Assembly (NCBI GenBank): GCA_022072085.1
Contig: JAJVII010000062.1
Coordinates: 9,362-41,494 of the forward strand
From: Phycisphaerae bacterium
GTDB taxonomy: Bacteria > Planctomycetota > Phycisphaerae > JAJVII01
Length of the DNA: 32,133 bases
Direction of reading: 5' to 3'
A program made the position numbers and the translations under genes. How positions within the stretch are numbered: the first letter of the stretch is position 1; the number at the start of each line of letters is the position of its first letter. Positions 1 to 32,133 of this stretch are shown here, piece after piece. The notes beneath the pieces were generated by a model. The model saw only the letters and a list, made by a program, of their open reading frames with translations, did not search any database and had not been told where the DNA came from.

Positions 1-146
1 AGCCGCCGCTGGATCTCGCTCATCGAAAGCGTCGACGGGTCGGATGCGGTCCGGGTATCGGTGTCGGTCCTGCCGGGTTGCGTCGCTATCACCGCAGTCG
101 TGCCGTTGCCGGCTGAGCCGTGCCTCTTGGATAAGGTCGTAAACAT
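1..146 (-). CDS. partial hypothetical protein, N-terminus only
   Basis: An open frame on the minus strand begins with ATG at 146 and runs off the left edge without a stop (48 residues visible). The start MFTTLSKRHG is preceded by a purine-rich ribosome binding site (GAGAAGAGG) about six bases upstream, which is the main reason to call it. The visible residues are Thr/Ser/Asp-rich and hydrophilic, with no signal peptide, ending in SMSEIQRR. No family can be recognised from this fragment; the low complexity suggests a disordered N-terminal segment. Function unknown. Confidence 0.5.
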   Translation of the reverse strand, partial: MFTTLSKRHGSAGNGTTAVIATQPGRTDTDTRTASDPSTLSMSEIQRR

Positions 147-397
147 GTTGCACCTCTTCTCTTTCGCGGCCGCAATCCGCTCGCGTCCGCCTTCAGGTCA
201 CAGTACAAGCCTACCCCAATCGCCGGTCGGGCGTGTTGCCGCGGCGTCAGCGGAATGTAACAGTTGCGTGATATTCGGGCGGGGGGGCCGAGAGCTCCGG
301 CCGTGAGGTCGCGCACGGTGCGAAGAGCCCTACGCGTCGGGCAAGATTCAGAGACGCTTCCGGCGGAGGACCTGGGCGGCCGGATGGGCCACGACGT

Positions 398-718
398 TCA
401 GGCCCGTCTGTGGCCGCGCAGATCGTCCCGGATCGCCAGCCGGGTGGCCAGGTCCGGCTCCGGATGCACACAGATACAGTTGGCGGTGTGGACCCCGCCC
501 CTCCTGGCCCGCCTGGCCAGCAGTCGGCGAAGGTCGTCGGTCTGGTTGAGCGCGAGGCGATGATGCCTGAAGCCACCGGTCTCAGCGACCTGGCGGCGGC
601 GGGTGACGAGGTAGACGGCCGGACGATTGCGATTGAAGGTGGTGTCGATCGTGTAGGCGGCGAATTTGTAGGCGGCACCGGACTTGCCGGGCACGCTGAT
701 CGAACCGAATCTGGCCAT
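398..718 (-). CDS. small GIY-YIG-like hypothetical protein
   Basis: This encodes 106 residues starting MARFGSISVPGKSG. The ATG at 718 was chosen over longer frames because a strong AGGAGGG ribosome binding site lies just upstream. The segments AVYLVTRR (about residue 34) and HHRLALNQTDDLRRLL resemble the beta strands and the following helix of a small GIY-YIG-like family that is widespread in bacteria, and NCICVHPEPD is a conserved-looking signature of that family. The usual second YIG strand reads LALNQ, so nuclease activity is doubtful. The C-terminus (RDDLRGHRRA) seems shorter than in relatives I remember, which end with a PPCN-type tail. It lies downstream of the RNA-binding protein gene but is separated from it by a terminator. 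Family assignment is from memory and moderately sure; function is unknown. Confidence 0.72.
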   Translation of the reverse strand: MARFGSISVPGKSGAAYKFAAYTIDTTFNRNRPAVYLVTRRRQVAETGGFRHHRLALNQTDDLRRLLARRARRGGVHTANCICVHPEPDLATRLAIRDDLRGHRRA

Positions 719-754
719 GACGGCCCTCCTGATTCTGGTGCGCCGGGGGATTAT

Positions 755-786
755 GAAACAGGCCCCCGGCTTTCGCCGGGGGCCTG
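755..786 (-). terminator. intrinsic terminator after the RRM gene
   Basis: A perfect 12-bp stem (759-770 with 775-786, core GGCCCCCGGC) closes a TTTC/GAAA tetraloop. On the minus strand it is followed by a short T-run (TTTC). It begins 14 bases after the stop codon of the minus-strand RRM gene, so it most likely ends that transcript and separates it from the small gene at 398-718. Confidence 0.75.
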
Positions 787-799
787 CAAGCATGTCAGC

Positions 800-1093
800 C
801 TAGTAGCGGCGTCCGCCGCCGTAGCCGCCGCCACTGGTGCGGCTCTCGCGAGGCTTGGCCTCGTTGACCTTCATGGCCCGGCCGCCGCTGTCCTGGCCGT
901 CCAGGGCCGCGATGGCCGCCTTAGCTTCCTCGTCGCTCCCCATCTCCACGAAGCCGAAGCCCTTGCTGCGGCCGGTGTCGCGGTCCATGATGACCTGGGC
1001 GCTCTGCACGGTCCCGTGCGTGGCGAACAGCGACTGGAGGTCGGCATCGGTCACGTCGTAACCGAGATTGCCTACGTAAACCTTCTTGCCCAT
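800..1093 (-). CDS. RRM-domain glycine-rich RNA-binding protein
   Basis: This 97-residue protein is a single RNA recognition motif with a short Gly/Arg/Tyr tail (SGGGYGGGRRY). RNP2 is seen as VYVGNL (residues 5-10) and RNP1 as KGFGFVEM (about 44-51), both with the aromatic residues that stack on RNA bases. This is the architecture of the bacterial/cyanobacterial Rbp family, whose members bind single-stranded RNA and are often cold-induced. The ATG at 1093 is preceded by GAAAGGAAA. The gene is monocistronic, with a strong terminator at 755-786. A candidate promoter near 1265-1295 would give a 5' leader of about 165 nt, as in many cold-shock genes, but this is inference. Family assignment is firm; RNA targets are unknown. 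Confidence 0.93.
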   Translation of the reverse strand: MGKKVYVGNLGYDVTDADLQSLFATHGTVQSAQVIMDRDTGRSKGFGFVEMGSDEEAKAAIAALDGQDSGGRAMKVNEAKPRESRTSGGGYGGGRRY

Positions 1094-1264
1094 CTGATTT
1101 CCTTTCGAAGTTGGGCATGCAGACCCGCGTTTTGCTTTCAGGGTCGCCGATGAAAGTGGCCGACATTCCGGCCGAGAAGTTAGGAGCGTTGGCGAGAAAA
1201 GCGGCGGTCGGAGGGGAATAACATCTGATCGCGAATCTTCTCGTCGGACGAACCCGACGGCAGT

Positions 1265-1295
1265 AGTATACCACGCCGAGGGCGGCGGCCCTCAA
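1265..1295 (-). promoter_or_regulatory. candidate promoter with internal palindrome, upstream of the RRM gene
   Basis: On the minus strand TATACT (1270-1265) resembles a -10 box and TTGAGG (1295-1290) a -35 box, but the 19-base spacer is longer than ideal. A palindrome, GAGGGC-CGCC-GCCCTC (1278-1293), fills much of the spacer and could be an operator. It lies about 170 bases before the RRM start codon. This is a weak call. Confidence 0.3.
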
Positions 1296-1296
1296 A

Positions 1297-1910
1297 CAAA
1301 GTGAGAACTATATCCACGCCAGATCGGTCCAACGATCGGCCGATGCCGACGAGGGCCGTTTGAGACGGCCTCGTTAATGACGCGGCTGGACTGGCCGAGG
1401 GCCTGCGGGTGTGGGCCCTCGGAGCGCCCCCCCCCGGATAAGGCCCAAACTGGCGACCGGCGGTAACCTTCCCCTGCCCAGACAGTTTCCGGAACCGCAT
1501 CCCAAGAACCGTGGATCGCCCCAGGCCCCCGCCGGCCGCCTCTAACAACAGGCTGTGCCGGTGATTACTCCGCCCGCCTGCCCGCCTTACCGTAAGTAAA
1601 CTCGACCAGCCGTACTTGTTTACTGGCGTCGAATCCCGCCCTCCATATATAGGGTCGCGGGCGGGGGAAAATGGGACTTACGGAAGCCGCGTAAACCGGG
1701 CCGATTCCGGCCGGCGGCCCAGGTGTCGGCCCGGCCGGCGGTTGGCCCGGCGAAAAATTCTCGGAATTTTGGGGGGATTTTCGCAGGGGGGGCAACACGA
1801 CTCGTCACGGCGCAGGCCGTGCCGTAGCCGGGAGGACCACGAAGGGGGGAGGCGGAGTGGGGGAGGTCGCTTCTCTTGCGTGGATGGCCTGACGGGCGCG
1901 CGGGGAGGCG
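1297..1910. other. long intergenic region, no gene seen
   Basis: No frame here has a convincing start, ribosome binding site or protein-like composition. The stretch contains a GC-rich hairpin at 1395-1422 (CCGAGGGC with GCCCTCGG, 12-base loop, no T-run). There is also an A/T inverted repeat at 1754-1770 (AAAATTC-TCG-GAATTTT) and repeated GGCCGGCGG-type runs around 1705-1750. These may be structural or remnant sequence. Confidence 0.5.
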
Positions 1911-1975
1911 GAGAGGGGGACCGGTCCCTTTTTCGCGAAGACGCGAAAAGCGGACCAGTCCCCTTAAGACGGGAA
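1911..1975. repeat. REP-like hairpin repeat, copy A
   Basis: This 65-bp unit is nearly identical to 2069-2132. It folds on itself as a long hairpin. The inner stem is built on TTTCGCG-AAGA-CGCGAAA. The outer arms GGGGACCGGTCC and GGACCAGTCCCC pair with one mismatch. It differs from copy B by one C/T change and one extra T. Such extragenic palindromes are typical of REP-type elements; no transposase for it is visible in this window. Confidence 0.7.
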
Positions 1976-2002
1976 AGACGGACCAAGCCCCGCACGGCCT
2001 CG

Positions 2003-2063
2003 ACATTTCACGCTTTGCATTTTGCATTTCGCACTCGACACTTGGCACTTGGCACTCGGCACT
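2003..2063. repeat. degenerate short tandem repeats between hairpin copies
   Basis: The spacer between the two hairpin repeats is built from degenerate short units: TTTGCAT/TTTGCAT/TTCGCAC, followed by CACTTGG/CACTTGG/CACTCGG. No coding potential is evident. Together with the flanking hairpins it forms a composite repeat island of about 220 bp. Confidence 0.5.
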
Positions 2064-2068
2064 GCGAA

Positions 2069-2132
2069 GAGAGGGGGACCGGTCCCCTTTTCGCGAAGAC
2101 GCGAAAAGCGGACCAGTCCCCTAAGACGGGAA
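2069..2132. repeat. REP-like hairpin repeat, copy B
   Basis: This is the second copy of the 65-bp hairpin unit, in the same orientation as copy A and 93 bases after it. Here the inner stem is a perfect 9 bp (CTTTTCGCG-AAGA-CGCGAAAAG). It ends about 50 bases before the start of the lipoprotein gene at 2184, so it may lie within or next to that gene's promoter; a TATAAT sequence follows at 2140-2145 but lacks a good -35 box. Confidence 0.7.
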
Positions 2133-2183
2133 GGGAGGCTATAATCGCGCGGCGGGGGGCGGGGCAACCGGGGAGGCGAACGC

Positions 2184-3053
2184 GTGAGCATTCTGCACAG
2201 GTGGGCCAGGGCGGCGGCTGCGGCGGCGGTGTTGGCGTTGGCGGCCGCGGGCGGCGGATGCGCCGCCGGGCCGGCCATCTCGCCGTCGGCGGTGAGGGTC
2301 GTCGGCGACGTGCAGGACGTACTGGCGGGGCGGTGCACGCCGGACAAGTTTCACCTGCTCGATCGGCTGAACGTGACCGCGGCGCTGGGCGCCGGTTCGC
2401 CGGGCAACCTGGCCGACACGGGCGAGATGCTGATGATCTACGGCCGCGTGTTTACGCGGAGCACGGATGCGGCGACGGGCTATGCGACGCGGGAGATCGA
2501 GGACGACATCCGCACGCCGTTCGCGCTGGCCGTGCCGTGGGAGGCGCGGGGGACGGGTCGGCCGATCGCGATCGACGGGGAGACCACGCTGGCGGACCTG
2601 ATGACGCGGCGGGTGCGGCAGGGGGCGGTGATCGCGCTGGTGAAGGCCCGGCGGCTGGAGACGTCGGCGATCAAGCGGGCGCCGATCTACGGCGAGGCGA
2701 TCCAGGGGCCGGGGATGCGGGAGAAGTATTTTCATCCGACGCGGACGCTGGAGGATCGCTGGGTGTTGCTGATGGGCGTGGCGGTGGACCCGGCCGAGGC
2801 GCGTGGCGACGCGGCGGCGGAGGCCGTGCTCGGCCGGGGGTATTACGTGAACCTGGCGGACAAGGCCCAGGACGCCGGGGCGGGGCGGGTTCAGTATCAC
2901 GTGCACGGGTGGGTGCTCAAGGCCCGTCCGGCGGGGCGGGGCCTGGCGGAAATGGCGAGGTCGGCGAAAGTGGAGGAGGTGGCCCACCTGCTCGGGCAGA
3001 GCGTGTTCACGCAGGTCGAGGGGGAGCAGTTTACGCTGACGGGCACGCGGTAG
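2184..3053 (+). CDS. hypothetical lipoprotein
   Basis: This encodes 289 residues from a GTG at 2184, chosen because GGGGAGGCG lies just upstream. The N-terminus is a lipoprotein signal: basic MSILHRWAR, an Ala/Leu-rich core, then AAGGGC with the lipidated Cys near residue 26. The mature part is a mixed alpha/beta soluble domain; I recognise no family. It has stretches such as RWVLLMGVAVDP and YYVNLADKAQDAG but no obvious catalytic motif. It is followed after about 40 bases by the promoter of the next lipoprotein gene, so it is probably transcribed alone. Location outside the cytoplasmic membrane is inferred from the signal; function is unknown. Confidence 0.82.
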   Translation: MSILHRWARAAAAAAVLALAAAGGGCAAGPAISPSAVRVVGDVQDVLAGRCTPDKFHLLDRLNVTAALGAGSPGNLADTGEMLMIYGRVFTRSTDAATGYATREIEDDIRTPFALAVPWEARGTGRPIAIDGETTLADLMTRRVRQGAVIALVKARRLETSAIKRAPIYGEAIQGPGMREKYFHPTRTLEDRWVLLMGVAVDPAEARGDAAAEAVLGRGYYVNLADKAQDAGAGRVQYHVHGWVLKARPAGRGLAEMARSAKVEEVAHLLGQSVFTQVEGEQFTLTGTR

Positions 3054-3093
3054 GCCGACGGGTTGGCGGCCGGACGTGGGCGGGATAAAACGA

Positions 3094-3123
3094 TTGACAG
3101 ATCAAGGGTTTACGGGCCATAAT
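3094..3123 (+). promoter_or_regulatory. sigma-70-type promoter for the coiled-coil lipoprotein
   Basis: TTGACA (3094-3099) and CATAAT (3118-3123) are separated by 18 bases. The expected transcript start near 3130 gives a leader of about 70 nt before the ATG at 3200 and supports that start over upstream alternatives. Confidence 0.65.
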
Positions 3124-3199
3124 CGCGGTTCCAGGACAAGGCGGCGGTGCGGCCGTTGTGTCGATGCGCCCGGCGATCCAACATGAGGTGCAGGTCTAC

Positions 3200-4795
3200 A
3201 TGTCCAGACTGAATCGAGTGCTGATTCTGGCGGCGGCCTTGGGGCTGGGGTGGTGGCTGACGGGCTGCATCGAGAACAAGGACGACGCGGCCGCGGACAA
3301 GGCCCGCGAGGCGCAAGCGAAAGCGGACAGCCTGACGGCGGCGGCGATTCGCGCGCAGACTTCGTCCAGTCTGGAGCCCGAGAGCCGCGACGCAAAAGTG
3401 GCGGCGACCTGGGCAGAGGCCAGGGCGGAGTTGAACAAGGCGAAGGGGCAGGCCGCCAACTATTGGCCGCTGGATGAACAGATCGCCTGCATCGCGGCGG
3501 AAGAGGCGGAATACTGGGCGGGACGCAGCAACGAGGAACTGGGCAAAGCGCAGGCGAGGCTCGATCGCGTGAGCCTCCAGCAGGTCGTGCTGCACGGGCT
3601 TCAGATGCAGATCGACGCATGGAAGAAGCAGAAGGAAACCTACAAGGCGGCACAGGACGCTATCGATGCGCAGATCGGGGGGTATCAGGACGACATTAGG
3701 AAGTGGCAGGATGAAATCGGTCGGCTGAACCAGGCGAAGTCGGCCGCGGAGGCTGACGCGGCGGCCAAGCGCAGGGAGGCCGATCCCCTGCTCAAGCAGG
3801 GGGAAGAACTCCGGCAGAAGGGCAGCCTGGCGCCGGACGGTCGGCCCGACCTGGCGATGGGCTGGCAGGTGAAGAACAAGGGGGCGAAGCTCGAGAACGA
3901 AGCGTTCCTGGCTGACGTGAAGGTGCAGAATCAGGACAACTTCATCAAGATCACGCAGGCCAAGATCGACGTGGCCAAGGCGCATGTTGAGACGCTCAAG
4001 CAGGAGCGGGGCAAGTACGATGCGGATAAGAAGGCTGTCGATGGCGAGGTGACCCGACTGACGGGGGCAGCGGTTGCGGCTGCGGGTGGTGGCGCGGAGA
4101 ACGGCCCGCTGCCGGCGGCGAGCGTGAGGGTGGTCAACGACGGCATCGCCGGGGACTTGGACAGCGTCGCGGCGGCGCTGGCTGTGGCGGTCGAGACGCT
4201 GAGCCGGTCGGCCAAGGCCTACGCTGAGTCGACCGCGGAATACGAGAAGGCTGCGAACCTCCTGCGTCAGCAGAACAGCGCCGTCCCCTCGGACGCGACA
4301 CCGGAGGCCAAAGAGGCGGCGGTGGACGATCAGGCGGCGATCGCGTTGAACGTTCACATGGCCAGCGCGGGGATCAGCCAGGGCGCGCTGGGGACCGATC
4401 TGGTCAGCGCGGTGGTTGCGGCGGCGAGCAAGGCAACGCAAGTCATGCAGGATCTCGGGCGACTGCCCAGCAAGTCTCCCCAGGTGATATCGCTGGCCAA
4501 GGCGCTTCAGGCGGCCGTGCCGGCCGGCACGTCGAAGGTGACTCTCGGCGACGAGGTGAGCAAGGCCGACCTGGACAGCCTGATCGCCGAATGCCAGGCG
4601 GCTCTCAAGACGGCGGCCGACGATGGCTACGCCAAGGCCCGCAGGGCCCTGGAGGCGGCCAGCCGCAATCCGAAGGCCAGGCAGACCCAGCCGGGCTCCA
4701 AGCAGAATTGGATCGTCTTCATCGACCTGCTGCGAACACGGCTGCCGGCGGAAGCGGGCACCGGGACGCCCATACCGGCCGGCAGCGGGACGTAG
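3200..4795 (+). CDS. coiled-coil-rich hypothetical lipoprotein
   Basis: This encodes 531 residues from the ATG at 3200 (GAGGTG upstream; the longer frame has no better start). The leader MSRLNRVLILAAALGLGWWL ends in LTGC, a good lipobox with Cys at residue 23. The rest is almost entirely alpha-helical, rich in Ala, Lys, Glu, Asp and Gln, with long heptad-like runs, for example the stretches holding QAKADSLTAAAIRAQ and KTVNQ-like Lys/Glu patterns. It resembles a periplasmic coiled-coil scaffold rather than an enzyme. No named domain is recognised. It has its own promoter (3094-3123) and terminator (4834-4866), so it is probably monocistronic. Function unknown. Confidence 0.85.
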   Translation: MSRLNRVLILAAALGLGWWLTGCIENKDDAAADKAREAQAKADSLTAAAIRAQTSSSLEPESRDAKVAATWAEARAELNKAKGQAANYWPLDEQIACIAAEEAEYWAGRSNEELGKAQARLDRVSLQQVVLHGLQMQIDAWKKQKETYKAAQDAIDAQIGGYQDDIRKWQDEIGRLNQAKSAAEADAAAKRREADPLLKQGEELRQKGSLAPDGRPDLAMGWQVKNKGAKLENEAFLADVKVQNQDNFIKITQAKIDVAKAHVETLKQERGKYDADKKAVDGEVTRLTGAAVAAAGGGAENGPLPAASVRVVNDGIAGDLDSVAAALAVAVETLSRSAKAYAESTAEYEKAANLLRQQNSAVPSDATPEAKEAAVDDQAAIALNVHMASAGISQGALGTDLVSAVVAAASKATQVMQDLGRLPSKSPQVISLAKALQAAVPAGTSKVTLGDEVSKADLDSLIAECQAALKTAADDGYAKARRALEAASRNPKARQTQPGSKQNWIVFIDLLRTRLPAEAGTGTPIPAGSGT

Positions 4796-4833
4796 TCAGC
4801 CCGCACACGACAACCGGATCAAGAACGCGAATC

Positions 4834-4866
4834 GCCCCCGGCTCTCCAAGAGACCGGGGGCTTTGT
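4834..4866 (+). terminator. intrinsic terminator after the coiled-coil lipoprotein
   Basis: The outer stem GCCCCCGG (4834-4841) pairs with CCGGGGGC (4854-4861), with a second small stem CTCT/AGAG inside, followed by CTTTGTTC. It begins 38 bases after the stop codon of the gene ending at 4795. Confidence 0.75.
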
Positions 4867-5059
4867 TCATGGCCTTGCGACCTCAATGAACGGTGCCTAG
4901 AGTCGGCCGCCTCGCGGTCGGACTTCATGATCATCGCAACGCATGGTTTTTGCGATATTTGTGGGCAACCATAGGCGTCACTCGGAATTCCATGCCCATC
5001 GCCGACTTGTGCCTGGACACTTGGTGTTGAGGAATACCCTTGACTTCCATGCCTTTGGG

Positions 5060-5088
5060 TTGACTCAAACACAATCGCGACCGATAAT
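5060..5088 (+). promoter_or_regulatory. sigma-70-type promoter for the sigma-factor gene
   Basis: TTGACT (5060-5065) and GATAAT (5083-5088) have an ideal 17-base spacer. The predicted transcript start, near 5095, lies 47 bases before the ATG at 5142. The AT-rich sequence around it stands out from the GC-rich surroundings. Confidence 0.72.
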
Positions 5089-5141
5089 TAAAGTGGAGAC
5101 CGGGCGACAGGTTGAGGCTGACAGTAGCGCTGGGAGGTCGG

Positions 5142-6842
5142 ATGGCAAGGTATACAAATGCCTTGATCCGCGAACTGGCGGGCCAGTTGGTCCGCAGTCC
5201 CAAGCACCTCAAGTGGAAGATTACGCTCGCCGCGGAATCCTTCTACCAGATCGTTGAAGTCGGTCGCGATTACCCCTACGAATTGGTTCTGCATCGTATC
5301 ACCGGCTATCGCGAGCGGAATTCGCGAGTCAGCCGGCCGCTTATTCCCGGCAAGCATCTCCGAGTCGATCTGGCCACGCTCATCGACGACGTCTCCGAAG
5401 CCGGCCCTCTTGCGGCCGACCAGGCCCCGGCCGAACTGCTGACGGTCGAAGACCTGTCGCAGCGCTTTGGCGTCTCCACCAAGACTGTCAACCGGTGGCG
5501 AAGCGACGGATTGATCGGCCGAAAGGTTCGGTTCCCCGACGGCAAGACGCGCGTGGCGTTTCTGCCGTCGAGCGTGGACTACTTTGCCAACATCCGCGGC
5601 GATCGCGTCCGTCGCGGCTGCCAGTTCAGCCGGCTCTCCGACGCCGAGCGCGAGGACGTGCTCCAGTCGGCCCGCCGACTGGCCGCGGACTCCGCGTCGC
5701 GGCATGAGGTCATCGAGCGGATCGCCCGACGCATGGGCCGCTCGATCGAGACCATTCGCTACGTCATCGTGCAATGGGACCAGGCGCATCCGACGCGGGC
5801 CATCTTCCCCGACCGCCGCCGCACCTTCACGCCTCAGGAATTCCAGGACATTTTCGACGCCTGGCGGAAGGGAAGCCTGCCGACCGAACTGGCTGAACGG
5901 TTCAACTGCTCGCCCAGCACGATCTATCGCGCCATCTGCCAGGTTCGGTTCGAGGAACTTCGCAACCGGCGTCCGAAATGGATTCACGCCGCGGAATTCG
6001 ACCTGGCCGACGCGGCGCTGAACATCCTTCAGACCCCGATCGCCGACCCGCCCGCGCAGGCCACGCCGGCGCCGGCGGGTGCGGACGACTTGTTGCCTTA
6101 CCTCCGCGACCTGTGGGGCGGCGAACTGCTGTCGGCCGACCAGGAGCGGGGCCTGTTCCGGCGATACAACTACCTCAAGTGCCTGACCGGTCGGGCCATC
6201 GACGAGTTGGAAGCCAGCGGCCTGACCTCCGGGAGGCGGCTGGACGCCATCGAGCAGTGGCTGGACTGGGCCGGCCAGGTCCGCGATCGGCTGATCCGGG
6301 CGAACCTGAGGCTGGTCGTGTCGATCGCCAAGAAGCACCACGGCCCGCTGACGCAACTGACCGACCTGATCAGCGACGGCAACATGGTCCTGATGCGGGC
6401 GATCGAGAAGTTCGATTACATGCGCGGGCAGAAGTTTTCGACCTACTGCTCGTGGGCGATCATGAAGCACTTCGCCCGGGCGATCCCGGAGGACAATTAC
6501 GCCCGCCGCTGGGTCGGGGCCATCGAGCCCGATTCCTGGCCGACCGTCTCGGTCGACGCCCGCGTCGCCGACTTCCGCAGGCCGGGCCTTGAGACCATCC
6601 GGGCGGACCTGGAGGAAGGCCTGGCCATCCTGCCCGAGCGCGAGCGAACCGTGCTGGTCGAGCGATACGGCCTGGCCGAGGGTGGACGCGGCAAGACGCT
6701 CACGCAGATTGGCGCGGCTTTGGGCGTCACCAAGGAACGCGTGCGTCAGATCGAGTCGGCGGCCCTGTCGCGGCTGCGCAAGCTGCTGGGGGGCGAGTTG
6801 GTCGAGGAACTTGAACTTGAAATCGAGCACGCCGCCGACTGA
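5142..6842 (+). CDS. sigma-70 family RNA polymerase sigma factor with multi-HTH N-terminal extension
   Basis: This encodes 566 residues from the ATG at 5142 (GGGAGG just upstream; a TTG at 5112 lacks this). The C-terminal half is a group 1-3 type sigma factor. It has a region 1.2-like segment (about 326-345, ELLSADQERGLFRRYNYLK), region 2 (about 383-445, with ANLRLVVSIAKKHH, LISDGNMVLMRAIEKFDY and KFSTYCSWAI for core binding, -10 recognition and melting), and region 4 (about 495-550, with GAALGVTKERVRQIESAALSR, the -35-binding HTH). The linker between them is short and has no clear region 3. The N-terminal 320 residues carry a MerR/excisionase-like HTH (about 99-130, LSQRFGVSTKTVNRWRSDGL) and a second HTH (about 248-266, TELAERFNCSPSTIYRAI). 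This suggests a sigma factor with its own additional DNA contacts. It is monocistronic, with its own promoter and terminator. Family is certain; regulon unknown. Confidence 0.93.
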   Translation: MARYTNALIRELAGQLVRSPKHLKWKITLAAESFYQIVEVGRDYPYELVLHRITGYRERNSRVSRPLIPGKHLRVDLATLIDDVSEAGPLAADQAPAELLTVEDLSQRFGVSTKTVNRWRSDGLIGRKVRFPDGKTRVAFLPSSVDYFANIRGDRVRRGCQFSRLSDAEREDVLQSARRLAADSASRHEVIERIARRMGRSIETIRYVIVQWDQAHPTRAIFPDRRRTFTPQEFQDIFDAWRKGSLPTELAERFNCSPSTIYRAICQVRFEELRNRRPKWIHAAEFDLADAALNILQTPIADPPAQATPAPAGADDLLPYLRDLWGGELLSADQERGLFRRYNYLKCLTGRAIDELEASGLTSGRRLDAIEQWLDWAGQVRDRLIRANLRLVVSIAKKHHGPLTQLTDLISDGNMVLMRAIEKFDYMRGQKFSTYCSWAIMKHFARAIPEDNYARRWVGAIEPDSWPTVSVDARVADFRRPGLETIRADLEEGLAILPERERTVLVERYGLAEGGRGKTLTQIGAALGVTKERVRQIESAALSRLRKLLGGELVEELELEIEHAAD

Positions 6843-6880
6843 CGGCGGCGACGGACAGAGAGAGTCTGAAGGTGGAAGAG

Positions 6881-6914
6881 CCGCCCGGTCAGCCGCCGGG
6901 CGGTTCGCTTTTCC
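6881..6914 (+). terminator. intrinsic terminator after the sigma-factor gene
   Basis: CCGCCCGG (6881-6888) pairs with CCGGGCGG (6896-6903) around a 7-base loop, followed by TTCGCTTTTCC. It starts 38 bases after the sigma-factor stop codon. Confidence 0.75.
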
Positions 6915-6991
6915 TGCCACTTGGCTGCAACCTTTTCGCCGGGACGGGGTCCAATACTTCGTGACGCTTGACGCCTGCTGAAGGGAACGGC

Positions 6992-7951
6992 ATGTCCACG
7001 AGGCCCAGGAGTTGGATCGGTCGGCTGGCGCTGGCTGGGCTGCTCACGCTGGCGGTCGGTTGTCAGGACAGCAACGGCCAGGATCGCCGCGGCCCGGTAA
7101 CAACGGTCTCGACGCCCACCACGCAACCGGCGGCGGCAGCGTCCGCGTCGGCGGCGACCAGCCAGCCGGACCTGACCGAGGAACTGACCGTCCTGCGACG
7201 TGACTGGCTGGCCAAACTCGGCGCCGGGTACGACACCTGCATCGAGTCGCCCTTCCTGGTCGTCTGCGACGGCGGCGCCGGATCGGCGCGGACCTGGATG
7301 AGCCGGACGGTCCAGTCGGCTGCCGTCCGCATCCAGCGGCAGTACATGAAGGTCTATCCCGACAAGCCGATGGTCGTGCTGCTGTTCGTGAACCAGGACA
7401 CTTACAAGGCCGCATGCCGGAAGGTGCTGCAAACGCCCGATCCGCCTTACTACGGTTTCTACCAGCCGTGGCGGCGGACGCTGGTGATGGACATCTCCAC
7501 GGGCGGCGGGACGCTCGTTCACGAGATGACCCACGCGCTGATCGACTTCGACTTTCCGGAAATACCAAACTGGTTCAACGAAGGGCTGGGCAGCCTCTAC
7601 GAGCAGTCGCAGTTCACGGGCGACGGCATTCGCGGGCTGGTCAACTGGCGGCTGCCGGGGTTGCAGAAGGCCCTGGCGGCCGAGCGGCTGGACCCCATCG
7701 CCAAACTGCCGGGCAAGAGTTTCCGGACCGGTGACGTGGGGCTGAACTATGCCCAGGCCCGCTACCTCTGCTTCTACATGCAGGAGAAAGGGCTGCTAGG
7801 GCGGTTCTACACGGCCTTCCGCGACAGGCGAGCGGAGGACCCGACCGGCCTGAAGTTCCTGCGAGAGGTCTTCGCGCCGCAGAGCCTGGACGACGTGGAC
7901 CGGGACTTCCGACGCTGGGTGAAGACCCTGCGCTGGCCGCCGGGCCGATAG
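6992..7951 (+). CDS. lipoprotein HExxH zinc metallopeptidase-like protein
   Basis: This encodes 319 residues from the ATG at 6992 (GAAGGGAACGG upstream). Residues 1-24 are a lipoprotein signal ending LAVGC. A Thr/Gln/Pro/Ala linker follows (about 38-60, containing TTQP and TSQP). The globular part has the gluzincin signature HEMTH (177-181) and a downstream glutamate in WFNEGLGSLYE (Glu197). These are the expected zinc ligands and catalytic Glu of an M1/M48-like 'peptidase MA' fold, related to the DUF1570-type proteins common in planctomycetes. The likely role is proteolysis or peptide trimming at the cell surface or periplasm. It stands alone between the sigma-factor terminator and the exporter operon. 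Peptidase fold is well supported by the motif; substrate is unknown, and an inactive structural role cannot be excluded. Confidence 0.85.
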   Translation: MSTRPRSWIGRLALAGLLTLAVGCQDSNGQDRRGPVTTVSTPTTQPAAAASASAATSQPDLTEELTVLRRDWLAKLGAGYDTCIESPFLVVCDGGAGSARTWMSRTVQSAAVRIQRQYMKVYPDKPMVVLLFVNQDTYKAACRKVLQTPDPPYYGFYQPWRRTLVMDISTGGGTLVHEMTHALIDFDFPEIPNWFNEGLGSLYEQSQFTGDGIRGLVNWRLPGLQKALAAERLDPIAKLPGKSFRTGDVGLNYAQARYLCFYMQEKGLLGRFYTAFRDRRAEDPTGLKFLREVFAPQSLDDVDRDFRRWVKTLRWPPGR

Positions 7952-8080
7952 GCCTTTCATGAAGAATGCCACCCGATTTGACGCTCCTCCTGTCTCTGTT
8001 TTCAGTTTACAATAAAGGGTTGGAGGATTCGCGGATTGAGCGGTGCGCCCGCATGGCGGGCGCCGATTCGGGAGCAGGAA

Positions 8081-10036
8081 GTGCAATTTCACGATTGTCT
8101 AACCAGGCGGCGGGCCCTGACAGGCGGCCTGCTGCTGTGCGCCCTGGGCCTGACGCTGGCGGGCTGTTCGGCGGATTACTATCGCCGCCAGGCCGACGAG
8201 GACGCCTACCGGATCATCGGCCTCAAGCAGCGCGAGGTGCTCGGACGGGAGCACCCCTTCAGCATCGACGCGACGCAGGACATGGACAAGGAACTTCAGG
8301 AACGCGGTTACGATCGGCCGCTGTCGCCGGAGGCGATGTCGCCGCGGGAGTCGGGATCGGCCATGGGGGCGTCGGGCGGACCGCCGAGGCTGGCGGTCAT
8401 GGGGACCAGCATGCCGGCGCAGGTGCAGATGTCGGCGATGTTCGACTCGCGCGTGGACGTGCCGCCGGTGGGCGAACTGATCGACGCCTCGCCGCCGGCA
8501 GCCGGTCTGCCGACAACCCAGCCGGAGAGCACGCCCTCCACCCAGCCCGACGCGGCGGGCTGGGACATGGGCGAGGTGGAGATCCCGCCGATCGCCAGCG
8601 GCGGGCGGTTGTTCGTCGAGCCGGGCAATCTGCCGCCGGACATGCGCCGGATCGATCTGCTGGATGCGCTTCAACTGGCGGCGCTGAATTCGCGAAACTT
8701 CCAGAACGAGAAGGAGAGCGTCTACCTCGCGTCGCTTCGGCTGACCGGTCAGCGGCACACGTTCGAGAGCCAATTCTTCGGGACCGTCGACGCGTCGCTG
8801 GTGCAGGACGAGAACAAGTCCCGCTCCGGGTCGGTCGATTCGGCGCTGGGCTTTAGTCGCAACTTCACTACCGGCGGGGCCATGGCCCTGACGGTGAGCA
8901 ATACGTTGTTCGAGGTCTTCACCGATCCTACCGGGCGGTCGGCTGACTCCGCGATCAACCTGGCTCTCAGCCAGCCGATCCTTCGCGGGGCCGGCTATCG
9001 CGTAGCGGCTGAGCCGCTGATCCAGGCCGACCGCGACGTCACGTACGCGGTGCGCGAATTCGAGCGATACAAGCGGGAACTGGCGGTTTCGATCGCGACC
9101 AGTTTTTACCAGGTGCTCCAGTCCGGCGACCAGGTGGCCAACGAGCGAAACAACTACGCCAATCTGATCCGGGCCCGGCAGCGGACCGAGGCGTTCGCCC
9201 AGGCCGGCCGACTGCCGCAGTTCGAGGTGGACCAGGCGCAGCAGGATGAGTTGCGCGCCCGCAACCGCTGGGTGGTGGCGATCGCCCAGTACAACCGGGA
9301 TCTGGACGATTTCCGGAGGGTCCTGGGCGTGCCGACGGATTGGCCGATCGTGCCCGATCCGGCCGCTCTGCATCGGCTGGCGGCGCACAGCCTGGAGTTC
9401 AAGATTCCTGACGCCTCCGACGCGGTCAGCGGCGCCCTGTCCAACCGGCTGGACCTGATGACCGTCCATGACCAGGTCGAGGACGCGGCCCGGACCGTCT
9501 ACGTGACGGCCGACGCGCTGCGGACGGGGCTGAATCTCACGGCATCGGCGGACGTCGGGACTGAAGCCGGCCACAACAAGCCGATCAAGTTCCGGTTCGG
9601 CAACGGCGTCTACTCGATCGGGGCGCTGCTGGACCTGCCGCTGGACCGGCTGGACGAGCGGAACGCCTTCCGAACGGCCATCATCGACTGGCGGGCCGCC
9701 TGCCGCTCGCTGACCGACCGGATCGACCAGGTCAGCCGGGATGTCCGCGACCGCGTGCGATCGGTGACACGGGCGGTCAACAGCTATCGCATCCAGGAAT
9801 CGGCCGTCAAGCTGGCCAGCCGACGCGTGGAGTCGACGGCCCTGCTGCTCAAACTCGGACGCGCGACGACGCGCGACTATCTGGAAGCCCAGAGCGCCCT
9901 GGTAGAGGCCCAGAACGCCCAGACCGCGGCCCTGGTGGATTACCACATTGCCCGGCTCGAACTGCTGCGCGACATGGAGGTGCTTCAGGTCGAGCCGGCG
10001 GGATTGACGTATCATGACCCCACAACCGACCGTTGA
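8081..10036 (+). CDS. TolC-family outer-membrane efflux lipoprotein
   Basis: This encodes 651 residues from a GTG at 8081 (GGGAGCAGGAA directly upstream), rather than a TTG at 8036. The signal peptide ends LTLAGC (Cys29). Residues 30 to about 190 form a hydrophilic linker with TTQP and STQP repeats. The remainder matches the outer-membrane efflux protein repeat pattern: two long helical hairpins, for example ATSFYQVLQSGDQVANERNNY and the C-terminal stretch LLLKLGRATTRDYLEAQSALVEAQN, which is typical of the TolC coiled-coil barrel. It should form the outer-membrane duct of the tripartite exporter encoded by the next three genes. Its end overlaps the adaptor gene by 23 bases. A TACAAT sequence at 8008-8013 could be its -10 box, but no -35 box fits. 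Confidence 0.9.
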   Translation: MQFHDCLTRRRALTGGLLLCALGLTLAGCSADYYRRQADEDAYRIIGLKQREVLGREHPFSIDATQDMDKELQERGYDRPLSPEAMSPRESGSAMGASGGPPRLAVMGTSMPAQVQMSAMFDSRVDVPPVGELIDASPPAAGLPTTQPESTPSTQPDAAGWDMGEVEIPPIASGGRLFVEPGNLPPDMRRIDLLDALQLAALNSRNFQNEKESVYLASLRLTGQRHTFESQFFGTVDASLVQDENKSRSGSVDSALGFSRNFTTGGAMALTVSNTLFEVFTDPTGRSADSAINLALSQPILRGAGYRVAAEPLIQADRDVTYAVREFERYKRELAVSIATSFYQVLQSGDQVANERNNYANLIRARQRTEAFAQAGRLPQFEVDQAQQDELRARNRWVVAIAQYNRDLDDFRRVLGVPTDWPIVPDPAALHRLAAHSLEFKIPDASDAVSGALSNRLDLMTVHDQVEDAARTVYVTADALRTGLNLTASADVGTEAGHNKPIKFRFGNGVYSIGALLDLPLDRLDERNAFRTAIIDWRAACRSLTDRIDQVSRDVRDRVRSVTRAVNSYRIQESAVKLASRRVESTALLLKLGRATTRDYLEAQSALVEAQNAQTAALVDYHIARLELLRDMEVLQVEPAGLTYHDPTTDR

Positions 10037-11978
10037 TGTCGATACCGAACCCGCGACCCCGGCGCGACCCGGGCGTGCGCATCGTACGGGGGCTGAGCCT
10101 TCGCCGGTCAGCCCGATGATGAGAGCGCCGGAGATCCGCAAAGGCCGCGTGCTGGGTATGTCGCCCGCGGGGCTGGCGGCTGTCGGCGTCTCCATCGCTG
10201 CGGTTGTCGCCCTGGCGTGGTGGGGGATGTCGAGGCTGTCCACCCCGTCAGCGTTCAAGGACATTCCGACAGCCGACGTCACGACCGGCGAGTTCCGCGT
10301 GCTGGTGTCGGCTGACGGGTCGATGCGCAGCGATCAGACGGTGGACCTCAAGAGCCAACTCGAGGGCCGCAACATGATTCTCAAGATCGTCAAAGAGGGC
10401 ACGCGCATCGAGAAGGCCGGCGAGTTCCTGGTGCAACTGGATTCCAGCGAGCTGATGACGCGGCGGGACAATCAGAAGATCCAGGTCAAGCAGTCGCAGG
10501 CGTCCATGGAACTGGCCCAGCGCGAGCTGGACATTCAACTGGCGACCAACGAGAGCGATCTCAACCAGGCGAACCTGAAAGCGGACTTCGCCGCGACCGA
10601 CTACAACAAGTACGTGAAGGGCGACTGGCCGCAGCAGGAGATGCAGGCGACCAACGCCATCACGCTGGCCCAGGAGGAATTCCAGCGGGCCAAGACACAG
10701 TTGGATGATTCCCAGAAGCTGATGGAGAAGGGCTACATCAGCAAGAGCGACCTGGACGCCGACAAGCTGGCCTATAAGAAATTCGAACTGGACTGCGAAC
10801 TGGCAACCAAGGCGCTGGAGGTCCTCCGGGAATACACGCACAAGAAGGATCTGAAGCAGTACGAGGAGAACCTGAAGGAAGCCAAGGCCGAACTTCAGCG
10901 GACCAGGGATCGCGCCGAGGCCCGCGAGGCCAAGGCCCGCGCCGACTTCCAAGCCAAGAAGGAAGCCTACGGCCTGGAGGACGTGAAGCTCAAGAAGATC
11001 GAGCGGCAGATCGCGACGGCTGTGATCCTTTCGCCCGGCCCCGGGCTGGTCGTCTACGCCTCGACGGGCGAGCGGAACCGGTGGAACCAGGACCCTATCG
11101 ACGTCGGCTACGAGGCCCGCGAGAACGAGACCATCATTCGCATGCCTGACCTGACCAGGATGGTCGCGGACGTGAACGTTCCGGAAGCGAAGGTCTCGCT
11201 GATCAAGAACGACCAGCCGGCCCTGCTGAAGGTTGACGCCCGGCCGGAGACCGTGCTCCGCGGGCACGTCACCAGCGTGGGCGTGCTGCCGACGCAGCAG
11301 GCCTGGTGGCGAGGCGGCAGCGTGCAGGAGTTCCAGGTCGTCGTGACGGTCGAGGATCCGCCGGGCTGGCTGCGGCCGGGCATGCGCTGCAACGTGCAGG
11401 TCCTGGTCCAGCAGATCGACGACGCTCTCCAGGTGCCGATCCAGGCGGTCTTCCCGCGCGGCGAGCAGCATGTCTGCTATGTCGTGAACGGCCACAAGCT
11501 GCGTTGCGTTCCCGTCTGGGTTGGCGTCGACAACGACCAGATGGTTCACATCCTGGGTGGCCTGAAGACGGGGCAGAAGGTGCTGCTGGCGGAGCCGCCG
11601 AACGCCCTTCAGATCCCGGTCGAAAAGGCTGATTTCGAGATGCCCGAACCCGTGGCTCGGCCGATCCTCAACATGGGCAGCCGGCCGGGCCCGGACGCAA
11701 ATCGCGTGCCGGGGGCCACGACGCAGCCCGACGGCGAATTGGCGACCACCCAGCCGGACGAGTCCTCGCTGACGCCCGAGGAGCAGCGCGTCGTCGACAT
11801 GCTGCGCCAGCGCGGGCGGAACGACGAGGCCGACCGGCTTATCAAGATGACGCCGCAGGAACGCCAAGAGGAGATGGCACGCCGCCGCCAGGCGATGGAG
11901 CAGCGTCGGAAGGACCGGGAGAACAACGGCGACGGCGGCGGCGGGCAGCGGGGCAGCAGCCCGGGGATGGGAGGGTAA
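10014..11978 (+). CDS. HlyD/MacA-family efflux adaptor (membrane fusion protein)
   Basis: This encodes 654 residues from the ATG at 10014, overlapping the TolC gene by 23 bases. A cytoplasmic Pro/Thr-rich N-terminus is followed by one membrane segment (about 51-71, PAGLAAVGVSIAAVVALAWW). Then come a split lipoyl/barrel-sandwich domain, a long Lys/Gln/Glu coiled-coil hairpin (about 150-330) and beta-barrel domains (for example RMVADVNVPEAKVSLIKN and WLRPGMRCNVQVLV). The C-terminal 100 residues are an extra tail with two TTQP repeats and a highly charged helix (EEQRVVDMLRQRGRNDEADR) ending in a Gly-rich stretch, which is unusual for the family. Its role is to link the inner-membrane MacB-like complex to the TolC-like duct. 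Family is firm; substrate unknown. Confidence 0.92.
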   Translation: MTPQPTVDVDTEPATPARPGRAHRTGAEPSPVSPMMRAPEIRKGRVLGMSPAGLAAVGVSIAAVVALAWWGMSRLSTPSAFKDIPTADVTTGEFRVLVSADGSMRSDQTVDLKSQLEGRNMILKIVKEGTRIEKAGEFLVQLDSSELMTRRDNQKIQVKQSQASMELAQRELDIQLATNESDLNQANLKADFAATDYNKYVKGDWPQQEMQATNAITLAQEEFQRAKTQLDDSQKLMEKGYISKSDLDADKLAYKKFELDCELATKALEVLREYTHKKDLKQYEENLKEAKAELQRTRDRAEAREAKARADFQAKKEAYGLEDVKLKKIERQIATAVILSPGPGLVVYASTGERNRWNQDPIDVGYEARENETIIRMPDLTRMVADVNVPEAKVSLIKNDQPALLKVDARPETVLRGHVTSVGVLPTQQAWWRGGSVQEFQVVVTVEDPPGWLRPGMRCNVQVLVQQIDDALQVPIQAVFPRGEQHVCYVVNGHKLRCVPVWVGVDNDQMVHILGGLKTGQKVLLAEPPNALQIPVEKADFEMPEPVARPILNMGSRPGPDANRVPGATTQPDGELATTQPDESSLTPEEQRVVDMLRQRGRNDEADRLIKMTPQERQEEMARRRQAMEQRRKDRENNGDGGGGQRGSSPGMGG

Positions 11979-12001
11979 GGCTGACGCCCGTCGGCCCACG
12001 C

Positions 12002-12736
12002 ATGGCCATGGCAATGGAAGCTGTCGCAGAACTCATAGACGTTCGCAAGTACTACCAGATGGGCACGCAGACGGTTCGCGCGCTCAATGGTGTGTCGCTG
12101 TCGTTTCAGCAGGGGGACTACTACGCGATCATGGGCCCGTCCGGCTCGGGCAAGAGCACGCTGCTGAACCTGCTGGGGTGCCTGGACCGCCCGAGCGGCG
12201 GGCGCTACCTGCTGGGCGGGATTGATGTAGCCACGCTCAGCGACAACGCCCTGTCCGACACTCGGTCGCGGCGGCTGGGGTTCGTCTTTCAGTCCTTCAA
12301 CCTTATCGCCCAACTCACGGTGATCGAGAACATCGAGCTTCCGCTGGTCTACCAGGGCGGCTCGACCTCCCAGGCCCGCCATCGCGCCTATGAGCTGGCG
12401 GCCATGGTCGGACTGGAAACCAGGACCGACCATCGTCCGGCCCAGCTCTCCGGAGGCCAGCAGCAGCGCGTGGCCATCGCCCGGGCGATGATCAACGACC
12501 CCCTGGTCATCCTGGCCGACGAGCCGACGGGCAATCTCGACTCAGCCACCCAGGGCGAGATCATGGACCTGCTGGATTCGCTCAACCAGGCGGGCACGAC
12601 GATCATCCTGGTGACCCACGAGGACGACATCGCCCACCGTGCCCGGCACGTGCTGAACCTGGCCGACGGGCGGATCGTCAACATCGAGACGGCGGCCGAA
12701 CGCCGCCGGCGGTTTGGGCTGGAGGTGGAAGCGTGA
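12002..12736 (+). CDS. ABC exporter ATP-binding protein, MacB/LolD-like
   Basis: This encodes up to 244 residues. ATGs at 12002, 12008 and 12014 are all possible because no strong ribosome binding site separates them. All nucleotide-binding motifs are present: Walker A GPSGSGKST (45-53), a Q-loop near FQSFN, the signature LSGGQQQRVAIARA, Walker B VILADEPTGNLD, and the switch His in LVTHEDD. The sequence is of the MacB/LolD/FtsE type that drives mechanotransmission exporters with FtsX-like permeases. It follows the adaptor gene by 23 bases, and its stop overlaps the permease GTG by four bases (GTGA), indicating translational coupling. It provides energy for the tripartite system. Confidence 0.95.
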   Translation: MAMAMEAVAELIDVRKYYQMGTQTVRALNGVSLSFQQGDYYAIMGPSGSGKSTLLNLLGCLDRPSGGRYLLGGIDVATLSDNALSDTRSRRLGFVFQSFNLIAQLTVIENIELPLVYQGGSTSQARHRAYELAAMVGLETRTDHRPAQLSGGQQQRVAIARAMINDPLVILADEPTGNLDSATQGEIMDLLDSLNQAGTTIILVTHEDDIAHRARHVLNLADGRIVNIETAAERRRRFGLEVEA

Positions 12737-14088
12737 GTTCCGTCTCCGGCAACACAGGCGCGATTGGCCGACTGGGCGACGCCCTGCGGCGGCGGCTGCG
12801 GCTGGCGCGGGCGATGCGCATGGGCATCAAAAGCCTGCTGCTGCACCCCATGCGGGCGGCGTTGACGGCGCTCAGCGTGTTCTGCGGCGTCGGCGCAGTG
12901 ATCGTGATGCTGGCCATCGGCGAGGGCGCCAGCCACAAGGCCCAGGAGCAGTTCCGCACCCTGGGCGCCGACACGATCATCATCCACTCGATCCAGCCGC
13001 CCAAGCAGGATGATTCCAGCAACAACCGGTCGTTCGCGGTGTCATACGGACTGACCTACGGCGACCTGGAGCGCATACGCTCGACCGTGCCGGACGTGAA
13101 CCTGACGGTCCCCGTCCGCGACCTGCGGAAGGACGTGTGGCACGGCAGCCGCCGCTACAGCGACGGGCGGGTCGTCGGGACGGTGTCGTGGTATGCAGCA
13201 GCCCAGCACTTCAGGCTGGCCGACGAGACGCGCGGCCGATGGATCTCCGACATGGACAACGCGGCCGGCCGCGTGAACCTGGTCGCGGTACTCGGTGCGA
13301 ATGCGGCCCGCGAGCTATTTCCCCTGGAGGACCCGATCGGTCAGACGGTCCAGATCGACCAGCGGTATTTTCGCGTTGTGGGCGTGATGGCCGACCAGGG
13401 CGACAAGACCGCCCGCAGCCAGCTCAAGCTGGGCGACCTCTCCAAGAACGTCTACATACCGCTTCAGACGCTGATGACGTATTACGGACCGCTGGACATC
13501 TCGGCCCGCAGCGGCAACCGCACGGCCGAAGAAGTCGCGCTTCGCGAGATCATCGTCAAGGTCTCCGACATGAGCATCGTCGAGGCCCGGGCAAGGGCGC
13601 TGGACAACGTCCTGAGCCGATATCATCCGACCGGCGACTACGAACTGATAGTGCCCCTCAAGGCGATCCGCCAGGCCGAGGAATCGGCCCGCAACTTCAC
13701 GATCCTCCTGGCGGCCATCGGCGGCATCTCCCTGATCGTCGGCGGCATAGGCATCATGAACGTGATGCTGGCGACCGTGACCGAGCGGACGCGCGAAGTC
13801 GGCATCCGCCGGGCGCTGGGCGCCCGCAAGAGCCACATCGTGACCCAGTTCCTGATCGAGGCCCTCGTGCTGACGCTGCTGGGCGGGCTGTTCGGCGTGC
13901 TGGCCGGGCTGACCTCGCCGTACTGGGTGCCCAAGGTCCCGCTGTTCAAGGACCAGGAAGCGATCGTGCGGGTGTCGCAGGTTCTGCTGGCGTTCCCGAT
14001 TGCCGCCGGCGTCGGCATCATCTTCGGTCTCTACCCCGCTTGGCGGGCCGCCAACATGGACCCCATCGAGGCCCTTCGGCACGAGTAG
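12733..14088 (+). CDS. ABC exporter permease, MacB/FtsX family
   Basis: This encodes 451 residues from a GTG at 12733 overlapping the ATPase stop. It has the MacB layout: an N-terminal membrane helix (about 40-62, LTALSVFCGVGAVIVMLAIG), a periplasmic core domain of about 250 residues, and then three C-terminal helices of the FtsX domain (around FTILLAAIGGISLIVGGIGI, FLIEALVLTLLGGLFGVLAG and VLLAFPIAAGVGIIFGL). The conserved cytoplasmic loop VTERTREVGIRRALGARK that contacts the ATPase is intact. It ends in the typical PIEALRHE. It is the last gene of the four-gene exporter operon. Candidate cargoes from the family are peptides, lipoproteins, macrolides or siderophores; the sequence does not choose between them. 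Confidence 0.94.
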   Translation: MSSVSGNTGAIGRLGDALRRRLRLARAMRMGIKSLLLHPMRAALTALSVFCGVGAVIVMLAIGEGASHKAQEQFRTLGADTIIIHSIQPPKQDDSSNNRSFAVSYGLTYGDLERIRSTVPDVNLTVPVRDLRKDVWHGSRRYSDGRVVGTVSWYAAAQHFRLADETRGRWISDMDNAAGRVNLVAVLGANAARELFPLEDPIGQTVQIDQRYFRVVGVMADQGDKTARSQLKLGDLSKNVYIPLQTLMTYYGPLDISARSGNRTAEEVALREIIVKVSDMSIVEARARALDNVLSRYHPTGDYELIVPLKAIRQAEESARNFTILLAAIGGISLIVGGIGIMNVMLATVTERTREVGIRRALGARKSHIVTQFLIEALVLTLLGGLFGVLAGLTSPYWVPKVPLFKDQEAIVRVSQVLLAFPIAAGVGIIFGLYPAWRAANMDPIEALRHE

Positions 14089-14123
14089 CGCCCCGCCCGT
14101 CGCCACGCCGAATCCCTTCAGGC

Positions 14124-14151
14124 TTGAGAACCGCGAGCCAACTGCTAACCT
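14124..14151 (+). promoter_or_regulatory. candidate promoter for the IolB-like gene
   Basis: TTGAGA (14124-14129), a 16-base spacer and TAACCT (14146-14151), preceded by TGC as in an extended -10 box. The same TAACC-type -10 box recurs before the M28 peptidase gene and the methyltransferase gene, which raises confidence. The expected leader is about 47 nt. Confidence 0.42.
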
Positions 14152-14204
14152 GTGCCAACGCGACCGGAGGAGTTGCCGGGGCCGGTCGCACGCAAGGAGT
14201 CGCC

Positions 14205-15248
14205 ATGCACAAGACGATGGACCTCTATCGCGATCGGATTCAGGCGGGCCAGGTCGATCCGGTCCGTCGATGGGACGGGCGAAACTCGGCCGTCCTGCTG
14301 GACTGCAACGACGATCGCGTCCCGCTCTGCGTCCTGGGGATGGAGGCATTTGCGCTGGGCGGGCAGCCAGCCGTGTTCGAGAGCGGCGACCGCGAGCAGT
14401 TGATCGTCCCGGTCACCGGCCGATGGCAGGTCAGGATTTCGGTCAATGGCACGGACGTGGAGTTTGCCGGCGACCGCGGACAGGGGCCGTTCGATGCCTG
14501 GCCTGGCGGATGCAGCGCGACGACGATCTACGTCCCGCGCCACGCCCGTGTTGTGCTGGACGGGAAGGGCGAGGCCGTGGCGTTTTCCGCGCCGGCGTTC
14601 GCCGATCGTCCGCCCGCCTGCGTGGTCTGTGACGAGCACCGCCCCCTGGTCAGCCGCGGCAGCACGGTCTGGCGCCGCGACGTGGTGACGCTGGCGACCC
14701 CTGTCGACGTGACCAGCAACCTGATCCTGGGCGAGACGTACAGTCCGCCGGGGCTCTGGTCGGGCACGCCGCTGCATGTTCACGACGCCCCCGTGCCGGT
14801 TGACGCGCAGAGCGATCACGAGGAGATCTACTACCACCTGGCCGACGTTCGTGACGGGGCAGGGCCCTGGGGGGCGTATGGCGGGCAGTTCCTGTTCGAC
14901 GACAAGGGGCTTGATCGCGCCTACGTCGTCGGGCACCGGACGGCGTTTGCGATCCCCGGGGCGGCCCATCCGGTCGTGGCCGGTCCCAACTGCGCCATGA
15001 TGTACATCTGGGCCCTGGCCAGCGAGTCATCGCACCCGTTGGCCATGATGGATGTGCCGGAGTTCGCCTGGCTCAAGCGGGTCGGGGGGATCGTCGACGC
15101 GTTGCAAACCGACCGCGGGCCGACGAGGATTTCCGAATCCCGCTTTGCGGAACTGACGGCCAAGGCGGAGTTGAACCCCTCCCAGGCCCGCGTGCTTCGT
15201 TTCCACCTCGAACAACTCGGCTTTACGGTCAAAGGGCCGTCAGCGTAG
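14205..15248 (+). CDS. IolB-like 5-deoxy-glucuronate isomerase (KduI/IolB cupin family)
   Basis: This encodes 347 residues from the ATG at 14205 (AAGGAG upstream). It is a bicupin of the KduI/IolB family. The C-terminal cupin shows the metal-binding pattern LHVHD (His191, His193), a glutamate in HEEIYYH (about Glu207) and a distal His in IPGAAHPVVAGP (His255), together with the family-like LGETYSPPGLWSG. IolB converts 5-deoxy-glucuronate to 2-deoxy-5-keto-gluconate in myo-inositol catabolism, in the cytoplasm. Typical members are about 270 residues. This one carries a C-terminal extension of roughly 65 residues (after DVPEFAWLKRV) that looks like a small helical domain, and no other iol genes are nearby, so the substrate may differ. 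Its 3' end overlaps the convergent hydrolase gene by nine bases. Confidence 0.85.
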   Translation: MHKTMDLYRDRIQAGQVDPVRRWDGRNSAVLLDCNDDRVPLCVLGMEAFALGGQPAVFESGDREQLIVPVTGRWQVRISVNGTDVEFAGDRGQGPFDAWPGGCSATTIYVPRHARVVLDGKGEAVAFSAPAFADRPPACVVCDEHRPLVSRGSTVWRRDVVTLATPVDVTSNLILGETYSPPGLWSGTPLHVHDAPVPVDAQSDHEEIYYHLADVRDGAGPWGAYGGQFLFDDKGLDRAYVVGHRTAFAIPGAAHPVVAGPNCAMMYIWALASESSHPLAMMDVPEFAWLKRVGGIVDALQTDRGPTRISESRFAELTAKAELNPSQARVLRFHLEQLGFTVKGPSA

Positions 15249-15938
15249 GCCCGCCAGGGCCCCTTGGATCTGCGGGACGGCATGCTCCAGCAGCATCTCC
15301 AGTTGCCGCCGGCCGCGATCGGCAGACGCCTCGGTTCGCGGGTCCGGGCCGCCGACGCCCTCGGCCTTCGCGTCCAGCCGGGGCGAGTCGGCCACGCTTG
15401 GCAGCCGTGAGAGATCCACCGAGTCGGGCGCGAAGTGCATCATGTAGCTGGTTTCGTTGGCGCCGGCGTGGTCGCCGGGCATCTCGGGCGAGGTCCACGC
15501 GTAGTCGGGCTCGGCGATCACGCGCAGGACGCCGGCAAAGTCGCTGTTGACCCACTCGGCCATCCGCTGGATCGCCCGGACGTGGTCGCGCCCGTAGTGG
15601 CCGAGGACGGCGACCACCACGCGGAAGCCCTCGACCCGGAGTTGCAGGAAGTAGTGCCGGGCCATCTGCTCGATGAGTTCGACGGGGAACTCCAGTGTGC
15701 AGTCCTGTCCATGCCGCTGCATCGTGCCGTGGCCGCAATAGACGGGCGGAAAGACCACGCCGCCCGTGCGCTGGGCCAGTGCCAGGCAGATGCAGTCGGC
15801 CTTGAGGGAGTCCAACCCCAGGACGGCGTGCTTCCCGTGCCACTCGTGGGCCCCCCAAGGCAGGTAGGCGATAGGCGTCTCCCGCTTGATCCGCCGATAA
15901 TCGTCGGGCTTGAGCCATTCCATTCGACATTCAGCCAT
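15240..15938 (-). CDS. creatininase-family amidohydrolase
   Basis: This encodes 232 residues starting MAECRMEWL. The ATG at 15938 is chosen because GGAGG lies six bases upstream; an in-frame ATG at 15950 would overlap that site. The metal-binding signatures of the creatininase/creatinine amidohydrolase family are clear: LPWGAHEWHGKHAVLGLDSL (His and Asp ligands, residues about 25-44), LGHYGRDH (variant of the LNGHGGN motif) and GDHAGANETSYMM (His and Glu). Members hydrolyse cyclic amides or formamides, including creatinine and riboflavin-pathway formamides. Because it faces the IolB-like gene tail to tail with a nine-base overlap, the two may interfere when both are transcribed. A good promoter lies at 16000-16027. 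Family firm, substrate unknown. Confidence 0.9.
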   Translation of the reverse strand: MAECRMEWLKPDDYRRIKRETPIAYLPWGAHEWHGKHAVLGLDSLKADCICLALAQRTGGVVFPPVYCGHGTMQRHGQDCTLEFPVELIEQMARHYFLQLRVEGFRVVVAVLGHYGRDHVRAIQRMAEWVNSDFAGVLRVIAEPDYAWTSPEMPGDHAGANETSYMMHFAPDSVDLSRLPSVADSPRLDAKAEGVGGPDPRTEASADRGRRQLEMLLEHAVPQIQGALAGLR

Positions 15939-15964
15939 GGCGGCCTCCATCGGGGCAATATAAG

Positions 15965-15990
15965 GGCGGCGGGGGTAAAGTCCCGCCGCC
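15965..15990 (-). promoter_or_regulatory. hairpin in the 5' leader of the creatininase-family gene
   Basis: GGCGGCGGG (15965-15973) pairs perfectly with CCCGCCGCC (15982-15990) across an 8-base loop. On the minus strand it begins within a few bases of the predicted transcript start and is followed by CTTATATT. It could stabilise the mRNA, act as an attenuator or be an operator; the sequence does not decide. Confidence 0.45.
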
Positions 15991-15999
15991 GACTGGCTG

Positions 16000-16027
16000 A
16001 TAATAGAGACAGCCGCCGTCTGTGCAA
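16000..16027 (-). promoter_or_regulatory. sigma-70-type promoter for the creatininase-family gene
   Basis: On the minus strand TTGCAC (16027-16022), a 16-base spacer and TATTAT (16005-16000) make a good promoter. The transcript would start near 15993, giving a leader of about 55 nt that contains the hairpin at 15965-15990. Confidence 0.65.
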
Positions 16028-16036
16028 GAGGATGTC

Positions 16037-16198
16037 ATGCTGCCCGAATCGACATGGACATGGGTGTTCGCCGCCGTAACCTGCTGGGTCTTCCTGGGAC
16101 TTGTCGCCGGGCGGTTTCACAACTGCCGCCGACAGATCGACCGGCCCGGGCCGATCCGCCGGCCCGCGGCGCCTGCTGGCGAGCGACTGCTCCCCTGA
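16037..16198 (+). CDS. possible 53-aa single-pass membrane protein
   Basis: A short frame of 53 residues begins at the ATG at 16037, with AAGAGG upstream. Residues about 7-24 (WTWVFAAVTCWVFLGLVA) form one hydrophobic membrane segment, followed by a basic, Pro/Arg-rich tail (GRFHNCRRQIDRPGP), consistent with an N-out/C-in small membrane protein by the positive-inside rule. Its start lies close to the -35 box of the divergent creatininase-family promoter, and no clear promoter of its own is seen. No family is recognised. The coding call rests on the TM-plus-basic-tail pattern and the ribosome binding site only. Confidence 0.42.
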   Translation: MLPESTWTWVFAAVTCWVFLGLVAGRFHNCRRQIDRPGPIRRPAAPAGERLLP

Positions 16199-16235
16199 GC
16201 GGCACGTCCTGCGACGGCCGCCGTTTCCGCCCGTA

Positions 16236-16264
16236 TTGACATTACCCCCCCTGCGTCTTACATT
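16236..16264 (+). promoter_or_regulatory. sigma-70-type promoter for the membrane-anchored helical protein
   Basis: A consensus TTGACA (16236-16241), a 17-base spacer containing a run of seven C, and TACATT (16259-16264). The predicted transcript start near 16271 lies downstream of the ATG at 16268, so the gene must begin at the later ATG at 16310. Confidence 0.75.
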
Positions 16265-16309
16265 TAGATGAGACGCATGTCCGCACGTAACTCAAGTAAC
16301 GAGGTCAAC

Positions 16310-17293
16310 ATGGCGAAGCGACCGGGACAAGCGGGCCAGTGGGTCTTGCCGGCAGCGGGAACTTTCATCGCCCTCAGCGGCGTTCTGGCCGTTGCGTGGA
16401 TCGTCAACGCCTTCGCGGAATCAGTATTCCTGGGCAAGCTGGTCACCGTCCTGCTGGCGCTGACGCTGGTGGCGTTCGCCGCGACGCTGGCTGCCGTGGT
16501 CTCACTGCTGGTCACCACGTTGAAGCATCAGCAGCAGGCGGCGGCGACGGGTCTCCATGAGCAGCTGCTCCGCCGCCAGTCGCAGTTGCTGGAGTCGATC
16601 CACGAGAGCGTTCTGGTGAGCGACCGGGCCAAAGCCGTGGCCTTCCGCGAGAAGGAACGCGAGGCGCTGCGGCGGGCCATTCAGGAGGACATCACCAAGG
16701 GCGACTGGGAAGCCGCCTATCACCTGGTCGACGAGATGGCTCGGGCGTTCGGCTACCACGAGGAGGCCGAGCGGCTTCGCGGCGAGATCGACCGCCAGCG
16801 GGCAGAGACGCTCAAGGCGGAACTGGCCGGCGAGATGGGCGCCTTCCGCGAGAACCTCAGCGCCCGCAACTGGGAGGCGGCCCGGACGGAAGCCGAGCGG
16901 CTGATGGGCATGTTCCCGGGCAACCGCGAGGTTCGCGACCTGGGCAATCGCATCCAGGCGGCGTGGGACGGCCACAAGCGCCACCTGCTCACCGAATTCC
17001 AGCAGACGATCGACCGAAGCCAGCTCGACCGTGGCATCGAACTGCTGAAGGAACTCGACGAATACCTGACCCCGGGCGAAGCCGAGGGCCTGCGCGAGGC
17101 CGCCCGCGGGGTCTTCCGGGCCAAGCTTCACAACCTCGGCGTCCAGTTCTCCATCGCCGTATCCGAGAAGAACTGGGACGAGGCCATCGCCGCCGGCCAG
17201 CAGATCATCGAGGAGTTCCCCAACAGCCGCATGGCCCAGGAAGTCCGCGACAATATCGAGGCCCTGCGCGACCGGGCGTCGGCTGCCCGCTGA
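16310..17293 (+). CDS. hypothetical membrane-anchored helical-repeat protein
   Basis: This encodes 327 residues from the ATG at 16310. The promoter position and GAGGT upstream both favour this start over 16268. Two membrane segments lie at about 12-36 (LPAAGTFIALSGVLAVAWIV) and 42-70 (LVTVLLALTLVAFAATLAAV). The remaining 250 residues are helical, with repeated motifs of about 60 residues of the kind GDWEAAYHLVDEMARAFGYHEEAERLR, NWEAARTEAERLMGMFPGNREV and NWDEAIAAGQQIIEEFPNS. These look like TPR/HAT-type repeats, suggesting a protein-protein interaction scaffold facing the cytoplasm. No named family recognised. It is monocistronic or co-transcribed with the M28 gene 117 bases downstream, which has its own candidate promoter. 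Confidence 0.85.
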   Translation: MAKRPGQAGQWVLPAAGTFIALSGVLAVAWIVNAFAESVFLGKLVTVLLALTLVAFAATLAAVVSLLVTTLKHQQQAAATGLHEQLLRRQSQLLESIHESVLVSDRAKAVAFREKEREALRRAIQEDITKGDWEAAYHLVDEMARAFGYHEEAERLRGEIDRQRAETLKAELAGEMGAFRENLSARNWEAARTEAERLMGMFPGNREVRDLGNRIQAAWDGHKRHLLTEFQQTIDRSQLDRGIELLKELDEYLTPGEAEGLREAARGVFRAKLHNLGVQFSIAVSEKNWDEAIAAGQQIIEEFPNSRMAQEVRDNIEALRDRASAAR

Positions 17294-17351
17294 AGGCCGC
17301 CGATTCTGCGGTTCATCCAGCCGGCGCCCCCGACAATCCCGTCGGCGCCCT

Positions 17352-17381
17352 GTTGCCCACTGCGCCGGATTTTGCTAACCA
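17352..17381 (+). promoter_or_regulatory. candidate promoter for the M28 peptidase gene
   Basis: TTGCCC (17352-17357), a 17-base spacer and TAACCA (17376-17381) preceded by TGC (extended -10). It resembles the promoter upstream of the IolB-like gene (shared TGCTAACC). The expected leader is about 23 nt, just enough for the AAGGAGA site. Confidence 0.4.
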
Positions 17382-17410
17382 TGAGCGTTTCCCGGGGACA
17401 AGGAGACGAC

Positions 17411-19258
17411 ATGGCCAACTGCGACGACCCCCTCAAACCGCTGATCGAAGTGCTGGCCGACCGTGTGTCGGACCATCATCTGCTGCGCTACACCGCCGGC
17501 ATCTGGCAGACCGACCGGATCGGCACGCACGGGGCGTTCATGCGGACGCAGGAATACGCCCGCGGCCAGATGCTCGCCGCCGGCGCCGATGAAGCCGAGA
17601 TCGTCGAGATACCGGCCGACGGGCGGACGCGCTGCGAGAACTGGATCATGCCGATGGCCTTCGACTGCGCCGGCGCGCGCGTTGAAGTCGTCGCGCCCGC
17701 CTATGAACTTCTGGCCGACTGGACCCGCGTGCCGCAGTGCGTTGTGCAGTGGTCCGGGCCGACCCCGCCGGACGGGATCACGGCCGACGTCGTGCTGGCG
17801 TCGTCGCTGGACCCCAACGCGGCCGGCGCCGCTGAGGGCAAGATCGTCCTGACCGACGGGAACCCCACGAGCCTTCGAGTGGCGTTGCAGACCTGGCGGG
17901 CGGCGGCGGTCGTGAGCTATTGGCTGCGCGAGCACATCACCGACCGCACTGCGACCTGCTGGGCCAACTCGTTCAGCATCCATCCGGGCGGCTGGGGCGT
18001 GCTGGCCGACGAGCCGCTGATCCCCGCGTTCGTTCTGTCGCCGGTCATCGGCGAGAAGTTGGCTGAACGCGTCGCCGGTGGCCAGTGCGTCGTCCTGCGC
18101 GTATGGGCCGACACGAAGGTCCACGCCGGCGTGCTGCCCGTCAGCACCGGCGTGATTCGCGGGCGTGAATCGGGCGAGGAAGTCCTCGTGCTCGGGCACG
18201 CCGCCGAGGTTGGCGCCGACGACAACGCCAGCGGCTGCGCCGTGATGCTCGAGGCGATCCGCGTGCTGGCCGGGCTGATCGACGAGGGTCGCCTGCCTCG
18301 GCCGCGGCGGTCGATGCGCGTGCTGCTGTCGGCGGAAATCTACGGCATGCTCGGCTACGCCTGCCTCCGCGATTCGCTGGGGCGGACGCTGGCGGGCCTG
18401 CACCTGGACCTGATCGGCGACGCCATAGGCCCGGACCGTCCGGTTACGCTCTTCGCCCAGAGCCCGACCAACGCGAGCTACGTCAACGACCTGGTGGAGT
18501 TGATTCGCGACCGCATGCCGGCCGCGGTCGGCGGGCCTGGTGTCGCGTTCGTCCGCAAGGCCTACACCGGGGTCGCGGACGACATGATCGGCGATCCAGC
18601 GTTCGGCGTGCCTTGTCCGTGGATCGGTCGGCCGATCAAGAACAACCCCTACTATCACTCCAGTGGCGACGACCTGAGGACCATCGACCCCCAGGCCATG
18701 CTCTGGCACGCCACGCTGGCGACGGCGTATCTCTACTTCCTCGCCTCTGCGGGCGACGCCGAAGGCAACTGGCTGGCTGACGCGACGATCAGCCGGGCTC
18801 GGGCGGCGTGGCATGCCAAACCGGCCGACGACGCCGCCTGGCTGGCCAACTATGCCGCCAAGGCGGCTGCGCGGCGCTGTGCAGAGTTGTGCGAAAGTCA
18901 GAAGTCAGCCGACGCCCTGCGGGCCCGCGTTGATGAGGCATTGCCGGGCTTCGACGAGCCGCTGCCTGATCTGGCCTCGACACCGGCTGATGGCGACGAC
19001 GCGCTGGTGGTTCACCGCGTCACCCGCGGCGTGCTGAAGTTCGACGGCCGCGGGCCGGAACTGGAAGCGAAGTTCGGCGGCGTGAACTGGAGCAGCGGAC
19101 TGGCGTCGGCGCTCTATTGGGCCGACGGCCATCGCAACATCGCCCAACTTCGTCGGCTGACGGCGGCCGAATGGGGCAAGGCGCCGGGGAACCTCGTGGA
19201 AGTCTTCAAAGCGGCTGCCGGCTGCGGCATGATCCGGCTGACGCCGGCTGGCGGATAG
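17411..19258 (+). CDS. M28-family metallopeptidase / aminopeptidase-like protein
   Basis: This encodes 615 residues from the ATG at 17411 (AAGGAGA upstream). An N-terminal alpha/beta part with a PA-like insertion (about 90-250) precedes an M28 catalytic domain. The di-zinc ligands are visible: His263 in LGHAAEVG, Asp270 in GADDNASGCAVML, Glu309 in LLSAEIYGMLG, Asp near 333-337 in HLDLIGD and His416 in YYHSSGDD. No signal peptide is seen, so it probably acts in the cytoplasm. The C-terminal 130 residues (after LATAYLYFLASAGD) form an extra winged-helix-like tail containing a segment WADGHRNIAQLRRLTAAEWG. It resembles M28/DUF4910-type aminopeptidases. The next gene starts 12 bases after its stop, so they form an operon. 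Substrate unknown. Confidence 0.9.
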   Translation: MANCDDPLKPLIEVLADRVSDHHLLRYTAGIWQTDRIGTHGAFMRTQEYARGQMLAAGADEAEIVEIPADGRTRCENWIMPMAFDCAGARVEVVAPAYELLADWTRVPQCVVQWSGPTPPDGITADVVLASSLDPNAAGAAEGKIVLTDGNPTSLRVALQTWRAAAVVSYWLREHITDRTATCWANSFSIHPGGWGVLADEPLIPAFVLSPVIGEKLAERVAGGQCVVLRVWADTKVHAGVLPVSTGVIRGRESGEEVLVLGHAAEVGADDNASGCAVMLEAIRVLAGLIDEGRLPRPRRSMRVLLSAEIYGMLGYACLRDSLGRTLAGLHLDLIGDAIGPDRPVTLFAQSPTNASYVNDLVELIRDRMPAAVGGPGVAFVRKAYTGVADDMIGDPAFGVPCPWIGRPIKNNPYYHSSGDDLRTIDPQAMLWHATLATAYLYFLASAGDAEGNWLADATISRARAAWHAKPADDAAWLANYAAKAAARRCAELCESQKSADALRARVDEALPGFDEPLPDLASTPADGDDALVVHRVTRGVLKFDGRGPELEAKFGGVNWSSGLASALYWADGHRNIAQLRRLTAAEWGKAPGNLVEVFKAAAGCGMIRLTPAGG

Positions 19259-19270
19259 CGCGGGGGCGAA

Positions 19271-20515
19271 ATGAACCTTGCGATGATCTCAGGCGGGGGG
19301 GTGGGGGCCCTGGGCGCAGGCGCGGCGCTGTTCTCGCTGCTGGTCATGTGGCCGTTCATCGCCCTGGCGGCCGGGAGGCTGAGTCACCTGGGTGACCCGA
19401 CCGAGCGGATGGGACTACGTCGGTCGATCGGCTATTTCGTGTCGGCCAACCTGGGGTCGTTCGTGTCAGCGTCGCTGCTCGGACTGTGGCTGGGCGAGAC
19501 ATGGGCCTGGGTGGTCCCGGTGGCGGACGATCCCCTCCTGTGGTTCGAGCATGAGTTGACGGCCCTGACGCTCGACCTGCTGCCGTTCCTTCTGATGGCG
19601 GTGGCGACCCAGACGCTGGTCGTCTGGGGGCTGAACCTCCGCCGCCCGCGGCCGGAGCAACTTCGCCAAACGAGTCTGGCGCTCTACGTGGCTGCCGAGT
19701 GCCTCCTGACCTACCTGCTGGCGGGCGCCCTGTTGTGGGGATTCCAGCCGGCTGACCGTGGGGACTTCGCACAGATCGTCAGCGAGTCGCACGTGCGACA
19801 GAGCCTTGCCTCGGCGCCCGAACGTATCTGGTATGTCGATGCCGACGGGCCGGTCGTGCTGTCCGTGCGGGCCGACGGAAGCGATGGCCGCGTGGAATGG
19901 GCCGGCCCGGCGCCCGACGATTTCGAGAGCTTCTGGATCGTCTGCTCGGAAGATCGGCCTGCGAGGCTGGTCTTTGTCCAGGCCGAGGGGGTGTTGCAGA
20001 TAGCGATGGGGGATGGGCGGCGCGACTATCGGCCGTTGAGCAAGCCGGCCGGGGGTGGGGGGGCCAGTCTGCCGGCCAGCGCACGCGAGTTGGCGTTGTT
20101 GCTGGGCGTGCCGGCGGGGGATGTGCTGCCGCGGGACGCCTGTCGCCCTCGCGATCTGCCGTCCGAACTTCCCCGGTGGAGCTACCGCGAGACGCCCGAG
20201 GCCCAGGCTGCTCGACAGGCCGACCGCGACGCGTGGCTGCGGCAATGGGCTCAGGGGATGCGCGTTCCGACGATCCCCTCGCGCCGGGCGTGGACGCGCG
20301 AACAGGAGTTTCAGTTGATCGACGGCGAGCGGCTGATCCTGACCAACTTCGGCCGGCGGCTGTTCGTGCTGGATTCCCAGGCTGATCGGGGCGGCCAGAG
20401 CGGATGGTTCGGCCCACTGGGCCTGCGGGTCAGGGACTATGTCGTCGTGCCGCCGGCGGCGTCTGCGGCTTCCGTTTCCGCGTCGGCGCCGCAAACGCAA
20501 TCGGCCGGTCCCTGA
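19271..20515 (+). CDS. hypothetical four-TM membrane protein
   Basis: This encodes 414 residues from the ATG at 19271, 12 bases after the M28 gene (weak GGGGGCGAA site; coupling is likely). Four membrane segments lie at about 12-35, 53-76, 98-121 and 135-157. They are followed by a soluble C-terminal domain of about 250 residues, with a Trp-rich motif (SFWIVCSEDRPARLVFVQAEG) and an Arg/Trp-rich linker (RWSYRETPEAQAARQADRDAWLRQWA). The tail ends in a Ser/Ala/Val low-complexity stretch. No family is recognised. The pairing with a peptidase may mean a shared process, but nothing in the sequence specifies it. Confidence 0.85.
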   Translation: MNLAMISGGGVGALGAGAALFSLLVMWPFIALAAGRLSHLGDPTERMGLRRSIGYFVSANLGSFVSASLLGLWLGETWAWVVPVADDPLLWFEHELTALTLDLLPFLLMAVATQTLVVWGLNLRRPRPEQLRQTSLALYVAAECLLTYLLAGALLWGFQPADRGDFAQIVSESHVRQSLASAPERIWYVDADGPVVLSVRADGSDGRVEWAGPAPDDFESFWIVCSEDRPARLVFVQAEGVLQIAMGDGRRDYRPLSKPAGGGGASLPASARELALLLGVPAGDVLPRDACRPRDLPSELPRWSYRETPEAQAARQADRDAWLRQWAQGMRVPTIPSRRAWTREQEFQLIDGERLILTNFGRRLFVLDSQADRGGQSGWFGPLGLRVRDYVVVPPAASAASVSASAPQTQSAGP

Positions 20516-20538
20516 AGAACCGGCCGACAGGCGTTTGC
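20491..20538. terminator. large two-step inverted repeat between convergent genes
   Basis: GCAAACGC (20491-20498) pairs with GCGTTTGC (20531-20538), and inside it CGGCCGGT (20502-20509) pairs with ACCGGCCG (20519-20526). It spans the stop codon of the four-TM protein gene (+) and lies just beyond the 3' end of tRNA-Leu (-). It could end transcription from both sides, but neither strand has a strong T-run, so this is tentative. Confidence 0.45.
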
Positions 20539-20549
20539 ATGGTATGCAC

Positions 20550-20635
20550 TGCGGATGAGAGGAATCGAACCTCCACGGGGGGTAAACCCCACTGGCACCT
20601 GAAGCCAGCGCGTCTGCCAGTTCCGCCACATCCGC
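20550..20635 (-). tRNA. tRNA-Leu (CAG)
   Basis: A complete type II tRNA can be folded on the minus strand. The acceptor stem is GCGGATG/CATCCGC, the D-arm contains AACTGGCAGAC, the anticodon arm is CTGGC-TTCAGGT-GCCAG with anticodon CAG, there is a long variable arm (GGGG-TTTA-CCCC) and the T-arm contains GGTTCGATTCC. The discriminator is A73 and CCA is not encoded. It reads CUG codons. A strong promoter lies 64 bases upstream. Confidence 0.95.
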
Positions 20636-20698
20636 GAACTGACCCGGCATCGGGTCGCTCGATGCCGCCCAGCGGGCCGCTGTCGAGCAAGAAAGTGC

Positions 20699-20726
20699 AT
20701 TCTAACGCAAGCGCGTCGCCTGTCAA
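20699..20726 (-). promoter_or_regulatory. sigma-70-type promoter for tRNA-Leu
   Basis: On the minus strand TTGACA (20726-20721), a 16-base spacer and TAGAAT (20704-20699). The transcript start would be near 20692, about 57 bases before the mature tRNA 5' end. Confidence 0.75.
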
Positions 20727-20764
20727 GGCTATCGCTGCAAAGTGAGTCGAATCGGTCTTTTGAG

Positions 20765-20792
20765 TTGCTTTGTCGGCTGGAGGGGGTATATT
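20765..20792 (+). promoter_or_regulatory. candidate promoter for the tandem riboswitch transcript
   Basis: TTGCTT (20765-20770), a 16-base spacer and TATATT (20787-20792). The predicted start at about 20799 is immediately before the P1 stem of the first cobalamin aptamer (20802), which is the geometry expected for a riboswitch leader. Confidence 0.6.
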
Positions 20793-20801
20793 TCCGGTGT
20801 T

Positions 20802-20984
20802 GCAGGTTCCCGCACGGGCGGGACGAAAAAGGGAAGGCGGTGAAAAGCCGCCGCGGACGCGCCGCTGTGAACGGCCCCCCGATCCGAAATGCCGGACGAG
20901 GGAATGTCCGAGCCACTGCTCCGGCAATCGCCGGGACGGGAAGGCCGGACCGAACGACGCCGTAAGCCAGAAGACCTGCCTGCT
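20802..20984 (+). ncRNA. cobalamin riboswitch, first of two in tandem
   Basis: All main parts of the B12 aptamer are visible. The P1 strands are GCAGGT (20802-20807) and ACCTGC (20974-20979). The conserved core contains AGGGAAGGCGGTGAAAAGCC, then GCGCCGCTGTGA and the later GGGAAGGCC. The B12 box reads AAGCCAGAAGACCTGCC (20963-20979). The spacing fits the family. It senses adenosylcobalamin or a related corrinoid and changes downstream RNA folding. The intrinsic terminator at 21100-21127 is a plausible expression platform. Class assignment is firm; which corrinoid binds is unknown. Confidence 0.93.
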
Positions 20985-21010
20985 ACGATCGGGCGAGACG
21001 CCCGAAGGAA

Positions 21011-21061
21011 GCAACGCTCTCGCGTGGCTCTCCCGGCAGAACGGGAGAGCAGGATCGTTGC
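21011..21061 (+). promoter_or_regulatory. nested hairpin between riboswitch 1 and its terminator
   Basis: GCTCTCCCG (21027-21035) pairs perfectly with CGGGAGAGC (21042-21050). An outer GCAACG (21011-21016) pairs with CGTTGC (21056-21061). Downstream, GCAGG (21060-21064) could pair with CCTGC (21096-21100), which touches the 5' arm of the terminator. This is a possible antiterminator arrangement, inferred only. Confidence 0.5.
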
Positions 21062-21099
21062 AGGCCGACAGATCGCCGTTGTCTGGCTTGCCGAACCTG

Positions 21100-21127
21100 C
21101 CCGCGCGTGAGCGCGGGTTTTGTGTTT
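21100..21127 (+). terminator. intrinsic terminator between the two cobalamin riboswitches
   Basis: CCCGCGC-GTGA-GCGCGGG is a perfect 7-bp stem with a tetraloop, followed by TTTTGTGTTT. It is the strongest intrinsic terminator in the window. It lies about 115 bases after the first aptamer and about 60 before the second, so it can be the off-state of riboswitch 1. Confidence 0.9.
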
Positions 21128-21189
21128 GGTGGCCGGATGAGAGAGCCCACCCGCAAGCCCCGCTTCATGTGACATCCAGTTTCCCCGTT

Positions 21190-21357
21190 CTCAAGGCAAC
21201 GAACGGGAAGGCGGTGAGAATCCGCCGCGGTCGCGCCACTGTGATCGGCCCCTCCGTATCGAGGAGGAGGTCGGCCCAACGGGCCACTGTTCCGATTCGT
21301 CGGGATGGGAAGGCCGGGTCGGCTTGAGCCGTAAGCCAGGAGACCGGTCGCCTTGAG
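21190..21357 (+). ncRNA. cobalamin riboswitch, second of two in tandem
   Basis: This is a second full B12 aptamer. P1 is formed by CTCAAGG (21190-21196) and CCTTGAG (21351-21357). The core has GGGAAGGCGGTGAGAATCCGCC, then GCGCCACTGTGA, a peripheral hairpin (CCTCCGTATCGAGGAGG) and GGGAAGGCC. The B12 box is TAAGCCAGGAGACCGG. It is about 140 bases upstream of the PEP-CTERM gene. The two aptamers are clearly related but not near-identical, so they are not a recent duplication. Downstream hairpins at 21361-21387 and 21435-21460 are candidate expression platforms. Confidence 0.94.
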
Positions 21358-21360
21358 GCA

Positions 21361-21387
21361 CAACCCTCTTCGCCCGAAAGGAGGTTG
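21361..21387 (+). promoter_or_regulatory. hairpin covering a Shine-Dalgarno sequence after riboswitch 2
   Basis: CAACC (21361-21365) pairs with GGTTG (21383-21387) and a few inner pairs (TCTT with AAGG/A) form around one mismatch. The 3' arm holds the strong AGGAGG sequence. Since P1 of riboswitch 2 ends at 21357, ligand binding could shift this pairing. Confidence 0.45.
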
Positions 21388-21391
21388 CGCG

Positions 21392-21409
21392 ATGGTGCCC
21401 GCCGACTGA
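21392..21409 (+). other. possible 5-codon leader ORF
   Basis: ATG-GTG-CCC-GCC-GAC-TGA follows an optimal AGGAGG site by about seven bases, yet encodes only MVPAD. It might be a leader peptide coupling translation to the riboswitch, or the ribosome binding site may be coincidental. The true gene starts 88 bases later with a weaker site. Confidence 0.25.
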
Positions 21410-21434
21410 CAACCCGCTGTCATATCCGACCCGC

Positions 21435-21460
21435 GGGGCGGCCGATGCCGGCCGCCTGCC
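21435..21460 (+). promoter_or_regulatory. strong GC hairpin just before the PEP-CTERM gene
   Basis: GGCGGCCG (21437-21444) pairs with CGGCCGCC (21449-21456) around ATGC, extended by two further pairs. It is followed by CACAACCTTTGATCGCCTTTT, which is T-rich but not a clean T-run. It may be the regulated terminator or block of riboswitch 2. Confidence 0.5.
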
Positions 21461-21496
21461 CCACAACCTTTGATCGCCTTTTCGCGAGGATTTGTC

Positions 21497-22369
21497 ATGC
21501 GTCCGTTCACTCCTATCGCATTGCTTTGCATCTGCGCCGCGCTGGCGGCTGCGCCTGTGACGGCCCAGGCGGCCGTCTTCGCGTCGGAAGTGGTCAGCTA
21601 TGATCCCGGCGTCAACGAACTGCCGACGATCTTCGGGACTTCGCTTCACTACGACCAGCCGCAGGTCGCCGTCGGTTCGCCGGACGGCCTGACCGGCGAG
21701 ACCGACGGGTTTCCCAGCGTGCTCAGCCCGTTCAGCGGCGCCTACGAGCGCGACGAGATCGTCGCCGTCGGCGAGCAGGGCCACCTGACGCTCAAGTTCG
21801 CCGCGCCCGTATACGTCGGCGCGGGGTACGAGATCGGCGTCATCGCCAACGTCAGTCTCTATGACCAGAGCTACCCGAACGGCCAGGCTTACGACCCGGC
21901 GCTGACGACCTCGACGCATTCGGCCGTCGTCGAGGTGAGCGCGGACAACGCGCACTGGGTCAGCCTTGGGAGCATCACGTTCGACATCCCGGCCAACTTC
22001 TACACCGACAGCGGCCCGTTCGATTCCGTCCGCGGCACGCAGGAGGCCGATTTCGGCAAGGCTTTCGTTCCGGCCGGCGGGCTGTCGGCGTTCGACGGCC
22101 TGGACAACAGCGGGATACTGACGCTGCTGGACGGGTCAGGCGGCGGCACCTGGATCGACCTGGGCGGGACGGGTCTGAGCCAGATTCAGTACATCCGCTT
22201 CTCGGTCCCGGACGACGGCCAGGAGTTCATCGACAGCTATGCGGTCATCGACGCGGTGGCGGTGAACAACCTGGCTTTGCTGCCGCAGCCGGCGCCCGAG
22301 CCGGCCAGCGTGGCGCTGCTCGTGCTGGGCGGGGCCGCCTGCTCGGTCTGGCGTCGCCGACGTTCATAG
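21497..22369 (+). CDS. PEP-CTERM sorting-signal exported protein, B12-riboswitch controlled
   Basis: This encodes 290 residues from the ATG at 21497 (GAGGA seven bases upstream). Residues 1-25 are a signal peptide ([20 protein letters not shown], cleavage near AQA). The last 24 residues are a textbook PEP-CTERM signal: PEP at 267-269, a hydrophobic stretch ([16 protein letters not shown]) and RRRR. This marks it for exosortase-dependent processing and surface placement. The mature domain (about 26-260) is beta-rich, with motifs such as [34 protein letters not shown] and [11 protein letters not shown]. This resembles a jelly-roll/F5-8-type-C-like binding fold. Two cobalamin riboswitches precede it and the prepilin-like gene follows by 13 bases. 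A role in corrinoid binding or uptake is inferred only from the riboswitches. Confidence 0.92.
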
Positions 22370-22382
22370 GAAGGAATCGGCT

Positions 22383-23210
22383 GTGAGGCAACATGACGCC
22401 TCGGCAATCCGATCAAGTGCCCGCGGGCGCAGGCGTCGCCGGCCGCTGCCGGCGGCGCCTGGCGCGTGGGCCTTCACGCTGATCGAACTGATGGTCATCG
22501 TCGCGATCCTGTCGCTGCTGGTCAGCGTGCTGCTGCCGGCGCTGGGACGGGCGCGCGAGGAGGCCCGGCGGATCAAGTGTCTGAGCAACCTAAGGCAGAT
22601 GGCGATCATCGCGCACGAATACGTCGAGCGGAACAACGGCAGTTTCCCACCCGCCTACTGGGAAATCAGCACCGACGCATCGACGAAGGTCCGCTATGAG
22701 TGGGACTACAAGACGACGATCGCCAAGGGAACGGGTAAGGTGGTTTCCGTCGAGCCGGGACTGCTGTGGGAGGGGCTGGACGTCAGCAGCATGCAGCAAT
22801 GCCCGTCGTTCGCGGGCGTGTCCAACTCGCTGGCGGATCCCTTTACGGGTTACAACTACAACATCAGCTTCATCGGCCACGGGCAGAACGAGACGGTCAA
22901 ATCGCCGGCCAGGCTTGAAGACGTGATGTCGCCAGACCATTGCGCCCTGTTCGGCGACGGCGAATATCGCTCCGGGGCGAACAAGTTCATGCGTTCGCCG
23001 ATGCCGTGGTCCGGGGATAAGTTCCAGAACCGCTCGGCAGGTACGCAGGGGTTCCGCCACAACGGGATGACGAACGTGGTCTTCGTGGACGGGCACGCGG
23101 CGTCGCTGAGCAAGCGGTGCACGCACACCTGGAGCACCGCCGAGGAGGCCCAGATCGCCCCGGCCTGCGGATTCCTCGACGAAGACAACAGCCTCTACGA
23201 CCTGAAGTGA
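22383..23210 (+). CDS. prepilin-type N-terminal methylation protein with H-X9-DG motif
   Basis: This encodes 275 residues from a GTG at 22383 (GGAAGGA upstream), 13 bases after the PEP-CTERM gene. A long basic leader (RGRRRRR) precedes the class III signal [17 protein letters not shown] (from residue 30). Cleavage would fall between Ala30 and Phe31, with Glu35 as the conserved Glu5; Ala instead of Gly at -1 occurs in planctomycete pseudopilins. The globular part contains [11 protein letters not shown] and ends with the H-X9-DG motif (His226, Asp236-Gly237). Such proteins are abundant in Planctomycetota and are thought to be pseudopilins of type II secretion/type IV pilus-like systems. Being second in a B12-controlled operon is unusual. 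It is convergent with the VWA gene, 32 bases away. Confidence 0.92.
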
Positions 23211-23242
23211 ATCGGGCCCGGGAGCGCCAGGCCGGGCAGGGT

Positions 23243-25846
23243 CTAGACGAGATTTCGCCGCTTGCGGATAACCCACTCGGTCGCAATCACGGCGATGAAG
23301 AGCACCAGGATCGGCCAGCGGTTGCGGTCGCCCAGTTCGGTGGTCTCCAACTGCTCCCGCTTGACGAGGTAGTCGCTGGACTTGAACTGGTCCAGCAGCT
23401 TGCCAAGGGAATTGGCCGTGTAGATCGCCGGGCCCGTCTTGGGGTCGATTCCGGCGAAGGTCTTGCGTCCCTTGTCGGCCCCCGGCTGGGCCATCTGACG
23501 CAGCAATTCGAAATCGGCCAACGGGTTCTCCAACTCCAGATTGATCGACGCAACGATGAAGTTGGCTTCGGCGCTGGACTTCTTGCCATCGGGCATGGTC
23601 GCCTCGAACAGCAGGCGATAGCTGCCCTCGCGGCTGGGCGGCGGGAGCTTGATCTCGTATCGCTTGTTGGCTGCGCTGTAGAAGCCGGCCAGTTTCATCG
23701 GCTTGAGAGGCTGCGGTTCGGCATTGGGCGAACCGCTGTCGGCCGGCACCCACTCGGTCAGCGTGGCCTCAGGGTCGCGGACCGGGTTGCCCATCTGGTC
23801 CTCGATGCCCGCGGTCACGAGAATCTGCTGGCGGTCGTCGGCGGACGTGTCGGCCAGCCGCACGTTGCTCAGGGAGTAACGCGGCTGGTCGGTCTGCACC
23901 CAGACGCTGCCTTCGCGATTGGCCAGCCAGCGGATGACCTGGCGCCAGAACTGGCTGTGAACTTCCGGCCCCTCGCCGTCGGGAATCTGGAATCGCCACC
24001 GCCAGGTCGTGTCCATGGCCGACGTGAGCGTGCGGCCTTTGCCGACGGGCTGCGCGACCATGACGGGCTGGCCCGTTTCGGTGGTGGCCAGGACCGTGGC
24101 TGCGGGATGGTCGGCCTGGATCTCGGCGGTCGCGGGGAAACGGTTGGCCCCCTGGATGGTCGGCAACAGGCCCCAGAGTTTCCGGCTCTGGGCGTCGTCC
24201 TTGCCGAGTTTCATGATCTGGTGCCGCAGGCCCAGGTCGGTGGGGGTGAGGTGGAACGGCGCGTCGAGTTGGCCGGCGGCCTTGGAGACGTCGAACGGGA
24301 GCAGCGATGCGATGGGCGTGTTGGACCAGCCGCCGGCGGCGTACGTGTCGCGCCCGCCGATCATCGCCAAGCCCTTGCCCATATCGCGGACCATGATTGC
24401 GATCCAGCGGAGCTGCTCGGCGGTGAAGACGTCGGCCTTCACGTCGCCGAGGATGATGACGTGGAACTTCTGCCAGTCGGCCTCGGTGCGGGGCAACTGC
24501 TGGTTGGCGCCGCCGGCCAGGGCGGCCGATGTCAGGAGATACTGGCGATTGAGCGTAATGAGGTCGGAGCCGGCCAGCGCCTGGGTGAGATACTTCGCCT
24601 CGTAGCGGAACTTGCCCTCGACGTAGAGCACGAGAATCTGGTTGTCGACCACCTGGACGTAGTCGGTGATGCTCGTCTGCTTGTCGGCGTCCAGCTTGGC
24701 GTTCTTGTACGTCTGGCCGGGCGCGACGCGGACGGTGACGGCTTGGAAGCCCGTCTGGATCGGCGTGGCCTGCACGTCGAACGAAACGTCGCCGCCGGTC
24801 TGACCGGCCGGCAGCGTGACCTCACGCGAATCGACGACCTTGGCGTCCTTGCCCGTGCCCAGGAGCAACTCGAACTTGACGGGATGATCGGGCAGGTTCT
24901 CCATCTGGAAGACGGCGTGCACCTGCATGATGTTGAACGCGGGAACCTTCCGCCCGGGCAGCTTGAGCGACTTGGCCATGATCATCGGCCGATCGGTGTC
25001 GGGCTTGTCGCGGCCGACGCCCACCGGATAGACGTAGATGGGATTGGTCGGATCGTCCGCGAGGCTGTTGGCCAGCTTCTGCGGATCGATGCCGGGGCCC
25101 TGGAGTGTGTTGCGCCCGTCGGTGACCAGGATGATCCCGGCCACGTTCCGGTCGCTGGCGTTCTCGCGGGCCTTCTGGATGGCCCGCCCGATGGCCGTGG
25201 TGCCTCCTATCTTTTCGTCGGGCGACAGGGACAGGTCAGCGGCCGGGTTGCCGAGCGGCTGGCCCAGGGTTCGGCCGAACGAATACTGCTGGACGTCGAA
25301 GGAATCGTGGAGCTTCTTCATGGCGCCGGCGTTGGAGTTCAGCGCCTGTCGGACGGCTTCGATGCGTTGCGTCTTGGCGTCGCCGCCGGCATCGGGAATG
25401 TGCATGGAGTCGGACACGTCGTAGAGGAGAATGAGGACGGCCTTCTCGTAGTGCGTGCGGACGTGCTGGATGGTCGGCCGAAGGAGATAGGCCAGCAGCA
25501 GCAGGATCGCCACGATCCGCAGGACGGCGCAGGCGATGCGGACCTCGCGGGAAACAGGCGAAGTGGTCTCCTGGTAGGAGTGCAGCGCCCAGACGACCAG
25601 GACCGCCCCAATGATCAGCAGCGCCCAGGGGTGCCATCGCAGGATGAGCAGCAGGGCTGCCGGGATCAGGACGATCAGAGCGCCCGCGGCGATGAGCAGG
25701 CGCGACCGGACGTCGCCGGGGCGGCGGCCGGACCGCCAGTAATAGGCGCATTCCATGATCAGCAGGAGGATCGCCAGTGGCGCGGCAATCGCGACGATAT
25801 CCAGGGGCTGAAGGTGAATCGGTATCTCGACGGCCAACTCAGTCAT
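23243..25846 (-). CDS. large membrane-anchored VWA-domain protein
   Basis: This encodes 867 residues from the ATG at 25846 (start uncertain, as no strong ribosome binding site is seen; an alternative in-frame ATG at 25888 is no better). Three hydrophobic segments lie at about 16-33, 50-68 and 74-90 and a further one at 107-123. They are followed by a von Willebrand factor A domain whose MIDAS motif is DVSDSM (from residue 143) with a later VTDG. The middle holds a glutamine-amidotransferase-like/DUF1355-type part (LVLYVEGKFRYEAKYL, HVIILGDVKADVF, LAMIGGRDTYAAGGW). One more TM segment lies at the C-terminus (WPILVLFIAVIATEWVI). This is the layout of planctomycete VWA membrane proteins found in MoxR-type clusters. 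It lies 63 bases downstream of the solute-binding protein gene. Metal-dependent binding is inferred; partner unknown. Confidence 0.88.
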   Translation of the reverse strand: MTELAVEIPIHLQPLDIVAIAAPLAILLLIMECAYYWRSGRRPGDVRSRLLIAAGALIVLIPAALLLILRWHPWALLIIGAVLVVWALHSYQETTSPVSREVRIACAVLRIVAILLLLAYLLRPTIQHVRTHYEKAVLILLYDVSDSMHIPDAGGDAKTQRIEAVRQALNSNAGAMKKLHDSFDVQQYSFGRTLGQPLGNPAADLSLSPDEKIGGTTAIGRAIQKARENASDRNVAGIILVTDGRNTLQGPGIDPQKLANSLADDPTNPIYVYPVGVGRDKPDTDRPMIMAKSLKLPGRKVPAFNIMQVHAVFQMENLPDHPVKFELLLGTGKDAKVVDSREVTLPAGQTGGDVSFDVQATPIQTGFQAVTVRVAPGQTYKNAKLDADKQTSITDYVQVVDNQILVLYVEGKFRYEAKYLTQALAGSDLITLNRQYLLTSAALAGGANQQLPRTEADWQKFHVIILGDVKADVFTAEQLRWIAIMVRDMGKGLAMIGGRDTYAAGGWSNTPIASLLPFDVSKAAGQLDAPFHLTPTDLGLRHQIMKLGKDDAQSRKLWGLLPTIQGANRFPATAEIQADHPAATVLATTETGQPVMVAQPVGKGRTLTSAMDTTWRWRFQIPDGEGPEVHSQFWRQVIRWLANREGSVWVQTDQPRYSLSNVRLADTSADDRQQILVTAGIEDQMGNPVRDPEATLTEWVPADSGSPNAEPQPLKPMKLAGFYSAANKRYEIKLPPPSREGSYRLLFEATMPDGKKSSAEANFIVASINLELENPLADFELLRQMAQPGADKGRKTFAGIDPKTGPAIYTANSLGKLLDQFKSSDYLVKREQLETTELGDRNRWPILVLFIAVIATEWVIRKRRNLV

Positions 25847-25909
25847 TGGGGTCCATGATACCCGCCTGGGCGCCGGACGTAAATTCATACGTCCATCGCC
25901 GCGCGCCGT

Positions 25910-27646
25910 TCACGGGGCCATCCCGAGGGGGTCCTGCTCCCGGGGGCGGACGAGGGATGGATCGTTGAAACTGCTGCGGAACGGACTCTCGCGCAAACGA
26001 CGATAGACCCGGTCGGCGGCCTTGCGGGCGTCGGCGGCCACCTTCTCGGGCGTGCAGGTCGGGTCCAGAAGCATGGCCTGGAAGCTGTCGCTCAGTTCGC
26101 GGTCCAGGGTGTCCTGGCCCAGGGCGCCGCCGGCGGGTCGGCCATAGGCGCGGGCGTCGATGAACAGCCGGATGTTGGGCCAGCGGGGCAGGGCATTTCG
26201 CCCGGCGAGCGAGCCGGTGAATGTCGGGCGGAGGGGATGGCCGGGCGGCATCGCCATGTCCAGATACGCCTGGACCTCCTTGCCGCGCGAAGGCATGTTG
26301 GGCCCGGGAATGACGTAGCTGTCGCGGCGGCCGCTGATGGTATAGATGACGTCGAACCGCGCCCGTATCCGCTGGGCCAGCGGCGAGACGAGGAATCGCT
26401 GAAGTTTCCACGACTCCTCGCGATGCCGCGTGTCCGTGCTCATGGCGTAGCCGATGCCCGTGGCGGTGCAGCCCCTGAGCCGATAGCAGTCCGTCCCGTC
26501 GGCCGACTTCTCGAAATGGACCGTTGCGGGCGTAACGACGCGGCCGCTGGGGATGCGGTATCCGATGAGGCGGCCGGCGCCGTCCCGAACTGCGTCAGGC
26601 CGACCGGGCAGTTGCGGGCCCATCGGCCAGGGACAGACGTCCCACGCGAAACGATACCCCTGGTCCTTTTCCGAATAGGTCTGCCGGATGTAGGTCGAGA
26701 TGTGCCAGCCGCGGAATCCCATCATGGCCGTCTGCCGGGCGGCCCACGGGTCGTCGGTTCCCCGCTCGGGGGTCCAGGGCTTGGCGACCTTGTGTTTCCA
26801 GGCCAGGTCGTAGACGAACTGCAACCCGCGGATGGACTCGGGGCGGTCGATGATCATCTCGTGGTTGTCGTCGCTCCAGATGCCGCCGCCGGCCTGGAGC
26901 AGGATGTTGTGCCAGTAGCCCTCGCTGAAGTTGTCCTGGAACAGGCCGAACACGAACGCGCCCCGGCCGGCGACGTCTTGCCTGCCCGTCAGCTTCTGGA
27001 GGTATTCCAGCAGTTTCTCCCAGGTCCACTCGTTCCGGTCGTAAAGGTCGTTCGGGTCCTCAAGCCCGGCGGCCGCGAGCATGTCGGCGTTGTAGGCCAT
27101 GCCGGTGGTCTTGTAGTCACGCGGCAGGCCGAAGAGTCGGCCGTTGCAGTAGAACGATTTCACCGCGTCGGCGTTGATGTCGTCGAAGTCCATGTCGGCC
27201 CGCTCACGGAGGACGTAGTCCGTGATCTCGACCAGCAGCGGGTCGGCGCGGTCGGCGAACTTGGGAATGCTCACTGGGGCGATCAGGAACACGTCCGGCG
27301 CCTCGTGGCTGGACATCATGGCGGCCAGCTTGGTGGCGAAGCGGTTGGTGCCGATGAGTTCGACTTCGATGTTCGCGTTGCCGGGCTGGTCCTTGAACGC
27401 GGCGACCACCTGCCGGGCCTGGTCCAACTGCTCCGGCCCGCCCCAGAACATGTACCGCAGGTAGACCTTGTCGGGGGCCCGGGCCGGGTTGGCCTGCGGG
27501 TCCGTCAGGAGCAGCCAAACACAGGGGACGATCGTGGCCACCAGGACCACGACGAAGATCGAATTGACAGTCAGTCGCACGCGCTCGCCCGGCGTGCGGC
27601 GGTCGTGAGATGCGAGAGGAGGCCCGCTGCGGTCCGTTTCGGCCAT
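25910..27646 (-). CDS. ABC transporter solute-binding protein, family 1 (sugar type)
   Basis: This encodes 578 residues from the ATG at 27646. A single membrane segment (about 27-47, VNSIFVVVLVATIVPCVWLL) with no lipobox Cys acts as a signal anchor. It precedes a family 1 (MalE/UgpB-like) binding protein with clear features: VYLRYMFWGGPEQLDQARQV, a KLAAMMSSHEAPDVFLIAP segment, GLPRDYKTTGMAYNADMLAA, WTWEKLLEYLQKL and MMGFRGWHISTYIRQ. At 578 residues it is longer than most relatives. No permease or ATPase gene is next to it, so it is an orphan; downstream is the VWA protein. There is no Shine-Dalgarno sequence, and the TACAAT box six bases before the ATG suggests a leaderless mRNA. Oligosaccharide binding is inferred. 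Confidence 0.88.
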   Translation of the reverse strand: MAETDRSGPPLASHDRRTPGERVRLTVNSIFVVVLVATIVPCVWLLLTDPQANPARAPDKVYLRYMFWGGPEQLDQARQVVAAFKDQPGNANIEVELIGTNRFATKLAAMMSSHEAPDVFLIAPVSIPKFADRADPLLVEITDYVLRERADMDFDDINADAVKSFYCNGRLFGLPRDYKTTGMAYNADMLAAAGLEDPNDLYDRNEWTWEKLLEYLQKLTGRQDVAGRGAFVFGLFQDNFSEGYWHNILLQAGGGIWSDDNHEMIIDRPESIRGLQFVYDLAWKHKVAKPWTPERGTDDPWAARQTAMMGFRGWHISTYIRQTYSEKDQGYRFAWDVCPWPMGPQLPGRPDAVRDGAGRLIGYRIPSGRVVTPATVHFEKSADGTDCYRLRGCTATGIGYAMSTDTRHREESWKLQRFLVSPLAQRIRARFDVIYTISGRRDSYVIPGPNMPSRGKEVQAYLDMAMPPGHPLRPTFTGSLAGRNALPRWPNIRLFIDARAYGRPAGGALGQDTLDRELSDSFQAMLLDPTCTPEKVAADARKAADRVYRRLRESPFRSSFNDPSLVRPREQDPLGMAP

Positions 27647-27652
27647 GCGTGG

Positions 27653-27658
27653 ATTGTA
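27653..27658 (-). promoter_or_regulatory. -10 box next to the start of the solute-binding protein gene
   Basis: On the minus strand TACAAT ends six bases before the ATG at 27646, so transcription would begin at or very near the A of the start codon. The -35 region is poor (GTGAAT at 17-base spacing), so it may need an activator. The absence of a ribosome binding site fits a leaderless mRNA. Confidence 0.4.
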
Positions 27659-27737
27659 ACACGACGGACGCGGCGATTCACGGGGCAGAAAGCCTTCCCA
27701 GCCGATCGGGCAACGGGCCTGATCCACGTTGGCCGAG

Positions 27738-28367
27738 CTATTCGCCGTCAGGCGTGCGGCCCTTGGGGATCTCGGGCATCCGTTCGAGAATCTTGTCGGC
27801 CAGGCCGTAGTCCAGGGCCTCCTGGGCGTCCAGCCAGCGGTCGCGATCACAGTCCCGCTCGATGCGGTCGATCGGTTGGCCGGTATGGTTGGCGAGGATT
27901 TCGTAGATGCGCTTGCGCAGCCGCAGGATCTCCTTAGCCTGGATTTCCAGGTCGGTCGCGGGTCCGGTGATCGAGCCGCCGATGAGCGGCTGGTGGAGCA
28001 TGATTCGCGAATTGGGCAGCAGGAACCGCTTGCCGCGGGTGCCGGCAGCCATCAGGATCGCGCCCATGCTGGCCGCCTGGCCGACGCAGTAGGTCGCGAC
28101 GTCGCAGCGGACGAACTGCATGGTGTCGTAGACGCCGCCCAGGCCAGCCGACACCGACCCGCCCGGCGAGTTGATGTAGAAGTGGATGTCCGATTCGCTG
28201 TCCTCGTTGCTGAGGAAAAGCATCTGGGCGATGATGAGGCTGGCCGACTCGTCGGTCACCGGTCCGCCCAGAAAGATGATGCGGTCGCGCAGCAGCCGGG
28301 AGTAGATGTCGTAGGCCCGCTCGCCGCGGCCGGTCTTCTCGATGACGATGGGAACCAGGTAGGACAT
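27738..28367 (-). CDS. clpP: ATP-dependent Clp protease proteolytic subunit (canonical ClpP)
   Basis: This encodes 209 residues from the ATG at 28367 (GGGAGAG upstream). The Ser/His/Asp triad is intact: Ser100 in GQAASMGA, His125 in IMLHQP and Asp176 in [10 protein letters not shown]. The oligomerisation segments are as in Escherichia coli ClpP ([19 protein letters not shown]). ClpP forms a tetradecameric chamber that degrades proteins delivered by ClpX/ClpA/ClpC in the cytoplasm. It is the third gene of the tig-clpP-clpP operon, 51 bases after the other clpP. The usual clpX does not follow; the next gene on this strand is the orphan solute-binding protein. Confidence 0.97.
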
Positions 28368-28418
28368 GGGCTCTCCCGATTTGGGCGGACGGCGGTTCGC
28401 GCGGCCGCCAGGCTGCTT

Positions 28419-29045
28419 CTACTTGCTCTCGGTCTTCTTCTTGGCTCGCTCGTCGACCAGCAGGTCGTCGATCAGCCCGAACTCCTTGGCCTCGGCGGCG
28501 CTCATGTAGTAGTCTCGCTCGGTGAGCGACGCGATTTTCTCCAGCGGCTGGCCCGTGTGGGTCGCCAGGATGTCGTTGAGTATCCGCTTGTTCTTGATGA
28601 TCTCCTCAGCCTGAATCTGGATGTCCGACGCCTGTCCGCCGACGCCGCCCCAGGGCTGGTGCATCATCATCCGGGCGTTGGGCAAAGCGTAGCGTTTGCC
28701 CTTGGTGCCGGCGGTCAGGATGACGGCGCCGCCACTCTCGGCCCGGCCGATGCAGTAGGTCGCGATGTCGCAGGTCAGGTACTGCATCGTGTCATAGATC
28801 GCCAGCGTCTGGTCGACCAGGCCGCCCGGCGAGTTGACGTACAGGTTGATGTCCTGGTCGCGGTTGAGGTTCTGGAGGTAGAGCATCCGCATGATGACGA
28901 TGCTGGCGCTCCGCTCGTCGATCTCGCCGGCCAGGAAAACGATGCGGTTCTCCAGCAGGAGATCCTCGATGGTCATCTCGCGGTACTGGCCGTACTTCTG
29001 CGGAACGGCCATGTTCAGCGCCGGCAGGCCGGGTCTGTGATTCAT
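28419..29045 (-). CDS. clpP: divergent ClpP paralogue (second Clp protease subunit)
   Basis: This encodes 208 residues from the ATG at 29045 (GAGGCG upstream), 31 bases after tig. It is a ClpP homologue with a longer N-terminus (MNHRPGLPALNMAVPQKYGQ). The triad is retained: Ser104 in GRAESGGA, His129 in MMMHQPWGG and Asp178 in LTERDYYM. The nucleophile loop differs from the consensus GQAASMGA (GRAESGGA). The Asp four residues before the catalytic Asp, conserved in its neighbour, is Leu. A Lys-rich tail (ERAKKKTESK) ends it. Organisms with two ClpPs often assemble mixed 14-mers in which the two rings differ in specificity, so a ClpP1P2-type hetero-complex is inferred. Which paralogue binds the unfoldase cannot be told from the sequence. 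Confidence 0.95.
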   Translation of the reverse strand: MNHRPGLPALNMAVPQKYGQYREMTIEDLLLENRIVFLAGEIDERSASIVIMRMLYLQNLNRDQDINLYVNSPGGLVDQTLAIYDTMQYLTCDIATYCIGRAESGGAVILTAGTKGKRYALPNARMMMHQPWGGVGGQASDIQIQAEEIIKNKRILNDILATHTGQPLEKIASLTERDYYMSAAEAKEFGLIDDLLVDERAKKKTESK

Positions 29046-29076
29046 CGTACGTACGCCTCGCAATAGAACGTCTGGC

Positions 29077-30564
29077 TCAGGTCGCGTCCTGGTCGTCCGC
29101 GTCGTCGGCTTTCTTGGCTGTCTTCTTGGCCGACTTCTTCGCGCCCTTCTTGGGCGTCTCCTTGGCGTCGGCCGACTCCTCAGCCGGGGCGTCGGTGACG
29201 GCGGCCTTCTCCAGCAGCTTGTCCACGGCCTTCTGCTCGAGGATCTGCTGATAGAGCTGGTTCAGCGAGCCGCGCCGCTCCAGTTCGCTCCGCAGGGCGT
29301 CGGGCCGCATGCCGTATTGGGCGGCCATCTGGGCGATGGCGGCGTTCCCGTCCTCCTCGGCGACCTGGACTTCCAGTTTCTCGGCCACCTTGGCCAGAAT
29401 GAAGAAGCTCTTCAACTCGCGCGTCGCCTCTTCGCCGGCGGCCACCTCCAACTCGTCCTCGTGCTTGGCGACCTGGTCACGCGGCACGCCACGCATCATC
29501 AGTTCGTTGGCACGCCGCTGGACGGCCCGTTCCTTCATCCGCGACAGCACGCCCTCGGGCAGTTCCAGGTTCGTGCCGGCCAGCAGGTAATCGTATACCT
29601 GCTCGCGCATTTGTCGCTTCTGAACATTCTCGGCTTCGCTGGCCAGTTGGCTGCCGATCCACTCGCGGAATTCCTCCACCTTGTCGAAACCGAAGCGGGC
29701 GACGAACTGCTCGTCCACCTCCGGCAAGCGGGTGCGCTTCACCTCGCGCGCGGTGAAGGTAAAGGTGGCCTTCTTGCCGCGGAGGGCTTCCTGCGGGTGG
29801 CCGTCGGGGACGGTCGTCTCGATGGTCACCACGTCGCCCGGCTTGGCGCCGGTGAGCTTGTCGCCGAGATCCTCCAGCGGGACGCCCTCGACGGCCTGGG
29901 GCCTGACGGGGACTTGCTGGTTGGCGTGGGTGTGGGTCTCGCCGCCTTCGGGCTGGAACGCGACGTCGGCGACGACGATGTCGTCCAACGCGGCGGGTCC
30001 GTCAACCGGCTCGACGGTGGCGAAGTTGCCCCGCCAGCGGTCGATGGCCTGCTGGACTTCCGCATCCGACACGGCGGCGGGCGGCCGTTTGACGGGGATG
30101 TTGTCCAAATCGGGCAGCTCGAACTCCGGCTGGACCTCGACTGTGACATCGAAGGTCAGCGGGCCCTCCTCGGGCAGCGTGATGGCATCGAGCTTCTCAT
30201 CGTCCATGTCCGGGTCGCCCAGAACCTTGAGCTTCTCCTGCTCGACGGCCTTGGTGTAGCCCAGGGCGATCATCTGCGTCTTGAGGTCCTCGTTCAACTC
30301 GGCGCCGAACCGCTTCTCGATCAGGCGGCGGGGGGCCCGGCCGATGCGGAAGCCCGGGACCTGCTGGGTCGAGGCCAACTGCTTGATCGACTCGTCGCGC
30401 TTGGCGTCGATCCGCTCGCGCGGGACGGCGATCAGGAGCTTCTTGCGCAGGGCGCCCAGGTCCTCGACGGTGACGGCGATGGGGGGCAGGTTGTCCTCGG
30501 CCTCGGCGGTTTCGTCGGCGGCGTCGGTCTTGGGCTCCTGGTCCTTGTCGCTTTCCTCTGCCAT
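29077..30564 (-). CDS. tig: trigger factor
   Basis: This encodes 495 residues from the ATG at 30564 (GAGG upstream). Trigger factor binds the ribosome exit site (L23) and shelters nascent chains in the cytoplasm. The ribosome-binding signature is present as GFRIGRAP (71-78) in the usual N-terminal domain (28-150). It is followed by an FKBP-like PPIase domain (about 190-280, containing LPEVDEQFVARFGF at its end) and a helical C-terminal domain. Two extras stand out: an acidic N-terminal extension (residues 1-26, EESDKDQEPKTDAADETAEAE) and a Lys/Ala-rich tail (about 465-495, KKGAKKSAKKTAKKADD). It heads the tig-clpP-clpP operon. A terminator-like hairpin lies 33 bases upstream of its start. Confidence 0.96.
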   Translation of the reverse strand: MAEESDKDQEPKTDAADETAEAEDNLPPIAVTVEDLGALRKKLLIAVPRERIDAKRDESIKQLASTQQVPGFRIGRAPRRLIEKRFGAELNEDLKTQMIALGYTKAVEQEKLKVLGDPDMDDEKLDAITLPEEGPLTFDVTVEVQPEFELPDLDNIPVKRPPAAVSDAEVQQAIDRWRGNFATVEPVDGPAALDDIVVADVAFQPEGGETHTHANQQVPVRPQAVEGVPLEDLGDKLTGAKPGDVVTIETTVPDGHPQEALRGKKATFTFTAREVKRTRLPEVDEQFVARFGFDKVEEFREWIGSQLASEAENVQKRQMREQVYDYLLAGTNLELPEGVLSRMKERAVQRRANELMMRGVPRDQVAKHEDELEVAAGEEATRELKSFFILAKVAEKLEVQVAEEDGNAAIAQMAAQYGMRPDALRSELERRGSLNQLYQQILEQKAVDKLLEKAAVTDAPAEESADAKETPKKGAKKSAKKTAKKADDADDQDAT

Positions 30565-30580
30565 GGCGGAAGCCTCGTTC

Positions 30581-30595
30581 GCCCCGGTGAGGGGC
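30581..30595 (-). promoter_or_regulatory. small hairpin next to the tig ribosome binding site
   Basis: GCCCC (30581-30585) pairs with GGGGC (30591-30595) around a 5-base loop. On the minus strand it comes right after the T-run of the terminator-like hairpin at 30598-30634 and just before the ribosome binding site of tig. Confidence 0.4.
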
Positions 30596-30597
30596 CT

Positions 30598-30634
30598 AAA
30601 AGAAAAGTGGCCCGGGCGTCACAGCCCGAGGCCA
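30598..30634 (-). terminator. intrinsic terminator or attenuator upstream of tig
   Basis: On the minus strand TGGCC-(T)-CGGGC pairs with GCCCG-GGCCA (one bulged base, 6-base loop) and is followed by CTTTTCTTTT, a textbook terminator. It is about 125 bases after tRNA-Gly and only 33 bases before the tig start codon. It either ends the tRNA transcript or is a conditional attenuator of tig; no promoter was found between it and tig. Confidence 0.72.
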
Positions 30635-30760
30635 GGCAAACCGGGTCGGGGCATTGGACCCCAAGCCCTTTGATGCGACCCGCGACCGACGCCTGGCTCG
30701 TATCGGCCGGTACCTCGCGGAAGTCGATTTACTGAATCGCGGTGTCGCAACCGCGACCAA

Positions 30761-30836
30761 AGCGGGTGATGGGACTTGAACCCACGACATTCACGTTGGC
30801 AACGTGCGGTCACACCAATCTAAGTGACGCACCCGC
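30761..30836 (-). tRNA. tRNA-Gly (GCC)
   Basis: Minus strand. The acceptor stem is GCGGGTG/CACCCGC, the D-arm TCAC-TTAGATTGGT-GTGA (extendable to 5 bp), the anticodon loop TTGCCAA with anticodon GCC on a CACG/CGTG stem, and the T-arm GTGGG-TTCAAGT-CCCAT. The discriminator is U73, typical of glycine tRNAs, and CCA is not encoded. Two oddities: position 8 is C rather than the nearly universal U, and there is an extra base between the D and anticodon stems, with a G-A pair closing the outer end of the anticodon stem. Confidence 0.85.
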
Positions 30837-30906
30837 AGAACTTACGGCAACGCCGCCAGCCGCTTGCACTGCTGCTTGCACTGGCGACGAGCAAAGCATA
30901 GACGAA

Positions 30907-31143
30907 ATGCCCCCGCGTGTCAATGCCGACTCGCCCGACGCTCAGCCCGCTTTCGCCGGTCAGCCCGGCGACGCCCACAAGGGCAGGGGAGGCGAAGGGG
31001 CCACCCACTCCACCCAGCCGCCCGCCCCCGAGCCCGGCACGATGCTTCACGCGGTCTGTCAGCTTATCGCGGCCCTGTCACCCGACGACCGCGCCGCCTT
31101 GGCGTCGATCCTGGGAACTGAAGGCCCGCCACCCTCGAATTGA
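30907..31143 (+). CDS. small hypothetical protein upstream of the DNA methyltransferase
   Basis: This encodes 78 residues from the ATG at 30907 (weak ribosome binding site). The N-terminal two-thirds is Pro/Gly/Ala/Thr-rich and probably disordered (contains HSTQPPAPEPG). The C-terminal 26 residues, LHAVCQLIAALSPDDRAALAS, form an amphipathic helix-turn-helix-like segment resembling the short 'LSPDDR' helices common in small regulatory proteins. It lies 32 bases before the methyltransferase gene on the same strand, and the promoter of that gene overlaps its stop codon. The upstream extension of the same frame overlaps tRNA-Gly and is not real. Function unknown. Confidence 0.5.
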   Translation: MPPRVNADSPDAQPAFAGQPGDAHKGRGGEGATHSTQPPAPEPGTMLHAVCQLIAALSPDDRAALASILGTEGPPPSN

Positions 31144-31168
31144 CAGCCGACAATCCCTGACGTAACCT
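31140..31168 (+). promoter_or_regulatory. promoter for the DNA methyltransferase gene
   Basis: A consensus TTGACA (31140-31145), a 17-base spacer and TAACCT (31163-31168). The -10 box ends seven bases before the ATG at 31176, so the transcript would be leaderless, which fits the lack of any ribosome binding site. Confidence 0.6.
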
Positions 31169-31175
31169 GTCCGCC

Positions 31176-32036
31176 ATGCCTACACTCGACTGGATCGGCA
31201 AGGACGCTGTCGTCGCTCACCACCGGAAGGTTCCCTACCACCTGCTGCGCTGCGACCGCAACGTATCGGCTGGCGACCCACACGCGGGCAACCTGTTGGT
31301 CCAGGGCGATAACCTCCTCGCGCTCAAGGCCCTGTTGCCCTACTACGCCGGCAAGGTCAAGTGCATCTACATCGACCCACCTTACAACACGGGCAAAGAG
31401 GGATGGGTTTTTAACGACAATGTCAACAGCCCCGACATTCGCCGTTGGTTCAGGCAGGTTGTCGGTCCGGAGGCCGACGATCTTTGCCGGCACGACAAGT
31501 GGCTCTGCATGATGTACCCCCGATTGTCTCTGCTCAAGCAGTTTCTGCGGCCTGACGGCGTTCTTTTCATCAGCATCGGGATCGACGAGATTGGCCATCT
31601 TCGCGCAATGTGCGATCAACTTTTTGGGCGACGCAACCTCCTCGAGACCTTCATCTGGCAGATCGAAGGCAACGTAGAGAATCAGGAGGCCATCACTGCT
31701 ACCCATGAGTACATTCTTGCGTACGAGCGAGAGGCTGGCCGAAGCCAGATTGCCGTGGTTCTAGACCCTAACGTGGAGGACGGCTCGAAGCTCCTCCGCG
31801 ACTTTGCAGAGAATTCCGTCGTCAAGAATGGGCCTGGCAACCCGGCATCCGTTATCGAACTGCCTGTAGGTTTCCCATGCGAGATTGCCGCCCTAAGCCT
31901 TCCGAGACATGGCTTCGCACAGGACTTCATCGCCCAGGTTGAAGCCGATGAACGCTATATCAAACGCGAAATGAGGACGTCGTACAAAGAAAACTATCCG
32001 ATTAGACTAAGAGCGCCTAACAGAATGAGTTTGTAA
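31176..32036 (+). CDS. truncated site-specific DNA methyltransferase (type III Mod-like, beta class)
   Basis: This frame encodes 286 residues from the ATG at 31176. It begins like type III/orphan Mod enzymes: HLLRCDRN, NLLVQGDNLLALKALLPYYAGKV, then the catalytic motif IV DPPYNTG (about residues 68-74), and PRLSLLKQFLRPDGVLFISIGIDEIGHLRAMCDQLFG. These transfer a methyl group from S-adenosylmethionine to adenine N6 or cytosine N4. In this class the SAM-binding FxGxG motif lies near the C-terminus, and full proteins are around 550-650 residues. Here the homology stops near YPIR (about 32000) and the frame ends at 32036 inside sequence that belongs to an insertion element. The gene is therefore disrupted and probably inactive. 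Confidence 0.85.
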   Translation: MPTLDWIGKDAVVAHHRKVPYHLLRCDRNVSAGDPHAGNLLVQGDNLLALKALLPYYAGKVKCIYIDPPYNTGKEGWVFNDNVNSPDIRRWFRQVVGPEADDLCRHDKWLCMMYPRLSLLKQFLRPDGVLFISIGIDEIGHLRAMCDQLFGRRNLLETFIWQIEGNVENQEAITATHEYILAYEREAGRSQIAVVLDPNVEDGSKLLRDFAENSVVKNGPGNPASVIELPVGFPCEIAALSLPRHGFAQDFIAQVEADERYIKREMRTSYKENYPIRLRAPNRMSL

Positions 32037-32133
32037 GATGCCGATAGCAGATCAGGACACAGCCGATCTTCAAGAACGCCAGATGGATATCGGCGCGTCG
32101 TTCGTAGCGAACGCGCAGGCGGCGGAACTGGTG
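32005..32133 (-). mobile_element. end of an IS5-family insertion sequence, incomplete at window edge
   Basis: The homology of the methyltransferase ends near 32000 and the transposase stop codon lies at 32018-32020. The end of the element therefore lies between, in ATTAGACTAAGAGCGCCTAA. A terminal inverted repeat beginning near GAGCGCCTAACA is likely, with a TNA-type target such as TAA or CTA, but the exact boundary and the other end are outside what can be seen. Confidence 0.6.
32018..32133 (-). CDS. IS5-family transposase, C-terminal fragment
   Basis: The minus strand reads HQFRRLRVRYERRADIHLAF and then LKIGCVLICYRHLTNSFC to a TAG at 32018-32020. The YERRADIH-AFL pattern followed by a hydrophobic helix is the typical C-terminus of IS5/IS4-superfamily DDE transposases. 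The rest of the gene, including the catalytic DDE residues, lies beyond the right edge. Its orientation is opposite to the gene it interrupts. Confidence 0.75.

Follow-up and report, generated by a model that had tools for sequence, protein, structure and literature searches.

The locus described here raises the question of what vitamin B12 controls in a planctomycete operon that has two cobalamin riboswitches in its leader and encodes a PEP-CTERM exported protein (gene A) and a prepilin-type protein (gene B). The window, i.e. the whole stretch of 32,133 nt that was analysed, lies within contig G000:C51 of a Phycisphaerae genome (the source genome, G000; 5.49 Mb, 96.95% complete), and 248 genomes of the same class served as the comparison set. 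The explanation that accounts best for the data, and is considered highly probable, is that of a corrinoid-acquisition operon held off by B12, in which gene A encodes a predicted binder of BtuH type. The planctomycete would most likely make this predicted B12-catching module when vitamin B12 is short.

Tandem cobalamin riboswitches and leader

As claimed in the preliminary description, two complete B12 aptamers precede the genes (Table 1). The RF00174 covariance model accepts both at full length (model positions 1-189), and their scores are so far above the family gathering score of 31.5 bits that chance is excluded. A search of the whole source genome (5.49 Mb) gave no further RF00174 match. 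The coordinates given earlier for aptamer 2 implied a P1 stem of its own; this is scored as mismatched by the RF00174 model, yet read from the sequence CUCAAGGC (21190-21197) pairs with GCCUUGAG (21350-21357). The two-gene operon described beforehand is also found, with TIGR02595/PF07589 matches in gene A and an SBP_bac_10/DUF1559 match in gene B, the latter starting 13 nt downstream of gene A.

Table 1. Features of the riboswitch-controlled operon (positions are those of the window).
Feature	Position	Strand	Evidence
Cobalamin riboswitch aptamer 1	20787-20997	+	RF00174, 91.4 bits, E 1.2e-21
Hairpin resembling a terminator, with U-rich tail (candidate expression platform, aptamer 1)	21099-21118	+	Hairpin scan
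Cobalamin riboswitch aptamer 2	21164-21366	+	RF00174, 73.9 bits, E 1.2e-16
Hairpin CAACCCTCTTCGCCCGAAAGGAGGTTG, which would mask AGGAGG; possible platform of aptamer 2	21361-21387	+	Minimum-energy fold
Gene A, exported PEP-CTERM protein, BtuH-like domain	21497-22369	+	Profile, AlphaFold2 model, structure matches
Gene B, DUF1559 (SBP_bac_10) prepilin-type protein	22383-23210	+	SBP_bac_10 profile

The terminator-like hairpin between the aptamers has an 8-pair stem (7 of the pairs G-C) and the tail TTTGTGTTTG, and the fold of 20985-21135 has a z-score of -3.7. The region holds 2 terminator-like sites against 2.1 expected in shuffles; as shuffled regions give about two such sites, the hairpin is not significant alone and is only suggestive as the platform of aptamer 1. 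The hairpin behind aptamer 2 is a weak candidate for a platform, the aptamer 2 leader folding no better than its shuffles (z -0.04). The stretch separating aptamer 2 from gene A also holds a five-codon reading frame, ATGGTGCCCGCCGACTGA (21392-21409), behind an AGGAGG; it could be a leader peptide or due to chance.

Cobalamin riboswitches usually switch genes off when B12 is present. Plentiful intracellular cobalamin would here bind both leader aptamers and lower expression of the operon, aptamer 1 probably by transcription termination and aptamer 2 by way of an uncertain platform.

Aptamers 1 and 2 group together in a quick tree calculated without support values. In the multiple alignment they are about 60% identical, and the 85% obtained from a pairwise gapped alignment takes in aligned columns alone and so does not establish a recent duplication. 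Among the matches listed in the 248-genome RF00174 search, same-direction tandem aptamers occur in the source genome only. Divergent riboswitch pairs are seen at L092 (G002:C44; 723-906, minus strand, and 1001-1208, plus strand) and in G098:C54 (31208-31385, minus strand, and 31451-31632, plus strand). Tandem riboswitches with a cobalamin riboswitch as a member have been described (PMC9481103, PMC12452182).

Conserved operon context in related genomes

Gene A matches were found in 96 of the 248 class genomes, the weakest reaching the PEP-CTERM tail alone. The arrangement of riboswitch and gene A recurs among relatives: at 28 of the 29 closest non-self homologues, RF00174 lies upstream on the same strand. 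The exception (L015) belongs to a genome without an RF00174 match in the class-wide search. Since RF00174, present in 228 of the 248 genomes, usually occurs once in each, the chance of such a placement at a distance of 1.5 kb or less is put at roughly 4 in 10,000 for each locus.

A profile search of 39 riboswitch loci in which BLAST had found no gene A commonly gave the order riboswitch, surface-type gene, A-family gene, B-type gene. The first gene is sometimes a DUF4465 member (L083, E 5.5e-52; L106, E 2.3e-56). This family is present in 33 of the 248 genomes and is encoded just downstream of the riboswitch, on the same strand, in 13 of the 14 genomes with both positions among the matches listed. 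The DUF4465 members that have been tested bind B12, including one from the planctomycete Mucisphaera (PMC13398666). In relative G009 the operon reads riboswitch, DUF4465, A, B, Peripla_BP_2, ABC ATPase, FecCD; in G234 a PEP-CTERM-like gene of 190 residues occupies the place of DUF4465 in the same order, and FecCD is encoded within a few kilobases in several other relatives. The arrangement is also found in one Verrucomicrobiia MAG and one Pirellulaceae MAG. The conserved placement of the riboswitch, together with the operons that relatives share with DUF4465 and BtuFDC-type genes, lends support from comparative sequence data to the earlier proposal of a B12-regulated surface module.

At 14 of the first 40 loci there is a member of a PQQ/BamB-type propeller family with dockerin, in most cases directly behind A, and partner set A8 matches propellers of this type. 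Partner set A7 was considered as a group of BtuG-like propellers and rejected; it gave no significant PDB match, and the propeller reading is accordingly not borne out for the A7 partners or for the fusions at L085 and L091. In these two loci (L085, G238, 1185-3476; L091, G180, 2821-6054) a single reading frame encodes some other domain followed by an A-family domain, a layout that resembles BtuG1.

Other riboswitch loci of the class carry different genes. L110 (G178:C40, 618-2774) and L109 (G217) carry a gene for an anaerobic ribonucleotide reductase (NRDD; identified by Pfam on L110), a canonical kind of cobalamin riboswitch target. At L112 (G020:C39, 3909-5824) the cobalamin riboswitch is followed by a gene for a TonB-dependent receptor that has both plug and barrel domains, an arrangement like that of BtuB. 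The family relative G001, in which no gene A was detectable by BLAST, has riboswitches at L035 (G001:C343) and L036 (G001:C83), one before a radical SAM/SPASM gene and the other beside genes resembling those of cobalamin synthesis.

The pseudopilin gene

Gene B has a GTG start and exceeds the SBP_bac_10/DUF1559 cut-off (31.3 bits vs 23.3), while its N-methylation motif, at 15.6 bits, falls under the cut-off of 21.2. Close to the N terminus the protein has a hydrophobic helix, and its C-terminal part bears a conserved FRH...DGHA motif; its group of DUF1559-type proteins has invariant and near-invariant positions. The structural model is of moderate quality (pLDDT 69.9), and its N-terminal helix is long.

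Whether gene B takes part in B12 uptake or is a passenger in the operon is a separate matter, as a passenger role would be compatible with a BtuH-type function of gene A. Such a role would suit the abundance of DUF1559 prepilin-type genes in planctomycetes (68 paralogs in Planctopirus limnophila; PMC10632474), the 20 gene B matches in the source genome (itself included), of which most are to the N-terminal part only, and the outcome of the structure search, in which the gene B model had no informative fold match. The positional data argue otherwise. A B-type gene lies within three genes of A, on the same strand, in 38 of 55 A-family loci, and several of the remaining loci are truncated at a contig end or bear a propeller gene; B-type genes also occur at other riboswitch loci where no A was detected, and the closest full-length gene B paralog of the source genome precedes a Peripla_BP_2/FecCD pair. 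A passenger role is quite possible, if on balance unlikely. One of the N-terminal matches in the source genome (G000:C33:74100-75305) lies about 240 bases after a match to the MetH B12 domain.

Planctomycetes take macromolecules into the periplasm by a mechanism that is unclear, and gold-labelled dextran has been located on their pili-like fibres (PMC5394234). By analogy with these observations, a part for the pseudopilin in uptake is conceivable.

Gene A and the BtuH domain

Gene A encodes 290 aa from an ATG start after GAGG. A BtuH-like domain (residues about 26-259) is followed by a PEP-CTERM tail (265-290), the C-terminal signal being detected by TIGR02595 (24.9 bits, cut-off 16) and PF07589 (21.1 bits, cut-off 20.7). 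No Pfam domain was found beyond this tail, and the result with NCBIfam was in effect the same. The AlphaFold2 model, built with 17 relatives, has a mean pLDDT of 86.5. When it was compared with the PDB by Foldseek, the sole match at E <= 0.001 was BtuG1 of the BtuB1-BtuG1 B12 transporter complex (8blw_B, E 5.0e-6). VIA-align placed residues 318-593 of BtuH2 first (7biz_B, Z 11.3 over 154 residues) and residues 392-660 of BtuG1 second (8blw_B, Z 11.2 over 153 residues). BtuH2 binds B12 through its C-terminal domain, for which contact residues have been given (PMC8941943), and the extension of BtuG1 is a fused BtuH domain (PMC10404256).

Profile searches of the PDB led to the same protein. The gene A family profile with anchors matched BtuG1 391-657 at E 4.9e-14, and a profile of 22 family members with the anchors trimmed matched BtuG1 393-657 at E 9.4e-13, its only PDB match up to E 10. 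An eight-member profile reached BtuG1 at E 0.025 only; a profile of the close relatives of gene A alone had no PDB match, nor did two divergent members searched singly give a real one. Within a small protein set, the close subgroup of gene A reaches intermediates at E 1.3e-37 to 8.5e-6, and in the other direction the BtuG1-like group finds members of this subgroup, though not gene A itself. A single-protein scan of the genome contigs with gene A found no relative, while a closer alignment used as query did find some. The homology of gene A to BtuH is therefore drawn from its own structure model together with a transitive sequence link. On these grounds gene A looks like a carrier of a BtuH-like domain and is a predicted corrinoid binder. 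Its model matches B12-binding domains of BtuH2 and BtuG1 and its family profile matches BtuG1, so that the corrinoid capture suggested in the preliminary description gains support, whereas the accompanying statement that no gene for B12 uptake is visible is in substance mistaken: gene A looks like one, though Pfam and NCBIfam leave it unnamed.

Surface proteins that bind polysaccharides are plentiful in planctomycetes, which would favour gene A as a CBM32/F5-F8-type carbohydrate-binding surface protein, with B12 signalling the metabolic state only. CBM32 and related galactose-binding folds make up most Foldseek rows for the gene A model and reach Z values up to 10.3, about 1 below the BtuH-like matches, a margin at which the fold alone would not settle the ligand. 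With the anchors trimmed, however, the family profile matches a single sequence in the PDB, the BtuH domain of BtuG1, and no CBM, and carbohydrate binding would not explain why A-family genes of relatives occur together with DUF4465 and BtuFDC-type genes; this reading is improbable. Because the Peripla_BP_2 and FecCD families are common to iron and B12 importers, the operon might also import another FecCD-type ligand (iron chelate, haem) or cobalt under B12 control. Cobalt transporters are indeed known targets of cobalamin riboswitches (PMC3766115), but the A family is homologous to BtuH, which binds B12, and shares operons with DUF4465, which also binds it; both facts point to corrinoids, and another ligand is very improbable.

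The NCBIfam family NF033170 (LIC_13355 family lipoprotein, Leptospira) matches 13 of the 22 A-family members (best E 5.1e-12), suggesting at the level of profiles that these lipoproteins are distantly related to BtuH-like domains.

B12 genes of the source genome and a possible route of uptake

In the source genome the operon itself is without BtuFCD, DUF4465 or propeller genes. Two Peripla_BP_2/FecCD loci (BtuFCD-type importers) are encoded elsewhere, one with an ABC ATPase (C37) and one at a contig end with a B-type pseudopilin, the paralog mentioned above, ahead of it (C2). MetH is encoded, and a test for biosynthesis with a single family, the CobB/CobQ-type GATase_3, gave weak matches only. 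Neither the TonB plug (PF07715) nor the receptor barrel (PF00593) has a match in this 96.95% complete genome, and PF00593 is absent at E <= 0.001 from 142 of the 248 class genomes.

With gene A as the corrinoid binder, the following sequence of events may be proposed. When cobalamin is scarce, gene A would be made and exported, and its BtuH-type domain would bind corrinoids at the cell surface, where the protein would probably be anchored by exosortase via the PEP-CTERM tail. The DUF1559-type pseudopilin would be co-produced. Captured corrinoid would pass to the periplasm without a detected TonB-dependent receptor, and from there to the cytoplasm via a BtuFCD-type ABC importer encoded elsewhere in the genome, to serve B12-dependent MetH. 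For the outer-membrane step a TonB-independent route, by which the BtuH-type surface binder and a pseudopilin fibre bring corrinoid to the periplasm for BtuFCD, is offered as a tentative and rather doubtful proposal. If true, DUF1559 pseudopilins would gain a function. The gene inventory in any case raises the question of how, with no TonB-dependent receptor detectable, B12 gets into a Gram-negative cell; given the observations on macromolecule uptake and pili-like fibres cited above, a B12-regulated pseudopilin offers a concrete handle.

Comparison with known systems

Riboswitch-controlled surface capture of corrinoids is already known from Bacteroides. In a literature search mostly outside subscription journals, no paper was found that ties cobalamin riboswitches or BtuH to planctomycete PEP-CTERM proteins. 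The operon is best read as a planctomycete version of such capture that differs in its anchoring, in its pseudopilin partner and in a source genome with no detectable TonB-dependent receptor.

Gene A resembles BtuH2 and the BtuH domain of BtuG1 of Bacteroides thetaiotaomicron in predicted fold, family profile, riboswitch control and surface-type export. In contrast to these, the A family ends in a PEP-CTERM or dockerin-type C terminus instead of bearing a lipoprotein anchor, and gene A has one domain only, lacks PKD repeats and has a pseudopilin as its partner in a genome where no TonB-dependent receptor was found. The DUF4465 proteins (BtuJ1/BtuJ2, D5EK51, and Pan of Mucisphaera calidilacus) share riboswitch operons with A-family genes in relatives but form a separate Pfam family (PF14717); membership of gene A was considered and rejected, there being no profile match in gene A or in the source genome. 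The BtuBG-BtuFCD loci of Bacteroides likewise combine riboswitch control with surface binding proteins. In the source genome the ABC importers lie at other loci and no BtuB-type receptor was detected, unlike in those loci, while in some relatives the operon itself includes genes for an ABC importer and a periplasmic binding protein. A widespread family unnamed in Pfam would thereby gain a likely function, and the range of BtuH-type corrinoid capture would widen beyond Bacteroides to take in planctomycetes and, as an outlier, one Verrucomicrobiia MAG. As judged from these sequence relationships, the best reading of the operon, as a predicted function, is that of a variant, in planctomycetes, of the BtuG/BtuH/BtuJ surface systems known from Bacteroides.
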